Part shown: positions 1-64,000 of the stretch, piece after piece
Layout: each line of letters begins with the position of its first letter
Numbering within the stretch: the first letter of the stretch is position 1
Source of the DNA: Streptomyces sp. NBC_01197
GTDB taxonomy: Bacteria > Actinomycetota > Actinomycetes > Streptomycetales > Streptomycetaceae
Length of the DNA stretch: 64,000 bases
Direction: 5' to 3'
Assembly (NCBI RefSeq): GCF_036010505.1
Contig: NZ_CP108569.1
Coordinates: 2,606,001-2,670,000 of the forward strand
Notes under the pieces: model-generated
Told to the model about the DNA's origin: nothing
The model's input: only the letters and a program-made list of their open reading frames with translations
Database searches by the model: none
Translations under genes and position numbers: made by a program

Positions 1-1299
1 GGCGTCGACCACCGGACGGCGGCTGTCACCGTTGTAGATGGTGTTCGCCTTGATCGGCTGGCCCTGCTGCGTCTTGGCGCCGGACTCCAGGGCTGCCGCC
101 AGGATCAGCGGCTTGAAGGTGGAGGCGGGCTGGTAGTCGACGCGCTTGGCGTTGCTGTACTCGTGCTTGAGGTAGTCCTCGCCGCCGTAGAGCGCCTCGA
201 TGGCGCCGGTGTGCGGGTTGACCGAGACCGCGCCCGCCTGGGTGTCCGCGTCGACCGTACTGCTCTTGGGGTGCAGCTTGCTGGTCAGCTGGTCCTTGAG
301 CGTCTTCTCCAGCTGGGCCTGCTTCTTCGGGTCGATGTTGAGCGTGACCGTCCAGCCGCCGGCATCGATCTGCGCCTCGGAGATGCCCTGCGCCTCGAGC
401 TCCTGGTTGGCGGCCTTGACCAGATACCCGGTCTGGCCCTTCAGACCGCTCTCGGGCTTCGGCTTCTGCGGAATCGGGAACTTCTGCTCGGCGCGCTTGG
501 CCGGGTCGATCCACTTCTTCTCGACCATGTTGTTCAGGGTGTACGCCCAGCGCTCCTTGACCAGCTTCTTGCCCTCGGCGGTCGCGGACGACCAGTCGTA
601 CTGGCTCGGCGCCTGGAGCAGGGAGGCGAGGTACGCGCCCTGGCTCACGTTCAGGTTCTTGGCGTCGATCCCGTAGTACGCCTGGGACGCGGCCTGGATA
701 CCGAAGGCGCCCCGGCCGTAGTAGCTGGTGTTGATGTACCCGGCGAGGATCTGCTGCTTGGAGAACTTCTGGTCGATCTTGAGGGAGACCACCAGCTCCT
801 TGAGCTTCCGGGTGACCGTCTGGTCGGCGCTGAGGTAGTAGTTCTTGACGTACTGCTGGGTGATCGTCGAGCCACCCTGCTTCCGGCCCTGGACCGTGTT
901 GTAGAGCCCTCGGGCGGTGCCCCTGAAGTCGACTCCGTGGTCCTGGTAGAAGGTCTTGTTCTCGGCGGCGACGAAGGTGTGCTGAACCTCCAGGGGGACC
1001 TCGGAGAGGTCGACCTTCTCCCGGTTGACCTTGCCCGTGCGGGCGATCACCTTGCCGTTGCTGAGCTTGTAGACGTTGCTCTGGAGCTCGGCGTCGGCGT
1101 TCGCCTTCGGCACCGGCACGTACATGTAGAACACGACGAACGCGCCCATCAGCAGCAGGCAGAAAACGAAGAAGCTGCCCAGGACCTTCTTCCAGGTGAA
1201 GAGCCTGCGTATGCCGCTCTTCCCGCTCTGCTTGCGCTTCGTTGAGTTGCCCCGGCGCGCCCCGCGCTGCCGGGCTCGTCGATCGTCCGCACGGCCCAT
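1..1299 (-). CDS. Class A penicillin-binding protein (transglycosylase/transpeptidase), partial
   Basis: The gene runs off the left edge, so only the first 433 residues are visible. It should polymerise and cross-link peptidoglycan outside the membrane. The N-terminus is very basic and is followed by one membrane segment at about residues 40-60. The GT51 glycosyltransferase domain shows the catalytic Glu at about 113 in AAENKTFYQDHG and the motif GGSTITQQ at about 142-149. The transpeptidase active-site motif STFK is at 393-396, close to the cut end. The ATG at 1299 was chosen because it gives the short basic cytoplasmic tail usual for the family and has a GGCGGAG-like ribosome site upstream. 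It is divergent from the ABC exporter operon. Confidence 0.93.
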   Translation of the reverse strand, partial: MGRADDRRARQRGARRGNSTKRKQSGKSGIRRLFTWKKVLGSFFVFCLLLMGAFVVFYMYVPVPKANADAELQSNVYKLSNGKVIARTGKVNREKVDLSEVPLEVQHTFVAAENKTFYQDHGVDFRGTARGLYNTVQGRKQGGSTITQQYVKNYYLSADQTVTRKLKELVVSLKIDQKFSKQQILAGYINTSYYGRGAFGIQAASQAYYGIDAKNLNVSQGAYLASLLQAPSQYDWSSATAEGKKLVKERWAYTLNNMVEKKWIDPAKRAEQKFPIPQKPKPESGLKGQTGYLVKAANQELEAQGISEAQIDAGGWTVTLNIDPKKQAQLEKTLKDQLTSKLHPKSSTVDADTQAGAVSVNPHTGAIEALYGGEDYLKHEYSNAKRVDYQPASTFKPLILAAALESGAKTQQGQPIKANTIYNGDSRRPVVDA

Positions 1300-1537
1300 C
1301 GCTCTGTGACTCCGCCTTCTCTCACCCAGACCAGCTGTCGAAAGCTAACACCGCTTCCTGAGCACCTTTGGACAGGGACCACCCCATGGGGCCCTTTCCA
1401 CACGTGACAATCAGCACCTGTGTCATAGGGAACCGACGAGCAGGAAGCCCGCAAGGTTGCCACTCCTGGACGATCTCCCCCTCAAGTCGCCCTGATTACC
1501 CTGGATTGTCCGGATTTTCCAGCACTATGCACCCCCG

Positions 1538-1577
1538 GTATACACCGCAGGTATACGTACTGCGTATAGTCCGGGTC
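1538..1577 (+). promoter_or_regulatory. Promoter and likely PadR operator of the ABC exporter operon
   Basis: GTATAC, GTATAC and GTATAG start at 1538, 1551 and 1564, exactly 13 bases apart. TATACG (1552-1557) and CGTATA (1563-1568) form an inverted repeat overlapping a good -10 hexamer, TATAGT (1565-1570). The -10 ends 7 bases before the ATG at 1578, so the transcript is probably leaderless. The -35 is weak. Control by the PadR protein encoded at 4626-5150 is inference. Confidence 0.6.
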
Positions 1578-2270
1578 ATGCCATCCCAGCCTCCGTTGCT
1601 CAGCGCAACAGACCTTCACAAGGTCTACGGACCGACCCCCGCCCTGGACGGTGCGGACTTCGCCATCGCACCAGGCGAGATCGTCGCGGTGATGGGCCCG
1701 TCCGGGTCCGGCAAGTCGACACTGCTGCACTGTCTGGCCGGGATAGTGAGCCCCGACTCGGGCACCATCCGGTATGCGGACCACGACCTCACCGCGATGA
1801 ACGACATGGGCCGCAGCGCGCTGCGCCGTACGGACTTCGGCTTCGTCTTCCAGTTCGGCCGGCTCGTCCCCGAACTGACCTGCACGGAGAACGTCGCGCT
1901 GCCGCTGCGGCTGAACGGGGCCAAGCGCAAGGAGGCCGAGCGCAGGGCGCTGGAGTGGATGGAGCGTCTCGAGGTCGCCGAGCTGGGGCACAAGCGCCCC
2001 GGCGAGGTCTCCGGCGGACAGGGCCAGCGGGTGGCCGTGGCACGGTCGCTGGTGACCGGGCCGCGCGTGCTCTTCGCCGACGAACCGACCGGCGCGCTCG
2101 ACTCCCTCAACGGCGAGCGCGTCATGGAACTCTTCACCCAGGCCGCCCGCTCCACCGATGCCGCTGTGGTCCTCGTCACCCACGAAGCGCGCGTCGCCGC
2201 CTACTCGGACCGTGAGGTCGTCGTACGCGACGGCAAATCCCGCGACCACTTCGCGCAGAGCGCCGCATGA
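1578..2270 (+). CDS. ABC transporter ATP-binding protein (MacB/LolD-like), copy 1
   Basis: This 230-residue ATPase powers the FtsX-type permease encoded next. Walker A GPSGSGKST is at about 40-48, the ABC signature VSGGQGQRV at about 144-152, Walker B RVLFADEPT at about 163-171, and the H-loop VTHEARV near the end. The ATG at 1578 is preferred over longer in-frame starts because it gives the family's usual length and lies just after a -10 box. The stop overlaps the permease start by 4 bases (ATGA), so the two are translationally coupled. Bases 1815-2132 are almost identical to the second ATPase gene at 5147-5833. The exported substrate cannot be told from sequence. Confidence 0.93.
   Translation: MPSQPPLLSATDLHKVYGPTPALDGADFAIAPGEIVAVMGPSGSGKSTLLHCLAGIVSPDSGTIRYADHDLTAMNDMGRSALRRTDFGFVFQFGRLVPELTCTENVALPLRLNGAKRKEAERRALEWMERLEVAELGHKRPGEVSGGQGQRVAVARSLVTGPRVLFADEPTGALDSLNGERVMELFTQAARSTDAAVVLVTHEARVAAYSDREVVVRDGKSRDHFAQSAA
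1815..2132 (+). repeat. Near-identical tract shared by the two ATPase genes, copy 1
   Basis: By direct reading, 316 of 318 bases match 5384-5701; the differences are at 1931 and 1970. A second block, 2175-2236, matches 5744-5805. Flanking parts of the genes are clearly diverged, which suggests gene conversion or recent recombination. Confidence 0.9.
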
Positions 2271-4585
2271 GCCGCCTGGACGACCTCGCCATGGGGGTCC
2301 GGTTCGCGGTGACCGGCGGCCGGGAGACCTGGGTGCGCACCACGCTCACCGCCGTCGGCGTCGCCCTGGGGGTGGCCCTGCTGCTCGCCGCGTCCGCACT
2401 GCCCAGCGCGGTGAGCACCCAGTCGGCGCGCGGAGACGCCCGCACCCTCTCCGCACCGGGGAATCCGGTACCGCGCAGCGATACGACACTGCTGTACGGA
2501 CATGCCGAGAGCGAGTACCGCGGCAACTCCCTGACCGGCTACCTGCTCCGCCCGGACGGCAGCCACCCGATCACCCCGCCCGGCATCGCCGCGATCCCCG
2601 CCCCCGGCACGATGGTGGTCTCGCCCGCCCTCAGGAAACTGCTGGGCTCCGCCGACGGCAGACTGCTGCGCGAGCGCCTCCCGTACCGGATCACCGGCAC
2701 CATCGGCCAAGGCGGGCTGAGCGATCCGGGCGAGCTGTACTACTACGCGGGCAGCTCCACTCTGACCACGCGGACGGGCTCCGCCCGGATCGCGCACTTC
2801 GGCGGTGGACCGCTGAGCCCGCCGCTCTCCCCGCAGCTCGTCGTGCTCACCCTCCTGGGCTGTGTCGTGCTGCTCACCCCGGTCGCCATCTTCATCGCCA
2901 CCGCGGTCCGCTTCGGCGGCGACGGCCGCGACCGGCGGCTCGCCTCGCTGCGGCTGGTCGGCGCCGACATCCGGATGACGCGGCGGATCGCGGCGGGCGA
3001 GGCGTTCGCCGGGTCGGTCCTGGGGGTGCTGCTCGGCTGGGCGGTCTTCCTCGTGGGCCGGCGGTTCATCGGCGGAATCCGGCTGTGGAAGATGTCCGCG
3101 TTCCCGTCCGACCTGGCCCCTGTCCCCGCGCTCGCGGTGCTGATCTCGCTGGCCGTGCCGGTCTCGGCGGTGCTGGTCACGCTGTTCGCGATGCGGTCGG
3201 TCACCGTCGAACCGCTCGGGGTCGCCCGGCAGAGCGCCACCGACAGGCGCCGTCTCTGGTGGCGTCTGGTGATGCCGGTCGCCGGCCTCGGTGTGCTGCT
3301 GAGCACGGGCCGGATCACCGGCGAGACCGTGCTCGTCAATCCGTACCCCGTCGCGATCGGCGCGATCCTGGTGCTGGCCGGGCTGACCACGCTGCTGCCC
3401 TGGCTCGTCGAGGCGGCCGTCGCCCGGCTGAAGGGCGGCCCCGTCCCGTTCCAGCTGGCCACCCGCAGGCTCCAGCTCAGCAGCGGATCGGCGGCCCGCG
3501 CGGTCAGCGGCATCACGGTCGCCGTCGCCGGTGCGGTCGCGCTCCAGATGTACTTCGTCGGACTGCACGACGACTTCACCAAGAACACGGACCAGGACCC
3601 GAGCCGCGCCCAGATGCACGTCGAGGCGGACTATCCGAGCGCCGGACGGGCCCGGCAGATGATCCACGCCTTCCAGGGCACCAAGGGCGTCAAGGCGGTC
3701 ATCGGCACCATCGAGTCCTACGCCGACAAGCCCGGCGGCGATCCGAACGCGTCGGGCCCCTGGCCCACCACCATGATCACCATGGGCGACTGCCCGACCC
3801 TGCGCGAGCTGGCGCGCCTTCCGTCCTGCGAGGACGGCGACACCTTCGTCGCCCACGTCGAGGGGCAGCAGGAGATGAACGCCTGGGTGGACAAGACCGT
3901 ACGGCCCGGCGGCAAGCTCAACATCGGCCGGGACAGCAAGCCCGTGCTGTGGACGCTCCCGAAGGACTCGCCCACGGTCATGGCCCGCACCGACCCGATG
4001 GGCGAGAAGCGCGACGGCATCCTGGTCACACCGTCCGCGATCAGCGCGGCTCAGCTCACGGCGGCCCAGACGCGCGCCCTGGTCGAGGTCGACCACTCGG
4101 TGCCGGACGCCTCGGAGTACGTACGGAACACCGCGGCCCGTATCGACCCGCTCATGCGCGTGTGGGACCTCACAGTGGCCGACCGCGACAAGCAGTACAC
4201 CAGCATCGAGAACGGGCTGCTCGCCGGGGCGGTCGCGACCATGGTGCTGATCGCCGCCTCCATGCTCGTGTCGCAGCTGGAGCAGTTGCGCGAGCGCCGG
4301 AAGCTGCTGTCGGTCCTGGTGGCCTTCGGCACCCGCCGGCTCACCCTGGGCTGGTCGGTGCTCTGGCAGACCGCGGTCCCCGTGGTCCTCGGCCTGGCGC
4401 TCGCCGTCGGCGGCGGTCTCGGGCTCGGCGCCGCGCTGCTGCGGCTGATCGGCAAGTCCGTCACGGACTGGTGGGGTTTCGTCCCGCTGACCGGTGCCGG
4501 GGGCGCGCTGATCCTGCTCGTCACCCTGCTCAGTCTTCCTCCGCTGTGGCGCATGATGCGCCCCGACGGCCTCCGTACCGAGTAA
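2267..4585 (+). CDS. FtsX-like ABC transporter permease, copy 1
   Basis: This 772-residue membrane protein is the permease partner of the upstream ATPase. A membrane segment at about residues 25-45 is followed by an extracytoplasmic region, a cluster of membrane segments at about 185-310, a long second extracytoplasmic region (about 420-650) and three C-terminal segments. This double-FtsX layout is usual for actinobacterial exporters that do not need an outer-membrane partner. It starts within the stop of the ATPase gene (ATGA). The C-terminus ends in LRTE, as does the paralogue at 5830-8133. It could export a lipid-like, antibiotic or envelope-stress compound; the sequence does not say which. 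Confidence 0.9.
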   Translation: MSRLDDLAMGVRFAVTGGRETWVRTTLTAVGVALGVALLLAASALPSAVSTQSARGDARTLSAPGNPVPRSDTTLLYGHAESEYRGNSLTGYLLRPDGSHPITPPGIAAIPAPGTMVVSPALRKLLGSADGRLLRERLPYRITGTIGQGGLSDPGELYYYAGSSTLTTRTGSARIAHFGGGPLSPPLSPQLVVLTLLGCVVLLTPVAIFIATAVRFGGDGRDRRLASLRLVGADIRMTRRIAAGEAFAGSVLGVLLGWAVFLVGRRFIGGIRLWKMSAFPSDLAPVPALAVLISLAVPVSAVLVTLFAMRSVTVEPLGVARQSATDRRRLWWRLVMPVAGLGVLLSTGRITGETVLVNPYPVAIGAILVLAGLTTLLPWLVEAAVARLKGGPVPFQLATRRLQLSSGSAARAVSGITVAVAGAVALQMYFVGLHDDFTKNTDQDPSRAQMHVEADYPSAGRARQMIHAFQGTKGVKAVIGTIESYADKPGGDPNASGPWPTTMITMGDCPTLRELARLPSCEDGDTFVAHVEGQQEMNAWVDKTVRPGGKLNIGRDSKPVLWTLPKDSPTVMARTDPMGEKRDGILVTPSAISAAQLTAAQTRALVEVDHSVPDASEYVRNTAARIDPLMRVWDLTVADRDKQYTSIENGLLAGAVATMVLIAASMLVSQLEQLRERRKLLSVLVAFGTRRLTLGWSVLWQTAVPVVLGLALAVGGGLGLGAALLRLIGKSVTDWWGFVPLTGAGGALILLVTLLSLPPLWRMMRPDGLRTE

Positions 4586-4625
4586 CGCCGTCAACCCCGC
4601 CCTCAGATCAGAAAGGCCCTCGCAC

Positions 4626-5150
4626 ATGTCCATCGGCCACACGCTGCTCGGCATCCTGGAGTCGGGGCCGCGCCACGGCTACGACCTCAAGCGCGCCTTC
4701 GACGAGAAGTTCGGCCATGACCGGCCGCTGCACTACGGGCAGGTCTACTCGACGATGTCCCGGCTCCTGAAGAACGGTCTCGTCGAGGTCGACGCGATGG
4801 AGACCGGGGGCGGTCCCGAGCGCAAGCGGTACGCGATCACCGACGCCGGCATCAGCGATGTCGAGCAGTGGCTCGCCACACCCGAGAAGCCCGAGCCGTA
4901 CCTCCAGTCGACGCTCTACACCAAGGTCGTCCTCGCACTGCTCACCGGCCGCCCCGCAGCCGACCTGCTGGACACCCAGCGCGCGGAGCATCTGCGTCTG
5001 ATGCGCATCCTCACGGACCGCAAGCGCCACGGTGACCTCGCCGACCAACTGATCTGCGACCACGCCCTGTTCCACCTCGAAGCCGACCTGCGCTGGCTCG
5101 AACTGACCGCCGCGCGCCTCGGCCAGCTCGCCAAGGAGGTAAGCCCATGA
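4626..5150 (+). CDS. PadR family transcriptional regulator
   Basis: The 174-residue protein begins with the PadR winged helix-turn-helix (about residues 3-80; GHTLLGILESGPRHGYDLK, then VYSTMSRLLKNGLVEV) and ends in the helical dimerisation region. PadR proteins are mostly ligand-sensitive repressors of neighbouring exporter or detoxification genes. It sits between the two exporter modules, 40 bases after the first permease, with AGAAAGG upstream as a ribosome site. It overlaps the second ATPase gene by ATGA. The symmetrical GTATAC-rich site at 1538-1570 is the best candidate operator, which would make this an autoregulated operon; that is inference. Confidence 0.92.
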   Translation: MSIGHTLLGILESGPRHGYDLKRAFDEKFGHDRPLHYGQVYSTMSRLLKNGLVEVDAMETGGGPERKRYAITDAGISDVEQWLATPEKPEPYLQSTLYTKVVLALLTGRPAADLLDTQRAEHLRLMRILTDRKRHGDLADQLICDHALFHLEADLRWLELTAARLGQLAKEVSP

Positions 5151-5833
5151 CCCCCGCCGGTTCGCTGCTGTACGCCGACGGCCTGCACAAGGCGTACGGC
5201 CCGACCACCGCGCTCGACGGCGCCGCGTTCTCCGTCCACGCGGGCGAAGTGGTCGCGGTCATGGGGCCTTCGGGCTCCGGAAAGTCGACGCTGCTGCACT
5301 GCCTCGCCGGTATCGTCCGCCCCGATTCGGGGACCATCACGTACCAGGGGCTGGAGCTGTCCGCGATGTCGGACGCCGAGCGGAGCGCGCTGCGCCGTAC
5401 GGACTTCGGCTTCGTCTTCCAGTTCGGCCGGCTCGTCCCCGAACTGACCTGCACGGAGAACGTCGCGCTGCCGCTGCGGCTGAACGGGGCCAAGCGCAAA
5501 GAGGCCGAGCGCAGGGCGCTGGAGTGGATGGAGCGTCTGGAGGTCGCCGAGCTGGGGCACAAGCGCCCCGGCGAGGTCTCCGGCGGACAGGGCCAGCGGG
5601 TGGCCGTGGCACGGTCGCTGGTGACCGGGCCGCGCGTGCTCTTCGCCGACGAACCGACCGGCGCGCTCGACTCCCTCAACGGCGAGCGCGTCATGGAACT
5701 CCTGACGCAGGCGGCCCGCTCCACCAGCGCCGCCGTGGTCCTGGTCACCCACGAAGCGCGCGTCGCCGCCTACTCGGACCGTGAGGTCGTCGTACGCGAC
5801 GGCAAGTCCCGCGATCTGGAGCACCTGGTATGA
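5147..5833 (+). CDS. ABC transporter ATP-binding protein, copy 2
   Basis: This 228-residue ATPase has Walker A GPSGSGKST, the signature VSGGQGQRV and Walker B RVLFADEPT. It starts at an ATG overlapping the padR stop, with an excellent AAGGAGGT ribosome site at 5133-5140 inside the padR end, and overlaps the following permease by 4 bases. It is a paralogue of the ATPase at 1578-2270. Residues encoded by 5384-5701 are identical between the two, while the N-terminal thirds differ. The shared part includes the Q-loop, signature and Walker B regions, so the ATPases may be interchangeable between the two permeases. Confidence 0.93.
   Translation: MTPAGSLLYADGLHKAYGPTTALDGAAFSVHAGEVVAVMGPSGSGKSTLLHCLAGIVRPDSGTITYQGLELSAMSDAERSALRRTDFGFVFQFGRLVPELTCTENVALPLRLNGAKRKEAERRALEWMERLEVAELGHKRPGEVSGGQGQRVAVARSLVTGPRVLFADEPTGALDSLNGERVMELLTQAARSTSAAVVLVTHEARVAAYSDREVVVRDGKSRDLEHLV
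5384..5701 (+). repeat. Near-identical tract shared by the two ATPase genes, copy 2
   Basis: This matches 1815-2132 at 316 of 318 bases; the second block, 5744-5805, matches 2175-2236. The direct repeats are 3569 bases apart and enclose a permease gene and padR, so recombination between them could delete one exporter module. Confidence 0.9.
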
Positions 5834-8133
5834 GCTGGACCCAAGACCTCACGATGGGCATGAAGTTCGCTGTCGGTGGGGGCCGTGAGGGCTGGATCCG
5901 GACGCTGCTGACCGCGGTCGGTGTGGGCCTCGGCGTGGCGCTGCTGCTGATCACCACCGCGATACCGAGCGCGCTCGCCGCCCGTAACGCGCGGGAGGAC
6001 AACCGCAACGACTTCGGTGCGGTCATGATCGACAAGCCGGCCCACGACACCATGCTCCTCGGGGTCGCCGACACCGTGTACAAGGGTGCCGACGTCCGCG
6101 GCCGGCTGGTGCGCGGCGAGGGCCCCGACGCACCGCTGCCGCCCGGCACGGGTGCGCTGCCCGGCGACGGCGAGATGCTGGTGTCGCCCGCGCTGCGCAG
6201 GCTGCTGGCGTCGGACAAGGGCGCACTGCTGCGTGAGCGCCTCCCGTACCGGATCACCGGCACGGTCACCGACGCGGGTCTGACCGGCCCGAACGAACTG
6301 GCCTACTACGCGGGCGACAACCACCTCACCCTGGAGGAAACCGGCGTTGTGCGGCGCATCACCGCCTTCGCGCATATGCCGCCCCAGGAGGCCATGGATC
6401 CGGTCCTGAAACTGCTCGTCATGATCATCTTCGTGGTGCTGCTGATGCCGGTGGGTGTCTTCATCGCCGCGGCCGTGCGCTTCGGCAGCGACAGCAGGGA
6501 CCGCAGGCTCGCCGCGCTTCGGCTGGTCGGTACGGACTCCCGGATGACCCGCCGCATCGCGGCCGGCGAGGCGCTGGCGGGCTCCCTGCTCGGGGTGGTT
6601 TTCGGCGCGGGTTTCTTCCTGATCGGCCGGGCGTTCGTCGGCGATATCGACGTGGCGGGGATCAACCTCTTCCCGGCTGACCTGAACCCGAGTGCGGCGC
6701 TGGCCGTACTGGTCGCACTCGCGGTGCCCGCGGCGGCCGTCGCGGTCACCCTGCTCGCACTGCGCGGTGTGGTCATCGAGCCGCTCGGTGTCGTCCGCAC
6801 CTCGGTCCAGCGCCGCCGCCGGGTCTGGTGGCGGGTGCTCCCGCCGGTCGCCGGACTCGCCCTGCTGGTACCGATGCTGGGCAAGGGCCGCACCTCGGGC
6901 CACTTCAACAGCACTCTGGTGATCGGCGGCAGCGTGCTGCTGCTGATCGGCGTGACGGCGCTGCTGCCCTGGCTGATCGAAGCCGTGGTGAACCGTCTGG
7001 GCGGTGGCACCACCGCCTGGCAACTGGCCGTCCGCAGGCTCCAGATGACCAGCGGCACCGCCGCCCGGCTCGTCAACGGCATCGCCGTCGCGGTCGCCGG
7101 TGCCATCGCGCTCCAGATGCTTTTCGCGGGGATCGACGGCGACTACACCAAGGAGACCGGGGCCGACACCTCGCGCGTCCAGATGGTCGTGCAGAGCGAC
7201 TTCACGAAGGGCCGGACGGCCGACGCGCTGCGCGCCACGCACGGTGTGCGGAAGGTGCTCTCGGTCAGCCGGGCCACCGCCGGGGGGACGGAGAACGCTG
7301 AGCAGACCAGCGATATGTACACCGGCGACTGCGCGTCGCTCCGGGTACTGGCCGCTCTTCCGTCCTGCGAGAACGGCGACGCGTTCATCGCCTCCGGTGG
7401 CTGGGACGACAACCTCCCGAAGATCGCCGAGCCCGGCAGACGGCTGTTCATCCACTCGCCCTTCAGCGACCGGAACGACCGCGCCCTCACGTGGACCGTC
7501 CCGGCCGGAACCCGCACGGTGCAGGTCACGGCCGCCCCGGCCGGCGGTCCCGGCTCGGGGGGCGTCCTGCTCACGCCGGGGGCGCTGCCCGCGCTGCGGC
7601 ACCTTGCCCTGGTCGACACGGACTACATCTCGCTCGACCCTTCGGAGCCGGATGCCATCGACCTGGTCCGTAACGGTGTGGCGAAGGTCAATCCGCTGAC
7701 CCCGGTCGACGCCCTGCACGAGGTACGCGAGGACAACCGCTTCGCGAGTGTCCGCAAGGGCCTGTACATCGGCGCGGCGGCGGTGCTCCTGCTGATCGGC
7801 GCGAGCCTGCTCGTCTCGGTCCTGGAGCAGCTGCGCGACCGACGGAAGCTGCTGGCCGCACTGACGGCCTTCGGCACCCGCCGCTCCACGATGAGCTGGT
7901 CGGTGCTGTGGCAGACGGCTGTCCCGGTCGCCCTGGGCCTGCTGCTCGCCACGGTCGTGGGCCTGGGTCTGGGGGCGGTCCTGCTCCAGATGGTCGGCCA
8001 CTCGGTCTCGGTCGACTGGCCGGCGGTCGCGGCGATGTCGGGTATCGGCGGCGGCGTGGTCGTCCTGGTGACGCTGCTCAGCCTGCCGCCGCTGTGGCGG
8101 CTGATGCGGCCCGAGGGGCTGCGCACGGAGTAG
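5830..8133 (+). CDS. FtsX-like ABC transporter permease, copy 2
   Basis: This 767-residue permease has the same layout as the one at 2267-4585: an N-terminal membrane segment at about 25-45, a central cluster, a large outer domain, and three C-terminal segments ending in LRTE. The first segment (AVGVGLGVALLL) and the RRIAAGEA turn match the first copy closely, while the outer domains have diverged. That fits two exporters with related mechanics but different substrates. It overlaps its ATPase gene by ATGA and is the last gene of the operon. Confidence 0.9.
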   Translation: MSWTQDLTMGMKFAVGGGREGWIRTLLTAVGVGLGVALLLITTAIPSALAARNAREDNRNDFGAVMIDKPAHDTMLLGVADTVYKGADVRGRLVRGEGPDAPLPPGTGALPGDGEMLVSPALRRLLASDKGALLRERLPYRITGTVTDAGLTGPNELAYYAGDNHLTLEETGVVRRITAFAHMPPQEAMDPVLKLLVMIIFVVLLMPVGVFIAAAVRFGSDSRDRRLAALRLVGTDSRMTRRIAAGEALAGSLLGVVFGAGFFLIGRAFVGDIDVAGINLFPADLNPSAALAVLVALAVPAAAVAVTLLALRGVVIEPLGVVRTSVQRRRRVWWRVLPPVAGLALLVPMLGKGRTSGHFNSTLVIGGSVLLLIGVTALLPWLIEAVVNRLGGGTTAWQLAVRRLQMTSGTAARLVNGIAVAVAGAIALQMLFAGIDGDYTKETGADTSRVQMVVQSDFTKGRTADALRATHGVRKVLSVSRATAGGTENAEQTSDMYTGDCASLRVLAALPSCENGDAFIASGGWDDNLPKIAEPGRRLFIHSPFSDRNDRALTWTVPAGTRTVQVTAAPAGGPGSGGVLLTPGALPALRHLALVDTDYISLDPSEPDAIDLVRNGVAKVNPLTPVDALHEVREDNRFASVRKGLYIGAAAVLLLIGASLLVSVLEQLRDRRKLLAALTAFGTRRSTMSWSVLWQTAVPVALGLLLATVVGLGLGAVLLQMVGHSVSVDWPAVAAMSGIGGGVVVLVTLLSLPPLWRLMRPEGLRTE

Positions 8134-8157
8134 CGGGGGCGGTTTCCGCCGCGGGGG

Positions 8158-8207
8158 CCCCGCCGGACACACCGGGCCCCCGCGCCCCGCCGGACACACC
8201 GGGCCCC
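8158..8207. repeat. Two 23-bp direct repeats after the exporter operon
   Basis: A 23-base sequence beginning CCCCGCCGGACACACCGGG occurs at 8158-8180 and again, unchanged, at 8185-8207. It lies between convergent genes and is rich in GGGCCC pairs, so it may act as a loose terminator. Confidence 0.7.
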
Positions 8208-8213
8208 TCGCCG

Positions 8214-9173
8214 TCAGGCCAGCCAGACCGGCAGCGGCCGCACCCCTTCCCGCAGCGCGGCGGCGAACGCGGTGAACTCCTCCTGGCGCGCCGCCCCGGC
8301 CCGCATCGCCAGCGCGACCCGCCGCATCGGCGCGGGCTCCGCGAAGTAGGCGGTGGCCAGCTGGTCGTTACGGCCCGTCTCCACCCGTACCGCCGTACGC
8401 GGCAGCAGCGTCACCCCGAGCCCGCCGGCCACCAGCTGGACCAGCGTGGAGAGCCCGGCGGCCGTCGTCGTCACCGGCACACCGCCGGCGCGCCCGGCCT
8501 CCCGGCAGATGTCCAGTGTCTGGTCCCGCAGGCAGTGCCCCTCGTCGAGCAGCAGCAGATCCAGCTCGCGCAGGGCGTCCCGCGGGATGTCCGTGCGCCC
8601 GGCCAGCCAGTGCTCGTGCGGGGTCACCAGGACGAACTCCTCGTCGAACAAAGGCAGTTCCACCACCCCCGGCACCCCGAGCGGCACCGCGAGCAGCAGC
8701 AGGTCGAGCCGCCCGGCGGCCAGCCCCTCCAGGAGCGAGGACGTCTGTTCCTCGTGTACCTGGAGGTCGAGGTCCGGGTACTCGCGGTGGACGAGCCGCA
8801 GCACGGTCGGCAGCAGATACGGGGCGACGGTGGGGATCACGCCGAGCCTCAGCACCCCGGTGAAGGGCGCCCGTACCGCGTCGGCCTCGTCCATCAGCTC
8901 GCCGACCGCGTCCAGCACCGCAGCGGCCCGCACCGCGAGCCGCTCCCCGGCGGGCGAAAGCAGCACCCTGCGGGTCGTCCGTTCCAGGAGCTGTACGCCG
9001 AGGGCGTCCTCCAGCGCCGATACGGCACCCGACAGGGCGGGCTGGCTCATGCCGATCGCGGCGGCCGCGTCCCGGAAGTGCAGATGCTCCGCCACGGCCG
9101 CGAAGGCACGCAACTGCGCCACGGTGGGCTGCTTCCCCTTGTGGGCGGTTCCGCCCGTATATACGTGGGTCAC
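8214..9173 (-). CDS. oxyR: OxyR, LysR-family peroxide-sensing regulator
   Basis: The 319-residue protein has a LysR helix-turn-helix at about 15-75 (MSQPALSGAVSALEDALGV) and an effector domain with the OxyR redox pair, Cys214 and Cys223, in GHCLRDQTLDIC. These cysteines are nine residues apart, as in the E. coli sensor. The GTG at 9173 was chosen because GGAGGT lies 8 bases upstream (9182-9187); a longer reading to 9239 would run across that site and the promoter. It is divergent from ahpC-ahpD, the usual OxyR target in Streptomyces, and should activate it under peroxide stress. Confidence 0.94.
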   Translation of the reverse strand: MTHVYTGGTAHKGKQPTVAQLRAFAAVAEHLHFRDAAAAIGMSQPALSGAVSALEDALGVQLLERTTRRVLLSPAGERLAVRAAAVLDAVGELMDEADAVRAPFTGVLRLGVIPTVAPYLLPTVLRLVHREYPDLDLQVHEEQTSSLLEGLAAGRLDLLLLAVPLGVPGVVELPLFDEEFVLVTPHEHWLAGRTDIPRDALRELDLLLLDEGHCLRDQTLDICREAGRAGGVPVTTTAAGLSTLVQLVAGGLGVTLLPRTAVRVETGRNDQLATAYFAEPAPMRRVALAMRAGAARQEEFTAFAAALREGVRPLPVWLA

Positions 9174-9304
9174 TGATAGGTACCTCCGATCACAACCACC
9201 AAGTCTAGCTATTTCTGTGATCAATGGATCCTGTGTCACTCTGTAACCCGTCCAACCCCCCAGGAACGCCCCAAAAGGGATTTCCGCATCCGCAAGGAGA
9301 GTAC
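9174..9304. promoter_or_regulatory. Divergent oxyR/ahpC control region
   Basis: This 131-base region is noticeably AT-richer than its surroundings. GATCACA (9188-9194) and TGTGATC (9216-9222) form an inverted repeat around CTAGCTAT, a plausible OxyR contact region next to oxyR. The ahpC ribosome site AAGGAG is at 9294-9299. The operator assignment is inferred from position and symmetry. Confidence 0.6.
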
Positions 9305-9859
9305 GTGCTCACTGTCGGTGACCAGTTCCCCCAGTTCGACCTGACCGCCTGTGTGTCGCTGGAGAGCGGCAAGGAGTTCGCGCAGATCGACCACAAGACC
9401 TACGAAGGCAAGTGGAAGATCGTCTTCGCGTGGCCCAAGGACTTCACCTTCGTGTGCCCGACCGAGATCGCCGCCTTCGGCAAGCTGAACGAGGAGTTCG
9501 CCGACCGCGACGCCCAGGTCCTCGGCTTCTCCGGTGACTCCGAGTTCGTGCACCACGCCTGGCGCAAGGACCACCCGGACCTCACCGACCTGCCCTTCCC
9601 GATGCTGGCCGACTCGAAGCACGAGCTCATGCGCGACCTCGGCATCGAGGGCGAGGACGGCTTCGCGCAGCGCGCCGTCTTCATCGTCGACCAGAACAAC
9701 GAGATCCAGTTCACGATGGTGACCGCCGGTTCCGTGGGCCGTAACCCCAAGGAGGTCCTGCGGGTCCTCGACGCCCTGCAGACCGACGAGCTGTGCCCCT
9801 GCAACTGGACCAAGGGCGAGAGCACCCTTGACCCGGTCGCGCTCCTCTCGGGCGAGTGA
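9305..9859 (+). CDS. ahpC: Alkyl hydroperoxide reductase C (peroxiredoxin)
   Basis: This 184-residue 2-Cys peroxiredoxin reduces peroxides in the cytoplasm. The peroxidatic Cys51 lies in FTFVCPTE, and the C-terminal ELCPCNW provides the resolving cysteine (Cys164 or Cys166). The GTG at 9305 follows AAGGAG by 5 bases and gives the conserved N-terminus MLTVGDQFPQFDL. An earlier in-frame start at 9224 would extend into the promoter. The electron donor should be AhpD, encoded 12 bases downstream in the same operon. OxyR, divergent, is the likely activator. Confidence 0.95.
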   Translation: MLTVGDQFPQFDLTACVSLESGKEFAQIDHKTYEGKWKIVFAWPKDFTFVCPTEIAAFGKLNEEFADRDAQVLGFSGDSEFVHHAWRKDHPDLTDLPFPMLADSKHELMRDLGIEGEDGFAQRAVFIVDQNNEIQFTMVTAGSVGRNPKEVLRVLDALQTDELCPCNWTKGESTLDPVALLSGE

Positions 9860-9871
9860 GCTGATTCCACG

Positions 9872-10405
9872 ATGTCACTCGACGAACTGAAGTCCGCCGT
9901 ACCGGACTACGCCAAGGACCTGAAGCTGAACCTCGGTTCGGTGATCGGCAACAGCGACCTGCCGAAGCAGCAGCTGTGGGGCACCGTCCTCGCCTGCGCC
10001 ATCGCTTCGCGCTCGCCGCTGGTGCTGCGCGAGCTGGAGCCGGAGGCGAAGGCGAACCTCTCCCCCGAGGCGTACACCGCGGCCCGCTCCGCGGCGGCCG
10101 TCATGGCGATGAACAACGTCTTCTACCGGACCCGGCACCTGCTGTCGGACCCGGAGTACGGGACGCTCCGCGCCGGTCTGCGGATGAACGTGATCGGCAA
10201 CCCGGGCGTGGAGAAGGCCGACTTCGAGCTCTGGTCGCTCGCCGTCTCCGCGATCAACGGCTGCGGCCAGTGCCTCGACTCGCACGAGCAGGTGCTCCGC
10301 AAGGCGGGCGTGGACCGCGAGACCATCCAGGAGGCCTTCAAGATCGCCTCAGTCCTGCAGGCGGTCGGCGTGACGCTCGACGCCGAGGCCGTCCTGGCCG
10401 AGTAA
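9872..10405 (+). CDS. ahpD: Alkyl hydroperoxide reductase D
   Basis: The 177-residue AhpD passes electrons, via a lipoyl-dependent system in characterised actinobacteria, to AhpC. The catalytic motif is CGQCLDSHE with Cys131, Cys134 and His138. Length and the all-helical composition match the family. It lies 12 bases after ahpC and is followed at once by a strong terminator, which defines a two-gene peroxide-defence operon. Confidence 0.95.
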
Positions 10406-10420
10406 GGCAACGGCACCCGA

Positions 10421-10461
10421 AAGCCCCGGTGACGTGCGGAAACGCACCACCGGGGCTTTTT
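10421..10461 (+). terminator. Intrinsic terminator of ahpCD
   Basis: AGCCCCGGTG (10422-10431) pairs with CACCGGGGCT (10448-10457), followed by a run of T residues. Confidence 0.9.
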
Positions 10462-10519
10462 GCTCGCCCATGAGGGCTGTGGAACACAACTGCTCCGGTG
10501 CCGTCTCCGGCCCCGTTCC

Positions 10520-11938
10520 TCACTCGGGAAGCTCGGTCGTCTCCAGCGCCGGGGTCCGGACGTCGGGCACCGGCTCCGGACCGGGCTCGCGCCTGGACTC
10601 CTGCGGCGCCGGGGCCTGCGCCGCCGGGGTCTCCTGCTGCTGGTGCTGCTGTTGATGCTGCTGGTGGGGCGCGGCCCTCAGCGCGGTCTCCATGCTGTAC
10701 GCGCGGAGGTAACCGACCACCTTGTTGGTCACCGCCACCAGCGGAACCGCCACCACCGCTCCGCCGATCCCGGCGATCATGCCGCCTGCTGCTACCGAGA
10801 GGACCACCGCCAGCGGATGGACCCGCACCGCACGGCCGAGGATGAACGGCTGGAGCACATGGCCCTCGATCTGCTGCACGGCGAGCACCACGATCACCAC
10901 CATCAGCGCCGTGAAGGGGCCCTGGGTCACCAGCGCGACGACCACCGCGAGCGCACCGGACGTCACGGCGCCGACCAGCGGGATGAACGCGAACAGGAAG
11001 ATGAAGACGGCCAGCGGCACGGCCAGCGGCACATCGAGGAAGAAGAGCCCGAGCCCGATGAAGATGGCGTCGATCAGCGCCACTATCACCGTGCCGCGCA
11101 CATACGCGGTCAGCGTCCGCCAGGCACGCGGCCCGGCGCCCGCGACCCCAGGACGGGCCTGCGCAGGAACGAGCTTGAGCGTCCACTGCCAGATGCGCGC
11201 CCCGTCGTACAGCAGGAAGAGGGTCGAGAACATCGCCAGCAGCATCCCGGTCAGGAACTCCACCATGACCGTGACGCCCTGGAGGCCGGCCGACGTGATC
11301 TCGTTCGTGTTGGTCCCGACGGTGTCGCTCAGGTTCTTGGCGATCTCGTTGATCTGCTTGTCCGTCACATGGAACGGGCTGTGCAGCAGCCAGCGCCGCA
11401 GCTCCTGGATACCCTCCTGGACCCGGCTGGAGACCGTGTCCAGATTCTCCATCACCTGCCAGACCACGAACCAGCCGACCAGGCCCATGATGACGAAGCC
11501 GAGGATCGCGGTCAGCGCGGTGGCCAGCCCCCGCGGCAGACCGGCCCGCCGGAGCCTGGCGACCGTCGGCTGGAGGAGCGCGGTGACGAGCAGCGCGCCG
11601 ACGAACGCGAGGACGACCAGCTGGATGGCGCTGATGACCCGCATCAGCACCCAGAGGGCCCCAGCGAGGACGAGGAGCCGCCAGCCCGCCTCGGCGGCCA
11701 CCCGCATACCCCACGGCACGGCGGCCACCGGATCGGGGCGGGCCGCCACAGCCGGCGCGTAGTCCGGGGGCGGCGGCACCTGCCCGGGCGCCGGATGGCC
11801 GCCCCCGCCGTGCGACGTGGCCCCCGTTACGTGGTTGGCGCCGTCCACATCGTCCGCGGAACGGCGTTCCTCCAACCTTTCACCCATATGAGTGAGTTCA
11901 GAGCCCACGCGCCCCAGCCAGTCCGGTAGTTTCGACAT
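10520..11938 (-). CDS. AI-2E family transporter
   Basis: This 472-residue membrane protein has about eight hydrophobic segments in the AI-2E (PerM/TqsA) arrangement: paired segments near residues 75-140, one near 160-180, a long soluble loop, then four or five segments from about 240 to 400. The C-terminal tail is low in complexity, rich in Gln and His (HQQHQQQHQQQ) and then Pro and Glu. The ATG at 11938 gives MSKLPDWLGRVG and follows a GA-rich ribosome site; a longer reading would cross the terminator of the upstream gene. Family members export small molecules or ions; the substrate here is unknown. Confidence 0.88.
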   Translation of the reverse strand: MSKLPDWLGRVGSELTHMGERLEERRSADDVDGANHVTGATSHGGGGHPAPGQVPPPPDYAPAVAARPDPVAAVPWGMRVAAEAGWRLLVLAGALWVLMRVISAIQLVVLAFVGALLVTALLQPTVARLRRAGLPRGLATALTAILGFVIMGLVGWFVVWQVMENLDTVSSRVQEGIQELRRWLLHSPFHVTDKQINEIAKNLSDTVGTNTNEITSAGLQGVTVMVEFLTGMLLAMFSTLFLLYDGARIWQWTLKLVPAQARPGVAGAGPRAWRTLTAYVRGTVIVALIDAIFIGLGLFFLDVPLAVPLAVFIFLFAFIPLVGAVTSGALAVVVALVTQGPFTALMVVIVVLAVQQIEGHVLQPFILGRAVRVHPLAVVLSVAAGGMIAGIGGAVVAVPLVAVTNKVVGYLRAYSMETALRAAPHQQHQQQHQQQETPAAQAPAPQESRREPGPEPVPDVRTPALETTELPE

Positions 11939-11995
11939 CCTCTTCCTCTTCCCCCGACCGCGCGCTTCATCCGGAGCCGACCGTACACGCACGGA

Positions 11996-12024
11996 AGCCC
12001 CCCGCCGAAGGACGGCGGGGGGCT
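11996..12024 (-). terminator. Terminator hairpin after the SLT-domain gene
   Basis: AGCCCCCCGCCG (11996-12007) pairs perfectly with CGGCGGGGGGCT (12013-12024), 27 bases beyond the stop of the minus-strand SLT gene. There is no clear U run, as is common in Streptomyces. Confidence 0.75.
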
Positions 12025-12050
12025 CCATGAAGTTGAGCGGACGAGCCGCT

Positions 12051-12761
12051 CTAGTACCAGCTGTTGGCCTGCCAGAACGACCACGCACCACAGGGGCTGT
12101 GGTAGCGGCTGTTCATGTAGTTCAGGCCCCACTTTATCTGCGTGGCCGGATTGGTCTGCCAGTCGGCGCCCGCGGACGACATCTTGGAGCCGGGGAGAGC
12201 CTGTACGAGACCGTAGGCACCGGAACCGGGGTTGGTCGCCTTGTAGTTCCAGCCGGACTCATGGCTCACGATGTTGCTGAAGCACTGGAACTGGTCGGAC
12301 GGCATCATCTGCCGCGCCATGGCCTGGACCTGTGCGGCCGTGTACGAGCCCTGGGAAGAGAAGCTGCTCGCGTCGCGAACGGAGGAGCGGCTGGATTCCA
12401 GCTTCTTCTCCTCGGCACGCTTCTTCGCGGCCTCCTTGGCCTTGGCAACTGCCTCGTCGGCAGCTTCCTTCTTGGTCTTCGCGTCCTTGGCGGCCTGGAT
12501 GCGGGCCGACTCCTCCGCGGACTTCTTCGCTGCCGCGTCGGCCTGCACCGCCTGGGTGTCTGCCTGCTCGGTCAGCGAAGCGACCTGGGCCTGCTGGCCA
12601 TCAGGAATGTCTGCGAGAGTCGTCGTGTCCGCGGCGGAGGCTGCATCGATGTTGTCGCCTGCGGGCATCGTGCTGCCCGATGCGACGCCGACAACTGCTC
12701 CTACGGTGGTGACCGCAGTGGCTGACGCCACCGCGAATCCCCGGACCGAAATCCGGCTCAC
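12051..12761 (-). CDS. Secreted transglycosylase SLT-domain protein
   Basis: This 236-residue protein probably cleaves peptidoglycan outside the cell. A signal peptide covers about residues 1-30 (VRGFAVASATAVTTVGAVVG), followed by an Ala/Lys/Glu-rich coiled-coil stretch at about 60-125 and a C-terminal lysozyme-like SLT domain (about 137-236). The likely catalytic Glu168 is in SHESGWN, followed by GAYGLVQALPGSKM. The protein ends ...FWQANSWY, as family members do. The GTG at 12761 has GGAAGG 5-10 bases upstream. It is preceded by a long leader (12762-13090) that may carry regulation. Confidence 0.9.
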   Translation of the reverse strand: MSRISVRGFAVASATAVTTVGAVVGVASGSTMPAGDNIDAASAADTTTLADIPDGQQAQVASLTEQADTQAVQADAAAKKSAEESARIQAAKDAKTKKEAADEAVAKAKEAAKKRAEEKKLESSRSSVRDASSFSSQGSYTAAQVQAMARQMMPSDQFQCFSNIVSHESGWNYKATNPGSGAYGLVQALPGSKMSSAGADWQTNPATQIKWGLNYMNSRYHSPCGAWSFWQANSWY

Positions 12762-13090
12762 ACGGTTTCCTTCCAGCAGCGACCGCTCGTGACCTCGCGG
12801 ACGCAATCGTGCCCCTGGCGCGGGCCTCCCTGGCGTACAGGTCACGGGAGGCGCTGACCCGGTGGGCAACTCCCTTACGGAAGTGCCGCGTGGTGCTCGG
12901 GCGGCATACGGCGGCAAGTGTTGAGTTGTGTGGTGCTGCACCCCTGAGGGTGAACGTGTGCCGTATGCGGGGCCTGACGGAAGCAAGACTCTGCCCGAAG
13001 CCCACGCTTCAAGGCAAACGTCGGCCGAGTGTTAAAGCTCACACCCCGTTTGGCGCACGAGTTTTCTGGAGATTGCTGCGCAACAGCGAA
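12762..13090 (-). promoter_or_regulatory. Long structured leader of the SLT-domain gene
   Basis: This stretch of over 300 bases has no gene that I can support. GCATACGGC (12904-12912) and GCCGTATGC (12960-12968) are perfect inverted repeats enclosing about 47 bases, and smaller GC-rich pairs lie on either side. Streptomyces cell-wall hydrolase genes often carry cyclic-di-AMP riboswitches, but I could not match the core of that riboswitch here. I record only a structured leader. Confidence 0.45.
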
Positions 13091-13124
13091 CCGCCCGGCT
13101 AGGCTCCTGCGCCTTGCCGGGCGG
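13091..13124 (-). terminator. Terminator hairpin after the PhoH-like gene
   Basis: CCGCCCGGC (13091-13099) pairs with GCCGGGCGG (13116-13124), with AGGC/GCCT pairing inside the loop. It lies about 45 bases past the minus-strand stop at 13170. Confidence 0.7.
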
Positions 13125-13169
13125 CTTCAACTGACCAGTACCGTACGGGCCGGTGTCTGGCAATACCCT

Positions 13170-14492
13170 TCAGAGCTGTCCGTCCTCCAGCATTTCGGTC
13201 ACCAGTGCGGCGATCTGCGAACGCTCGGACCGGGTGAGGGTGACGTGGGCGAAGAGCGGATGCCCCTTCAGTTTCTCCACGACGGCGACCACTCCGTCGT
13301 ACCGGCCCACCCGCAGGTTGTCCCGCTGGGCGACGTCGTGGGTCAGCACGACCCGCGAGTTCGAGCCAATCCTGGAGAGCACCGTCAGCAGGACGTTCCG
13401 CTCCAGGGACTGGGCCTCGTCCACGATGACGAACGCGTCGTGCAGTGAGCGGCCCCGGATATGAGTGAGCGGCAGGACTTCGAGCATGCCCCGTCCGACC
13501 ACTTCCTCGATCACGTCCCGGCTCGTCACCGAGGAGAGGGTGTCGAAGACCGCCTGCGCCCAGGGCCCCATCTTCTCGGACTCTGAGCCGGGCAGATAGC
13601 CGAGTTCCTGTCCGCCGACCGCGTACAGCGGGCGGAAGACCATCACCTTCTGGTGCTGCCTGCGCTCCAGGACGGCCTCAAGACCCGCGCAGAGCGCCAG
13701 CGCGGACTTGCCGGTGCCGGCCCGGCCGCCCATCGAGATGATGCCGATGTCCGGATCGAGGAGCAGATCGAGCGCGATGCGCTGCTCGGCGCTGCGGCCG
13801 TGCAGCCCGAAGGCCTCGCGGTCGCCCCGTACGAGCCTCACATTGCCCTCGGCCGTGATCCGGCCCAGTGCCTTGCCGCGCTCGGACTGGAGCACCATGC
13901 CGGTGTGCACGGGCAGTTCGGCGGCCTCCGGTACATAAAGGGTGTCCTCGGAGAACAGCAGGTCCACCTGGTCGGGCGAGAGGGTCAGTTCGCTCATCCC
14001 CGTGTAACCGGAGTCCGTGATCGCCAGTTCGGCGCGGTACTCCTCGGCGAGGAGTCCCACGGATGAGGCCTTGATGCGCAGCGGCAGGTCCTTGGAGACG
14101 ACTGTGACGTCGAATCCCTCGGCTTGGAGGTTGCGCGCGACCGCGAGGATGCGTGAGTCGTTGTCCCCGAGCCGGTAGCCGGCCGGGAGCACGCTGGGAT
14201 CCGAGTGGTTGAGTTCGACACGGAGGGTCCCGCCGAGCTCGCCCATGGGAAGAGGGGCGTCGAGACGTCCGTACCTCACCCGGAAGTCGTCCAGCAGGCG
14301 CAGTGCCTGGCGGGCGAAGTAGCCGAGCTCAGGATGGTGCCTCTTGGCCTCCAGTTCCGTGACCACGACGATCGGGAGCACGACCTCGTGCTCGTCGAAC
14401 CGGGTCATGGCGCTGGGATCGGCCAGCAGGACGCTGGTGTCAAGAACATAAGTGCGCCTGTCGGGCATGCGGCGCTTAGTGCTGGTCACCAC
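13170..14492 (-). CDS. PIN domain-PhoH family ATPase (PhoH2/YlaK-like)
   Basis: The 440-residue protein joins an N-terminal PIN nuclease-like domain (about 13-150, beginning [12 protein letters not shown]) to a C-terminal PhoH ATPase (about 235-440). Walker [10 protein letters not shown] is at 255-263 and Walker [12 protein letters not shown] follows. PhoH2 proteins of actinobacteria are ATP-dependent RNA helicase/ribonucleases. The GTG pair at 14492/14489 gives the conserved start [20 protein letters not shown]; longer in-frame readings extend into poor coding sequence. It appears monocistronic. Confidence 0.93.
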
Positions 14493-14939
14493 GGAAGGAC
14501 GTACCCCCTTTGGACACAAGCCTGAGGTCGGGGAGCGACGGCGTCGCGGGCTGCTGGGACCGGGGCGGGCCCCCACCAGCGCGGAGGCCGGACCCGGCCC
14601 TCCACGTCGCCCGCGCTCACCGCACGGTCTTCCTGGTGCAAAGGGCCTCCCGGGCGAGCGGACCTGGCCGCTCACTGAGATACGACATCCGTGGACCGGA
14701 CGTCGACCTGGAAGGGGTATTCCCGCGAACGCCCGCCGCCATGCCATGGCGTACGACCGGTTCCTGCCAGCGGCGGTCCGTACCGGGAGGTTTTCACCCC
14801 CACGTCACCCGCGGCTGACCGGCGCGACGTCCGCGCGCCACCGGGTGTCCACACCGGGAAAGCGAAATGTTCAGGCCATCACTCGAAAGGGTGCGCGGAG
14901 AGAGCGCATGGGCGCACGGCGGGCGCCGGCCGGGAAGGC
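14493..14939. other. Intergenic region between phoH-like and uppS genes
   Basis: These 447 bases hold no gene that I can support. They should contain the promoter of the PhoH-like gene and the 3' end of the prenyl transferase transcript. The base composition is like that of the surrounding genes and I see no strong hairpin. Confidence 0.5.
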
Positions 14940-15701
14940 TCAGGCGCCGTAGCGCCGGTGGCGGGCCGCGTAGTCGCGCAGCGCCCGCAGGAAGTCGACC
15001 TTGCGGAAGGCGGGCCAGAAGACTTCGCAGAAGTAATACTCGGAGTGCGCGCTCTGCCAGAGCATGAACCCGGAGAGGCGCTGCTCCCCGCTGGTGCGGA
15101 TCACCAGATCCGGGTCGGGCTGGCCGCGCGTGTAGAGGTGTTCCGAGATGCGCTCGACGTCGACGGTCTCGGCCAGCTCCTCGAAGGATGTGCCCTTCTC
15201 GGCGTGCTCAAGCAGGAGCGAGCGGACCGCGTCGGCGATCTCCTGGCGCCCGCCGTAGCCGACCGCCACATTGACGAGTATTCCGGTGTTGCCCGTGGTC
15301 GCCTCTTCGGCTTCCTTGAGGACCGCCTGGGTGTGACCGGGGAGCAGGTCGAGCGCGCCGACGTGGTGGACCCGCCAGCGGCCGTCCGCCGCGAGGCCCC
15401 TGACCGTGTCCTCGATGATGCCGAAGAGCGCGGTGAGCTCCTCCTGCGGGCGGTCGAAGTTGTCCGTGGACAGCAGCCAGAGCGTGGCGACCTCGACCTC
15501 GGTCTCCGCGCACCAGCCGAGAAATTCGGTGATCTTGTCGGCCCCGGCCTTGTGGCCTTGTGCGGCAGTGCCTCCGGACGCCTTGGCCCAGCGCCGGTTG
15601 CCGTCCAGGATGAGTCCGATGTGCTTGGGCACCTGGTCGTGGTCGAGGCGGCCTTCCACCCGACGTGCGTAGAGCCCGTACACCAGGTCGCGCAAGTTCA
15701 C
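14940..15701 (-). CDS. uppS: Isoprenyl transferase (cis-prenyltransferase, UppS family)
   Basis: The 253-residue enzyme condenses isopentenyl diphosphate onto an allylic primer to make polyprenyl diphosphate, the precursor of the cell-wall lipid carrier. The catalytic Asp33 is in ILDGNRRWA; further family motifs include LWLLSTDNFDRP and the C-terminal DLVIRTSGEQRLSGF and SEYYF blocks. The GTG at 15701 has GAGGTGA upstream. Streptomyces often carry two family members, one making a short product, so the chain length is uncertain. Confidence 0.92.
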   Translation of the reverse strand: MNLRDLVYGLYARRVEGRLDHDQVPKHIGLILDGNRRWAKASGGTAAQGHKAGADKITEFLGWCAETEVEVATLWLLSTDNFDRPQEELTALFGIIEDTVRGLAADGRWRVHHVGALDLLPGHTQAVLKEAEEATTGNTGILVNVAVGYGGRQEIADAVRSLLLEHAEKGTSFEELAETVDVERISEHLYTRGQPDPDLVIRTSGEQRLSGFMLWQSAHSEYYFCEVFWPAFRKVDFLRALRDYAARHRRYGA

Positions 15702-15902
15702 TGCGATTCACCTCGCGATGTCGTGCCGGACGCCCTGCCCGACGTGCTTTTCCGGCTGGGGTCCCGGGAGGCGTCCCCCGGGACGGCACAGCACCGAGTC
15801 CAGAGCTCCGTGCGGTGGCGATCGCCCGAGCCGCCACAGTACTGCGCAGGGGTCATGACAGCCCAACCCGGCCTGTCACAAGTCCGTGATAAGGAGGGGC
15901 CT

Positions 15903-16979
15903 GTGACTGATTCTCTTCGTTATTACGCCGCTGATGACCGATACGACTCCATGGAGTACCGGCGCAGCGGTCGCAGTGGGCTGAAACTCCCCGCTGTCTC
16001 GCTCGGCCTGTGGCACAACTTCGGCGACGACCGCTCGCTCGACTCGCAGCGGGCGATCCTCCGCCGCGCCTTCGACACGGGCGTCACCCATTTCGACCTG
16101 GCGAACAACTACGGCCCGCCGGCCGGCTCCGCCGAGCTCAACTTCGGCAAGCTCTTCGCCCAGGACTTCGCCCCGTACCGGGATGAACTGGTCATTTCGA
16201 CCAAGGCCGGCTATCTGATGCACCCCGGCCCGTACGGCGAGTGGGGCTCGCGCAAGTACCTGCTGTCCTCGCTGGACGCCTCGCTCACCCGGATGGGTCT
16301 CGACTACGTCGACATCTTCTACTCGCACCGCTTCGACCCGGACACTCCCCTTGAGGAGACGATGGGCGCCCTGGCCTCCGCCGTGCAGCAGGGCAAGGCG
16401 CTGTACGTCGGGGTCTCCTCGTACAACAGCGAGCAGACCGCGGAGGCGGCCCGCATCCTCAAGGAGATGGGGGTCCCCGCCCTGATCCACCAGCCCTCGT
16501 ACTCCATGATCAACCGCTGGATCGAGGGAAGCGAAGCGAAATGGGGGTCCCCCCGGACGGAGTCTGGGGGAAGGCTGCTCGACACCCTGGAGACGGCCGG
16601 CATGGGCTGCATCTCCTTCGTGCCGCTCGCACAGGGCCTGCTCACCGGCAAGTACCTGAAGGGCATCCCGGAGGGCTCGCGGGCCACTCAGGGCAAGTCG
16701 CTCGACCCGGGCCTGCTCTCGGACGAGGTCGTACGCCGGCTCAACGGGCTCAACGAGATCGCGAAGCGGCGCGGCCAGTCCCTGGCGCAGCTGGCACTCA
16801 ACTGGGTGCTGCGCGATCCGCGGATGACGTCCGCGCTCATCGGCGCTTCCAGCGTGAAGCAGCTGGACGAGAACGTGGCGGCGCTCGCGGCGGCCCCGCT
16901 CTCCGCCGAGGAGCTGACCGAGATCGACTCGTTCGCCGTCGACACCGCGGGCACCAACATCTGGGCCGGCCGGAGCTGA
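15903..16979 (+). CDS. Aldo/keto reductase with an in-frame repeat insertion
   Basis: This 358-residue NAD(P)H-dependent oxidoreductase has the AKR tetrad Asp65, Tyr70, Lys101 and His142 (FDLANNYGPP, ISTKAGY, FYSHRFD). It resembles the YghZ/MgrA (AKR14) group. The GTG at 15903 follows AAGGAGG at 15891-15897. Residues about 209-224 (GSEAKWGSPRTESGG) are extra compared with the family; they are encoded by a 30-base sequence (16542-16571) that recurs exactly at 43549-43578. The insertion lies between RWIE and LLDTLE, in a surface loop region, so activity may survive. Confidence 0.92.
   Translation: MTDSLRYYAADDRYDSMEYRRSGRSGLKLPAVSLGLWHNFGDDRSLDSQRAILRRAFDTGVTHFDLANNYGPPAGSAELNFGKLFAQDFAPYRDELVISTKAGYLMHPGPYGEWGSRKYLLSSLDASLTRMGLDYVDIFYSHRFDPDTPLEETMGALASAVQQGKALYVGVSSYNSEQTAEAARILKEMGVPALIHQPSYSMINRWIEGSEAKWGSPRTESGGRLLDTLETAGMGCISFVPLAQGLLTGKYLKGIPEGSRATQGKSLDPGLLSDEVVRRLNGLNEIAKRRGQSLAQLALNWVLRDPRMTSALIGASSVKQLDENVAALAAAPLSAEELTEIDSFAVDTAGTNIWAGRS
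16542..16571. repeat. 30-bp dispersed repeat inside the aldo/keto reductase gene
   Basis: The 30 bases start TGGGGGTCCCCCCGGACGGA and end in GGGGGA; an identical copy is at 43549-43578. The outer GGGGG/CCCCC blocks can pair. Insertion preserved the reading frame of the host gene. Confidence 0.85.
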
Positions 16980-17042
16980 CCGCCGGAAGCGGCGTGGCGG
17001 TAAGGGCGGGCCGGGAAGCGGCGCGGGAAAGGGCATAAAAAA

Positions 17043-17078
17043 CGGGCCGGTCCGTGGGGGGGGATACGGACCGGCCCG
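17043..17078 (-). terminator. Strong terminator between convergent genes
   Basis: CGGGCCGGTCCGT (17043-17055) pairs with ACGGACCGGCCCG (17066-17078). Read on the minus strand it is followed by six T residues, so it chiefly ends the prepilin peptidase transcript, but it can also act on the aldo/keto reductase transcript. Confidence 0.9.
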
Positions 17079-17147
17079 AGGGGGGGTTTCCACCATAACC
17101 CTTCATAAGTCGTGTTGGGGCCATGCCGTGCACCCGGGCGCCCGGAA

Positions 17148-17927
17148 TTACGCTCCGAAGCCGCCCAGCAGCAGACCGGTGAGCGCGCCCGCCACCATGA
17201 ACGGGCCGAACGGCATCGCGCTCTTGCGTCCCGCGCGCCCTCGCAGGATCAGGCCGACGCCGTACACCGCGCCGTAGACGAACCCGGCGAAAGCGCCGAT
17301 CAGCAGGACCCCCCAGCCGTACCAGCCGAGTGCCACCCCGAGACCGGCCGCCAGTTTGACGTCGCCGAAGCCCATGCCGTTCGGGTTGATGAGGAAGAGT
17401 ACGAAGTAGCCGCCGCCCAGGGCGAGTCCGCCGAGCAGAGCGCCCGTCCAGGAGCCCCGCGCGCCGGGCAGCAGCGCCGCGGCTCCCAGCAGGACCGCGG
17501 TCGCCGCCACGATGGGCAGGGTGAGGACGTCGGGCAGCCGCTGTACCGCGCGGTCCACCAGGGCCAGCAGTACGAGGGCGGGCGCGAGCAGCACCCAGAC
17601 GGCCGCTTCGGGAACGGGCCCGGCCGCCGCGGCGAGGGCAGCGCAGCACAGGGCGGTGAGCACGGCGGTCACCGGTGTACTGGGTCCGTACCAGCCCCCG
17701 GTCCCGCGCGCCGGGCCGAGCCAGCCGGCGATGGGCTGACCCGACGGGGTGGCCCCGTGCCAGGGGGTCCCGGGCGCCACCGCGAGGCGGTAGGCGGGGC
17801 GCGGCAGCAGAGTCCCCACGGCGCCGCCGAAGCAGGCGGCGAGTACGACGATCAGCGCGGCAGACACCCGGCCGAGTTTAGACCTGGCGGCAGATGGGGG
17901 GGCCGCCATGGGGGCCGGAGCCGCCAT
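17148..17927 (-). CDS. Prepilin peptidase, A24 family (CpaA/TadV-like)
   Basis: This 259-residue polytopic membrane protein has the two A24 aspartates: Asp125 in LVDRAVQRLPDVLTLP and Asp189 in GMGFGDVKL. It would cleave the leader of type IV-like pilins such as the Flp pilin encoded at 39280-39507, and could serve the Tad system at 39-47 kb. The start is uncertain. The ATG at 17927 is the first in frame after the upstream gene, but the N-terminus (MAAPAPMAAPPS) is encoded by a degenerate repeat (17900-17960) and no clear ribosome site is seen. A GTG giving VSAALIVVLA is an alternative. Confidence 0.85.
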   Translation of the reverse strand: MAAPAPMAAPPSAARSKLGRVSAALIVVLAACFGGAVGTLLPRPAYRLAVAPGTPWHGATPSGQPIAGWLGPARGTGGWYGPSTPVTAVLTALCCAALAAAAGPVPEAAVWVLLAPALVLLALVDRAVQRLPDVLTLPIVAATAVLLGAAALLPGARGSWTGALLGGLALGGGYFVLFLINPNGMGFGDVKLAAGLGVALGWYGWGVLLIGAFAGFVYGAVYGVGLILRGRAGRKSAMPFGPFMVAGALTGLLLGGFGA

Positions 17928-17977
17928 GGGGCCGGAGCCGTCATGGGGCCCGGAGTCGTCATGATGGTCCGGGCCCG

Positions 17978-18736
17978 TCAACGCGGCTTGCGGGCCTCGA
18001 TGAGGAAGCGTGTCGTGTGTGCGAGGAACGGTCCCTCGGCCTCGATCCGCTCGTGCAGGGCCCGGAGCTGCGGCAGATACGCCTCGGCGGTGAAGCCGGG
18101 CACCATCCAGACCACCTTGCGCAGGAAGTAGATGACAGCGCCGATGTCGAAGAACTCGGTGCGCAGGCTCTCCAGCCGCAGATCGACCACCTCCAGGCCG
18201 GCCGCCAGCGCCGCGGTGCGCGCCGCCTCCGGGTCGCGTCCCTTGCGCGCTTCGGGCTGCGGGCCGAGGAAGTACTCGACGAGCTCGAAGACGCTGGCCG
18301 GGCCGACCTCCTGGGAGAAGTACGTGCCGCCCGGTGCCAGTACCCGGGCGATCTCCTGCCAGTGGGCCTTCACCGGGTGGCGGCTGACGACCAGGTCGAA
18401 GGCCCCCTCGGCGAAGGGCAGCGGCGGCTCGTCCGGGTCGGCCACCACCGCCGCACCCAGCGGATGCAGCAGGGCGGTGGCCTTGGCCACGTTCGGCGGC
18501 CAGGCCTCGGTGGCCACCGTCAGCCGCGGCAGCTTCGCCACCCCGGCCAGCACCTCCCCGCCGCCGGTCTGGATGTCGAGGGCGGCCGAGGCCCGGCCCA
18601 TCCGCTCCCCCATCGCGCGGGCGTATCCCCACGACGGGCGCTCCTCGGTGGCACGCCCGTCCAGCCAGGAGAAGTCCCAGCCGTCGACGGACACGGAGTC
18701 GGCCTCGGCCACCAGCTCATCAAAGGTCCTGGACAT
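17978..18736 (-). CDS. Class I SAM-dependent methyltransferase
   Basis: The 252-residue protein has a methyltransferase fold: motif I LDIQTGGGEVLAG, an acidic strand (TVATEAW), and motif IV AFDLVVSRHPV, then a VLAPGGTYF post-motif strand. The TGGGE in place of GxGxG is a little unusual. The ATG at 18736 gives MSRTFDELVAEADSV. The substrate is unknown; it is not obviously part of a pathway with its neighbours, prepilin peptidase and leuA. Confidence 0.87.
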   Translation of the reverse strand: MSRTFDELVAEADSVSVDGWDFSWLDGRATEERPSWGYARAMGERMGRASAALDIQTGGGEVLAGVAKLPRLTVATEAWPPNVAKATALLHPLGAAVVADPDEPPLPFAEGAFDLVVSRHPVKAHWQEIARVLAPGGTYFSQEVGPASVFELVEYFLGPQPEARKGRDPEAARTAALAAGLEVVDLRLESLRTEFFDIGAVIYFLRKVVWMVPGFTAEAYLPQLRALHERIEAEGPFLAHTTRFLIEARKPR

Positions 18737-18749
18737 GGGAACCAAGTCT

Positions 18750-18773
18750 GGCAGGCCCGGGGGCGGGCCTGCC
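18750..18773 (-). terminator. Terminator of leuA
   Basis: GGCAGGCCCG (18750-18759) pairs with CGGGCCTGCC (18764-18773) around GGGG, between the leuA stop and the methyltransferase start. Confidence 0.8.
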
Positions 18774-18805
18774 AGCGGGTTTACGCGCCGCCGGGTGCGG
18801 CTCCG

Positions 18806-18862
18806 CCGCTATCCGGCCGGCTGGGCGGCCGGGTGCAGATCCGCTATCCGGCCGGCTGGGCG
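18806..18862. repeat. 22-bp direct repeat at the 3' end of leuA
   Basis: A 22-base unit beginning CCGCTATCCGGCCGGCTGGG occurs at 18806-18827 and 18841-18862. The second copy contains the last codons and stop of leuA, so the first is a stray duplicate of the gene's end. Confidence 0.85.
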
Positions 18863-20595
18863 CCGGACTGCGCGGCGCGGTTCACCGCGGCGAGCACCGC
18901 GCGCACCGACGCGGTCAGAACGGAGCTGTCCCGTCCCGCGCCCCAGTACGTCCGGCCGCCCACCCGGCACTCGGCGTACGCGACGGCCGGGCTGTCCGGG
19001 CCGGTGCCGGTGGCGTGCTCCGTGTAGTGCAGGATGCCGGCCTCCGTCCCTGCCCGGGCGAGGGCCGCGGTGAAGGCGGAGAGCGGCCCGTTCCCGGTGC
19101 CCCGGTACGGCACACCGTTCAGCGTGCAGCTGAACTCGTGCTCTCCCCCTCCCACTTCGGCCGTACTCCAGTCGCCGAGCACCATCGGCCCGTCCTCACC
19201 GGGGGCGAGGTACACCGCGCTGAACAGCTCCCACAGCTGCTTGCCGCTGATCTCCTCGCCGCTGTCGTCGGTCTCCCGCTGGACCACCGACGAGAAGTCG
19301 ATCTGGAGACGGCGCGGCAGGTCGAGTCCGTACCCGGTCTGCAGCAGATACGCGATCCCGCCCTTGCCCGACTGGCTGTTGACCCGGATGACGGCCTCGT
19401 AGTCGCGGCCCACGTCGGCCGGATCGATCGGCAGATACGGCACGGTCCACAGCGCGCGGCCCGACTGGTGGGCCATCCCCTTCTTGATGGCGTCCTGGTG
19501 CGTACCGGAGAAGGCGGTGTAGACGAGCTCGCCGCCGTACGGGTGCCGTTCGTGCACCGGGAGGCGGTTGCAGTACTCGACGGTGCGCCGGATCTCGTCG
19601 ATGTCCGAGAAGTCCACCATCGGGTCGACGCCCTGGGCGTGCAGATTGAGCGCGAGGGTCACCAGGTCGACGTTGCCGGTCCGTTCGCCGTTGCCGAAGA
19701 GACATCCCTCGACGCGCTGCGCCCCGGCCAGCACGGCCAGCTCGGCGCAGGCGACGCCGGTACCCCGGTCGTTGTGCGGGTGCACGGACAGGACGACCGA
19801 GCCGCGCCGCTCCAGGTTGCGGTGCATGTACTCGATCTGGTCGGCGTAGACGTTGGGGGTGGCGATCTCCACGGTGGCCGGGAGATTATGGATGACCGGC
19901 CGGTCCGGCGAGGCGTCCCACAGCTCGGTCAGGCAGTTGCAGATCTCCAGGATGAAGTCCGGCTCGGTGAGGTTGAAGACCTCGGGCGAGAACTCGAACC
20001 GTACGGAACCGGCGGAGGCGTCAGCCAGCCGGGCCACCTGCCCGGCCGACTTCCGTACCAGCGCGGCCAGTTCGTTCCTGGTCCGCCCCAGGACCACCTC
20101 GCGCCAGACGGGAGCGGTGGCGGTGTAGAGGTGCACGACGGCGCGCGGCAGCCCCTCGATGGAGGCGAAGGTCCGCTCGATGAGGTCGGCGCGGGCGGGG
20201 GTGAAGACGACGACGGTGACATCGTCGGGGACGACGCCGGGCTCCGCGAGCTGTCGTACGAAGTCGAAGTCCGTACGGCTGGCCGACGGGTATCCGACCT
20301 CGATCTCCTTGAACCCCATGGCCACCAGCAGGTCGAACATCCGGCGTTTGCGGGCCGGGTCCATCGGTTCGGCGAGCGCCTGGTTGCCGTCGCGCAGATC
20401 GACCGGCACCCAGAGCGGCGCCTGCTCGAACCGGCGGGAGGGCCAGCCGCGATCGGTGTCGGCCAGCGGCACGGAGACCCGCTCGTGGGCGGACTGGTAG
20501 CGGTGGGACGGCATGGCGCTGGCGCGCTGCGGGTTCCAGCCGGGGGCGCCGGGCGGCACCGGGCCCTGCGGCGTGCGGAGGGTCGGGAACTGCAT
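18844..20595 (-). CDS. leuA: 2-isopropylmalate synthase
   Basis: The 583-residue enzyme condenses acetyl-CoA with 2-oxoisovalerate, the first committed step of leucine synthesis. The catalytic HMGL-like barrel shows [13 protein letters not shown] near the start and the metal-binding [10 protein letters not shown]; the C-terminal regulatory domain binds leucine for feedback inhibition. Length fits the long actinobacterial form. The ATG at 20595 follows AGAAGGAAG. Upstream is a leucine-rich leader peptide gene (20699-20743) and hairpin, indicating attenuation-type control. Its last codons are duplicated just downstream. Confidence 0.96.
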
Positions 20596-20654
20596 GGGTG
20601 GCTTCCTTCTCTTCGGCCCGTCCGGCCGTCGGCCTCGTCGGCCGTTCTGCGGAA

Positions 20655-20693
20655 CGACCGGCAGCGCAGAGCCCCGCAGCGGGGTGCCGGTCG
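20655..20693 (-). promoter_or_regulatory. Attenuator-like hairpin in the leuA leader
   Basis: CGACCGGCA (20655-20663) pairs with TGCCGGTCG (20685-20693), and an inner CCCCGC/GCGGGG hairpin fills the loop. It starts 5 bases after the leader-peptide stop, where ribosome position could decide folding. Confidence 0.6.
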
Positions 20694-20698
20694 TGTCG

Positions 20699-20743
20699 TC
20701 AGGCCCCGCTGCGGCGGCCGAGAAGGAGACCACGCAGCTTCAT
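20699..20743 (-). CDS. leuL: leuA leader peptide
   Basis: A 14-codon reading frame, [14 protein letters not shown], lies 103 bases upstream of leuA. Four of its first eight residues are Leu (positions 3, 6, 7 and 8), which is the hallmark of a leucine attenuator; leader peptides of this sort have been described for leuA of Streptomyces. A good promoter (TTGTCT, 18 bases, TACTGT) ends 7 bases before the ATG, so the leader is probably translated from a leaderless transcript. Stalling at the Leu codons when leucine is scarce would affect the hairpin at 20655-20693. Confidence 0.75.
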
Positions 20744-20750
20744 GCCGGGT

Positions 20751-20786
20751 ACAGTAACCACGAAACAACTCCTCAGACAACCTGAG
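20751..20786. promoter_or_regulatory. leuL-leuA promoter and possible GntR operator
   Basis: On the minus strand, -35 TTGTCT (20775-20780) and -10 TACTGT (20751-20756) are 18 bases apart. CTCAG (20772-20776) and CTGAG (20782-20786) form an inverted repeat over the -35, close to the divergent gntR start at 20799. That suggests GntR may control one or both genes. Confidence 0.55.
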
Positions 20787-20798
20787 AGGTAGCCGTAC

Positions 20799-21500
20799 GT
20801 GTCATCACCCCCACCCCTGGCCTCGCTCCGTCCCAGCCCGCTGGTTGAGCAGGCCGCGGAACAGTTGCGCGCGCAGATCACGTCGGGCCACTGGCCGGTC
20901 GGCACCAAGCTGCCCGGCGAGACGACGCTGGCCAGGACGCTCGGAGTGGGCCGCTCCACGGTCCGCGAGGCGGTGCGCGCGCTGGCCGGGCAGGGGCTGC
21001 TCAGGCCCCGGCAGGGCGCGGGGGTCTTCGTCATCGCCACCGAACCTGCGGAGGACTGGCCGACGCGGCTGCGCAGGGCCGCCGTCGCGGATGTGTACGA
21101 GGTCCGGTCGATGGTCGAGATCCACGCGGCCCGGCTGGCCGCGGCCCGGCGTACGGACGGTGATCTGGCCGCACTGGACACGGCCCTGGAGGGGCGTCGG
21201 GCCGCGGCCTCGGGTGCGGACGACGCGGCTTTCGTGGACGCGGACATCGCCCTGCACGCGGCGGTGGTCGCTTCCGCGCACAACCCCGTACTGACGGATC
21301 TCTTCGCGCGGTTCGCCCCCGTGCTGCGGGAGGGGCTCATCGAGCTGGTGGAGCTGCTCGGCCTGCGCGGTCATGACCCGAACCACGGGGACGAACCGCA
21401 CGCCGCGCTGGTGGCGGCGGTCCGCCGGGGTGACGCGGACGCCGCGGGCCGGATCCTTCAGGCCGAGATCTCGGCCACGGTGGGGCTGCTCGGGAAGTAG
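20799..21500 (+). CDS. GntR family regulator, FadR subfamily
   Basis: The 233-residue protein has an N-terminal winged helix (about 15-80; LPGETTLARTLGVGRSTVREA) and an FCD ligand-binding domain (about 95-230) with conserved Asp and His residues likely to hold a metal or organic acid. The GTG at 20799 follows GAGAGGT. It is divergent from leuL-leuA and could respond to a branched-chain or other carboxylic acid; that is inference from position. Its last 43 bases overlap the end of the convergent STAS gene. Confidence 0.88.
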   Translation: MSSPPPLASLRPSPLVEQAAEQLRAQITSGHWPVGTKLPGETTLARTLGVGRSTVREAVRALAGQGLLRPRQGAGVFVIATEPAEDWPTRLRRAAVADVYEVRSMVEIHAARLAAARRTDGDLAALDTALEGRRAAASGADDAAFVDADIALHAAVVASAHNPVLTDLFARFAPVLREGLIELVELLGLRGHDPNHGDEPHAALVAAVRRGDADAAGRILQAEISATVGLLGK

Positions 21501-21895
21501 CGGGCCAGGCCGGTGACCCGCAGCATCCGCAGATGCAGCGCGCGGGTGCAGACCAGGTCGATGGAGCCGCCACGGTCGAGCACCCGCCGCCTGGCGCGGC
21601 AGAGCAGCCCCAGCGCCGCGCAGTCGATGAAGGTCGCGGGCCGGAGGTCGACAATCACGCGCGCGCCCTGGGACGCGGTGGCGGCGTCGGTGCACTCACG
21701 GATGTCGCCGGCCGCGAGGACGTCGATCTCGCCGCGCAGCTCGACCACGGTGAAACGGCCCGCGGTGTAACAGCGGACGGCAGGGCCGGGGCCGGACGGC
21801 TCCACTTGCTCCGACTGCGCTGTGTGCTCTGACTTCTCCGCGTGCTCTGGGTGGACGTGCTCTGCGTGTTCCGTGTGCTCATCCTTCGCATCCAT
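21458..21895 (-). CDS. STAS domain protein (anti-sigma factor antagonist-like)
   Basis: The 145-residue protein has an unusual N-terminal stretch (about 1-30) of repeated Glu-His pairs, such as EHTEHAEHVHPEHAE, followed by a STAS domain (about 45-140). In SpoIIAA-type antagonists the partner kinase phosphorylates a Ser in DSSG; here the loop reads FIDCAALGLL, with Cys and Ala at the two Ser positions, so it should not be regulated by that phosphorylation. The ATG at 21895 follows GGGGG. It overlaps the 3' end of the convergent gntR gene. Confidence 0.83.
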   Translation of the reverse strand: MDAKDEHTEHAEHVHPEHAEKSEHTAQSEQVEPSGPGPAVRCYTAGRFTVVELRGEIDVLAAGDIRECTDAATASQGARVIVDLRPATFIDCAALGLLCRARRRVLDRGGSIDLVCTRALHLRMLRVTGLARYFPSSPTVAEISA

Positions 21896-22249
21896 GACAG
21901 ACCCCCGGTCGGTCGCTGTGGCATCGGTTCGGTCGGCGGCAACGGGCCGGCCGGCCAGGGCCGGGGCAACGTGACACACCATAAGAAGCACTGCGGTGCA
22001 GAAACGTGCATGCTTGCCCTGATTCACCTGGCTGGGTGAAGCAGCCGGTGAGCAGACGTGAACCACCGCCCGCCCCGGCCGAGTTGTGAAGAAGGAACAG
22101 GACGAGAGGCGGGAACAAGGGCAAGAACAGGGCAAGGGGACAGGGACAGCGGTACCGGACCCAGCATCACAGCCCGGGGCCGATTCGGCATCCCGGCTGT
22201 GATCATTCAGTCGTACGGCAGCGGTCCGAGCCCGAAGCCAGGAGATTGG
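21896..22249. other. Intergenic region with purine-rich tract
   Basis: No gene is supported here. Bases 22085-22150 on the plus strand are almost all A and G with a repeated AACAGGG/GGACAGGG pattern. The region links the STAS gene promoter to the P450 remnant. Confidence 0.5.
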
Positions 22250-22492
22250 CGAAGCCAGGCCGAGCATGCCGGCGATGACGTTGACGGGGAAGCGGCTGGC
22301 GAACCCCTCCGCGAGGCCCACGGTCCCCGGAGCGGCCCCGCCGAGCAGTGCGCCGATCAGCTCGCGGGCGTTGCGCTCGATGACCGGCAGGAACTTCTGC
22401 TGCGGGTCACTGCCCCGGAAGGCCGACGCGTCCAGGGCCCGGCGGACCGCGTGCTCACGCCCGCTGAGCTGGAGGATCGTCCGGCCGTGTGG
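22250..22492 (-). pseudogene. Cytochrome P450 fragment
   Basis: Minus-strand translation gives GRTILQLSGREHAVRRAL, then PVIERNARELIGALL and EGFASRFPVNVIAGMLGL, which is the B-to-E helix part of an actinobacterial P450. A TGA lies in frame just before it and no heme-binding Cys region follows. Only about 80 residues of a roughly 400-residue protein remain, so it is a relic. Confidence 0.7.
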
Positions 22493-22620
22493 TCATGGCG
22501 CTCCCTCAGTCGTCGATCTGAGCCGTCAGAAGGGTAGTTGACGGTGACAGGGGGCGAGCGGGCCAAGGCGCCCGGGGCGGAGATCACCACACTCCGCCCC
22601 TTGGCATGATGGTGCCCGGT

Positions 22621-22641
22621 CGGTCGGCCGTCGGCCGACCG
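22621..22641. promoter_or_regulatory. Perfect 21-bp dyad upstream of the beta-helix/AAA gene
   Basis: CGGTCGGCCG (22621-22630), one T, then CGGCCGACCG (22632-22641). The dyad ends 25 bases before the GTG at 22667 and looks like an operator. No binding protein is known. Confidence 0.5.
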
Positions 22642-22666
22642 GAGTACCGAGCACGAGGGAGCCCCT

Positions 22667-23071
22667 GTGGCGCGCCATCTGATCGTCGTGGACCCGGCAG
22701 GCGCGGGCGACCACCGCACCATCGGAGAGGCGCTGAACGCGGCGCGCGGCGGCTCGGTGATCAGCGTCAGGGCGGGGCGGTACGACGAGAACCTGGTCGT
22801 CACGAAGCTGGTCACCGTCGTGGCACACGAACCGGGCGGCACCGTCGAGATCGCACCGCGCAGCGGCACCGCCGTACAGGTGCTCGCCGAGGCCGTGAAG
22901 CTCTCCGGGCTTCGGCTGGTCGCCGGCGGGGGCGGCGACGAGGACGAGCCCGTGGTGGACGTGCCGCACGGTCAGGCCGCCTTGGAGGAGTGCGAGGTGT
23001 TCGGTAACTCCTGGGCCGCGCTGCTCTCCAGGGACCAGGGTTCGCTCGCCATATCCGCGACACCACCGTGA
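22667..23071 (+). pseudogene. Beta-helix/AAA protein, fragment 1 of 3 (N-terminal part)
   Basis: The reading frame starts at a GTG after GAGGGAG and encodes MARHLIVVDPAGAGDHRTIG, the start of a right-handed parallel beta-helix (pectate-lyase-like) repeat protein. At about 23050-23056 (GCCATATCCGC) the frame is lost; it closes with SATPP and a stop, while the natural continuation IRDTTVSNPAGAG is in another frame. Removing two bases or adding one restores it. Together with the next two fragments it makes one gene of about 810 codons. Proteins with a beta-helix joined to a CbbX-type AAA domain occur near type VII secretion genes in Streptomyces. Confidence 0.8.
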
Positions 23072-24729
23072 GCAATCCGGCGGGCGCGGGCATCGTCGAC
23101 CTGTCGTCGCGGACCAGCGTCGTCGAGCACTGTGTACTGGAGCGGCTGGGCAGTTCGGGGATCGTGCTGGGCGAGGACGCGGCCACCGAGGTGCGCGGCT
23201 GCACGGTCCGGGACGCCCGAGGCAACGGCGTACTGGCCAACGGACGGGCGCGCGGCAGTTTCACGGATGTCACGGTGGAGCGGACCGTGAAGCCCGGGGT
23301 GGCGGTCGAGGAGAACGCGACGACGCGGTTCACGGACGTACGGGTCGACGACTGTGTCATCGGCTTCCATATATCGACGGCCGCGCAGACCGTACTGACC
23401 GACTGCACGGCCACCGGCTCCACGACCCACGGCGTCACCCTTTCCGGCGGGACCGACCCCGAGCTGAACCGGATACGGATCGACCGCCCCGGCGGACACG
23501 GCATCGCCGTCACCGGGCGCTCCCGGGGCACCGTCACCGACGCCCGCATCACCGGGGCCCGTTCGGCCGGGCTGCTCGTACAGGACGGGTCGTCAACGAC
23601 CGTGCTGCGTACGGAAGTCACCGGGGGCGCGGCCGACGGCGTCATGCTCACCGGCGGCTGCGTCGCGCGGCTCGACCGGGTCACGGTGACGGGTGCCGCC
23701 GGGCATGGAATCGTCGTCGCGGAGGGCGCCGACCCGGTGCTGCGGCGGATCGAGGTGTCGGACACCGGGGGGCACGGCATCGAGCTGCGCGGCGGTGCGC
23801 GCGGGAAGATCGAGGCGTCCGCGGTGACCTCGGCCGGCGGCTGCGGTGTCCGGGTCGACGGCGCCCGTCCCGCACTGCAGGGCACTGCCGTACGGTCCGC
23901 CGCGCGGGCCGGGGTGTCGGTTCTGGCAGGCGGCGTCGTCATGCTGGTCGACTGCGAGGTCGACGGGGCGGGCCGCGACGGCCTTGAAGTAGATGGTTCC
24001 GAGGCCGAGTTGACGGCCGTCCGGGTCCGGGTCCGTAAGGCCGGACGACACGGCGCGAGCGTCGGGGCCGACGCGACGGCCGAGCCGACCGAGTGCATCC
24101 TGACCGAGGGCGGCGGCGACGGGCTGCGGACCGCGAGCCGGCTGCGGGTGCGCGCCTCGGGGTGCACGATCACCGGTAACAAGGGTGCGGGCGTGCGCCG
24201 TACACCCAGCGAGGGCGAACTGGTACTCGACCGGCTGACCAGCGAGGACAACGGCGAGCCCGACGCCACAGTGGACGACGACGCCCCGGGAGCCGCCCCC
24301 GGAGATCCGCGCGGCCCGCTCGCCCGGCTGGACGAACTGGTCGGGCTGCGTGCCGTCAAGGAGCAGGTCGCCACCCTGGTCAACCTCAACCGGCTGGCCC
24401 GGCGGCGCCGCGAGGCGGGTCTCCCGGTCCCGGCCACCGCCCGCCATCTGGTGTTCGCGGGCCCGCCCGGCACCGGAAAGACCAGCGTGGCGCGGTTGTA
24501 CGGGAGCATCCTCGCGGCGCTCGGTGTGCTGCGCTCCGGGCATCTGGTGGAGGTGGCCCGCGCCGATCTGGTCGCGAAGGTGGTCGGCGGCACCGTCATC
24601 AAGACCAGCGAGGTCTTCGAACAGGCCATGGGGGTGTGCTGTTCATCGATGAGGCGTACTCCCTCACCCAGGGCGGGCCGGCGGGCGGCGGCGCCGACTT
24701 CGGGCGGGAGGCGGTCGACACACTGGTGA
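23068..24729 (+). pseudogene. Beta-helix/AAA protein, fragment 2 of 3 (beta-helix and Walker A)
   Basis: This 553-codon frame carries some 15 irregular beta-helix coils (recurring GVxV and HGI turns) up to about residue 400. Then comes the start of a CbxX/CfqX AAA domain, with Walker A AGPPGTGKTS at about 468-477. At 24630-24634 the sequence ATGGGGGTG is one G short; the expected VLFIDEAYSL (Walker B) continues in the next frame, and the last 30 residues here are out-of-frame. It may also be translated from its own GTG at 23068. The AAA part resembles EccA of type VII secretion. Confidence 0.82.
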
Positions 24730-25112
24730 AGCTGATGGAGGACCACCGGGACGACACGGCCGTGGTGGTCGCGGGTTACGAGCGCGAGATGGACCGCTTC
24801 CTCGGCTCCAACCCCGGTCTGGGCTCCCGCTTCTCGCGCCGGGTGACGTTCGGCGCGTACTCGGCGGAACATCTGGTGGAGATCGTGCGGCGCCAGTGCG
24901 AACGCGACGGGTACGACTGCGCGCCGGAGACGGTGGCGCGGCTCAGACGGCACTTCGAGGAGGTGCCGCGTGACGAGAACTTCGGCAACGCGAGGTTCGC
25001 GCGGCGGGTGCTTGAGTCGATGATGACGCGGCAGGCGGGGCGGCTCAGCACGATGCCGGAGGCGGGGCCGCAGGAACTGCGGATGCTGCTGCCGGAGGAC
25101 CTGGTGGTGTGA
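24636..25112 (+). pseudogene. Beta-helix/AAA protein, fragment 3 of 3 (AAA C-terminal part)
   Basis: These 158 codons begin with MLFIDEAYSLTQGG, the Walker B of the AAA domain, and continue through AGYEREMDRFLGSNPGL and an arginine-finger-like SRFSRR to the C-terminal helical lid. It cannot work alone because Walker A is in the preceding fragment. A single missing G in the G run at 24630-24634 separates them. It is either a true lesion or a sequencing error in a homopolymer. Confidence 0.85.
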
Positions 25113-25122
25113 GACGCCGCCT

Positions 25123-26439
25123 TTGGGCTGTCGGCCGCCGGGTGGCGACAACGAAGCGGCCGAGCAGGACCAGGGCCGGAGAACGCAGGACCGGCCGCGC
25201 CGCCCGGTCGATAGGATCACGCGTATACCGCTCCGTCTCGCTCAACTCCCGGCCACAGCGGCCCTCGTCGCCCTGATCGGGGGCGCGGCCACCGTGGCCG
25301 GGGCGGCCGCTCCCGCCGTGGCCGACGACTCCCCGACGCTGCCCGCCGTCTCGTCCGTGCCGCCCTCGGCGGGCGGCTGCGTCCGGCCGTCGAAGAAGCA
25401 CTCCGACCTGACGCCCTGGCCGCAGCGGTACATCGCGCCCTCCCGGGCCTGGCCCTCCGCACGCGGCGCGGGGGTGACCGTCGCCGTGGTCGACACCGGG
25501 GTCGATGCCGACGGGGCGCCCGCGCTGGCCGGGCGGGTGACGGCCGGCCCCGATGTCGTATCGGGCGGGACCGCGGGCAAGGACTGTGCCGGGCACGGCA
25601 CGTTCGTGGCGGGGATCGTCGCGGCCGGGCAGAAATCCGGTGTCGGGTCCGCGGGGGTCGCGCCCGATGCACGGATCCTGGCGGTCCGGGTGACCGGCAC
25701 GGACGGGACGGCGACCGCCGACAAGGTGGCTGCCGGAATCAAGGCGGCGGTGGCCGGTGGGGCGCGGGTGGTGGATGTGCCGATCGCACTGACGCGCGGC
25801 AGTGCGTGGCTCACCTCGGCGGTACGGGACGCGGTACGGCACAACGTGCTCGTCGTGGCCCCCGCGTATGGGATCACCGACTCGTCCGGGGCCCCGACTC
25901 CGGCCGCCTATCCGGCAGCGCTGCCCGACGTGCTGGCCGTGGCCGGGCTGGCTCCCGGGGGTGGCCCCGACCAGAAGGCCGCGCCCGCGACGGCCCCCGA
26001 CATCGCGGCCCCCGGCACCAGCCTCATGAGCATCGGCCCCGGCGGCAGCGGGAACTTCAGCGGCAGCGGGGCCGACCTGGCGCCCGGTTTCGTGGCGGGC
26101 ACGGCCGCGCTGGTGGACAGCTACCGCCCCGGCCTGACCGCCCAGCAGCTCACGGACCGGCTGACGTCGACGGCGTACCCGGGGGCGGCGGGCAGCCGGT
26201 CACTGACGGGCGCCGGGACGGTCGACCCGGCGGGCGCGGTGACGGCCGTACTGCCCAAGTCCGCACCCAGCCCCGCACGGCCCGGGCCCGCTCCGCAGCT
26301 CGCGGCCGGCATTGGGGACAGCGCCCACACGGGCGCGGTCGCGGTGGCCGGCGGCGCGGCGGGGCTCGTCGCCCTCACGGCGTTCTTCGCGGTGGTGCTC
26401 CCGCGCGCACGGCGTAGGGGCTGGCGCGCGGGCGTCTGA
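25123..26439 (+). CDS. Mycosin-like S8 serine protease, catalytic Ser apparently lost
   Basis: The 438-codon frame has a signal/anchor (about 38-67), a subtilisin-like domain and a C-terminal membrane segment (about 405-428), the layout of the type VII secretion mycosins (MycP). Asp is present in VAVVDTGVD and His in GHGTFVAG, but the block that should read GTSxAAPxVAG is GADLAPGFVAG, placing Asp where the nucleophilic Ser belongs; the oxyanion Asn is also not evident (VVAPAYG). The only in-frame start found is TTG at 25123. A GTG at 25142 in another frame gives a basic N-terminus, so there may be a further frameshift near 25215. Confidence 0.8.
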   Translation: MGCRPPGGDNEAAEQDQGRRTQDRPRRPVDRITRIPLRLAQLPATAALVALIGGAATVAGAAAPAVADDSPTLPAVSSVPPSAGGCVRPSKKHSDLTPWPQRYIAPSRAWPSARGAGVTVAVVDTGVDADGAPALAGRVTAGPDVVSGGTAGKDCAGHGTFVAGIVAAGQKSGVGSAGVAPDARILAVRVTGTDGTATADKVAAGIKAAVAGGARVVDVPIALTRGSAWLTSAVRDAVRHNVLVVAPAYGITDSSGAPTPAAYPAALPDVLAVAGLAPGGGPDQKAAPATAPDIAAPGTSLMSIGPGGSGNFSGSGADLAPGFVAGTAALVDSYRPGLTAQQLTDRLTSTAYPGAAGSRSLTGAGTVDPAGAVTAVLPKSAPSPARPGPAPQLAAGIGDSAHTGAVAVAGGAAGLVALTAFFAVVLPRARRRGWRAGV

Positions 26440-26594
26440 ACCGTTGGGTGTACGGGCGTCTTCGACCTCCCACTGGCAGCAGCCAGAGGGGTCATGGAGA
26501 ACCATGCGTTCCGGTCCGGCGTCTGTTCTTGGTGAGGCACGGAACGGCCCCGGCCATTCCGCGTGGCACGCAGCCGAGAAGGAGATGAGAGTTC

Positions 26595-27005
26595 ATGGGC
26601 CCGGAACAGGGTGCGATATCCGTCATGGCATTCGGCCTGCTCTTCGGAGCCGTGGGCGGCACGATCCTGTTCAAGGCACGCTGGCTGCGGCACCACGGGG
26701 CCCGGGCCTACGGCACCGTCGTCAGGCTGGCCAGGAGTTCCGGTGAAGGCGGGACGAGCTACCACCCGGTGGTGCAGTACCAGACCGGAAACGGCCGGAT
26801 GATGGAGGTCAGGTCCTCGCAGGGAAAGAGCGGGAGGACCAGCCTCCGCCCCGGCACGCCCGTCACCGTCTTCTACGACCCGGCCAAGCCGCAGCGGATG
26901 GCCATCGATGGCTACTCCGGCGGCGGGGGCATGGTCGCCTTCTGTGTCTTTGGAGCCGTGATCTTCGCGATAGGCGCGCGGGTGCTGGTGTCGACGATCG
27001 CCTGA
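26595..27005 (+). CDS. DUF3592 domain membrane protein
   Basis: This 136-residue protein has a membrane segment at each end (about 7-26 and 112-133). Between them is a small beta-rich domain containing GTVVRLARSSGEGG, YHPVVQYQT and FYDPAKPQRM, typical of DUF3592. The function of the family is unknown. The ATG at 26595 follows AAGGAGA. It lies inside the ESX-like region but does not belong to the known secretion machinery. Confidence 0.85.
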   Translation: MGPEQGAISVMAFGLLFGAVGGTILFKARWLRHHGARAYGTVVRLARSSGEGGTSYHPVVQYQTGNGRMMEVRSSQGKSGRTSLRPGTPVTVFYDPAKPQRMAIDGYSGGGGMVAFCVFGAVIFAIGARVLVSTIA

Positions 27006-27057
27006 CGAAGCGTCCGGTCCCCATGAGGGACGGCTCGGGCACCCCTTGACGACCCCA

Positions 27058-27129
27058 TCCCCCAGTGGGTACAAGTCCTCGTACAGCAACAACGGCGGTA
27101 ACTGCGTCGAGGTCGCCGCCAATCTCTAA
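27058..27129 (+). pseudogene. DUF397 protein remnant
   Basis: The frame ending at the TAA at 27127-27129 reads GYKSSYSNNGGNCVEVAANL, the conserved C-terminal core of small DUF397 proteins of Streptomyces. No start codon or N-terminal part is found upstream, nor the partner XRE regulator. It is a 3' fragment. Confidence 0.7.
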
Positions 27130-27147
27130 CACGTACGATCCAGAGTC

Positions 27148-27174
27148 GCCCCACCCCGCGCGGTGGGGCTTCTC
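27148..27174 (+). terminator. Terminator hairpin after the DUF397 remnant
   Basis: GCCCCAC (27148-27154) pairs with GTGGGGC (27163-27169), followed by TTCTC. Confidence 0.7.
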
Positions 27175-27242
27175 GCTGCCCTGCGCGACCCCGGGCGGAA
27201 AGTCCGTCGCTGCCGGCCGAGGTTCGTGAAAACCTGACGGGC

Positions 27243-27989
27243 ATGGATCCGGACCCGATTGACCTGGCCCGACGGCTCGTGCGTGACCGTTTCCCTGATG
27301 CGCTTGCCGTGGTCCTGGCGGGGTCCACGGCCGTGGGGCGGGCCACCGCCAGCAGCGACCTGGACATCGCGGTGCACATCGGGGACGGTGGCGAGACCCG
27401 TCGGGAGACGCTCCGGTTCGAGGGCCGTGTCGTGGAGCTGTTCATCCACACCCGGGCCGGTCTCGTCGATCTCTTCGCCGCGGATGTCGCCGCACGTCGC
27501 GCGGTCCTGCAGAGCATGTATGCCTCCGGTCTTGTCCTGGTCGACAGAGAGGGAGCGGCCGGACGGTCCCGGGCGCTGGCCGAAGCGGATCTCCGCAACG
27601 GTCCGCCGGCGCTTGAGCCCGAGGCGGTCGAGACGAAGCGGTACGGGCTGACTGACGCTCTGGACGATCTCGGCGACGCCGACGAGCCCATTGAGCGCCT
27701 GGCTGTGGCCGGGTTCGTAGTCAACGCCGCCGCAGACCTGCTCTTCGACCACCACCGCGCGTGGGTCGGCGGCGGAAAGTGGCTGCCACGGCGTCTTCTG
27801 GAGGCGGACGCAGAGCATGGGGCTGCCCTGCTCGAAGGGCACCTGCATCTGTGTGAGTCGGGAGACGCCGAGCCGTTGATCGATGCGGCCTCGCACATCC
27901 TCAACCTCGTCGGTGGGCCGCTTCGCGAGGGATATCGCAGGGTCTGGCAGGGCGTCATCGAATCGATTGCTGTCGGCACCGGGCGTTGA
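27243..27989 (+). CDS. Nucleotidyltransferase domain protein (MNT-like)
   Basis: The 248-residue protein begins with a minimal nucleotidyltransferase domain: GSTAVGRATASSDLDIAV at about 27-44 is the GS...DxD metal-binding motif, and a third acidic residue lies in RVVELFIH. The C-terminal half is helical. Such proteins transfer AMP or other nucleotides to small molecules, RNA or proteins, and some are antitoxin or resistance enzymes. No partner HEPN gene is adjacent. The start ATG at 27243 has only a weak ribosome site. Confidence 0.8.
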   Translation: MDPDPIDLARRLVRDRFPDALAVVLAGSTAVGRATASSDLDIAVHIGDGGETRRETLRFEGRVVELFIHTRAGLVDLFAADVAARRAVLQSMYASGLVLVDREGAAGRSRALAEADLRNGPPALEPEAVETKRYGLTDALDDLGDADEPIERLAVAGFVVNAAADLLFDHHRAWVGGGKWLPRRLLEADAEHGAALLEGHLHLCESGDAEPLIDAASHILNLVGGPLREGYRRVWQGVIESIAVGTGR

Positions 27990-28080
27990 CGCGGTCCGAC
28001 GTATAACAGGGATGTCTTAGAAAGCAGTTCGGCGGAACGGTCAGCCGGGCCGGGTCAGTCCTGGTGGTCAGAAACGCTCG

Positions 28081-28110
28081 CTCGTACCGACTCGTACCGA
28101 CTCGTACCGA
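28081..28110. repeat. Three tandem 10-bp repeats
   Basis: CTCGTACCGA is repeated three times without change, 37 bases before the DUF4232 lipoprotein start. Repeats on one face of the helix could be a regulator binding array. Confidence 0.85.
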
Positions 28111-28146
28111 GCGGCCGGCACCTCAACCGAGACTGAGGAACAAACG

Positions 28147-28836
28147 GTGCTCGCTCGCAACCTCACCTTCGCCGCCCTGGCCGTTGCTGCGGGTCTCTCG
28201 CTCACGGCCTGCAACGGTGACAACGGCGCGGCCCGGAGCGGCGGCTCGTCACCGTCCTCCGAGTCCTCCGCGGCTTCCTCGACCGGCGATTCGGGCTCGG
28301 GCGGTTCGGAGCAGGGGGGCGGGAAGGACACCGCCGGGAAGAGCTCCGGCGGACAGGGTACGGGCGGGCAGGGTACGGATTCCAAGACCGGCTCCGGCAC
28401 GGGCGCCAAGGCCGGCAAGTGCCGCACCGACGACATGGACATCACCGCCTCGGACAGCACCATCAGCGGCGACACGGAGGGATCGGTCGCGGTCACGTTC
28501 AAGAACGGCGGCGGCCGGGACTGTGCCCTGTCCGGATACGCGGGCATCGATTTGAAGACCAACTACGGGAATCTGTCCGCCAAGCGCAGCGGTCAGGGTT
28601 CCAGCCCCATGGTCCTCAAGAACGGCGAGTCGGTGTCCTTCGGCATCAGTTACCCGCTCAACAACACGGGCGGCTCCGGCGTCAAGGTCACCGGACTTGT
28701 GGTGACCCCGCCGGACGAGACGAAGTCGTTCTCCCTCGCATGGCCCGGCGGCGCCAGCCTGCCCGTCACCGACGGCTCCGGCTCCCCCGTCAAGGTCTTC
28801 CCGATGGGCAGCGCCGGCCAGGGCGGGGCGAGCTGA
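28147..28836 (+). CDS. DUF4232 lipoprotein
   Basis: This 229-residue protein has a lipoprotein signal with lipobox LSLTAC (Cys22), then a Ser/Gly-rich linker (about 25-95) and a DUF4232 beta-sandwich domain (about 98-222), which starts at CRTDDMDITAS and contains a second Cys in RDCALSGYAG likely to form a disulfide. It should be anchored on the outer face of the membrane. The GTG at 28147 follows GAGGAA. Function is unknown. The next gene is a sigma factor; the two may be co-regulated. Confidence 0.88.
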   Translation: MLARNLTFAALAVAAGLSLTACNGDNGAARSGGSSPSSESSAASSTGDSGSGGSEQGGGKDTAGKSSGGQGTGGQGTDSKTGSGTGAKAGKCRTDDMDITASDSTISGDTEGSVAVTFKNGGGRDCALSGYAGIDLKTNYGNLSAKRSGQGSSPMVLKNGESVSFGISYPLNNTGGSGVKVTGLVVTPPDETKSFSLAWPGGASLPVTDGSGSPVKVFPMGSAGQGGAS

Positions 28837-28928
28837 CCCGTACGGCACTGTGACCCAGGTCTCACGATGCGCGTGCAGCACATGAGACGGCTTTCCCGTC
28901 AAGGAGGGGTGACAGGAAGGGAGGGGAT

Positions 28929-29507
28929 GTGGACCTGGCAACCGAGCACGGTGTCCGTACCGCACACAGCGAGCCCAGGCCGACGGAGTCGGAGGCCGAG
29001 AACGACTTCCATGGCTTCGTCGTCGCCCGGTCGGCCGCACTGTTCCGCGGGGCCCTCGTCTTGACGGGAAACCGCGAGACAGCGGAGGACCTGGTCCAGG
29101 AGACCCTGGAACGGGCCTGCCGCAAGTGGCGCACCATCGCCGCCAAGGACGCTCCGGACGCCTATGTGCGGCGGATCATGGTGAACCTGGCCAACGACCG
29201 GTGGCGGAGATTCCGCCGCACGGTCCCGCACCAGGACGGTGGCGACCGTGCCGCCTCCGGGGACCAGTACGGGCAGGTGGACACAAGGGACCAGTTGGTG
29301 CGGGCCCTCCAGGGTCTGCCGATGCGTATGCGGACGGTCGTGGTACTCCGGTACTTCCACGATCTGTCGGATGCCGAGATCGCCGCCGACCTGAGGATCT
29401 CACCGAGCACCGTGCGGTCCCAGCTCGCTCGTGGCATCGACAAGCTCAGAGGCCAGTTCCCCGCACTCTCCAGCCCTTCACCACAGCAGCCCACGGAAGG
29501 AATCTGA
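28929..29507 (+). CDS. SigE-family ECF RNA polymerase sigma factor
   Basis: The 192-residue protein has sigma region 2 (about 28-90; LVLTGNRETAEDLVQETLERA) and region 4 (about 120-175; VVVLRYFHDLSDAEIAADL and the helix-turn-helix ISPSTVRSQLARGIDKL). It belongs to the large actinobacterial SigE-type ECF group. The GTG at 28929 follows a GGAAGGGAGGGG ribosome site. Its stop overlaps the start of the next gene (TGATG), which encodes a single-pass membrane protein that could act as its anti-sigma factor. Confidence 0.9.
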   Translation: MDLATEHGVRTAHSEPRPTESEAENDFHGFVVARSAALFRGALVLTGNRETAEDLVQETLERACRKWRTIAAKDAPDAYVRRIMVNLANDRWRRFRRTVPHQDGGDRAASGDQYGQVDTRDQLVRALQGLPMRMRTVVVLRYFHDLSDAEIAADLRISPSTVRSQLARGIDKLRGQFPALSSPSPQQPTEGI

Positions 29508-30007
29508 TGAATTCAAACGGTTCACAGCCTTTCGGCTGCACACCCTTCGAACAGGAACTGGTGAACGCCATGAACGACTTCGCACACACCACCGCGACGC
29601 CGGACTTCGACACGGCCGCGATCGCGCGCGGCGCCCGCCGCAAGCGGGCCACGGCCATAGCGGGCATCGCCACCGCCCTCGTCGTGGCCGGCGCCGGCAC
29701 CGCCCTGGCAGTAGGGGGCGTCGCCGGCAGCTCGCACACCTCGAAGCCGGCCGCACCGGCCGCTGCCGACAACACCACCTTCCTCGTCCGCACCAGCGAC
29801 GGCACCATCGCCAAGGAGAGCCTGGGCGGCGCGCCCTCGACGCGGGCCAGGATGATCCTTGTCCACTTCCGCCTCACGCCCAACTTCACCCGGGTCAAGA
29901 AGGCCGACTGTCCGCAGCCGCAGGACGCGGTGGTCTCGCTCTCGCCGCACGCCCCGACCGTCCTCAACGAGGGTGACACCGTCCTCGTGACCACCTGCTA
30001 CCGCTGA
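29507..30007 (+). CDS. Single-pass membrane protein, possible anti-sigma factor
   Basis: The 166-residue protein has a cytoplasmic N-terminus (about 1-47), ending in basic RGARRKR, one membrane segment (about 48-72) and an outer domain of about 95 residues with two Cys (KADCPQPQ and VTTCYR) that probably form a disulfide. Translation is coupled to the sigma factor gene by TGATG. No zinc-binding ZAS motif is visible. The anti-sigma role is inferred from arrangement only. Confidence 0.75.
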   Translation: MNSNGSQPFGCTPFEQELVNAMNDFAHTTATPDFDTAAIARGARRKRATAIAGIATALVVAGAGTALAVGGVAGSSHTSKPAAPAAADNTTFLVRTSDGTIAKESLGGAPSTRARMILVHFRLTPNFTRVKKADCPQPQDAVVSLSPHAPTVLNEGDTVLVTTCYR

Positions 30008-30052
30008 CCCCGGCAGAACCGGCCTGACAGAGCCGGGCCGGCAGGACAGAGA

Positions 30053-30083
30053 GTGGTGGCCCCGTCGGAACCGGGGCCACCAC
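30053..30083 (+). terminator. Terminator of the sigma factor operon
   Basis: GTGGTGGCCCCG (30053-30064) pairs with CGGGGCCACCAC (30072-30083) around a 7-base loop. Confidence 0.88.
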
Positions 30084-30214
30084 CCCCTGTATTCCAGCAC
30101 GGCCTGCGCCCCGGAGGGCTGTGCGGCCGCGCATCGCACGCGTCTGGGCACAACATCAGCCGTTACCTGTCACCACGGGCTCCGGAGCCGTACGCCCCGG
30201 AGCCCCTCAGCCCT

Positions 30215-31594
30215 CTACTTCGCCACTTCCCGATCCACCCCTTCGTCGCGCAGCGCCGTCTGCACCTGCACGGTGCTGCGGCGCGTGATGTACAGACCGC
30301 GTCCGGGCGGGAGCAGCCGCGGCTTCGTGCCGGTGATGATCTGCCCCTCGGTGGGCGGGCAGGACAGCTGGAGCACCGGGGTGTTGGCCTCGATGAGGCG
30401 GCGCAGCAGCTGGTCGGTCATCATCGAGCGGGACGCGCCGTTGGCGCTGCGGGCCACGATGACGTGCAGCCCCACCTCGGCGCCCTGTGCGAGATACGGC
30501 AGCAGCGGGGCGAACGGGTCGGGTCCGCCGCTGCCGATCAGCTCGTAGTCGTCGATGACGACGAACAGCCGCAGCCCCTTCCACCAGTCGCGCTTCGCCA
30601 GCCGCTCCGGTGAGATCTCCGGGCCCGGCACCCGGTCGGCAATGGCGCGCGCCGAGCCGCTGACCATCTCCTGGAGCTGGGCCGGGCCGACGGCGTACCC
30701 GAGGCGGTGCGCCTCCGGTACGGCGCCCGCGAGGCGGCGGCGGTAGTCGGTGACCATGACACGGGCCTCGCCGGGCTCGTACCGCCGGGTGACCGCCGCG
30801 CAGATCAGCGCCAGCAGGTTGGTCTTGCCGGACTCGGCGTCGCCGACCACGACCAGGTGCGGGTTCTCCTCGAAGTCGTGCCGGAAGGGGTCCAGTTGGA
30901 CGTCCCGGAGGCCGATCGGGACGCGCAGGTCACCGTCCGGTCCGGGCAGTTCGGACGCGGGCAGGGCGAGCGGCAGCATCCGTACCGGCGGTGCCTTGGG
31001 CCCGTCCCACCCGGCGGCCGTCTCGCGGACCAGCGCGTCCACTCCGTCCGAGAGGGTCTCGGCCGAGGGGTCTCCGTCGATACGGGGCAGCGCGGCCAGG
31101 AAGTGCAGCCGCTCGTCTGTGAGCCCGCGGCCGGGGATCTTCGGCACGGTCGCCGCGGCACGCATGTTGATCGCGGAGTCGACCGGGTCACCGAGCCGCA
31201 GCTCGAAGCGGGTGCCGAGCTGGTCGCGCAGGGCGCTGCCGATCTCGCCCCAGCGGGTCGCGGCGATGATCAGGTGGACGCCGAAGTTGAGCCCGCGGGA
31301 CGCGATGAGGGTGAAGGTCGGCACCAGGTCCATGAAGTCCTGGAGGATCGTGCTCCAGCCGTCGACGACGAGGAAGACGTCGCCGTACGCGTCGTCGGCG
31401 AACTCACCGGCCGCGCGCTTGCGCCGGAAGTCCGCCATGGAGCCCAGGCCGTGCTCGGCGAACTGGCGCTCGCGCCGGGCGATCAGCGCGGTGATCTCGG
31501 CGACCGTGCGCAGCAGCCGCTCCGGGTCGAGGCGGCCGGTGACGCCGCCGACGTGCGGGAGTCCGGAGAGCGCGGAGAGTCCGCCGCCCCCCCC
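30215..31594 (-). pseudogene. eccC: Type VII secretion ATPase EccC, C-terminal part after frameshift
   Basis: This part continues EccC after the frameshift at the C8 run (31587-31594). It restarts in a new frame with GGGGLSALSGLPHVGGV, completing the second FtsK/SpoIIIE ATPase domain (VFLVVDGWSTILQDF) and adding the third, with Walker A GDAESGKTNLL and a Walker B-like LFVVIDDYELI. EccC binds secreted WXG100 substrates through its last domain and drives export. The coding quality remains excellent to the stop at 30215, so the break looks recent or technical. Confidence 0.85.
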
Positions 31595-34236
31595 AGGTCC
31601 AGGCAGTAGAACTGCACCTCGCGCGGGGTGTGGGTGCGGGCGATCGCGGTGATGAGCGTACGGACGAGGGTGCTCTTGCCGCTCTGCGGGCCACCGGCGA
31701 TACCGACGTGCCCGCCCGCACCGGAGAGATCGGCGGTCAGCTCGTCGCGCCGCTGGTCGAACGGCCGGTCCACGATGCCGACCGGCACGGTGAGCGGGCG
31801 TCGCGCTTCGGGAGAGCCGGGCGCGGGCAGCAGCAGGTCGAGTGTGGGCGGTTCGGCGAGCGGGGGCAGCCACACCTGGTGGGCGTGCGGGCCGGACTTC
31901 TCCAGCTGCTCGACGGCGATGGTGAGCAGGCTGCCGGTGGCCTCATCGGCCGCAGCCGTCTCGGCGGCCGCGCCGCCCGGCTCAAGTTCGCTCTGCGGCA
32001 GTTGCCGTGGCGGGACCCAGCCCGCCTGGAACGGCACGACCTGTCCGGCGACGACCGCCTGGCGTACCGCGGGGCGGACGACCCGGTAGGGCCCGGAGAC
32101 GAAGGCGGCCTTGAACCGGGTGAGCGTGCCGACGTCGTTCTTCAGCAGGCCGCTGCCCGGCTGCGGCGGCAGCTCGTACGCGTCCGGGACACCGAGCACG
32201 CCACGGCTCTCCATCGCGGAGAACGTCCGCAGCCCCACCCGGTAGGAGAGATGCGACTCCAGCTGGTGGATACGGCCTTCGTCGAGCCGCTGCGAGGCGA
32301 GCAGCAGATGCACGCCGAGGCTCCGGCCGAGCCGTCCGATCACGACGAAGAGGTCGAGGAAGTCCCGGTGGGCGGCGCGGAGTTCACTGAACTCGTCGAC
32401 CACCACGAACAGCGTGGGGAGCGGCGCGAGGTCGGCGCCGCCTTCGCGGGCCTTCTCGTACTCAAGGAGCGAGGCGTAGTTGCCCGCCTTGCGCAGGAGT
32501 TCCTGGCGGCGCATCAGTTCGCCGTGCAGGGCGTCGCGCATCCGGTCCACCAGCGCGGTCTCGTCGGCGAGGTTGGTGATGACGGCTGAGGTGTGCGGCA
32601 GCCGCTCGAGGCCGAGGAAGGTCGCGCCGCCCTTGAAGTCGACGAGTACGAAGTTGAGCGTCTCGGACGAGTGGGTGAGCGCGAGGCCGAGCACCAGGGT
32701 ACGCAGCAGCTCGGACTTCCCGGAGCCGGTGGCGCCGATGAGCATGCCGTGCGGGCCCATGCCGCCCTGCGCCGACTCCTTGATGTCCAGGGCCACTTGG
32801 CTGCCGTCGGCGGCCAGGCCGATCGGTACGCGCAGCCGGTCGCCGGGGGCGCGCCGCTCGTGCAGCCGTACGAGGTCGGCGGAGTGCAGATCGTGGATGC
32901 CGAGCAGACCGGTCAGCTCCATGTCCTCCTGGAGCGGCTGCTCGGAGCGGGCGGTGGCGCCCAGCCGGTACGGGGCCACGGCCGCCGCCAGTGCGCGCGC
33001 GGCGCGCGGGCCGAGGGTCTCGGGGCGGCCCACGGACGTCTCAACGGTCTTGCCGTCCGGGTCGGTGGTGACCATCGACAGGTCGTCGCGGGTGACGCGG
33101 AAGCGGAGTGTGCCACGTGCGGATGCGCCGTCGAGGGCCCCGCGGACGTCGATGACCAGGGCGTTGCGGTACCCGGCTCCGGCGATGCGCGCCCCGGCGG
33201 GGACCGAGGCGGTGTCCAGGACGATGACGGTGTACGGCTCGTCACGGCTCGGTTCGGCGCCCGGCTCGAACGCCGGGCGCCCGCCGAACTCCTCGCCCAG
33301 CAGCGGCTCCAGTTCGGATACGGCTTCGGCGACGAGGCGGGAGGAGCCGGCGCCGTCGGTGTCGGACGGGTGCTGGGCGTGCGGGAGCCACTTCACCCAC
33401 TCCCAGTCCGGGATCGCACCGCCGTCGGCGACGACCACGACGGCGAGATCCTCCGGGGCGTGCAGGACGGCGAGCTGTCCGACCATGGCGCGGGCGGCGC
33501 CGCGGGCGGTCTCCAGGTTCCGCTCGGCCGTCGCGGTCCGGTCCGCGCCATGGGCTTCCTCACCCGCTTTGCCGGCGGACAGCAGGACCACCCGGGCGAA
33601 GGAGCGCATCCGTACCGCGATCGGCTGCCCCGGCACCGTCGAGTACGCCCGGATGAAGCGGCGCAGCGCGTGTGCGCAGAGCGGTTCGAGGTCTTCGACG
33701 GGCTTGGTGGAGAGCGGATTGAGGGTGAGCGCGAGCTGACGGGTGCCGGTGGCGACCCGGATCTCGGCGAAGTCCTCATGGGTGGTGCGGCGCTCCCAGA
33801 GCCGCCCGCCGCGCACCAGTGAGACGAGTGAGCCGGGCTCGGGGTGGTGCCAGGCATCGGCACGCCGCTGCTCGTCGATGGCCTTGCGGATACGGCGGCG
33901 GCTGGTGGCGAGGTAGCGCAGGTAGTCACGTCGTTCGCCGCGCAGCCGGCGCTTGCGGTCCCCGGCCGCGCGGATGAACTGGCTGATCAGCATACCGACC
34001 GCGGACAGCAGCATCATCCCGATGGCGACCCACATGAGGATGCCGCTGCTCTCGCCGGGTCTGATGAAGATCAGTACCATGCCGAGCGAGCTGAGTGCCA
34101 TGGGCAGATAGGTGATGACCCCGCTCATGGCGCTCTGGGACTCGGGCAGCGCGGGTGGTTCCTGGAGGGTCAGCTCGCCCTGCGGCAGCTGCGGGCCCGG
34201 CCGGCGCGGCGGGCGCCTGAACGTGACGGTGCTCAA
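31483..34236 (-). pseudogene. eccC: Type VII secretion ATPase EccC, N-terminal part
   Basis: The part upstream of the frameshift has two membrane segments (about 40-57 and 64-85), a linker, a first FtsK/SpoIIIE ATPase domain (Walker A GATGSGKSELL, Walker B LPTLFVVVDEFSEL) and the start of the second (Walker A GGPQSGKSTLV). After FYCLDLGG the frame is lost and about 35 wrong residues follow to the stop at 31483. The TTG at 34236 was chosen: it follows AGGAAGG and gives MSTVTFRRPPRRPG, the family N-terminus. Together the two parts would make an EccC of about 1,340 residues. Confidence 0.87.
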
Positions 34237-34320
34237 GAGGGCAGGGCCTTCCTGGTCCAAGGAGACTGGGTTGAATTACCTGTGGGTTGACGGACGGATA
34301 AGAAACTCGGGGTCGTCCCG

Positions 34321-36192
34321 GTGTCGGCGCCGAGCGGGCCCGACGCGCACCGGGCACAGCTCATGGGCACCCTGCGCAATCTGCGGTTCACCCGCAACAG
34401 CCTGGAGTCCGTCAGGACGCTGCTGTCCGAACGGCACGGGCAGGCCATGGTCGAGGCAGGAATTCCGCAGCAGTACCGGGGGCGTGAAGGCGGCCGTCGC
34501 CGGGTGGGAACACAGCGTGGGCTCCCCCTGGTCGAAGAGCTTCCTGCCGCTGCTGGCCGGGACGTTCGGCGTGGATCTGACCGTGCACACCCCGCCGTCG
34601 GAGACGAATCCGGGCGGGTCGGACCGGTTCCGGCCGCCGCCGGGGGGCGGTGCGCCGCTCTCCGTACACCTGCACCGGAACGGCTCACACTTCGACGGAA
34701 CGACGGAGCCGTCCGCCGCCCGCCGGCAGACCGACTCGTCCCATGCCCCGAACAGCTCGCCGGCCGCCCCGCTCCACACCCAGCACTCCGGCCCGCCGAC
34801 GGGCCCGGCACACACTCCCACGCTCCGGCCCGCGCCCACCCCGACGCTCAGGCCCACCTCCCAGTACGCGACCCGGCGCCCGAGCCCGGGGCCGCCGAGA
34901 AGACCGCCCCGCCGACAGCCGAGAAATCCGCGCAGGCCGAGAAGGCCGCGCCGGCTGCGGAACCTGCTCCGGCAGCGGCTCCGGAAGAAGCCACGGCCAC
35001 GCCCACCACGGCGCCGGAAACCACGGCCACCCCCGCCACCGAACCCGCCACCGCGACCGCCGCGGCCACAACCTCCCGGGGGATACCGGCGCTCACCTCC
35101 GTACTGGGCACCCTCACCCGGAGCCGTACCCGTACCCGTACCTCCACCGAGTCCACCGCCGCCCTGAGCGCCGCAGGTGGGAACGGCCCCGGGGGCACCA
35201 GTGCGGAGGACGATGATTCGACACCCGGAAAGGTCTCCCGGCCGATGGTCGCGGCTGCCGCGACTGGAAGCGTGGTGCTGCTTTCCCTCCCGTTCGTCGT
35301 CGCCTCGTTCACCGGCGGGGACGGCCCCAAGCACAACACCGGAAACGCCGCCGCCGGATACACCGATCCCGGCGCCGGGGCGGACGGCTACGTACCGCAG
35401 TCCGACTCCTCCAAGGCGCCGCTGGGCAAGAGCGGCTCGAAGGGCCCGGGCACATCCGGCCCGGTGGGCGGCGTGAACGCTCCGCCCATCCACGAAGCCG
35501 CGTCGGCGGACACCGCCGGCGGCCCCGGGAGCACCAAGACGGACGGACATTCCTCGAAGAGCACGACCGGATCGGACTCCTCCACGGGCAAGGGGAAGAT
35601 CGACACGAAGACGGACTCCTCGTCGGGCAGCGGCGCCGCCAACACGCCGGAAAAGGCGCCGTCCTCACCCAAGGTGCTCTACTCCGCGATCGGCGGAATG
35701 CACTGCTCCAACAGTTCTGTCACCTACACCGAACGCGGCAAGTACACCGACGACCAGAAGGGCTGGACCACCCACGACGGCTCGTACGCCTCAGGCGGCT
35801 GCGAGGGCTGGTACCGCTCGATTCCCATGTCGGGTGACTCCAGCGACAGTGACAACAGCGCGGTGTGGAACTTCCGGACCGGTGACGTGAAGTCCGGCAG
35901 TTGCAAGGTCAGCGTCTACATACCGAACGACAGCAACGTCGGACACGTCGGCAGCCAGCCCACGTATTACACCGTCCACGACGGCACGAGCACCGCGGGC
36001 GACACTCAGCTCGGCCATTTCACGATCACGCAGGTGAGCCACCGCGGCGAGTGGATCGCGGCCCCCTCGTACCGGATCAACTCGGGCGTGCTGAGCGTCA
36101 AGCTGCACGACCGCGGCGACGACTGGAGTTCGTCGGCACGCGAGAACGCGCACAACGCCGCGGCGGCCATCAAGGTGGAGTGCACCGAGTAA
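34321..36192 (+). CDS. Membrane-anchored golvesin-domain protein with a compensated frameshift
   Basis: The open frame has 623 codons. Residues about 1-53 (LRNLRFTRNSLESVRTLL) look genuine, but between about 34478 and 34875 codon quality is best in the neighbouring frame, which reads GVKAAVAGWEHSVGS, LPLLAGTFGVDLTVHT and SVHLHRNGSHFDGT, a domain somewhat like the end of an OTU-type fold. The main frame then resumes with an Ala/Glu/Thr-rich linker, a membrane segment (about 310-330), a Ser/Gly/Lys linker, and a C-terminal golvesin/Xly-like beta domain (about 455-623). It is divergent from eccC and may be part of the same system. Confidence 0.7.
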   Translation: MSAPSGPDAHRAQLMGTLRNLRFTRNSLESVRTLLSERHGQAMVEAGIPQQYRGREGGRRRVGTQRGLPLVEELPAAAGRDVRRGSDRAHPAVGDESGRVGPVPAAAGGRCAALRTPAPERLTLRRNDGAVRRPPADRLVPCPEQLAGRPAPHPALRPADGPGTHSHAPARAHPDAQAHLPVRDPAPEPGAAEKTAPPTAEKSAQAEKAAPAAEPAPAAAPEEATATPTTAPETTATPATEPATATAAATTSRGIPALTSVLGTLTRSRTRTRTSTESTAALSAAGGNGPGGTSAEDDDSTPGKVSRPMVAAAATGSVVLLSLPFVVASFTGGDGPKHNTGNAAAGYTDPGAGADGYVPQSDSSKAPLGKSGSKGPGTSGPVGGVNAPPIHEAASADTAGGPGSTKTDGHSSKSTTGSDSSTGKGKIDTKTDSSSGSGAANTPEKAPSSPKVLYSAIGGMHCSNSSVTYTERGKYTDDQKGWTTHDGSYASGGCEGWYRSIPMSGDSSDSDNSAVWNFRTGDVKSGSCKVSVYIPNDSNVGHVGSQPTYYTVHDGTSTAGDTQLGHFTITQVSHRGEWIAAPSYRINSGVLSVKLHDRGDDWSSSARENAHNAAAAIKVECTE

Positions 36193-36204
36193 CGCGCAAC
36201 GGTA

Positions 36205-36240
36205 CGGCCCGCCGTTCACTTCACTCGGGACGGCGGGCCG
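36205..36240. terminator. Bidirectional terminator
   Basis: CGGCCCGCCGT (36205-36215) pairs with ACGGCGGGCCG (36230-36240) between convergent genes. Its right arm lies within the last codons of the DMT transporter gene. Confidence 0.85.
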
Positions 36241-37088
36241 GTGCTGCCAGAGGCCAGCGGTGACCGGGCCAGCTCGACGCAGCCCAGGCCGACCAGGCCG
36301 AGCGCGGCCAGTTCCGGCACCAGCCACCAGCCGGTCCGCAGGGTCTCGCCGAACAGGGTCACTCCGTACAGGATGCTGATGAGCGCGTCGCCGAGGGTGA
36401 GCATCGGCTGGACGGCGACCAGGGTGCCCGCCTGGAGGGCGTTCTGCAGCAGGAAGAGCGCGCCCACGCCGGCCGCGGCCGTTCCGTAGAGCTGCCAGGC
36501 CTTGAGGAGTTCGACCCATCCGCCGGCATCGCCGAGCCGCGCCATGGCGTCCTTCATGAGTGCGGCGGTCAGGGCGTAGCCGCAGGCGGCGGCCAGTCCG
36601 AGTAGGGCCCCCCGGGGGTTGCCGCGCGTCTTGAGGGCCACGCCGATCAGGACCACCTCGAAGATCCCGGTGAGGATCAGCGCCGGGATCCACCGCAGCC
36701 CGTCCACGGTCTCGTCACCGCCGCCCGGAGCCGCCGTGGCCATTCCGAGGGCGAGGCCCACGGTGACGGCCGCCACGCCGTACCAGATGGTGTGGGGCAG
36801 CCGTACGCGCAGGAGGTGACCGGCGAGCAGCAGGGTCGCGGGCAGTTCGATGACGAAGATCGGCTGCACCACGGCGATAGGCCCGGTGGCCAGCGCGACG
36901 GCCTGGCAGACGGCCGCGACGATCACCAGGCCGACCCCGGCCAGCCACACCCGCTGGCGGATCAGGTGCCCGAAGAGGGATACGTGCATCGCCTCGTCGT
37001 CGGGCACCTTCGCGGCGGCACGGCGCTGGAACACGGAAGCGGCGCCGTTACTGAGCGCGGTGAGCACGGCGAAAAGGACACTGATCAC
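36216..37088 (-). CDS. DMT superfamily transporter (EamA-like)
   Basis: The 290-residue protein has about nine or ten hydrophobic segments arranged as two EamA-like repeats; typical stretches are AVVQPIFVIELPATLLLAG in the first half and the matching LVAVQPMLTLGDALISILYG in the second. The GTG at 37088 puts the first membrane segment at the N-terminus, as is usual. Drug/metabolite transporters of this group move small metabolites across the membrane; the substrate is unknown. The end of the gene overlaps a terminator. Confidence 0.87.
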   Translation of the reverse strand: MISVLFAVLTALSNGAASVFQRRAAAKVPDDEAMHVSLFGHLIRQRVWLAGVGLVIVAAVCQAVALATGPIAVVQPIFVIELPATLLLAGHLLRVRLPHTIWYGVAAVTVGLALGMATAAPGGGDETVDGLRWIPALILTGIFEVVLIGVALKTRGNPRGALLGLAAACGYALTAALMKDAMARLGDAGGWVELLKAWQLYGTAAAGVGALFLLQNALQAGTLVAVQPMLTLGDALISILYGVTLFGETLRTGWWLVPELAALGLVGLGCVELARSPLASGSTGPPSRVK

Positions 37089-37419
37089 CGGTCCATGATG
37101 AGGGCCGGGGTATACGAAACGGGGATCTCCCCGGCACGGGCCGCGCCGCCGCCGTCCCGGGCACGCACGGGCACAGGCACGGACACGGGCACAGGCGCTG
37201 ACCCGGCCCTGGAGCGCGGGGGCCCGGCCCCACCCCCGTAGGCGCAGGACCCCCGCACGACACGGTTCGCCCGCCCAGGAACGCACGTCCATAACCGCGC
37301 GCCCCGGATCGCGCACCCCGGAGCCGAATGGCCTCGCGACACAGTGCCCGCACGCCGGTACACGGGGCAACCGAATTCGGCCACCAGCAGAAGCTGTTGC
37401 TGCATCGTCTCCGGCGGAG
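37089..37419. other. Intergenic region with GCACGG hexamer repeats
   Basis: No gene is supported in these 331 bases. Bases 37159-37197 are a degenerate hexamer repeat of GCACGG/GCACAG. The rest is very GC-rich and should contain the DMT transporter promoter and the 3' end of the OmpA-like gene transcript. Confidence 0.55.
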
Positions 37420-38064
37420 CTACGAGCCGGAGCCGGACCCGGGCCCGGGCTTCTCGCCGCGGGGGAAGGAGATCTCGACCCGGCGGTTCTTCGTACGGCC
37501 CTCCTCGGTGGCGTTCGAGGCGATCGGGTAGTCCTCGCTGTATCCGCGGATGTCGAACGTGACGTCGGAGCCGAGCGACTTGGCCAGCTCCTCCTGCACG
37601 GCGTCGGCGCGCCGCTTGGAGAGGACCTTGCCGTGCTCGTACGAGCCGAGGTCGTCCGTGAACCCGAAGACCCGGACCTTGGTGGCGTGCTGGGCCAGGG
37701 CTTCGTCCGCAATGGCCTTGATGCGCGCCCTGGCCTCCGGATTGAGCTTGGGGCTGTCCTTGGGGAAGAGGACTTCGGCCTGGAGCGCGAACGTCACATC
37801 GGCGTTGGTGTCCTCACGGCGTTCCTCACCACCGAGGTCCTCGACGACGGACTTGATGTCGAGGACGTGGGAGGCGGCGAGCGTCGCTCCGTCGCCGAGC
37901 CGCAGCCCGGGGGCGGCCGGGTCGATCGTGGGCGGTGGCGAGGACGTCGTACTGTCCGGGGGCGCGCTGGGGCTGGGCCCGGCGGCCTGCGCCCCGGTGA
38001 CGGTCAGCCCGGTGAGCAGGAGGGCGGCGGCGAGGATGGCCGCGGGGCGGCGTGGTCGTCTCAT
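37420..38064 (-). CDS. OmpA-family C-terminal domain protein, secreted
   Basis: The 214-residue protein has a signal peptide (about 1-27), a Pro/Ser-rich linker and an OmpA-like peptidoglycan-binding domain (about 85-200) with VRVFGFTDDLGSYEHGKVLS and the final NRRVEISF. In a Gram-positive this would tie the protein to peptidoglycan. The ATG at 38064 lies 3 bases after the stop of the lipoprotein gene. It ends the flp operon, so it may anchor or guide the pilus through the wall. Confidence 0.88.
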   Translation of the reverse strand: MRRPRRPAAILAAALLLTGLTVTGAQAAGPSPSAPPDSTTSSPPPTIDPAAPGLRLGDGATLAASHVLDIKSVVEDLGGEERREDTNADVTFALQAEVLFPKDSPKLNPEARARIKAIADEALAQHATKVRVFGFTDDLGSYEHGKVLSKRRADAVQEELAKSLGSDVTFDIRGYSEDYPIASNATEEGRTKNRRVEISFPRGEKPGPGSGSGS

Positions 38065-38067
38065 CGG

Positions 38068-38661
38068 TCACTGCCCGTCGGAGATGTCGATGGTGGCGGG
38101 AGGCATGTCGCCGATCTGGAACTCCACGGACTTGGTGCTGGCGGGCGGGGCGGGGAACTGGGCGTAGAACGGCTTCTCCTCGTCCGCCTGGATGCCGCCG
38201 CTGAACTTCGTGCAGAGGCAGCGGCCGTCGGTGTCCCGCAGGATGAGGTACTTCTTCTTGCCCGCCTGGTCGACCAGTGCGGCCCCGGCCATAGACGTGG
38301 AGTTGGCGGCCAGCTCCTTCTCGTCCCCCGCCCAGCTGGGTTCGAGCCAGTACTTGCCGCTTCCGTTCTTCACCGTTCCGCTGACGGTGAGGAACCCACC
38401 GGTGTCGCGCACCGCCGATGTGATGGTCAGGGTGATGTCAGCGCCGCCCTTGACCTGCGCCAGGGTCTTGTCGGCAGACACGGACGGAGCGGGCTGCGCG
38501 GTGTTGCCGCTCCCCTTCGCACCGGCCGCAGGGGACGACGCGCTCCCCTTGTCCGTACCTCCGCCGTCGCCTCCGCAGCCCGCCACGGTGAACGCCAGAC
38601 CCGCTGCGACTGCCACGGTGGCCAGCGCCCTGCGGGCCTTCAAGGTGCGACGCATACTCAT
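38068..38661 (-). CDS. Lipoprotein of the flp pilus operon
   Basis: The 197-residue protein has a basic N-terminus, a hydrophobic stretch and lipobox FTVAGC (Cys29), a Gly/Ser-rich linker and a beta-rich domain (about 65-195) with DITLTITSAVRDTGGFLTV, and a Cys pair in DGRCLCTKF. It resembles small beta-sandwich lipoproteins with no assigned role. It lies between the TadG-like gene and the OmpA-like gene with only a few bases either side. Confidence 0.85.
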   Translation of the reverse strand: MSMRRTLKARRALATVAVAAGLAFTVAGCGGDGGGTDKGSASSPAAGAKGSGNTAQPAPSVSADKTLAQVKGGADITLTITSAVRDTGGFLTVSGTVKNGSGKYWLEPSWAGDEKELAANSTSMAGAALVDQAGKKKYLILRDTDGRCLCTKFSGGIQADEEKPFYAQFPAPPASTKSVEFQIGDMPPATIDISDGQ

Positions 38662-38674
38662 CTACTACTCATCC

Positions 38675-39283
38675 TCACTCGGCCAGGCGGACGGCGAACA
38701 GGTCCTTCGGCTGCGGCAGTTCAATTGTGTCGAGCTTTTTCGGGTCGATCTCCCAGTGCCGGCGGCCACAGTCGAATTCGACGAGCGCCAGGTCGCCGGA
38801 GGGCGTGACGGAGCAGCGCGGCTCGATCACCGCGACGGCGTGGGCCTTGGCGTGCCTGCCCTCCGTCCCGGGGATGACGGACTTGCCGACGGTGAACCGG
38901 GTGGTGACGCTCGCCTCGAAGGCGGGGTACCCCTTGACCGTCGTCGGCGCGAGCCCGTCGAGGGTGGCGTCGTTGTCGCCCGCGAGCCGGGCCGCCGCGG
39001 CACTCCCCGTACCGGCGACAGGGTGGTCGCCGAGAAGCCAGCCCGCCCATGCGTCCTTCTGGCCCAGCGAACCGGTCAGGCCGTCGGCCATCTGGTTCCG
39101 GACGTCCTGGGCCGCCGCGAGCGCTGCCGCGTCCGCGGCCGACTGGGCACCATTGCGGGCCTCGGCGGCTTGCGCGAAGGCGAAATAGGCGAAGGCCAGA
39201 AAGAGCAGCCCGCTCACCACGACCACGTAGATGAGGATGGTCTGGCCCCCGTCGCCCCCGGCTCGGGGCGTCCCCGCCCTCAG
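38675..39283 (-). CDS. TadG-like pilus assembly protein (Tad N-terminal domain)
   Basis: The protein has about 202 residues and begins with a Tad-like N-terminal segment: DGGQTILIYVVVVSGLLFLA followed by ARNGAQSAADAAALAAA, the hallmark of TadG/TadE minor pilins. No ATG, GTG or TTG is found in frame before that segment. The best start is a CTG at 39283 which overlaps the flp stop (CTGA), implying coupled translation from a non-standard codon. The C-terminal part is a beta-rich domain with Cys residues in EPRCSVT and EFDCGRR. Confidence 0.78.
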   Translation of the reverse strand: MRAGTPRAGGDGGQTILIYVVVVSGLLFLAFAYFAFAQAAEARNGAQSAADAAALAAAQDVRNQMADGLTGSLGQKDAWAGWLLGDHPVAGTGSAAAARLAGDNDATLDGLAPTTVKGYPAFEASVTTRFTVGKSVIPGTEGRHAKAHAVAVIEPRCSVTPSGDLALVEFDCGRRHWEIDPKKLDTIELPQPKDLFAVRLAE

Positions 39284-39507
39284 CCCCCGGTGATGGAGTT
39301 GACGGCGGTACCGATCGCCTTCGAGATGATGTTCTGCAGCCCCAGCCCCCGCACCGCCACCACGATCAGCGCCACGATCACCAGCAGCCCGCCGTACTCC
39401 ACGATGCTCGCGCCGCTGTCGCCCGCGCGCCTGTGCATCCGGGAGACGACCGTGTCGCGCCAGGTGCCGAGTGCCAGATACGCCTTGAGCGTGATGTCCT
39501 TCGCCAT
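39280..39507 (-). CDS. Flp-type pilin
   Basis: The 75-residue protein is the major pilin candidate of the Tad system. The signature GASIVEYGGLLVIVALIVVAV (split here as GASIVEYGG then LLVIVALIVVAV, about 38-58) has the conserved Glu after the processing site used by A24 peptidases such as that at 17148-17927. The ATG at 39507 follows AAGGGG. The N-terminal leader is longer than in Gram-negative Flp pilins, as in other Streptomyces. It heads the operon flp, TadG-like, lipoprotein, OmpA-like. Confidence 0.9.
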   Translation of the reverse strand: MAKDITLKAYLALGTWRDTVVSRMHRRAGDSGASIVEYGGLLVIVALIVVAVRGLGLQNIISKAIGTAVNSITGG

Positions 39508-39869
39508 GCTCTGCCCCTTCGGGAACGTACGACTCCGTGTCTGCGGCAGGGCTGCCGTACGCGGCACCCCGCCTCCCCTCACCGCGCGGGAATTCAGCCA
39601 TGGCGGCCGGACTCCCGTGCGGACGTTCCCAGCCATACCGCTCTCGCCGTACGGCTGTTGGTGCTGGTTCGGGTGACGCTGGCAACGGCGAAACGCTGGT
39701 CGCTCGCGCCGGAGGCGGTGCGGTGCATGACCTCCGCCTCCCTCGGACTCGGCCCGAAGTCATATCCCTGGGGAGAGGGTGGCACAAAGGGTTGCGGCCT
39801 CGAAGCAGCTGACGGAAAGTGGCCGGATCCCACCCTCCGTATCAACGGCGCCCACCGCGGTGTCATCGC
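39508..39869. other. Region between the two tad operons
   Basis: These 362 bases hold no gene that I can support. They should contain the flp promoter (minus strand) and the end of the tadC transcript. A few AT-rich patches (39640-39680 and 39760-39800) are the best places for the promoter. Confidence 0.5.
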
Positions 39870-40760
39870 TCAGTTCCCGAACAGCGAACCGAAGTCGGTG
39901 GTGGAGCCCAGGAACATGTTCGTCACGATCAGGATGAGCGTCGCCGGGACCATGGTGATCAGCGTGACCACTGTGGCCTGCGGGATCGCCTTCGCCGCCC
40001 GGCGGCGGGAGTTCTGGGCGTCGGTGCGGCGCATGTCATTGGCGATCTGTATGAGGGTCTCCGCGATCGGCGCGCCCAGCTCCTCGCCCTGCTGGAGTGC
40101 GCTGACGAACTGCGAGACCTGCTCGGACTCGTTGCGCCTGCGCAGTTCGTCGAACGCCTGGCGGCGACTGACACCCATGTCCATCTGGCGCAGTGTGATG
40201 CGCAGTTCGTCGGCCCAGGGCCCCTCGTACCTCTCGGCGACCCGTTCCAGCGCCTGCCGGAAGCCGAGGCCCGCGCTGACGACCACGGCGAGGACGTCGA
40301 GGAAGTCGGGCAGGGTCCGCTCGATGATGTCCTTGCGCTTGCGGATGGCCTGCCAGATCGTCGCGTCGGCGGCGAACCCCCCGTAGGCGAAGGCGAAGAC
40401 AGCGAAGAACCAGCTGCCGTTGGTGAGCAGCGCGAGACCCGCGAGGCCGCCGAAGATGCCGTACACCGCGCGACGGGCCGCATAGCGGTCGACGGTCAGG
40501 CCGCCCGGGTTGCCCGCCGAGTCGATCCTGCGGCGCTTCTTCTCCACCGCCCTGGGGCCCATCGCCCTGAGCACGGCGGGCGCGAAGCGCATCCCGGCCC
40601 GGTCGACCGCCGCCTCGGCGCCGCCAACGCGGGTGGCGCCGACTTCGAGTGCGACGGCGAGATCGCTGGGGACCTTCACATCGGAGCGGTACATCCTGAC
40701 ACCCAGGAACATCCCGGCGACGGCCGCGCCGAGTACGAGGGCGAGCACCAGTCCCACCAT
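39870..40760 (-). CDS. Type II secretion F-domain protein, TadC-like
   Basis: This 296-residue inner membrane protein has an N-terminal segment (about 3-22), two central segments (about 98-130) and a C-terminal one (about 265-287). The T2SSF domain includes TLPDFLDVLAVVVSAGLGF and LGAPIAETLIQIANDMR. With TadB it forms the membrane platform on which CpaF acts. It is the last gene of the tad operon, 18 bases after tadB. Confidence 0.92.
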   Translation of the reverse strand: MVGLVLALVLGAAVAGMFLGVRMYRSDVKVPSDLAVALEVGATRVGGAEAAVDRAGMRFAPAVLRAMGPRAVEKKRRRIDSAGNPGGLTVDRYAARRAVYGIFGGLAGLALLTNGSWFFAVFAFAYGGFAADATIWQAIRKRKDIIERTLPDFLDVLAVVVSAGLGFRQALERVAERYEGPWADELRITLRQMDMGVSRRQAFDELRRRNESEQVSQFVSALQQGEELGAPIAETLIQIANDMRRTDAQNSRRRAAKAIPQATVVTLITMVPATLILIVTNMFLGSTTDFGSLFGN

Positions 40761-40778
40761 GGCTGTCGTCCCGTTCCC

Positions 40779-41717
40779 TCAGACTTCGATCTTGCCGAGG
40801 CGCCGCATACCGATGAACCCGACGGCGTACAGGGCGAGCGCGACGAGCACGGCCGCCTGGCCGAGCGGGTGGCCGGTCATCCGGGCCAGCGAGCCGGAGT
40901 CCATCGAGTTGAGCATGATCATGGCGCCCACGCCGAGCAGCGGCAGGGTGTACGCGGTGGCGTTGACCTCGGAGAGCATCGTCACGACCTCCCGCCTGGT
41001 CTCCTTGCGCTCCTCCAGCGTCCCGGTGAGGTTGCGCAGGCTGCCGACCACCGTGCCGCCCGCGCGGTTGGAGAGGACCAGGGTGGTGACGAGGACGACC
41101 AGTTCCCGGGAGGGCAGCCGGGCGGCCAGCTCGCCCAGGGTCTCGTCGATCGACCTGCCCAGCGCCAGCTGTGCGGTGACCGTCGCCAGTTCCTCGCCCG
41201 CGGGCGCCTCCAGCTCCTCCGCCGCCATGCCAAGGGCGGTACGGAGAGCGAGCCCGGCCGCGGTCGCGTTGGCCAGGATCCTGGACAGCTCGGGGAGCTG
41301 GTTGATGAACGCCTCGATGCGCTTCTGGCGCTGCCAGTTGAGGAAGGTGTTGCCCGCCCACAGCGCGACCAGGCCGGCGACCGGGCCGAAGAACGGGGCC
41401 AGCGCCGCGGAGGCGACCAGCCAGAGTGCGGCGACTCCCCCGATGACGTACACGGCGAACTCGCCCGCCGTCAGATCCAGGCCGGTCGCGGCCAGGCGCA
41501 GCTGGAGCCGCTTGCCGAAGGCCGTCCCGCGGAGTCTGCGGTCGACCCCGCCGAAGCGGCGGACACGCAGCCCCTCCGGGTGCGGTCCGCTGTACGAGAG
41601 CCGGTCGACCAGGGCTTCGCGCTGGGCCTTCCCCCTGGCGTACACATGGACACCGGCGACGGCGAGCACACCGCAGAGCAGCGTGCCGCCGATCGCCAGC
41701 AGAGCGGTGTTGGTCAT
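40779..41717 (-). CDS. Type II secretion F-domain protein, TadB-like
   Basis: The 312-residue protein has an N-terminal membrane segment (about 4-24), a central pair (about 85-125), a T2SSF domain (about 135-270; LPELSRILANATAAGLALR) and a C-terminal segment (about 270-305). It pairs with the TadC-like protein to form the pilus assembly platform. The ATG at 41717 is 9 bases after the CpaF stop, indicating co-translation. Confidence 0.92.
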   Translation of the reverse strand: MTNTALLAIGGTLLCGVLAVAGVHVYARGKAQREALVDRLSYSGPHPEGLRVRRFGGVDRRLRGTAFGKRLQLRLAATGLDLTAGEFAVYVIGGVAALWLVASAALAPFFGPVAGLVALWAGNTFLNWQRQKRIEAFINQLPELSRILANATAAGLALRTALGMAAEELEAPAGEELATVTAQLALGRSIDETLGELAARLPSRELVVLVTTLVLSNRAGGTVVGSLRNLTGTLEERKETRREVVTMLSEVNATAYTLPLLGVGAMIMLNSMDSGSLARMTGHPLGQAAVLVALALYAVGFIGMRRLGKIEV

Positions 41718-41726
41718 GGTGCTGCC

Positions 41727-43060
<1,334 letters not shown>

Positions 43061-43064
<4 letters not shown>

Positions 43065-43636
43065 GGTGCCTCCCTGTCGTTCCCGGCTGTGGCACTGGCG
43101 GCTGTGGTGTCGTTCGGCATGGTGACGGTGCGGTGGACCGGGCCGAAGAGGTGGAAGCCCGGCAGCACGGACGGGACGGCGATGGTGGCGGTCGCGCTCA
43201 CGGTGTCGCCGCCGCGGATGCTGACGGTGGTGTCGCCCTGGAGCCAGCCGGACACGGCGTCCTGTCCGGCGGCGCGCCCCGTACCGGCCTCCAGGGCTTC
43301 GGTGCGGGCGGCGGCGCGGGCCGCCGTGCCTGCCTGGTTGGCGGTGTAGCCGACGATGCCGAGCTGGATGGCTGCCATGCCGATGAAGAGGAGGATCGGG
43401 AGCATCCCGGTGAATTCGAGGATGGCGGTGCCACGGTCGTCGCGGCGTCGGGTGCGGGTTTCCGGGGCTCCGCCTCCGGGCCCCCGGTCCTCAAGCGCCG
43501 GACAGGCTTGTTCTCGGCCAGCCCACGTCGACAAGATCCAGCCCGTCCTGGGGGTCCCCCCGGACGGAGTCTGGGGGAGTTCGAGGACCGGGGCCCGGGG
43601 CGGGGCCCCGTGGACGGTACGCCGCGCAGGCTTCAT
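43061..43636 (-). CDS. TadE-like minor pilin with repeat-derived N-terminus
   Basis: The 191-codon frame has the TadE motif RGTAILEFTGMLPILLFIG at about 70-88, then a helix and a beta-rich C-terminal domain. TadE proteins are minor pseudopilins. The ATG at 43636 overlaps the previous gene by ATGA, which supports it. Residues about 11-58 are encoded by a GC-rich inverted-repeat element (43470-43605) and look like no TadE; they include LPQTPSGGTPRTG from a 30-base sequence also present in the aldo/keto reductase gene. The normal protein would have a short N-terminus, so the pseudopilin leader is probably altered. Confidence 0.8.
43470..43605. mobile_element. MITE-like inverted-repeat element inside the TadE gene
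   Basis: The left arm (43471-43492, CGCCTCCGGGCCCCCGGTCC...) and right arm (43583-43604) are imperfect inverted repeats of about 22 bases. Between them is the 30-base sequence shared exactly with 16542-16571. The element has no gene of its own and keeps the host frame open. Mobility is inferred from the repeat structure; no target duplication was established. Confidence 0.6.
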
Positions 43637-45246
43637 CCCCCGCCTCCCCCCTCAAGCGCCGCCCCCGCGCTCCCGTCCACCGGCCACGGAAAGTTTCCGG
43701 CCCCCGGAAAGAGCACCGGCGTCCGCAGATGAACGGTCGCCTTCATCAGGTTTCCCGACGCGCCGCAGGACACCGTCGCCGCTCCGCGCCAGTTGGCCGG
43801 CAGCCGTTTCAGGCCCGCCTCCCGGCAGCCCGCCGTCGAACCGTCCACCGCGTACGAGGCCGTGGCCGCCCGCGCCGCCTCGTCCGCCGCGTTGCCCGCC
43901 AGGGAGAACGTGTAGCCCCACAGCACGCACTGCCACATCGCCACCAGGACGAAAGCGATCAGCGGGGCCATCCCGGCGAACTCGACCAGCACCGCGCCCC
44001 GGTCGCTGTCGAGCTTGCCGCCCCGGCCGCGCAGCCGGCCGCCCCGGCCGCCCCTGCCGTGGGCGGCTGCGGCCGGCGCCTTCACCAGCCCGAGCTCCCC
44101 GGCCAGGCCCCACATGGCCTGCTTGACCGCGGAGCGGCTGTCCAGGTCCTGCATCCGGCCCGCGTCCACCGCCGCCTGGAGTTCCTTGAACCCGGCCGGG
44201 ATCGCGGCACGGGCCGCCTTCGTACCGGTGATGCGCTCGACCAGCGCCGGCTGGATCTCGGCGCTCCGGGTGGCCCGGTTGACGACGGTGACCGTCTCCT
44301 CCGCTTTGCGGACCTGGAGCCGGTCCCACATCCGCACCATCCGCTTGGCGGCCCGGACGGCCACCACGTCGGGGGTGACCAACAGCAGCGCGTGGTCGGC
44401 CATTTCGACCGCCGCCGCGTTCGCGCCGGTCAGCTGGGTGCCGCAGTCCACGACCACGATCTCGTACCGGTTGCGCAGCGCGCCGATCGCCTGCCGGGCG
44501 ACCCGGTCGGTGACCTCTTCGCCCCGCTCGCCCTCGCCGGGTGCCAGCAGCAGCCCGAGCCCGGTCGGGTGCGCGTACACCGCGTCCTGGATGACCCGGG
44601 GGGAGATGTCGGCGATGCCCGCGAGGTCGGCGATGGAGCGGCGGAACTGTACGTCGAGGTAGGAGGCGACGTCACCGGACTGGAGGTCGAGGTCGACCAG
44701 GGCGACGGACCTGCCGGATGCCTGGGCCGCCAGCGCCAGCTGGACCGCGGTGACGGTGGCGCCGACCCCGCCCTTCGCCCCGGTGACCGTGACGACCGTG
44801 CCGCCGGGCCCGGCGGCCGGGTCGGGGCCGCCGCCGAGATGGCGGCGTACGCCGGTGGACCAGGAGGCCGCGTTCTGTACCCGGGCCGCCAGCTCCTCGT
44901 AGCCGAGCGGCAGTCCGATGAGGCCGCGGGCGCCCGCGTCCATCGCCGACGTGTAGAGGAGCGGGCTGATGTCCGCGGTGATGAGGACGACGCCGACCGC
45001 CGGGAAGCGCAGCGCGACCTCCCTGATCAGCTCAAGCGCGGGGGCCGGGCCGATCCGTTCGTGGACCAGGACGACCTCGGGCAGCTCGTCGAGCGATTCG
45101 GCGGCCAGCCGGGCGAGCAGGTCGAGCAGCGAGGTCGAGTCGGCGACCGGCGGGAAGGGTTCCGCGTCGGGGAGCTGGCTGAGCAGGGTGATCACCGCGC
45201 GCGCCGCGTCCGGGTCACCGGCCACGGGGAGGATACGAGTCGTCAT
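43633..45246 (-). CDS. CpaE-like ATPase fused to a TadE-like domain
   Basis: The 537-residue protein has three parts: a receiver-like N-terminal domain (about 1-130), a MinD/CpaE ATPase (about 140-375) and a C-terminal TadE domain (about 415-537), joined by a Gly/Arg linker. The ATPase has the deviant Walker motif TGAKGGVGATVTAV, keeping the first Lys but with Ala at the usual P-loop Lys. The TadE part starts RGAVLVEFAGMAPLIAFVL. CpaE localises the pilus machinery. Fusion with a minor pilin that must cross the membrane is odd and may reflect loss of a stop codon between two coupled genes. The ATG at 45246 follows GAGGGA. Confidence 0.85.
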   Translation of the reverse strand: MTTRILPVAGDPDAARAVITLLSQLPDAEPFPPVADSTSLLDLLARLAAESLDELPEVVLVHERIGPAPALELIREVALRFPAVGVVLITADISPLLYTSAMDAGARGLIGLPLGYEELAARVQNAASWSTGVRRHLGGGPDPAAGPGGTVVTVTGAKGGVGATVTAVQLALAAQASGRSVALVDLDLQSGDVASYLDVQFRRSIADLAGIADISPRVIQDAVYAHPTGLGLLLAPGEGERGEEVTDRVARQAIGALRNRYEIVVVDCGTQLTGANAAAVEMADHALLLVTPDVVAVRAAKRMVRMWDRLQVRKAEETVTVVNRATRSAEIQPALVERITGTKAARAAIPAGFKELQAAVDAGRMQDLDSRSAVKQAMWGLAGELGLVKAPAAAAHGRGGRGGRLRGRGGKLDSDRGAVLVEFAGMAPLIAFVLVAMWQCVLWGYTFSLAGNAADEAARAATASYAVDGSTAGCREAGLKRLPANWRGAATVSCGASGNLMKATVHLRTPVLFPGAGNFPWPVDGSAGAALEGGGGG

Positions 45247-45253
45247 CTGTCCC

Positions 45254-45967
45254 TCACTTGTCGCCGTCGAGGGTGTAGGTGCGGTCACGCTGCGGGACGG
45301 CCGGGCTGCCGCCTGCCGCGACGAGCGCCAGCCGGACATGGGTGGCGAAGGACTCCGCGTACGCCACGCGCTGGGCGTCGAGCGTCTTGAGTGCGAAGGT
45401 GATCGGGACGGCGTCGGTGGACTGCCGGGAGCGGTCGCTCTCGTTCTGGCCGGGATCGAGGGCGGTGAGCTTGCCGACGTCCACGACGCGCGCGTTGGAG
45501 ACGATGACCTTGGAGGTGTCGGGGACGCCCTTGTCGTCGCCCTTGAAGGTCGCGTAGATGTTGACCTCGGAGCCCGGTGTGATCTTGCCCGCCACCCCGG
45601 TGGAGGCGTCGATCATGATGGCGATCTCCTGCTCGCCCGCGCTGAGTTCGGGCTGCTGCACGATCATGTCGCTCTGCAGCAGCGAGCCCTTGCGCAGCTG
45701 GGTGACGGCGATCTTGCCGCGCACCTGGGCCAGGTCGGTCACCGCGTTGCCGGAGAGCCACCGCCGCGGCATCCGGGTCTCCTCGAAGTCGCCCGGGGTG
45801 AGCTGTTTGTACGGGGCTATGTCGCTCCGGACGCGGTACGCCGTGACCTCGGGGCCGACCTTCGCATTCACGTCGCGGATGACCGAGAGCACGCCGATGA
45901 TCGCGGCGACGGCGCAGACGGCCGACAGGACCAACAGGACGACGCCGCGGCGCTGGCGGGAGTTCAC
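45254..45967 (-). CDS. CpaB/RcpC-like Flp pilus assembly protein (SAF domain)
   Basis: The 237-residue protein has a basic N-terminus, one membrane segment (about 8-30) and an outer SAF domain (about 40-110; PEVTAYRVRSDIAPYKQLTPG) followed by a C-terminal RcpC-like domain. Family members stabilise the pilus channel and bind the cell wall. The GTG at 45967 overlaps the previous gene (GTGA) and gives MNSRQRRGVVLLVL; a longer reading to 46066 would run into the upstream gene. It lies 7 bases before the CpaE-like gene. Confidence 0.88.
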   Translation of the reverse strand: MNSRQRRGVVLLVLSAVCAVAAIIGVLSVIRDVNAKVGPEVTAYRVRSDIAPYKQLTPGDFEETRMPRRWLSGNAVTDLAQVRGKIAVTQLRKGSLLQSDMIVQQPELSAGEQEIAIMIDASTGVAGKITPGSEVNIYATFKGDDKGVPDTSKVIVSNARVVDVGKLTALDPGQNESDRSRQSTDAVPITFALKTLDAQRVAYAESFATHVRLALVAAGGSPAVPQRDRTYTLDGDK

Positions 45968-46821
45968 TGGGCGGGCAACCTCTCGATCTGGGCGTGCGGA
46001 TCGGCGAACGGTGCTGAGCAGAACCCGCAGCGGTCTCCTATGAGTTCGAGCCCGCACCACCGGCACAGTTCACGGCGTACGGAGGAGACCAGCCGGTGGA
46101 GGACGGAGAGCTCGGTGATGGCCGCGGCGAACTCCACCAGCCGGGGCGTGGCCCACCAGCCGGCCGAGTCGGCGGGCAGCGCGGTCTCCAGATGGCCCTG
46201 GACCCGCCAGGCGGGGGCGAGCACCGTGGTCACCCAGTCGGACTGGAGCCGGCCCCTGGCAACGAGCAGCCGGGTCGCGAACGACGGCCCTTCGAGCAGT
46301 CCGGGCTCGGCGCCGGTCACCTTGGCCAACTGCGGTGCGGGTGAGGCGAGTACGGCGAACTCGGAGCCCGGCAGCCACGATGTGGCGTGTGCGGTCAGGG
46401 AGACCGGTACGTGGTCGAGCCGTGTGACCGTGGGGAGCTGCGCGCCCGCGTAGATGTAGTGGGCGAGCAGCCGGGCCGCCGATGCGAGGACACCGGGGCT
46501 GAAGTCGCACACGGAGAGCTGGCGCAGCTGCCGGGCGAGCACCGCGACACCGAGCGGCGGCAGGTCGACGGGGAGCAGGGCGATGCGGTCGCTCTCCAGG
46601 ACCGAGCGGACGGCGTGCAGCCGCTGTACATACGGCGCGGGCAGCGCGGCCGCGTACGGCACGACGACGTATCCGTGCTGTTCGAGGAGAGCGTGGAGAT
46701 CCGCGATGGAGGCTTCGAGTGACTGCGCGGAGGGCGGCTGGAGTACGGCGGCGAGCGGGGTGTGCCGGTCGGACGGCGGCAGCGCGAGGTCGCCGCTGGT
46801 GACAGCTATGGCGGTCGGCAC
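45964..46821 (-). CDS. Unknown protein with C-terminal zinc ribbon, first gene of the tad operon
   Basis: I do not recognise this 285-residue protein. It is soluble, Ala/Leu-rich, and ends in a zinc ribbon-like CRWCGLELIGDRCGFC (about 254-269). There is no signal peptide or membrane segment. The GTG at 46821 follows GGGGG. It is coupled to the cpaB-like gene by a GTGA overlap, so its product is likely a cytoplasmic factor for pilus assembly or its regulation; the exact role is unknown. Confidence 0.7.
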   Translation of the reverse strand: MPTAIAVTSGDLALPPSDRHTPLAAVLQPPSAQSLEASIADLHALLEQHGYVVVPYAAALPAPYVQRLHAVRSVLESDRIALLPVDLPPLGVAVLARQLRQLSVCDFSPGVLASAARLLAHYIYAGAQLPTVTRLDHVPVSLTAHATSWLPGSEFAVLASPAPQLAKVTGAEPGLLEGPSFATRLLVARGRLQSDWVTTVLAPAWRVQGHLETALPADSAGWWATPRLVEFAAAITELSVLHRLVSSVRRELCRWCGLELIGDRCGFCSAPFADPHAQIERLPAQ

Positions 46822-46988
46822 GTCGTGGTCCCCCGTTCACAGCGAGTTGCTCCTGCCTCAGCACTGTATCCAGGGGACACGCCGGAAGAGCCACAACTGC
46901 CCAAGATTCATTGGATCTTGGCGGGTGAGCAACCGGCCCCGGAAGACGGAGAAACGGTGGAGAAGAGGACGCCGTCCGGACAGATCCC

Positions 46989-47016
46989 TTGACATTGCAA
47001 TTGGTCTGGACCAGCT
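46989..47016 (+). promoter_or_regulatory. Chitinase promoter with DasR-type (dre) site
   Basis: TTGACA (46989-46994) is a perfect -35 box. The near-palindrome TTGGTCTGGACCAG (47001-47014) lies just downstream, matching the dre consensus TGGTCTAGACCA at all but one central base. DasR, the GlcNAc-responsive GntR repressor, binds such sites at chitinase genes in Streptomyces. Confidence 0.75.
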
Positions 47017-47083
47017 TGGTGGCATTCGGCGGTGGCCACCGAGCCGTATCTCAGCCCCCACCCCCCACACCTGGAGGCCGTAC

Positions 47084-48115
47084 GTGAAATCCAGACGATC
47101 CACCCGCGCCTGGCTGGGTACCGCCGTGGCCGCGCTCGCGGCGGCGGCCCTCTCCTTCGCCGGAACGACGGCCCAGGCCGCAGGCAACACAGCCGGTACG
47201 GCCACCACGGCTGCCAGGGTGGCCACGGCCGCCCCGCCCGCCCACGCCGTCACGGGCTACTGGCAGAACTTCAACAACGGCGCCGCAGTCCAGAAGCTCA
47301 GCGACGTACCGGCGGCCTACGACATCATCGCGGTCGCCTTCGCCGACACCGGAAGCTCACCGGGCGCCGTCACCTTCAACCTGGACTCCGCCGGGCTCGG
47401 CGGCTACACCGCCGACCAGTTCAAGGCCGACATCAAGGCCAAGCAGGCGGCGGGCAAGTCCGTCGTCATCTCGATCGGCGGCCAGAACGGCACCGTCTCG
47501 GTCAGCGACTCGGCATCGGCCGCCAACTTCGCCAACTCCGTCTACTCGCTGATGCAGGAGTACGGCTTCAACGGCGTCGACATCGACCTGGAGAACGGCC
47601 TCAACTCCACCTATATGTCACAGGCCCTCAAGTCCCTTGCGACGAAGGCTGGTTCGGGGCTCGTCGTCACCATGGCCCCGCAGACCATCGACATGCAGTC
47701 GACGTCGAACGAGTACTTCAAGACGGCGCTCGCCATCAAGGACATCCTGACCGTCGTCAATATGCAGTACTACAACAGCGGTTCCATGCTCGGCTGCGAC
47801 GGCAAGGTCTACTCGCAGGGCTCGGTGGACTTCCTCACCGCGCTCGCCTGCATCCAGCTGGAGGGCGGTCTCGCCCCCTCGCAGGTCGGCATCGGTGTCC
47901 CCGCGTCGTCGAGCGCGGCGGGCAGCGGCTATGTCGCGCCGAGCGTCGTCAACAACGCACTCGACTGCCTCACCAAGGGCAGCAACTGCGGCTCGTTCAA
48001 GCCCTCGAAGACCTATCCCGGCCTGCGCGGCGCGATGACCTGGTCCACCAACTGGGACGCCACGGCAGGAAACTCCTGGTCCGGCGCGGTCGGACCGCAC
48101 GTCCACAGCCTGTAG
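47084..48115 (+). CDS. Secreted GH18 chitinase
   Basis: The 343-residue enzyme has a signal peptide (about 1-32) and a single GH18 barrel (about 55-340). It lacks carbohydrate-binding modules. Conserved strands include VVISIGGQNG and the catalytic block FNGVDIDLE with Glu170 as acid. The first Asp of the usual DGxDxDxE is Asn here. Substrate-binding NMQYYNSGSM and the final TWSTNWDATAG are present. The GTG at 47084 follows GGAGG. The dre-like site in its promoter points to DasR repression, relieved by GlcNAc-derived signals. It is divergent from the tad operon. Confidence 0.92.
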   Translation: MKSRRSTRAWLGTAVAALAAAALSFAGTTAQAAGNTAGTATTAARVATAAPPAHAVTGYWQNFNNGAAVQKLSDVPAAYDIIAVAFADTGSSPGAVTFNLDSAGLGGYTADQFKADIKAKQAAGKSVVISIGGQNGTVSVSDSASAANFANSVYSLMQEYGFNGVDIDLENGLNSTYMSQALKSLATKAGSGLVVTMAPQTIDMQSTSNEYFKTALAIKDILTVVNMQYYNSGSMLGCDGKVYSQGSVDFLTALACIQLEGGLAPSQVGIGVPASSSAAGSGYVAPSVVNNALDCLTKGSNCGSFKPSKTYPGLRGAMTWSTNWDATAGNSWSGAVGPHVHSL

Positions 48116-48121
48116 CGACCG

Positions 48122-48329
48122 CTAGTGCCGCGGCAGGCAAGGTTTGCCCGTCAAGGAGCGGCGTCCGGTGCGTTCTCTCGGCGTGCCGGCCGGAAGCCCC
48201 CGTACTGGACGTACTTGGGCTTTCGGCCGGTGCGGCGAGAGTTGGGGCCTCCCCTGTTCGAGCGCAGCCGAGAACTTGGGGAAGTGCCGGGCGTCGCGAC
48301 GGGGCAAACGTTGCCTGCCGCGGCGCTAG
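48122..48329. mobile_element. 208-bp MITE-like nested palindrome
   Basis: The element starts and ends with CTAG. The outer arms (48122-48152 and 48298-48329) pair over about 31 bases with two mismatches and one bulge; inside, a second hairpin pairs 48173-48199 with 48216-48242. No convincing gene lies within. It starts 6 bases after the chitinase stop and may also end that transcript. Its size and terminal symmetry are those of a non-autonomous transposable element. Confidence 0.7.
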
Positions 48330-48416
48330 GCCCAGCTCGGCAGCGCCGCCGCTCCCCCGGTGGCGCTGCCGCCTTGCGTGCTCCCACCGCGGATGGACGG
48401 CACGCGGCCGGGAGGT

Positions 48417-48881
48417 CTACTGCGGTCGTCCGCCGAGGTAGTACCCGAGCACCGGAGCCAGCTCCGCGAACCACTGCTGGAGCATGGTGCTGTTTCGGGC
48501 GTTCACCGCGCACTCGTAGAACATGCCGTCGCCCAGCACCACCGCCACCATGAGTGTGGTGCCCCCGTAGGAACCCTTGTACGGGACCGAGCTGATATGG
48601 CTCCAGGCGAAGTCCGCCGTCCGGCCGCCCCGTTCGAAGGAGACCCCTTCACTGTCGACCACGACGGCGTTGTGCCGGTCCGCGGCGAGGAAGTCGGGCC
48701 CACCCGCGAAGGAAGCGGAGCCGGAGGGCTGCTGCTGCGCCGGTGGCGGCACGGGAGCGTACATCTGCGGGGGCGGCGGCCCGAAAGCCTGCTGGGGCTG
48801 CGGCGGTGGCTGCTGCGGCGGTGGCGGTGGCGGTGGGTACGGTCCCGGCTGCGCGCCGCCCTGCTGCCCGGTCCATGCCAT
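48417..48881 (-). CDS. Proline/glutamine-rich protein with small conserved C-terminal domain
   Basis: The 154-residue protein has a Pro/Gln/Gly-rich N-terminal half (about 1-55) that is probably disordered, and a folded C-terminal half beginning ADRHNAVVVDSEGVSFERGG with a WSHISSVPY strand, suggestive of a small PH-like or YcxB-like beta domain. No signal peptide is seen. The ATG at 48881 follows AGGGGG. Function is unknown. Confidence 0.78.
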   Translation of the reverse strand: MAWTGQQGGAQPGPYPPPPPPPQQPPPQPQQAFGPPPPQMYAPVPPPAQQQPSGSASFAGGPDFLAADRHNAVVVDSEGVSFERGGRTADFAWSHISSVPYKGSYGGTTLMVAVVLGDGMFYECAVNARNSTMLQQWFAELAPVLGYYLGGRPQ

Positions 48882-48986
48882 GTGCGGGGCCCCCTGCTTC
48901 TCGGTTCACCGCCCAGTATGACCGGCCGCGGGCGCACAACGGCGCCCGTCGGTCCCCGACGGGCGCCGCCGCACTCTCCCCTGTTG

Positions 48987-49814
48987 CTACGGCTTGGGCA
49001 GGGCGCAGCCCGAGCGGCTCAGGTCGATCTTGTTGCCGGTGCCGACGCACGGCACGATCCCGTACGTCTCCTCGGCGTAGTTGATGCCCTGGTGGATGGT
49101 GACGTTGCCGTTCTCGTCCACCTCGCACGGGTTGTTCTCTGTGCAGCGCTCGCCGTCCTCATTGCCCGTGTTGTTGACGGCGACGACTTTGCCGGTCGCG
49201 GTGTCGACCACCGGCGATCCCGAGGTGCCGCCGATGGTGTTGCAGGCCGAGGTGTAGCGGAGCGAGTCCTTCCAGGTCCAGTCGCCCTCCTTGAGGCGGT
49301 AGACGAAACCGTCCACGCTGCAGCTGTAGATCTTCTTCCAGTACCCGGAGACCACGCTGATCGCCGTCCCCTGTACGGGGTGGGCGGCGTTGAGCTCAAG
49401 CGCCGAGATGCCGTACTTGCTCTGTATCTGCGCGTACGTGGAGGTGAGCTGGTACAGCGAGATGTCCGTGTCGGTCATCGTCGCGTACGCCACCTTGCTC
49501 GCCCTGAGCGTGGCGACCGAGCGGCCGGCCGCGTTGAGCAGCGAGAAGCTACGGCTTGACGGCTGATCGGTGATGACCTGGCCGGCGGCCGGGAAGCCGG
49601 TCTCCAGGCAGTGGCCGTTGGAGAGCACCAGCGCGGGATCGCCAGGCTGGGAGTCCGGCACGCGGACGACGGAGCCCGAGCAGTTGCTCAGCGCCACCGT
49701 GCCCGCGAAGTCGGCCGCTTTGACCGTGGGACGGCTGGTGGCCGCCACCGCGGGTGTCGCTGCCGCGCCCATAAGGAAAAGAGCGAGCAGAGCGCCGACG
49801 AGAGGCTTCTTCAT
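48987..49814 (-). CDS. Secreted trypsin-like serine protease
   Basis: The 275-residue protein has a signal peptide (about 1-25) and an S1-type fold with the triad His68 (LSNGHCLE), Asp117 (TDTDISLYQL) and Ser198 (GGTSGSPVVD). Three or more disulfides are likely. The Ser block TSGSP differs from the usual DSGGP but is seen in extracellular proteases of Streptomyces. The ATG at 49814 gives MKKPLVGALLALFLM. It has its own promoter and no coupled neighbours. Confidence 0.88.
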   Translation of the reverse strand: MKKPLVGALLALFLMGAAATPAVAATSRPTVKAADFAGTVALSNCSGSVVRVPDSQPGDPALVLSNGHCLETGFPAAGQVITDQPSSRSFSLLNAAGRSVATLRASKVAYATMTDTDISLYQLTSTYAQIQSKYGISALELNAAHPVQGTAISVVSGYWKKIYSCSVDGFVYRLKEGDWTWKDSLRYTSACNTIGGTSGSPVVDTATGKVVAVNNTGNEDGERCTENNPCEVDENGNVTIHQGINYAEETYGIVPCVGTGNKIDLSRSGCALPKP

Positions 49815-50286
49815 GTGGGGGGTCCCCTCTGTGACCGAAGTTCTTCCGGTTTGTCATGCGCATTCTTAACGCAAGAGGGGGCCGCGGGGAAGGGTGCCCC
49901 GCCCGGGGGCACCGGGGGCCACCGCCGCCTCACCTGGGCCATGAGCATCTCCAGTGAACCTGCACACCGACTGCGCAGTCCGGTCACGGCGTCCCGAGAA
50001 CACGCACAACCCGCGGAATTGACGTTGTCCATTAATGCGGGAGTGTCCACTTTGGTGAAATGCGCAGCGCCCCGGGTAATGCGAACCTTTGGATCCCGTG
50101 AAGGGGCTGTCCCGGCTTGGTGAACAGACCTGCACTCCGCCGCAATTTCGTGACCACACAGCCCCTGAACGGGGACCTTCCGAGTGGATGTGCGAGGCGT
50201 CATCGTGCTTTGATCCTCCGCACTGCGGGAGTTGCACCACTGGTTCCCGCTTTCTCGAATTACCCCTGAGAAAGGCCGCTCACATC
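49815..50286 (+). promoter_or_regulatory. Upstream region of the double-glycine peptide gene
   Basis: No gene is supported in these 472 bases. The part from about 50010 to 50290 is AT-richer than its surroundings and should hold the peptide promoter; TTGACG (50019-50024) is a -35 candidate but no matching -10 is clear. GAGAAAGG at 50271-50278 is the peptide's ribosome site. Confidence 0.5.
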
Positions 50287-50514
50287 ATGAACTCCGTCCC
50301 CCAGGTTCAGACCCTTGAGATCTCCGACGCCGACCTCGACAACGTCTCCGGCGGTCTCGTCGGTGGCCTCGTCAACAGCGTGACCGGCACGGCCGACTCC
50401 ATCGCCCCGGTCTCGGGCCTCGTCGGCGGCGTCGTCGGCACGGTCTCCGGTCTGACGGGTGTCAACACGGGCGCCGTCACCGGCACCGTGACCGGCCTCA
50501 TCGCCGGCGCCTGA
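50287..50514 (+). CDS. Double-glycine leader peptide precursor (bacteriocin-like, NHLP-exported)
   Basis: The 75-residue precursor has a leader MNSVPQVQTLEISDADLDNV followed by SGG, a classic double-glycine cleavage site at residues 22-23. The 52-residue core is made of Gly, Val, Thr, Ser, Leu and Ala with almost no charge, no Cys and no aromatics (LVGGLVNSVTGTADSIAPVS ...). Without Cys it cannot form lanthionines, although such peptides are sometimes labelled type A2 lantipeptides. The C39-type exporter encoded downstream should cleave and export it. No modification enzyme is adjacent. The ATG at 50287 follows GAGAAAGG. Function, whether antimicrobial, signal or structural, is unknown. Confidence 0.85.
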   Translation: MNSVPQVQTLEISDADLDNVSGGLVGGLVNSVTGTADSIAPVSGLVGGVVGTVSGLTGVNTGAVTGTVTGLIAGA

Positions 50515-50531
50515 GCCACAGCTCCACACGG

Positions 50532-50560
50532 GCCCCGGAACCTCCCCCCGGTTCCGGGGC
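50532..50560 (+). terminator. Hairpin between peptide gene and export operon
   Basis: GCCCCGGAACC (50532-50542) pairs with GGTTCCGGGGC (50550-50560) over 11 bases. It lies between precursor and exporter genes, so it may let only part of the transcription pass and keep peptide expression in excess. Confidence 0.85.
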
Positions 50561-50636
50561 TCGACGGCGCTCCAGGCCGTGTGCGCGAAGCCGCGCCCGT
50601 CGGCCCGCCGGCTCCGCAACGTTAGGGAAGAACGTC

Positions 50637-51443
50637 GTGCAGTTCCGCCAACAGGCCCTGTCCAAGCTGCAGTCGCCCGAGGAACTCGACCTTCCCGTGC
50701 GGCTCGCCCGACCGCAGGGGCTGCTCGCCCTGGTGGTGACGGTCGTCGTGATGGCCGCCGCGTCCGTGTGGGCGGTGACCGGCTCGGTCTCGTCGACGCT
50801 GCGGGCACCCGGCATCCTGACGCACGCGCAGGGCAGTTACGTCCTCCAGAGCCCCGTCACCGGTCAGGTCACCGGCGTGCTCGCCAGGCAAGGGCAGCGC
50901 CTGGCCGTCGGCGCACCGGTCCTCAAGGTCCGTACATCACAGGGCGACCGGCTCGTCCGCGCCATCGACGCGGGCCGGGTCACCACGCTCTCGGCCGGGA
51001 TCGGCACCGTCGTCACCACCGGCGCCGATGTCGCCACGGTGGAGAAGACCCACAGCGCCACAGATCCCCTGCTCGCCATGGTGTACGTCCGGGCGGACAG
51101 CGCGGGGACCGTACCGGTCGGCGCGGACGTCGATCTCACCGTCCAGTCGGCGCCGTCCCAGCAGTACGGGATGCTGCGCGGACGCGTACAGGCGGTGGGG
51201 CACGGCGCGCAGACCCAGCAGCAGATAGCGGGCTTCCTCGGCGACAAACAGCTGGCCGGGCAGTTCACGAAAGGCGGCCCGACGGTCGCGGTCCTGGTGA
51301 AGCTGGTCAAGTCCGCCGCCACCCGGTCGGGTTACGCCTGGTCGTCAGCGGGCGGCCCGCCGTACGCGCTCGACTCCATGACCCCGGCCTCCGGCGCCGT
51401 GCACCTCGCCGGGCAGCACCCGATCGATTGGCTGCTTCCGTGA
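50637..51443 (+). CDS. HlyD-like membrane fusion/adaptor protein
   Basis: The 268-residue protein has one membrane segment (about 30-52) and an outer part with a biotinyl-lipoyl-like hairpin (SPVTGQVTGVLARQGQRLAVG and the matching VTTLSAGIGTVVTTGADV). NHLP-type exporters in actinobacteria carry such a short adaptor in place of the long HlyD of Gram-negatives. The GTG at 50637 follows AGGGAAG. Its stop overlaps the next gene by GTGA, making a tight three-gene export unit. Confidence 0.83.
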   Translation: MQFRQQALSKLQSPEELDLPVRLARPQGLLALVVTVVVMAAASVWAVTGSVSSTLRAPGILTHAQGSYVLQSPVTGQVTGVLARQGQRLAVGAPVLKVRTSQGDRLVRAIDAGRVTTLSAGIGTVVTTGADVATVEKTHSATDPLLAMVYVRADSAGTVPVGADVDLTVQSAPSQQYGMLRGRVQAVGHGAQTQQQIAGFLGDKQLAGQFTKGGPTVAVLVKLVKSAATRSGYAWSSAGGPPYALDSMTPASGAVHLAGQHPIDWLLP

Positions 51444-53680
51444 GCCCCTCCCCCGCCACCCAGCAGCAGCTGCCACCGGCCGGCCACGGCCGCCGCAAGG
51501 TACGTCCCGCGCCCGCGCCCCGGATGCGCAGGCGGACCGTCCGCACGCCCACCGTCCTCCAGATGGAGGCCGTCGAGTGCGGCGCCGCGTCCCTGGCCAT
51601 GGTCCTCGCCCACCACGGCCGCCACGTCCCCCTCGAAGAGCTCCGCATCGCCTGCGGCGTCTCGCGCGACGGCTCGCGGGCCAGCAGCCTCCTGAAGGCG
51701 GCGCGCAGTTACGGCCTGACCGCCAGGGGCATGCAGATGGAGCCGGCCGCCCTCGCCGAGGTCAAGGCGCCCGCGATCCTCTTCTGGGAGTTCAACCACT
51801 ACGTCGTCTACGACGGCATGGGCCGGCGCTTCGGGCGGCGCGGCATGCACATCAACGACCCGGACAAGGGCCGCAGGTTCGTGCCCGCCGAGGACTTCGA
51901 CACCAGTTTCACCGGCGTCGTCCTCGTCCTCGAACCGGGCGAAGGCTTCCGCCAGGGCGGCCGCAGGCCGGGCGTCCTGAGGGCGCTGCCCGCACGTCTG
52001 CGCGGCACCACGGGCACGATGCTCGCCGCGCTCCTCGCCAGCCTGCTCCTGGTCGCGACCGGCGCGGCGCTGCCCGCGCTCAGCCGCACGTACATCGACA
52101 TGTTCCTGCTCGGCCATCAGACGTCGCTCCTGGGGGCTCTGTTCGCCTCGATGGCGACGATGGTGGCGCTCACCGCCGTCCTCACCTGGCTCCAGCAGGC
52201 GAACCTGCTGCACGGGCGCATCATCGCGTCGACGCTCAGCAGCGCACGCTTCCTGGGCCATCTGCTGCGGCTCCCGGTGACGTTCTTCGCCCAGCGCAGC
52301 CCGGCCGACCTGGTGCAGCGCCTCCAGTCGAACGACGCGGTCGCCGAGACCCTCGCACGCGATCTGACCGCCGCCGGGGTCGACGGTGTGGTGGTGCTGC
52401 TGTACGCGGCGCTGCTGTGGACGTACGACCCGCAGCTGACGCTCGTCGGCGTGGGCATCGCGCTCGGGAACGTCATCGCGATGCGGATCGTGATCCGGCT
52501 GCGCGCCACGCGTACACAGAAGCTGCGCGCGGACACGGCCCGGCTCACCAACACCTCGTACACGGGCCTTCAGCTGATCGAGACGATGAAGGCGACGGGT
52601 GGCGAGAACGGCTACTTCCGGCGCTGGGCCGGTCAGCACGCCACCACCCTTGAGGAGCAGCAGCGTCTCGGGGTGCCGAGCGCGTGGCTGGGCATCGTGG
52701 CACCGACCCTGGCGACGCTGAACAGCGCGCTGATCCTGTGGATCGGAGGTCTGCGCGCGGTCGAGGGGCATCTGTCGGTGGGGCTGCTGGTGGCGTTCCA
52801 GGCGCTCGTGGTGCGTTTCACCGCGCCGGTCACCCGCCTCAACGGGGTCGCGGGCCGCATCCAGGACTTCGCCGCCGACGTGACGCGGCTGAAGGACGTC
52901 GAGAGCTTCCCCGTGGACTCCCTGTACGCCCGCTCCGAAACGGCGCCGAGCACCCGCCGTCTGAAGGGGCACGTCACGCTGGACGACATCACGTTCGGCT
53001 ACAGCCCGCTGGACAAGCCGCTCCTGACGGGCTTCTCGCTGACCGTAGGACCGGGGCAGCAGGTCGCCCTCGTCGGCGGCTCCGGCAGCGGCAAGTCGAC
53101 GGTGTCGCGGCTGATCTCCGGTCTGTACAGCCCGTGGGAGGGCACGATCCGGATCGACGGACAGCGTCTGGAGGACATCCCGCGGGGCGCGCTGACGGCG
53201 TCCGTGTCGTTCGTCGACCAGGACGTGTTCCTCTTCGAGGGCACGGTCCGTGACAACGTCGCCCTGTGGGATCCGTCGATCCCGGACGAGGCGGTCGTCG
53301 ACGCGCTCAAGGACGCGGCGCTGTACGACGTGGTGGCGCGCAGGCCCGGCTCCATCCAGGGCCGGGTCGAGCAGGACGGACGGAACTTCTCCGGCGGGCA
53401 GCGCCAGCGGCTCGAAATCGCCCGGGCCCTGGTCCGGCGGCCGAGCGTCCTCGTACTCGACGAGGTGACCAGCGCCCTGGACGCCGAGACCGAGCAGCTC
53501 ATCATCGACAATCTGCGGCGCCGCGGCTGTGCCTGCGTGGTGATCGCGCACCGCCTCAGCACGGTCCGCGACAGCGACGAGATCGTGGTACTCGACCACG
53601 GCCAGGTCGTGGAGCGCGGCCGCCACGAGGAGCTGGCCGCCGCCGGGGGCCCGTACGCCGAACTGGTCAGGGAGCACTGA
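51440..53680 (+). CDS. NHLP-family peptide exporter with C39 peptidase (peptidase/permease/ATPase)
   Basis: The 746-residue protein has an N-terminal C39 peptidase (about 30-165) with Cys47 in MEAVECGAASLAMVL, His120 in FNHYVVYDG and Asp140 in INDPDKG, six membrane segments (about 185-450) and an ATPase domain with Walker A GGSGSGKST, signature FSGGQRQRLEIA and Walker B VLVLDEVTSALD. It should cut leaders after Gly-Gly and export the core. The GTG at 51440 overlaps the adaptor gene. It is followed by a second exporter after one base. Confidence 0.93.
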   Translation: MSPSPATQQQLPPAGHGRRKVRPAPAPRMRRRTVRTPTVLQMEAVECGAASLAMVLAHHGRHVPLEELRIACGVSRDGSRASSLLKAARSYGLTARGMQMEPAALAEVKAPAILFWEFNHYVVYDGMGRRFGRRGMHINDPDKGRRFVPAEDFDTSFTGVVLVLEPGEGFRQGGRRPGVLRALPARLRGTTGTMLAALLASLLLVATGAALPALSRTYIDMFLLGHQTSLLGALFASMATMVALTAVLTWLQQANLLHGRIIASTLSSARFLGHLLRLPVTFFAQRSPADLVQRLQSNDAVAETLARDLTAAGVDGVVVLLYAALLWTYDPQLTLVGVGIALGNVIAMRIVIRLRATRTQKLRADTARLTNTSYTGLQLIETMKATGGENGYFRRWAGQHATTLEEQQRLGVPSAWLGIVAPTLATLNSALILWIGGLRAVEGHLSVGLLVAFQALVVRFTAPVTRLNGVAGRIQDFAADVTRLKDVESFPVDSLYARSETAPSTRRLKGHVTLDDITFGYSPLDKPLLTGFSLTVGPGQQVALVGGSGSGKSTVSRLISGLYSPWEGTIRIDGQRLEDIPRGALTASVSFVDQDVFLFEGTVRDNVALWDPSIPDEAVVDALKDAALYDVVARRPGSIQGRVEQDGRNFSGGQRQRLEIARALVRRPSVLVLDEVTSALDAETEQLIIDNLRRRGCACVVIAHRLSTVRDSDEIVVLDHGQVVERGRHEELAAAGGPYAELVREH

Positions 53681-53681
53681 C

Positions 53682-56537
53682 GTGACGCACCCGCACCAGG
53701 AGCACACCCCGGGCGACCAGGTGACCGCCGCGTTCGGCGCGCTGGGCGCCCCGGTGGACTGCGCCGGCGTGCGCAGCCTCCCGCTGGAGGGGCCGCAGGT
53801 CCTGTGGCTCGTCGTCGGGGGCGCGCTCGACCTGTTCGCGGTGGACACCGTCGCGCAGGGGCACTGGCACTTCCTGGGCCGGCTCGAAGCGGGGACGCTG
53901 CTGCTCGGGCCGGTCGAGGGCCCGCAGCACACGCTGGTGGGGCGGCCGTTGCAGGGCTGCGCACTGCGCCGTATCGCGCTGCGGGAACTGCAGGTCCCCG
54001 ACCACGGCGACGGCTCGTGGGCGTACGACCAGCAGTACCTCAGCCAGTACGACACCCAGGACTCGGCCCTGAGCCTTCTGGAACACGCCTTCGCGCTGGG
54101 CGTGGGCCGCAGTCAGCGGGTGCTGTTCGAGGCTCCGCTCGACGGCAGGACCGCGGGCGACGACTCGGTGGGCGACGACGACATCCTGTGGCTGCCGGTC
54201 ATGCCGGGCAGTGTCCAGTACGGGGCGTCGTACAGCGCGGACGCGGCCGGCGACCTGCTGGTCGACGGGTCTATGTGGCAGCGCATGGTCAACCAGCAGT
54301 TCCGGCTGCTCTCGGCACTCGACCGGTGGATCGAGCGCCTGGAGAGTGCGCACGAGACCCGTACGGCGGCCGGTATCAAGGCGGGCGAGACCGTACGCGA
54401 GAACGCCGACCGGACTCTTCTCGCGTCCATCGGCAGCCCGGGCAGGGGGAGTTCACGGCGAACGTCCGCCGGTTACGGTGACGACGCGACGTATGCCGCG
54501 TGCAAGCTGGTCGCCGACGCGGCCGGGATCACACTCACCGAACTCGCCCGGATCGGCGCCGTGAGCGACCGGATCGACCCGGTCGAGCAGATCGCGGTCG
54601 CCTCGCGGATCCGCAGCCGGGCCGTCCGCCTCGACGGCCGCTGGTGGCGCGAGAACACCGGCCCCCTGGTGGGGCACCGGGCCGCGTCCGGCGCCCCGGT
54701 CGCGCTGCTCTGGCGGCGTGGTGGTTACGAGGCCGTGCATCCGTCCAGCGGACGGCCCACCCGGATCGACGAGGACAACGCCGACGAGTTCGAACCGCGG
54801 GCCGTGATGCTGTACCGGCCGCTGCCCGACCGGCCGCTCAGCCCGCTGCGGCTGCTGCGGTTCAGTGCGCGCGGCACCCGCGGCGACGTTCGGAACCTGC
54901 TGGGCGCGGGCCTGGTGACGGTCGCGATCGGCGCCCTGGTGCCGGTCGCGACCGGGCGGGTGCTCGGCGAGTACGTGCCGAACGCCGAGTCGGACCTGAT
55001 CGTCCAGGTGTCCGTCGCGGTGATGGTGACGAGCATCGTATCGGCGGCATTCATGCTGTTGCAGAACCTGACGATCCTGCGGATGGAGGGCCGGATCGAG
55101 GGCGCGCTGCAACCGGCCGTGTGGGACCGGCTGCTGCGGCTGCCCACCCGCTTCTTCGCCTCGCGCTCCACGGGCGAGCTGGCCAGCGCGGCGATGGGCA
55201 TCAGCTCGATCCGCCGGCTCCTGTCGGGCGTGGGCCCTGTGGTGGTGCAGGCGGGCACGGTCGGCGCGCTGAACCTCGTCCTGCTGCTCTGCTACAGCGT
55301 GCCACTCGCCCTGGCCGCCCTCGGGATGCTGGCGGTGATCGCGGCCGTCTTCCTCGCCCTCGGGCTGTGGGAACTGCGCTGGCAGCGGCGCCTCGTGGTA
55401 CTCAGCAACAAGCTCAACAACCAGGCGTTCCAGACGCTGCGCGGACTGCCGAAGCTGCGCGTCGCGGGCGCGGAGAGCTTCGCGTACGCCGCGTGGGCCG
55501 GGGAGTTCGCGCGCAGCCGGGAGCTGCAGCGGCGCGCGGGACGGGTCAAGAACCTCACCACGGTGCTCAACTCCGTCTATCTGCCGTTGTGTTCCCTGGT
55601 GATGTTCATGCTGCTCGCGGGCCCGGCGCGGGGCAGCATGTCGGCGGGTGACTTCCTCACGTTCAGCACCGCGGTGACGATGCTGCTCACCGCGGTCACG
55701 CAGCTCACCGGCGCGGCGCTGTCGGCGGCGGCGGTCCTTCCGATGTTCGAGCAGATCAAGCCGGTACTCGACGAGGCGCCCGAAGTGCGCGCCGCCAGCA
55801 CCCAGCCCGGCGCCCTGACGGGCGAGATCGAGGCGCGCGGGGTGTCCTTCCGGTACACGGACGACGGCCCGCTCGTCCTGGACGATGTGTCGCTGTCCGT
55901 CCGGCCCGGCGAGTTCGTGGCGGTCGTCGGCCCGAGCGGCTGCGGCAAGTCGACGCTGCTGCGTCTGCTCATCGGCTTCGACCGGCCGGTCACGGGCGGT
56001 GTGCTGTACGACGGCCAGGACCTCACGGCGCTCGACCAGGCGGCGGTGCGCCGGCAGTGCGGGGTGGTGCTGCAGAACGCGCAGCCGCTGACCGGTTCGA
56101 TCCTGGACTGCATCTGCGGCGCGGAGGTGTTCACGCAGGAGGAGGCGTGGGAGGCAGCGGCGATGGCGGGCCTGGCCGATGACATCAAGCAGATGCCGAT
56201 GGGACTGCACACGATGATCGCCGGGGGCGGCGCGATCTCGGGCGGGCAGCGGCAGCGCCTCATGATCGCGCAGGCGCTGATCCGGCGCCCCCGCATCCTC
56301 TTCTTCGACGAGGCCACGAGCGCGCTCGACAACGAGACCCAGCGCACCGTCATCGACAGCACGCGCGCACTGAACGCGACCCGCATCGTCATCGCGCACC
56401 GCCTGTCGACGGTCATGGACGCGGACCGGGTCGTGGTCATGGCGGACGGCCGCATCGTCCAGCAGGGCCCCCCGGCCCGACTCCTCGCGGACACGGCCGG
56501 CCGGCTGCACGAACTGGTGCGGCGACAGATGGCGTAG
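53682..56537 (+). CDS. NHLP-family peptide exporter, permease/ATPase subunit without active peptidase
   Basis: The 951-residue protein has a long soluble N-terminal region (about 1-390), ABC membrane segments (about 405-690) and an ATPase domain with Walker A GPSGCGKST, signature ISGGQRQRLMIA and Walker B ILFFDEATSALD. The N-terminal part contains a cyclic-nucleotide-like fold early on and then a degenerate peptidase-like region with no Cys/His pair. It should pair with the C39 exporter as a heterodimer. The GTG at 53682 is separated by one base from the previous stop. Confidence 0.92.
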   Translation: MTHPHQEHTPGDQVTAAFGALGAPVDCAGVRSLPLEGPQVLWLVVGGALDLFAVDTVAQGHWHFLGRLEAGTLLLGPVEGPQHTLVGRPLQGCALRRIALRELQVPDHGDGSWAYDQQYLSQYDTQDSALSLLEHAFALGVGRSQRVLFEAPLDGRTAGDDSVGDDDILWLPVMPGSVQYGASYSADAAGDLLVDGSMWQRMVNQQFRLLSALDRWIERLESAHETRTAAGIKAGETVRENADRTLLASIGSPGRGSSRRTSAGYGDDATYAACKLVADAAGITLTELARIGAVSDRIDPVEQIAVASRIRSRAVRLDGRWWRENTGPLVGHRAASGAPVALLWRRGGYEAVHPSSGRPTRIDEDNADEFEPRAVMLYRPLPDRPLSPLRLLRFSARGTRGDVRNLLGAGLVTVAIGALVPVATGRVLGEYVPNAESDLIVQVSVAVMVTSIVSAAFMLLQNLTILRMEGRIEGALQPAVWDRLLRLPTRFFASRSTGELASAAMGISSIRRLLSGVGPVVVQAGTVGALNLVLLLCYSVPLALAALGMLAVIAAVFLALGLWELRWQRRLVVLSNKLNNQAFQTLRGLPKLRVAGAESFAYAAWAGEFARSRELQRRAGRVKNLTTVLNSVYLPLCSLVMFMLLAGPARGSMSAGDFLTFSTAVTMLLTAVTQLTGAALSAAAVLPMFEQIKPVLDEAPEVRAASTQPGALTGEIEARGVSFRYTDDGPLVLDDVSLSVRPGEFVAVVGPSGCGKSTLLRLLIGFDRPVTGGVLYDGQDLTALDQAAVRRQCGVVLQNAQPLTGSILDCICGAEVFTQEEAWEAAAMAGLADDIKQMPMGLHTMIAGGGAISGGQRQRLMIAQALIRRPRILFFDEATSALDNETQRTVIDSTRALNATRIVIAHRLSTVMDADRVVVMADGRIVQQGPPARLLADTAGRLHELVRRQMA

Positions 56538-56563
56538 CCCCCGGCCGGGACTGCGCCCCGGCA

Positions 56564-56590
56564 CCTGGGGCCACACGGTCGCGCCCCAGG
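56564..56590 (+). terminator. Terminator of the exporter operon
   Basis: CCTGGGGC (56564-56571) pairs with GCCCCAGG (56583-56590), 26 bases after the exporter stop. Confidence 0.65.
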
Positions 56591-56639
56591 GCCGTAACAC
56601 GCGCTCGCCGCCATCCCCGCCGAGAAATGCCCCGACACG

Positions 56640-56816
56640 GTGGACGCCCTCACCATGGTCATCGCCGACCGCCATGTCAGCAGCGTGGTCGTGACCTCGG
56701 GCGTACGCGACCTCGTGGCCTACCGGGACGCCCTGCCCGGGGCGGAACGGAGTATCCGCGTCCTCCCTGTCTCGGGCCTCGCGGAGTTCATGTCCGGCAA
56801 GCGCGTCACCTTGTGA
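56640..56816 (+). pseudogene. Short unidentified reading frame, probable gene remnant
   Basis: From a GTG at 56640, 58 codons run to the TGA at 56814, including MVIADRHVSSVVVTSG and LPVSGLAEFMSGKRVTL. Third positions are strongly G/C, so it looks coding, but the product is short with no recognisable ribosome site and a TAA 45 bases upstream. I do not recognise the family. It is probably the 3' end of a lost gene. Confidence 0.4.
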
Positions 56817-56910
56817 TCCGCCTGCGGTCGGCCGTGGCCGCCCACCGCTGCGTTCCCCGCCCCGAAACCCCGGCAGCGGTCACCGAACACGTTGCCGGGG
56901 CGCCGCGGTG

Positions 56911-57348
56911 TCACCCGGTGTGCACCTCGGTCGACGGCCAGTCGCCGTCGGCGAACTCGCGGCCCCAGTAGTACGGGTTGACCTCGGCGAGCGTACGCGC
57001 CTGCCAGCCGCCCGGGTCGCCGGGAGCGGGGACCGCCAACTCGACGCCGGGACCCCACAGGGCGAGCCGCTCCTGACAGATCCCGCACGGCGCCAGAACG
57101 GCGAGCCTGCCCGCGATCCGGTTGACGCACACCGACGCCGTGACCTTCCGGTCCAGGGTGTACGCCTGGCAGTACGCCCCGACCTCATGGCAGAGCGTCA
57201 CACCCGCGTTGAGGTTGTCGAAGCAGACACTGGTGAGGATCCGGCCGTCGTCCAGGTAGACGGCTGCCGCCCCGGCGTCCTCGCGCCCCGGCCAGCGGCG
57301 GTCCATCTGCGCGATCGCGGCGTCCACGAGTGCCTGGTCGAGTTTCAT
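56911..57348 (-). CDS. Cytidine deaminase-like zinc enzyme
   Basis: The 145-residue protein has the deaminase zinc site: CHE (Cys53, His54, Glu55) in VTLCHEVGAYCQA and PCGIC (Cys88, Cys91) in LAPCGICQERL. The central His in place of the usual Ala in CAE is a small difference. It could deaminate cytidine or a related nucleoside, or a nucleoside antibiotic as blasticidin S deaminases do. The ATG at 57348 gives MKLDQALVDAAIAQM, the usual N-terminus. A longer frame upstream is remnant sequence. Confidence 0.85.
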   Translation of the reverse strand: MKLDQALVDAAIAQMDRRWPGREDAGAAAVYLDDGRILTSVCFDNLNAGVTLCHEVGAYCQAYTLDRKVTASVCVNRIAGRLAVLAPCGICQERLALWGPGVELAVPAPGDPGGWQARTLAEVNPYYWGREFADGDWPSTEVHTG

Positions 57349-57425
57349 CGTGGCATCCTGCCAGGCCCACGCGGCGATCCAGAAGGGATTTTCCGCAGCG
57401 GCGGACCGGACGGTCTCGGTCACCG

Positions 57426-57461
57426 GGCTGAGCAGCGCGGTGACCACGAAGCCCGCCACCG
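57426..57461. repeat. Stray copy of the gntP 3' end
   Basis: These 36 bases match 57795-57830 at 34 positions. On the minus strand they encode TVAGFVVTALLS, next to SVAGFVVAAVLS at the true gntP C-terminus. A partial duplication of the gene end is the simplest reading. Confidence 0.6.
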
Positions 57462-57513
57462 TTCCCCTGCTGCCGAAGGGGTGCGCCGTCGGTGGCGATT
57501 CCCCCATCGAGCT

Positions 57514-57732
57514 GCACCTGGAGCGCGCGACTCCGAGTGGGTCTCGAAGAACCAGCCGGTCATCAGGTTCGACGCGTACGACGATGTTTTCACCGCCCCG
57601 GCGGCCGACGGGTGTGGCCCGCTGGGGCGTCTCGTCAACGACCGGCTCGGGCTCCCGGCGGCGGCCGGGAACGCGATCACTCTGTCTTCGTACTACACCT
57701 TCAAGACGTACGACCGGCTTCCGCCTCGCTGA
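57514..57732 (+). pseudogene. Unidentified gene fragment
   Basis: The frame ending at the TGA at 57730 reads DSEWVSKNQPVIRFDAYDDV, then GCGPLGRLVNDRLGLPA and LSSYYTFKTYDRLPPR. Codon use is typical of real genes here, yet no start codon or ribosome site is found. I do not recognise the family. It is likely a 3' fragment. Confidence 0.45.
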
Positions 57733-57783
57733 CCTCGCTCCTGCCGGCACGACTCAGCAGTGGCCGCGTAAGCCTTGGACCGC

Positions 57784-59253
57784 CTAGATCACCAGGCTGA
57801 GCACCGCGGCGACCACGAAGCCCGCCACCGACAGGACCGATTCCAGTACCGTCCAGGACTTCAGCGTGTCCCGTTCCGAGATGCCGAAGTACTTGGCGAC
57901 CATCCAGAATCCGCCGTCGTTGACGTGCGAGGCGAAGATCGAGCCGGCCGAGATGGCCATGATGATCAGGGCGAGGTGCGGCTGTGAGAGGTGCTGGCCG
58001 TCGACCAGCGGCAGGACGATGCCCGCCGTGGTCACGATCGCCACCGTCGCGCTGCCCTGGGCCACCCGCAGCACCAGCGAGATCAGGTACGCCAGCACGA
58101 TGACCGGCAGACCCACGTCGTTGAAGGTCTTGGACAGTGCGCCCGCGATGCCGCTGCCGCTGAGGACGGCGCCGAAGATGCCGCCGGCGCCGACCACCAG
58201 CAGGATGTTGCCGACCGGCTTGAGCGAGGCGGTCGAGACCGCCTCCAGGGACTTGCGCGACCAGCCGCGGCGGATGCCCAGGAGGTAGTACGAGAGGAAG
58301 AGCGCGATCGTCAGGGCCACGAAGGGGTGTCCGAAGAACTCCAGGACCGAGCGGAGCGTCGAGGGGTCCAGGGCGATCGAGGAGAACGTCGCCAGCAGGA
58401 TCAGGATCAGCGGGGTCCCAATGATCGCGAGGACCGTCCCCAGCGGGACCGGCTTCTCCTGCGGCTTGACGCCCAGGGCCCGCTGCTCGGCGACGACCGC
58501 GGCCTTGGCCTCCGCGGCGGCCTCGACCATGTCCTGCGGCACCGGGACGAAGAGGCGCTTGCCGATCCACGCCGCGTACACCCAGGCGGCCAGCACGGCG
58601 GGGATACCGCAGGCGGCGCCGATCAGGATGACCCAGCCGAGCGAGACGTGGAACAGCGCGGCGGCGGCGACCGGGCCGGGGTGCGGCGGCAGGAACGCGT
58701 GGGTCATCGACAGGCCCGCGAGCAGCGGCATCGCGTACAGGACGATGGACTTGCCGGACCGCTTGGCGGCCGCGTAGACGATCGGCGCGAGGACGAAGAT
58801 GCCGACGTCGAAGAAGATCGGGATGCCGAAGATGAGGCCGGTGAGACCCATCGCGAGCGGGGCGCGCTTCTCACCGAAGAGCTTCAGCAGCCTGGCGCTC
58901 AGTACTTCCGCGCCGCCCGAGACCTCAAGGATCGAGCCGAGCATCGTACCGAGGCCGATGATGATCGCGATGTGCCCGAGGATGCCGCCCATGCCCGACT
59001 CGATCATCGAGACGGACGACGACTTCTGGACCGTGCCGAAGAGTTCGGTGACGGAGAGTCCGGCACCGAGGCCGACGGCTATGGAGACGCCGAGCAGCGC
59101 GACGAACGGCTGCAGCCTGACCTTGATGATCAGGAAGAGGAGCAGCGCGATGCCCAGGACGGCGACGGTCAGCAGACCGGTGGTGCCGCCGACGACGGCG
59201 AGCAGTCCGCCGGTGTGGGGTGGCGCTGCGGGGGTGCCAGCGGCGAAGTACAT
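57784..59253 (-). CDS. GntP family gluconate:H+ symporter
   Basis: This 489-residue permease has about 12 to 14 membrane segments across its length. GntP hallmarks include SGMGGILGHIAIIIGLGTML, IFFDVGIFVLAPIVYAAA, AFLPPHPGP and the final ASHVNDGGFW. Family members take up gluconate, other sugar acids or D-serine. It lies downstream of the PfkB kinase, IclR and RidA genes, separated by a terminator, so the transported substrate is probably processed by them. The ATG at 59253 gives a short N-terminal outer segment. Confidence 0.92.
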   Translation of the reverse strand: MYFAAGTPAAPPHTGGLLAVVGGTTGLLTVAVLGIALLLFLIIKVRLQPFVALLGVSIAVGLGAGLSVTELFGTVQKSSSVSMIESGMGGILGHIAIIIGLGTMLGSILEVSGGAEVLSARLLKLFGEKRAPLAMGLTGLIFGIPIFFDVGIFVLAPIVYAAAKRSGKSIVLYAMPLLAGLSMTHAFLPPHPGPVAAAALFHVSLGWVILIGAACGIPAVLAAWVYAAWIGKRLFVPVPQDMVEAAAEAKAAVVAEQRALGVKPQEKPVPLGTVLAIIGTPLILILLATFSSIALDPSTLRSVLEFFGHPFVALTIALFLSYYLLGIRRGWSRKSLEAVSTASLKPVGNILLVVGAGGIFGAVLSGSGIAGALSKTFNDVGLPVIVLAYLISLVLRVAQGSATVAIVTTAGIVLPLVDGQHLSQPHLALIIMAISAGSIFASHVNDGGFWMVAKYFGISERDTLKSWTVLESVLSVAGFVVAAVLSLVI

Positions 59254-59354
59254 GGGGGAACTCCGTTGTTTCCTCGGGGACTTCAGGGCGGGGGACGCCA
59301 GTGCGCAGGTCAGCGCAGAGGGTGATACAGGGTGCGGCGGAGCAGGGTGGAGCG

Positions 59355-59391
59355 CGGCACGGCGCCCCGGAGGGGGAAGGGCGCCGTGCCG
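59355..59391 (-). terminator. Terminator after ridA
   Basis: CGGCACGGCGCCC (59355-59367) pairs with GGGCGCCGTGCCG (59379-59391) over 13 bases, between ridA and gntP. Confidence 0.85.
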
Positions 59392-59410
59392 GGTTGTGGG
59401 TGCGGCGTTG

Positions 59411-59821
59411 TCAGCCGAGTACCGCGAGCGCGTCGATCTCGATGAGCAGGCCGGGCGGCAGGCCGACGTAGACGGTCGTACGGGCCGAGGCGGGCGCGGT
59501 AAGACCCTGCTCCTCGAAGTACGCGTTGTAGATCTCGTTCAGCTCGGCGAAGTGCGCGACGTCCGTGAGGTAGACGCGCATCATCATGACGTCGTCCCAG
59601 GTCGCGCCGCCCTCCTCCAGGATCGCCTTGACGTTGGCGAAGGTCTGGAGGGTCTGCTTGCGCAGGGTCGGGCCCGCCGGGGTGGGTGCCTGGCCCTCGA
59701 CGGCCGGCAGGAAGCCGACCTGGCCGGCGACCTGGAGGAGGTTGCCCTTGCGGACGCCGTGCGAGAACTTCGCGGGCGGCGTGGTGTGGGTGGCGGGGGT
59801 GAGTGCGGTCTTCTCGGTCAT
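59411..59821 (-). CDS. ridA: RidA family enamine/imine deaminase
   Basis: The 136-residue protein has the RidA fold with FSHGVRKGNLLQVAGQVGF, QTFANVKAILEEGGATWDDV and the C-terminal GLLIEIDALAVLG with the conserved Glu; the Arg in SARTTVYVG binds substrate carboxylates. RidA proteins hydrolyse reactive 2-aminoacrylate and related imines made by PLP enzymes, which fits the nearby D-amino-acid deaminase-like gene. The ATG at 59821 overlaps the iclR stop (ATGA), so it is in the kinase-iclR-ridA operon. Confidence 0.92.
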   Translation of the reverse strand: MTEKTALTPATHTTPPAKFSHGVRKGNLLQVAGQVGFLPAVEGQAPTPAGPTLRKQTLQTFANVKAILEEGGATWDDVMMMRVYLTDVAHFAELNEIYNAYFEEQGLTAPASARTTVYVGLPPGLLIEIDALAVLG

Positions 59822-60612
59822 GCCCTTGCTTCCTTCGGGGGGTGGTGCGGGGGGACGGTCTTCGGCTGCGGTGCGGTGCCCGCGTACTCGCCGCTGATGG
59901 CGTCGGCCGTGCGGCGCACCAGCGGGAGCAGGGTGAGGAGTTCCTCTGCGGTCACGACCACATTGGGCGCCGACATCGACATGGCGGCGACAACCCGGCC
60001 GTCCACGCCCCGGATGGGGGCTCCGACGCAGTTGATGGACTCCTCGTGGCCACCGAGGTCGGTGGCCCAGCCCTGTTCGCGCACCGTGGCCAGTTCCTTG
60101 AGGAAGGCGCCGGCGTTCGGTGTCGAACGGGCCGTGTAGGTGGGGTAGTCGAGCCGTTCGGCGACGGTGCGCCGCTCCGGCTCGGGGAGGTCGGCGAGCA
60201 GCAGTTTGGCGACGGCCGCCACGGTGATCGCGACGGGCCTGCCGATCCGCGAGTACATGCGGACCGGGTAGCGGCTCTCGACCTTGTCGATGTAGAGGAC
60301 CTCGTTCTCCTCGTACACCGCGAGGTGCACGGTGTGCCCGCACTCCTCGTTGAGCCTGGCCAGGTGGGGGTGGGCGATCTCCCGTATGTCGAGGTTCTCC
60401 ACGGCTTCCTGGGCGAGCGCGAAGAGGCGGGTGCCCAGGCGGTAGCGCTGGTCCTGCTGGCGGTAGACGAGTCCGTGCTCGTGGAGGGTACGGAGCAGCC
60501 GCAGCGCGGTCGACTTGTGGACGCCGAGGCTCTCCGAGACCTGGCCGAGGTCGGCGGGCCCCCGGGCGAGCAGCGGCAGGATGGAGAGCGCCCGGTCTAC
60601 GGTCTGGCTCAT
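59818..60612 (-). CDS. IclR family transcriptional regulator
   Basis: The 264-residue protein has an N-terminal winged helix (about 4-65; LGQVSESLGVHKSTALRLL) and an IclR ligand domain (about 80-245) with GRPVAITVAAVAKLLLADL and a Cys in ESINCVGAPIRG. It should sense a small organic acid and control the adjacent catabolic genes. The perfect palindrome at 61768-61788 between the kinase and deaminase genes is the best candidate operator. It overlaps both neighbours by ATGA. Confidence 0.92.
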   Translation of the reverse strand: MSQTVDRALSILPLLARGPADLGQVSESLGVHKSTALRLLRTLHEHGLVYRQQDQRYRLGTRLFALAQEAVENLDIREIAHPHLARLNEECGHTVHLAVYEENEVLYIDKVESRYPVRMYSRIGRPVAITVAAVAKLLLADLPEPERRTVAERLDYPTYTARSTPNAGAFLKELATVREQGWATDLGGHEESINCVGAPIRGVDGRVVAAMSMSAPNVVVTAEELLTLLPLVRRTADAISGEYAGTAPQPKTVPPHHPPKEARA

Positions 60613-61673
60613 GGCGTGCGTACCTCCTCTTCGGCGCCGGTCACCTCGGACACGGTCTCGGTCCAGCCGGGGCCGATCCGAAGTGTGCCCCAGGCGGTGT
60701 CGTCGAGAGCCGTGAGGCGGTCGGCAAGCTCCCGGGACGGCGGGCCGGCCAGGTCGCCGTGGACGGTGAGGGCGGCGGCGGCCATCAGATGGCCGTGCCG
60801 GACGCGGTCCAGGACCGGGAGGCCGCGGAGGGTGCCGGAGAGGAACCCGGCGGCGAAGGCGTCGCCCGCGCCCACGGGGGCCACGACGTCGACGCGCAGC
60901 GCGGGGACAGTGGTGACGGTGTCCCCCTGCGGGCCGCCGGCGAAGACCGTGGCCCCCGCAGCGCCCCGCTTCACGACGAGCACCGCGGGCTCCGGCAGCG
61001 CCGCCCGGATCGCGGCCGCGCCCCGTACGTCCCAGGCCGCCGCCGCCTCGTCCTCACCGACGAACACCACGTCGGCCCCGCCCGCCAGCTCCAGTAGCAC
61101 CCGGGGGCCGGCCCCGGCCGCGTCGCGCCAGAGCCCCGGCCGGAAGTTCACGTCGAAGGAGACCAGCGGGCGGCCCGGCGCCGGCGCGGTCAGGCCGCGC
61201 ATCAGGGCCAGGCAGCCGGACGAGAGCGCGGCCGTGATCCCGGAGAGGTGGAGCACCTGCCCGGACCACAGCGCGGCGCGGTCCAGTACCCCGGGCGCCA
61301 TCGCGCTGGCGGCGGACCCGGCCCGGTAGTAGACGACCTCGTGGTGGTCGGTGTCCCGGTCGTCGGCGGTACGGAAGTAGACACCGGTGGGCCGGTCCGG
61401 GTCGCGCTGGACGGCCGAGGTGTCGACCCCGTACGCCCCGACGGTCTCGGTCAGGTGGTCGCCGAAGCCGTCGGCGCCGACCCGGCTGATCCACCTTGTG
61501 GAGTGCCCGGCGGCGGCCAGCGCGCACGCCACGTTGGACTCCGCGCCGCCGATGCCCCGGTCGAAGGAGGGGACGTCCGCGAGTCGGCCGGGCCGGGAGG
61601 GCAGGAACGTGACCATGGACTCGCCGAGACAGACGACGTCCACTGGGGGCACTGGGGTGTGCTGGGCGGTCAC
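60609..61673 (-). CDS. PfkB family sugar kinase (KDG kinase-like)
   Basis: The 354-residue kinase shows PfkB motifs: GESMVTFLPSRPGR near the start, GGAESNVACALAAAG, and the C-terminal ATP site VDVVAPVGAGDAFAAGFLSG with catalytic Asp. It most resembles 2-keto-3-deoxygluconate kinases. KDG is an intermediate of sugar-acid catabolism, which fits the GntP permease in the same cluster. The GTG at 61673 follows a GAGGAGCGAGAG stretch. It is divergent from the deaminase gene and the first gene of the iclR operon. Confidence 0.88.
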   Translation of the reverse strand: MTAQHTPVPPVDVVCLGESMVTFLPSRPGRLADVPSFDRGIGGAESNVACALAAAGHSTRWISRVGADGFGDHLTETVGAYGVDTSAVQRDPDRPTGVYFRTADDRDTDHHEVVYYRAGSAASAMAPGVLDRAALWSGQVLHLSGITAALSSGCLALMRGLTAPAPGRPLVSFDVNFRPGLWRDAAGAGPRVLLELAGGADVVFVGEDEAAAAWDVRGAAAIRAALPEPAVLVVKRGAAGATVFAGGPQGDTVTTVPALRVDVVAPVGAGDAFAAGFLSGTLRGLPVLDRVRHGHLMAAAALTVHGDLAGPPSRELADRLTALDDTAWGTLRIGPGWTETVSEVTGAEEEVRTP

Positions 61674-61767
61674 GATCGCTCTCGCTCCTCGGTGGTGGGT
61701 GGCCGGGGGCTCCGTTGACCCGGCGATGGCTCGGATGTTAGACAGCGGTGAGCGATATGCGCAATGA

Positions 61768-61788
61768 GCGTTGCACATGATGCAACGC
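61768..61788. promoter_or_regulatory. Perfect palindrome, likely IclR operator
   Basis: GCGTTGCA (61768-61775), CATGA, TGCAACGC (61781-61788). It lies between the divergent kinase and deaminase genes, 20 bases before the latter's ATG, within the only AT-rich part of the cluster. The half-site-like ATGCGCAATG is adjacent. Assignment to the IclR protein is inferred from position. Confidence 0.7.
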
Positions 61789-61808
61789 ACACTTCTCTGG
61801 GAGGTTCC

Positions 61809-63113
61809 ATGGCGGGCGCGGCAGGTACGACGGGCGGGGCGAATGCGGCGGACGCGCGCGAGACCATCGGTGCGGAAGTGGTCGACCACCGCTTCAAAGG
61901 GCTGCCGCCCGGCGCCGACGGGCTGACCGTCGCCGCCCTGGCGGCCGAGCGCCGCAACCTCTTCACCGGCGGGTTCACCACCCCCGTACTCGCGCTCTCG
62001 GCAGAGTCGGTCGAGCACAACCTCGCCCTCATGGAGACGTACTCCACACGGCACGGCCTCGCCTTCGCCCCGCACGGCAAGACGTCGATGGCCCCGCAGC
62101 TCTTCGACCGGCAGGCCGAGCACGGCGCGTGGGGCATCACCCTCGCCGTCCCGCACCAGGTACGGGTCGCCCGCGCCTTCGGGGTGGCGCGGATCTTCGT
62201 GGCCAACGAGATCGTGGACGCCCCCGCGCTGCGCTGGATCGCCGCCGAACTGGCCGCCGACCCCTCCTTCCGCTTCATCTGCTACGTCGACTCGGTACGC
62301 GGGGTCGAGCTGATGGACGAGGCGCTGCGCGGCTCCACCCGCCCGCTCGACGTGGTGGTGGAGCTGGGCGCGGGCGACGGTGCGCGGACCGGCGTACGGA
62401 CCCCGGCCGGGTGCGCGGCCGTCGCCGACGCGGTGGCCGCGACGGACACCCTGCGGCTGGTGGGCGTCGCCGGTTACGAGGGCGAGGTGCCCGACGCCGA
62501 CGGCGAGGGGGTGTGCGCCTGGCTGCGCGAACTGGTCGCGCTGGCAGCCGACTTCGACCGGGCGGGACGCTTCGCGGGCCTGGACGAGATCGTGCTGAGC
62601 GCGGGCGGCAGCGCCTGGTTCGACGCGGTGGCGGACGTCTTCGCCGAGGTCCCCGCGCTCTCCGTCCCCGTACTGAAGCTGCTGCGCTCCGGCGCGTACG
62701 TCTCGCACGACGACGGCCACTACAAGCATCTGACGCCCTTCAACCGGGTGCCGTCCGAGGGCGCGCTCCAGCCCGCCTTCCGGCTCTGGGCGCAGGTCGT
62801 CTCACGACCCACCGGGGAGCAGGCGTTCGTCAACGCGGGCAAGCGGGACGCGGCGTACGACCTCGACCTGCCGCAGGCGCAGGCCGTCCGCGACGCGCGC
62901 ACCGGCGAGGTACGCCCCGCCACCGGTATCACCCTCACCGGCCTCTCCGACCAGCACGGCTGGCTGCGCACCACCGGTGAGGCGCGCCTTGAGGTCGGCG
63001 ACTGGGTGGGGCTCGGGCTCTCGCACCCCTGCACCTCCTTCGACAAGTGGCAGCTGATCCCGCTCGTTGAGGCGGACGGCACGGTCACGGACTACATCCG
63101 TACGTACTTCTGA
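61809..63113 (+). CDS. D-serine/D-threonine deaminase-like PLP enzyme
   Basis: The 434-residue protein has the alanine racemase-like PLP barrel of the D-threonine aldolase/D-serine dehydratase (DSD1) group: PVLALSAESVEHNLALM, the PLP Lys in FAPHGKTSMAPQ, and a C-terminal beta domain with the metal site GLSDQHGW ... HPCTSF. It should convert D-amino acids to keto acids through an enamine that RidA could clear. The ATG at 61809 follows GGGAGG; an upstream in-frame ATG at 61764 would place translation across the operator. It is followed by a D-aminoacylase gene. Confidence 0.9.
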   Translation: MAGAAGTTGGANAADARETIGAEVVDHRFKGLPPGADGLTVAALAAERRNLFTGGFTTPVLALSAESVEHNLALMETYSTRHGLAFAPHGKTSMAPQLFDRQAEHGAWGITLAVPHQVRVARAFGVARIFVANEIVDAPALRWIAAELAADPSFRFICYVDSVRGVELMDEALRGSTRPLDVVVELGAGDGARTGVRTPAGCAAVADAVAATDTLRLVGVAGYEGEVPDADGEGVCAWLRELVALAADFDRAGRFAGLDEIVLSAGGSAWFDAVADVFAEVPALSVPVLKLLRSGAYVSHDDGHYKHLTPFNRVPSEGALQPAFRLWAQVVSRPTGEQAFVNAGKRDAAYDLDLPQAQAVRDARTGEVRPATGITLTGLSDQHGWLRTTGEARLEVGDWVGLGLSHPCTSFDKWQLIPLVEADGTVTDYIRTYF

Positions 63114-63177
63114 GCGGACCGCGGGGGGAAATCAGGCAGCGCAGGGCAAGGCAGCACAGGGCAAGGGAGCAAGAGTC

Positions 63178-64000
63178 ATGGATCTCGTCATCCGCGACGT
63201 CCGGGTCGTGGACGGAACCGGCGGCGCCTCGTACCGCGCCGACGTAGCCGTAGACGGCGGCCGCATCACATCCATCGTCCGCGAGGGCTCCGGCCAACGG
63301 CCCAGTGCGCCAAGGGTGGTCGACGCGCACGGGCTCGCCCTGTCGCCCGGCTTCATCGACATGCACGCCCACTCCGACCTGGCTCTGCTGCGCGACCCCG
63401 GCCACGAGGCGAAGGCCGCGCAGGGCGTGACGCTGGAAGTACTCGGCCAGGACGGCCTGTCGTACGCACCGGTCGACGACCGCACCCGCGCCGAGGTCCG
63501 CCGGGCCATCACCGGGTGGAACGGCGACGGTTCGGACATCGACTTCGACTGGCACACCGTCGGCGGCTATCTGGACCGGCTCGACCGGGGCATCGCGGTG
63601 AACGCGGCGTATCTGATCCCGCAGGGCACCCTGCGGATGTACGCGATGGGCTGGGACGACCGGCCCGCCACCCCGGCCGAGACCGAGCGGATGAAGCAGC
63701 TGGTGGCCGAGGGCATGGAGCAGGGCGCCGTCGGCATGTCGTCGGGGCTCACCTACACGCCGGGCATGTACGCGGACGACGCCGAACTCACCGAACTCTG
63801 CCGGGTGGTGGCCTCCTACGGCGGCTACTACTGCCCGCACCACCGCAGTTACGGCACCGGCGCGCTCCAGGCGTACCAGGAGATGGTCGGCCTCACCCGG
63901 GCCGCGGGCTGCGCGCTCCACCTCGCCCACGCCACCATGAACTTCGGCGTGAACAAGGGGAAGGCACCCGAGCTGCTCGCCCTGCTGGACCAGGCGCTGG
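63178..64000 (+). CDS. N-acyl-D-amino-acid deacylase (D-aminoacylase), partial
   Basis: The gene runs off the right edge; 274 residues are visible. It is an amidohydrolase: the first metal-binding motif is FIDMHAHSDL, and a D-aminoacylase-like GMSSGLTYTPG and a CPHHRSYG block follow. It would release free D-amino acids from N-acyl forms for the deaminase encoded 64 bases upstream. The ATG at 63178 follows GGGAG. A short tandem GCAGCRCAGGGCAAG repeat precedes it. Confidence 0.92.
   Translation, partial: MDLVIRDVRVVDGTGGASYRADVAVDGGRITSIVREGSGQRPSAPRVVDAHGLALSPGFIDMHAHSDLALLRDPGHEAKAAQGVTLEVLGQDGLSYAPVDDRTRAEVRRAITGWNGDGSDIDFDWHTVGGYLDRLDRGIAVNAAYLIPQGTLRMYAMGWDDRPATPAETERMKQLVAEGMEQGAVGMSSGLTYTPGMYADDAELTELCRVVASYGGYYCPHHRSYGTGALQAYQEMVGLTRAAGCALHLAHATMNFGVNKGKAPELLALLDQAL

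What the first reader, a model, noticed from the sequence alone, without database searches (positions are those of the whole stretch)
50287..56537. Cys-free double-glycine peptide with its own twin NHLP exporter and no modification enzyme
Seen: a 75-residue precursor with leader ...LEISDADLDNV-SGG and a 52-residue core of Gly/Val/Thr/Ser/Ala/Leu, followed by a HlyD-like adaptor, a C39 peptidase exporter with Cys47/His120/Asp140, and a second ABC exporter with a degenerate peptidase-like part. Known: NHLP exporters usually serve RiPPs made with LanM, nitrile hydratase-like or other enzymes. None is present here and the core has no Cys, so it is either an unmodified bacteriocin or an exported hydrophobic peptide with a new role, for example pore-forming, surface-active or developmental.
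Basis: partly seen in the sequence, partly recalled or inferred. Interest (0 to 1): 0.78.

Follow-up and report, generated by a model that had tools for sequence, protein, structure and literature searches.

The report
Cys-free exported Streptomyces peptide cassette
A four-gene cassette in Streptomyces makes and exports a small hydrophobic peptide without any enzyme to modify it, and in related genomes scattered genes for other small peptides carry the same export tag and the same promoter sequence, which suggests a shared, little-studied set of secreted peptides rather than an ordinary antibiotic.

Summary
At 50287-56537 lie a 75-aa double-glycine precursor with a 52-aa Cys-free core, a HlyD-like adaptor, a C39 peptidase-exporter (C47/H120/D140) and a second exporter. 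The second exporter begins with a fold resembling a cyclic-nucleotide-binding domain (weak model); only about residues 267-389 may be a degenerate C39 part. The cassette is not new: by gene order and description it matches S. coelicolor SCO0753-SCO0756, published as a Cys-free hydrophobic peptide with exporter, strongly induced by the Sco5282/5283 two-component system (PMC6629963). RefSeq's name 'type A2 lantipeptide' is not supported: no Cys, no LanM above cut-off in this genome, no LanM association across 246 genomes. No neighbouring gene beyond the four is shared by all 100 loci compared. What I did not find in print: in related genomes, unlinked peptide genes with different cores share this leader and promoter element (35 of 40 with at most one mismatch; 0 of 1524 control windows), and all 38 genomes in which two searches placed them have the exporter. 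I read this as a leader- and promoter-tagged regulon of exported peptides, most likely acting at the hyphal surface. That function is inferred. This genome itself shows only the cassette peptide.

The parts
50098..50135 (+). conserved upstream element, operator-like: GTGAAG (50098-50103) ... TGCAC (50131-50135)
   Evidence: GTGAAG is present within 330 nt upstream in 124 of 130 cassette loci (no shuffle made there); alignment of a subset; letters checked. In unlinked peptide genes only 18 of 40 have it, against 175 of 1524 control windows. Operator role is inference.
50182..50216 (+). conserved core promoter: GAGTGG (usually GATTGG) exactly 24 nt before TGCTTTGATCC (50206-50216)
   Evidence: exact TGCTTTGATCC in 111 of 130 loci, the looser TG[ACG]TT[AGT][ACG]ATC in 124 of 130; spacing 24 in 98 of 98 loci where both parts were found. 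Promoter role is inference.
50270..50275 (+). conserved ribosome-binding-site-like GAAAGG
   Evidence: alignment; letters
50287..50514 (+). precursor peptide gene, 75 aa: 23-aa double-glycine leader, 52-aa Cys-free core (GRAVY 1.1, 4595 Da, pI 4.05)
   Evidence: 298 homologues, most named 'type A2 lantipeptide' where a RefSeq name is shown
50532..50560 (+). hairpin between precursor and exporter genes, no U-tract; possibly a partial terminator or mRNA-stabilising stem
   Evidence: perfect stem of 9 bp or more in this gap in 100 of 130 loci against 5 of 650 single-base shuffles; fold z = -2.48; not recognised by the terminator scan
50637..51443 (+). HlyD-like adaptor, 268 aa
   Evidence: TIGR03794 131.3 bits, below the cut-off of 156.2; PF13437 above cut-off
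51440..53680 (+). exporter 1: C39 peptidase (nt about 51545-51940) + permease + ATPase, 746 aa
   Evidence: TIGR03796 1007.9 bits; PF03412 119.4 bits; residues 37-742 match the solved 'ABC-type bacteriocin transporter' 4ry2, E 7.5e-93
53682..56537 (+). exporter 2: permease + ATPase, 951 aa
   Evidence: TIGR03797 896.9 bits; Walker A at residue 750, ABC signature at 853
53739..53981 (+). exporter 2, residues ~20-100: cyclic-nucleotide-binding-like beta roll
   Evidence: model (10-residue mean pLDDT 54-81 here), Foldseek hits to CRP/CprK; weak
54480..54848 (+). exporter 2, residues ~267-389: possible degenerate C39-like part without the Cys/His/Asp triad
   Evidence: start of the TIGR03797 match; residues read by eye; no Pfam C39 match

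Best explanation
The cassette makes an unmodified, Cys-free, hydrophobic and slightly acidic peptide. The leader directs the precursor to the exporter pair with its HlyD-like adaptor; the C39 domain of exporter 1 cuts after Gly23 while the 52-residue core is exported. A conserved promoter and upstream element switch it on, in S. coelicolor under the OmpR-type system Sco5282/5283; a hairpin after the peptide gene keeps exporter expression below peptide expression. In relatives the same leader and promoter mark further unlinked peptide genes, so the exporter serves a set of peptides. The peptides most likely act outside the cell at the hyphal surface or in its matrix (wetting, aggregation, envelope protection), not as classical antibiotics. 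Shown by sequence: gene content, conservation, missing enzymes of the kinds searched, shared leader and promoter. Shown in print for S. coelicolor: induction of SCO0753-0756. Inferred: cleavage site, export in trans, surface role. Likelihoods: unmodified by a cassette-specific enzyme 0.85; leader-and-promoter regulon 0.75; surface or matrix role 0.5.
For: Cassette integrity: hlyD in 130 of 130 loci and all three transport genes in 100 of 100 loci longer than 10 kb; one Cys-free precursor at 74-321 nt before hlyD in 130 of 130. In 9 exporter loci where the single-sequence search (E<=1e-3) had found no precursor, a divergent Cys-free one sits in the same place. Co-occurrence in 246 genus genomes: precursor 158, exporter 181, both 156; of the two precursor genomes without exporter 2, G152 is a cassette cut by a contig end and G058 shows no leader ORF. 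No enzyme. Contrast: distant NHLP exporters sit beside YcaO and nitroreductase genes in L132 and L135; L133 and L134 show a YcaO-like ORF by eye, L136 and L137 long-leader precursors by eye. Core: 195 unique cores, 0 with Cys, Lys, Trp or Met; net charge negative in 192; identity at i+4 0.252 against 0.144 expected. Regulon: 40 unlinked peptide genes, 35 with TGCTTTGATC at <=1 mismatch (21 exact) within 330 nt upstream, 0 of 1524 control windows. With the four further genes (L170, L171 twice, L172) this is 36 of 44. Genome-wide in 6 genomes 14 of 17 exact TGCTTTGATCC sites lie 51-141 nt before leader-tagged peptide genes, cassette or unlinked. All 38 genomes in which searches placed unlinked members have the exporter (hypergeometric p = 2.7e-6, ignoring kinship). 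Regulation: log2 change 6.3 for SCO0753 and 4.25-4.4 for SCO0754-0756 with the activated kinase, whose strain grows dispersed (PMC6629963, passages); SCO5283 is listed as OmpR-type in PMC9739842 (passage).
Against: No experiment shows the mature peptide, its cleavage or its place. The core changes faster than the leader: pN/pS about 0.90 against 0.43 among 20 75-aa loci and 0.55 against 0.27 among 40 71-aa loci, which also fits an arms race. AlphaFold gives no confident fold for the precursor (pLDDT 56.8), and helical periodicity is weak for this core alone (p about 0.05 at 110 degrees, uncorrected for 13 angles). The unlinked genes may have kept promoter and leader only because they arose by recent duplication. 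The GTGAAG element is found in only 18 of 40 of them (control 175 of 1524). Cys occurs in 25 of 26 members with recognised leader of one unlinked family and in 10 of 98 of the other, so not all members need be unmodified. This genome has no unlinked member that I could find. Three of 17 exact promoter sites are not at peptide genes. Dispersed growth is correlated with, not shown to be caused by, SCO0753.
Confidence: 0.5

Rival explanations
1. Unmodified bacteriocin working like a class II microcin: the hydrophobic core inserts into membranes of competitors.
For: Double-glycine leader, C39 exporter and adaptor; fast-changing core; several different cores under one leader in relatives; small-residue i+4 pattern.
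Against: No immunity-like extra gene is shared by all of 100 loci (genes of 70 aa or more within about 10 kb; ORFs of 30 aa or more within 1 kb), though clade-specific or exporter-based immunity is not excluded; cores carry no Lys and are negatively charged in 192 of 195; a similar peptide in 158 of 246 genus genomes leaves fewer susceptible kin; regulation with envelope genes (PMC6629963).
Confidence: 0.25
2. RiPP modified in trans by an enzyme encoded elsewhere, for example a class III LanKC or another dehydratase acting on Ser/Thr.
For: Core rich in Thr and Ser; a LanC-like domain (81 bits, below cut-off) exists in this genome; RefSeq calls the family type A2 lantipeptide.
Against: No Cys in any of 195 unique cores; LanM not associated; no YcaO in this genome; no neighbouring gene shared by all of 100 loci. 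Class III enzymes and others were not searched.
Confidence: 0.12
3. Secreted signal: the core is sensed by neighbours of the same species.
For: Dedicated processing exporter as for ComC-type peptides (recalled); strong regulation (PMC6629963).
Against: No receptor gene shared by all loci beside the cassette; core sequence drifts while its composition stays; genus-wide similarity would give little strain specificity.
Confidence: 0.1

Closest known systems
SCO0753-SCO0756 of Streptomyces coelicolor (PMC6629963; passages seen)
   Same: Same order: Cys-free hydrophobic peptide, HlyD homologue, two ABC transporter components; described there as conserved in many Streptomyces with the same organisation. 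77 aa there fits the 71-aa orthologues plus six residues (for example P0096).
   Different: The window's core is 52 aa instead of 48, and downstream neighbours differ (exopolyphosphatase SCO0757 in S. coelicolor; a gene that looks like it by eye in 45 of 100 loci). I did not have the S. coelicolor record itself, so the equation rests on order, length and description.
NHLP/NHLM export systems (PMC2887384; passages seen)
   Same: Exporter proteins of TIGR03796 and TIGR03797 type and a HlyD-like adaptor.
   Different: No nitrile-hydratase- or Nif11-type leader (no NCBIfam match for the precursor), short 23-aa leader, no TOMM or LanM enzyme.
EbfG1-4 / PteB of Synechococcus elongatus (PMC4997328, PMC9981879; passages seen)
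   Same: Small double-glycine proteins that need a C39 exporter and serve biofilm formation; some form amyloid.
   Different: Other phylum, a cluster of four peptides; no homology tested or claimed; effect there is aggregation, whereas here high expression goes with dispersed growth.
Class II microcins and lactococcal-type unmodified bacteriocins (recalled)
   Same: Leader, C39 exporter, adaptor, Gly-rich hydrophobic core.
   Different: No shared immunity gene found, negative cores, presence in most genus genomes sampled.
SapB (RamS) of Streptomyces (recalled, and mentioned in PMC6629963)
   Same: Possible surface role of a small exported peptide.
   Different: SapB is lanthionine-containing (recalled); this core has no Cys.

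Membership tests
SCO0753-0756-type cassette | Cys-free double-glycine precursor followed by hlyD, C39 exporter and second exporter | tested here: met
NHLP/NHLM export system | exporter 1 above the TIGR03796 cut-off | tested here: met
   1007.9 against 853.3 bits
NHLP/NHLM export system | exporter 2 above the TIGR03797 cut-off | tested here: met
   896.9 against 709.4 bits
NHLP/NHLM export system | adaptor above the TIGR03794 cut-off | tested here: not met
   131.3 against 156.2 bits
NHLP/NHLM export system | precursor with nitrile-hydratase-like or Nif11-like leader | tested here: not met
   0 NCBIfam families for the precursor at E<=0.1
Lanthipeptide (RefSeq 'type A2 lantipeptide') | Cys in the core | tested here: not met
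   0 of 195 unique cores
Lanthipeptide (RefSeq 'type A2 lantipeptide') | LanM in the genome | tested here: not met
   only an 81-bit LanC-like match, below the cut-off of 304
TOMM | YcaO cyclodehydratase | tested here: not met
   0 YcaO in the genome at E<=1e-5
Unmodified class II bacteriocin | double-glycine leader plus C39 exporter | tested here: met
Unmodified class II bacteriocin | dedicated immunity gene | tested here: inconclusive
   no gene shared by all of 100 loci, but 79 of these loci come from one search round the S. coelicolor-type peptide, and clade-specific immunity genes would not show
Unmodified class II bacteriocin | kills related bacteria | not testable with these tools
   needs assay
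EbfG/PteB-like matrix peptides (works like) | exported peptide changes aggregation or surface | not testable with these tools
   only correlation with dispersed growth in PMC6629963

The most novel reading that the evidence does not exclude
Streptomyces runs a genus-wide secreted-peptide regulon built on a repurposed NHLP exporter: one cassette, one leader, one promoter signature, and a changing set of unlinked peptide genes with different cores that are exported in trans to remodel the hyphal surface under envelope stress.
Probability: 0.4. Interest if true: 0.75.

Novelty: new variant of a known kind. Interest (0 to 1): 0.52.

Why it matters
The family is widespread in Streptomyces and annotated as a lantibiotic, which the sequence contradicts. 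If the regulon is real, an 11-base promoter signature plus a 23-residue leader lets one list secreted peptides of unknown role across the genus, and gives a direct handle on how a two-component system changes pellet form, a matter of practical weight in fermentation. It would also move double-glycine export further from 'antibiotic' as the default reading, as EbfG did in cyanobacteria.

Tried and rejected
Lanthipeptide reading: rejected as the filed name (no Cys, no LanM). NHLP/TOMM reading: rejected as membership.

Internal two-fold repeat of the core: suspected by eye; lag analysis shows identity above 1.5 times expectation only at lags 4 and 32 (of 2-33), so I do not claim it.

Beta/amyloid core: hydrophobic power peaks near 110 degrees, not 160-180, and the precursor model is helical but unreliable; amyloid is not excluded.

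Structure of exporter 2's N-terminal part: low confidence, used only for the first domain.

Sigma-70 and terminator scans of 49900-50700 found nothing; no Rfam match in 49700-57500.

The second exact TGCTTTGATCC in this genome lies near a transposase-like remnant, not a peptide gene (by eye). Three of the six exact sites in G049 are not at peptide genes.

Flank clusters: besides the cassette, the commonest cluster is in 83 of 100 loci (181 genes of a broad family merged by single linkage; 4 of the 21 loci not; not in the window), then an exopolyphosphatase-like one in 45. ORFs below 70 aa were not called there; one search looked at ORFs of 30 aa or more within 1 kb and found clusters in up to 82 loci, the ten largest all mainly of the set (at most 3 of the other 21), none of these ten in the window.

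My first count of promoter elements in unlinked genes used too strict a leader rule; one search replaces it (42 loci that are not cassettes, 2 without a recognised ORF: L183, L217; their genomes G228 and G239 are still among the 38). In one search a strict rule missed precursors that one search then found. Rows dropped: L035, L041, L049 and L050 from the core statistics; 29 short loci and L010 from the three-gene count (ends cut). The exporter count of 181 includes at least two weak matches (G057, G188) not inspected. Of 25 exporter genomes without a precursor hit I inspected 9. For pN/pS of the 71-aa group I used the first 40 loci, without L083. The handles counted were typed from the match lists.

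Not in print: searches listed no paper that I could see describing unlinked genes sharing leader and promoter; only the open-licence library was searched, and most listed papers were not opened.
Full report
Observation. The precursor has 75 residues and ends its leader in SGG at 21-23; the core of 52 residues is Gly/Val/Thr/Leu/Ala-rich, without Cys. The HlyD protein starts with GTG at 50637; exporter 1 overlaps it by 4 nt and exporter 2 follows after 1 nt. The NHLP export models score exporters 1 and 2 well above cut-off and the HlyD protein below it; the precursor matches no NCBIfam or Pfam family at E<=0.1. Exporter 1 carries C47, H120 and D140 in the expected surroundings (the motif meaning is recalled) and matches over 37-742 a solved 'ABC-type bacteriocin transporter', 4ry2. 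Exporter 2 has no recognised C39 domain; its first ~100 residues look like a cyclic-nucleotide-binding fold in a weak model.

Identity. Homologues are mostly called 'type A2 lantipeptide' where a RefSeq name is shown (298 at E<=0.01 among 349 candidates, best 120 listed). Order, length and description match SCO0753-SCO0756. In PMC6629963 (passages seen) SCO0753 is the most overexpressed gene in a strain with an activated Sco5282 kinase, almost silent with its exporter genes in the null mutant, hydrophobic, without cysteines, and conserved with its three transport genes in many Streptomyces. PMC5733086 reports SCO0753 up in an aor1 mutant (passage); PMC5882110 reports sco0756 up in a mutant lacking Ppm1 activity (passage); PMC6414726 lists SCO0756 as 'bacteriocin biosynthesis', slightly down (passage). 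So the cassette itself is known, its function not.

Conservation. Among 246 genomes sampled from the genus, the precursor is found in 158 (E<=1e-3), exporter 2's N-terminal part in 181 (E<=1e-10), both in 156. The two exceptions are a cassette cut by a contig end (G152) and a match without a recognisable leader (G058). Of the 25 genomes with exporter but no precursor hit I inspected 9, and all 9 have a divergent Cys-free precursor in front of hlyD; six further loci of the class-wide sample, all of the window's genus, do as well. In a class-wide sample exporter 2 is found in 37 of 394 genomes: 33 of the own genus and 4 of one other family with weak matches. Three weak matches in the own genus (G499, G608, G523) and one in the other family (G529) sit in another kind of locus: YcaO and nitroreductase beside the exporter were confirmed for G499 and G529 (L132, L135), while for G608 and G523 (L133, L134) I only saw a YcaO-like ORF by eye. 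Two more loci of that family (L136, L137) have long-leader precursors of NHLP appearance (by eye).

No enzyme. In 130 loci hlyD is always present; all 100 loci longer than 10 kb have all three transport genes. 79 of these 100 come from one search centred on the S. coelicolor-type peptide, so their flanks are related. Clustering of flanking genes shows none beyond the cassette in all loci; the commonest is in 83 of 100, a broad family merged by single linkage and absent from the window. A second look at ORFs of 30 aa or more within 1 kb found none shared beyond that clade (the ten largest clusters reach at most 3 of the other 21 loci). Ten ORFs flanking the window's cassette include no RiPP enzyme. 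This genome has no YcaO and no LanM above cut-off. LanM presence is not tied to the exporter (44 of 181 against 23 of 65, p = 0.10). Class III synthetases and radical SAM enzymes were not searched.

The peptide. Of 251 collected sequences (4 dropped) the 195 unique cores contain no Cys, Lys, Trp or Met; 7 have Arg, 6 Phe or Tyr and 20 His; net charge is negative in 192. Identity at spacing 4 is 0.252 against 0.144 expected, and hydrophobic periodicity peaks near 110 degrees, both pointing to helices with small residues every fourth position, but weakly for this core alone. The core varies more than the leader.

Control region. The 330 nt upstream are strikingly conserved: TGCTTTGATCC exact in 111 of 130 loci, a GATTGG-like element exactly 24 nt before it in 98 of 98 where both were found, and GTGAAG further up in 124 of 130. 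Between precursor and hlyD a perfect stem of 9 bp or more exists in 100 of 130 loci against 5 of 650 shuffles. The published fold changes, higher for the peptide gene than for the exporter genes, agree with partial termination or differential stability there; this is inference.

Unlinked peptides. Matches of the precursor beyond the cassette in six genomes (11 places) proved in 10 cases to be small genes with this leader and other cores; the eleventh was not recognised by my leader rule, though it matched another unlinked peptide over its length at E 5.9e-9 (G009). In the ten regions fetched (nine of 18 kb, one of 11.8 kb) only one ABC ATPase match to the cassette proteins was found, 27% identical and far from the peptide, and ten neighbouring genes from five of the regions gave no RiPP enzyme. 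Two such families have 107 and 28 homologues at E<=0.01. Fetching more members, 42 loci were not cassettes; in 40 an ORF was recognised, and 35 of 40 have TGCTTTGATC with at most one mismatch within 330 nt upstream (21 exact), against 0 of 1524 control windows from the same loci. Six of the ten genes are among these 40; the other four add one one-mismatch site and three without, 36 of 44 in all. GTGAAG is less shared: 18 of 40 against 175 of 1524. Genome-wide in six genomes, 14 of 17 exact TGCTTTGATCC sites lie 51-141 nt before a leader-tagged peptide gene, cassette or unlinked; the six genomes were chosen because they have such genes, so this measures specificity of the site, not prevalence. 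All 38 genomes in which searches placed these families have the exporter, p = 2.7e-6 before any correction for kinship (two of the 38, G228 and G239, had no ORF recognised by my rule); 10 of the 38 have LanM. The window's own genome shows none: one search finds no second leader peptide at E<=10, and the only other exact site is elsewhere.

Mechanism. I take the leader as the export tag, the C39 domain as the processing enzyme, the paired exporter and adaptor as the channel, and the promoter as the common switch. A dedicated peptide plus a changing set of tagged peptides, a hydrophobic non-cationic core, no shared immunity gene, and control by a system whose activation changes pellet form argue for work at the cell surface. 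The cyanobacterial EbfG/PteB pair shows that double-glycine export can serve biofilm (PMC4997328, PMC9981879, passages). The bacteriocin reading stays open, mostly because of the fast-changing cores.

Verdict. The finding is sound but its object was already known as SCO0753-0756. The addition is the evidence against the lantibiotic name and for a leader-and-promoter regulon, which I did not find in the literature searched.

Noticed in passing
window 41727-46066 (-): Genes for a Tad/Flp-type pilus (T2SSE ATPase, ParA/TadE-like, RcpC/CpaB) lie upstream of the cassette.
   Followed up: no
window 48987-49814 (-): A secreted-looking trypsin-like protease is divergent from the cassette. A secreted protease SCO0752 is named in PMC6295645 (passage); whether it is the counterpart was not tested.
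   Followed up: partly
L132, L133, L134, L135: NHLP-type exporters near YcaO (and, where scanned, nitroreductase): TOMM-like clusters in three Streptomyces genomes and one of another family; enzymes confirmed by Pfam only for L132 and L135.
   Followed up: partly
L204-L227: Several unlinked peptide families share an ending like SPEGVALGVHAH in their cores and often one Cys; the meaning is unknown.
   Followed up: no
L171 (8726-8962 and 9359-9601): Two leader peptides in tandem with very Gly/Ser-rich cores and a different upstream sequence.
   Followed up: no
window 50287-50514 and homologues: RefSeq names this Cys-free family 'type A2 lantipeptide', and at least one paper (PMC13047742, passages) draws antimicrobial conclusions from that name for a peptide of its own strain; whether that peptide belongs to this family was not tested.
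   Followed up: partly
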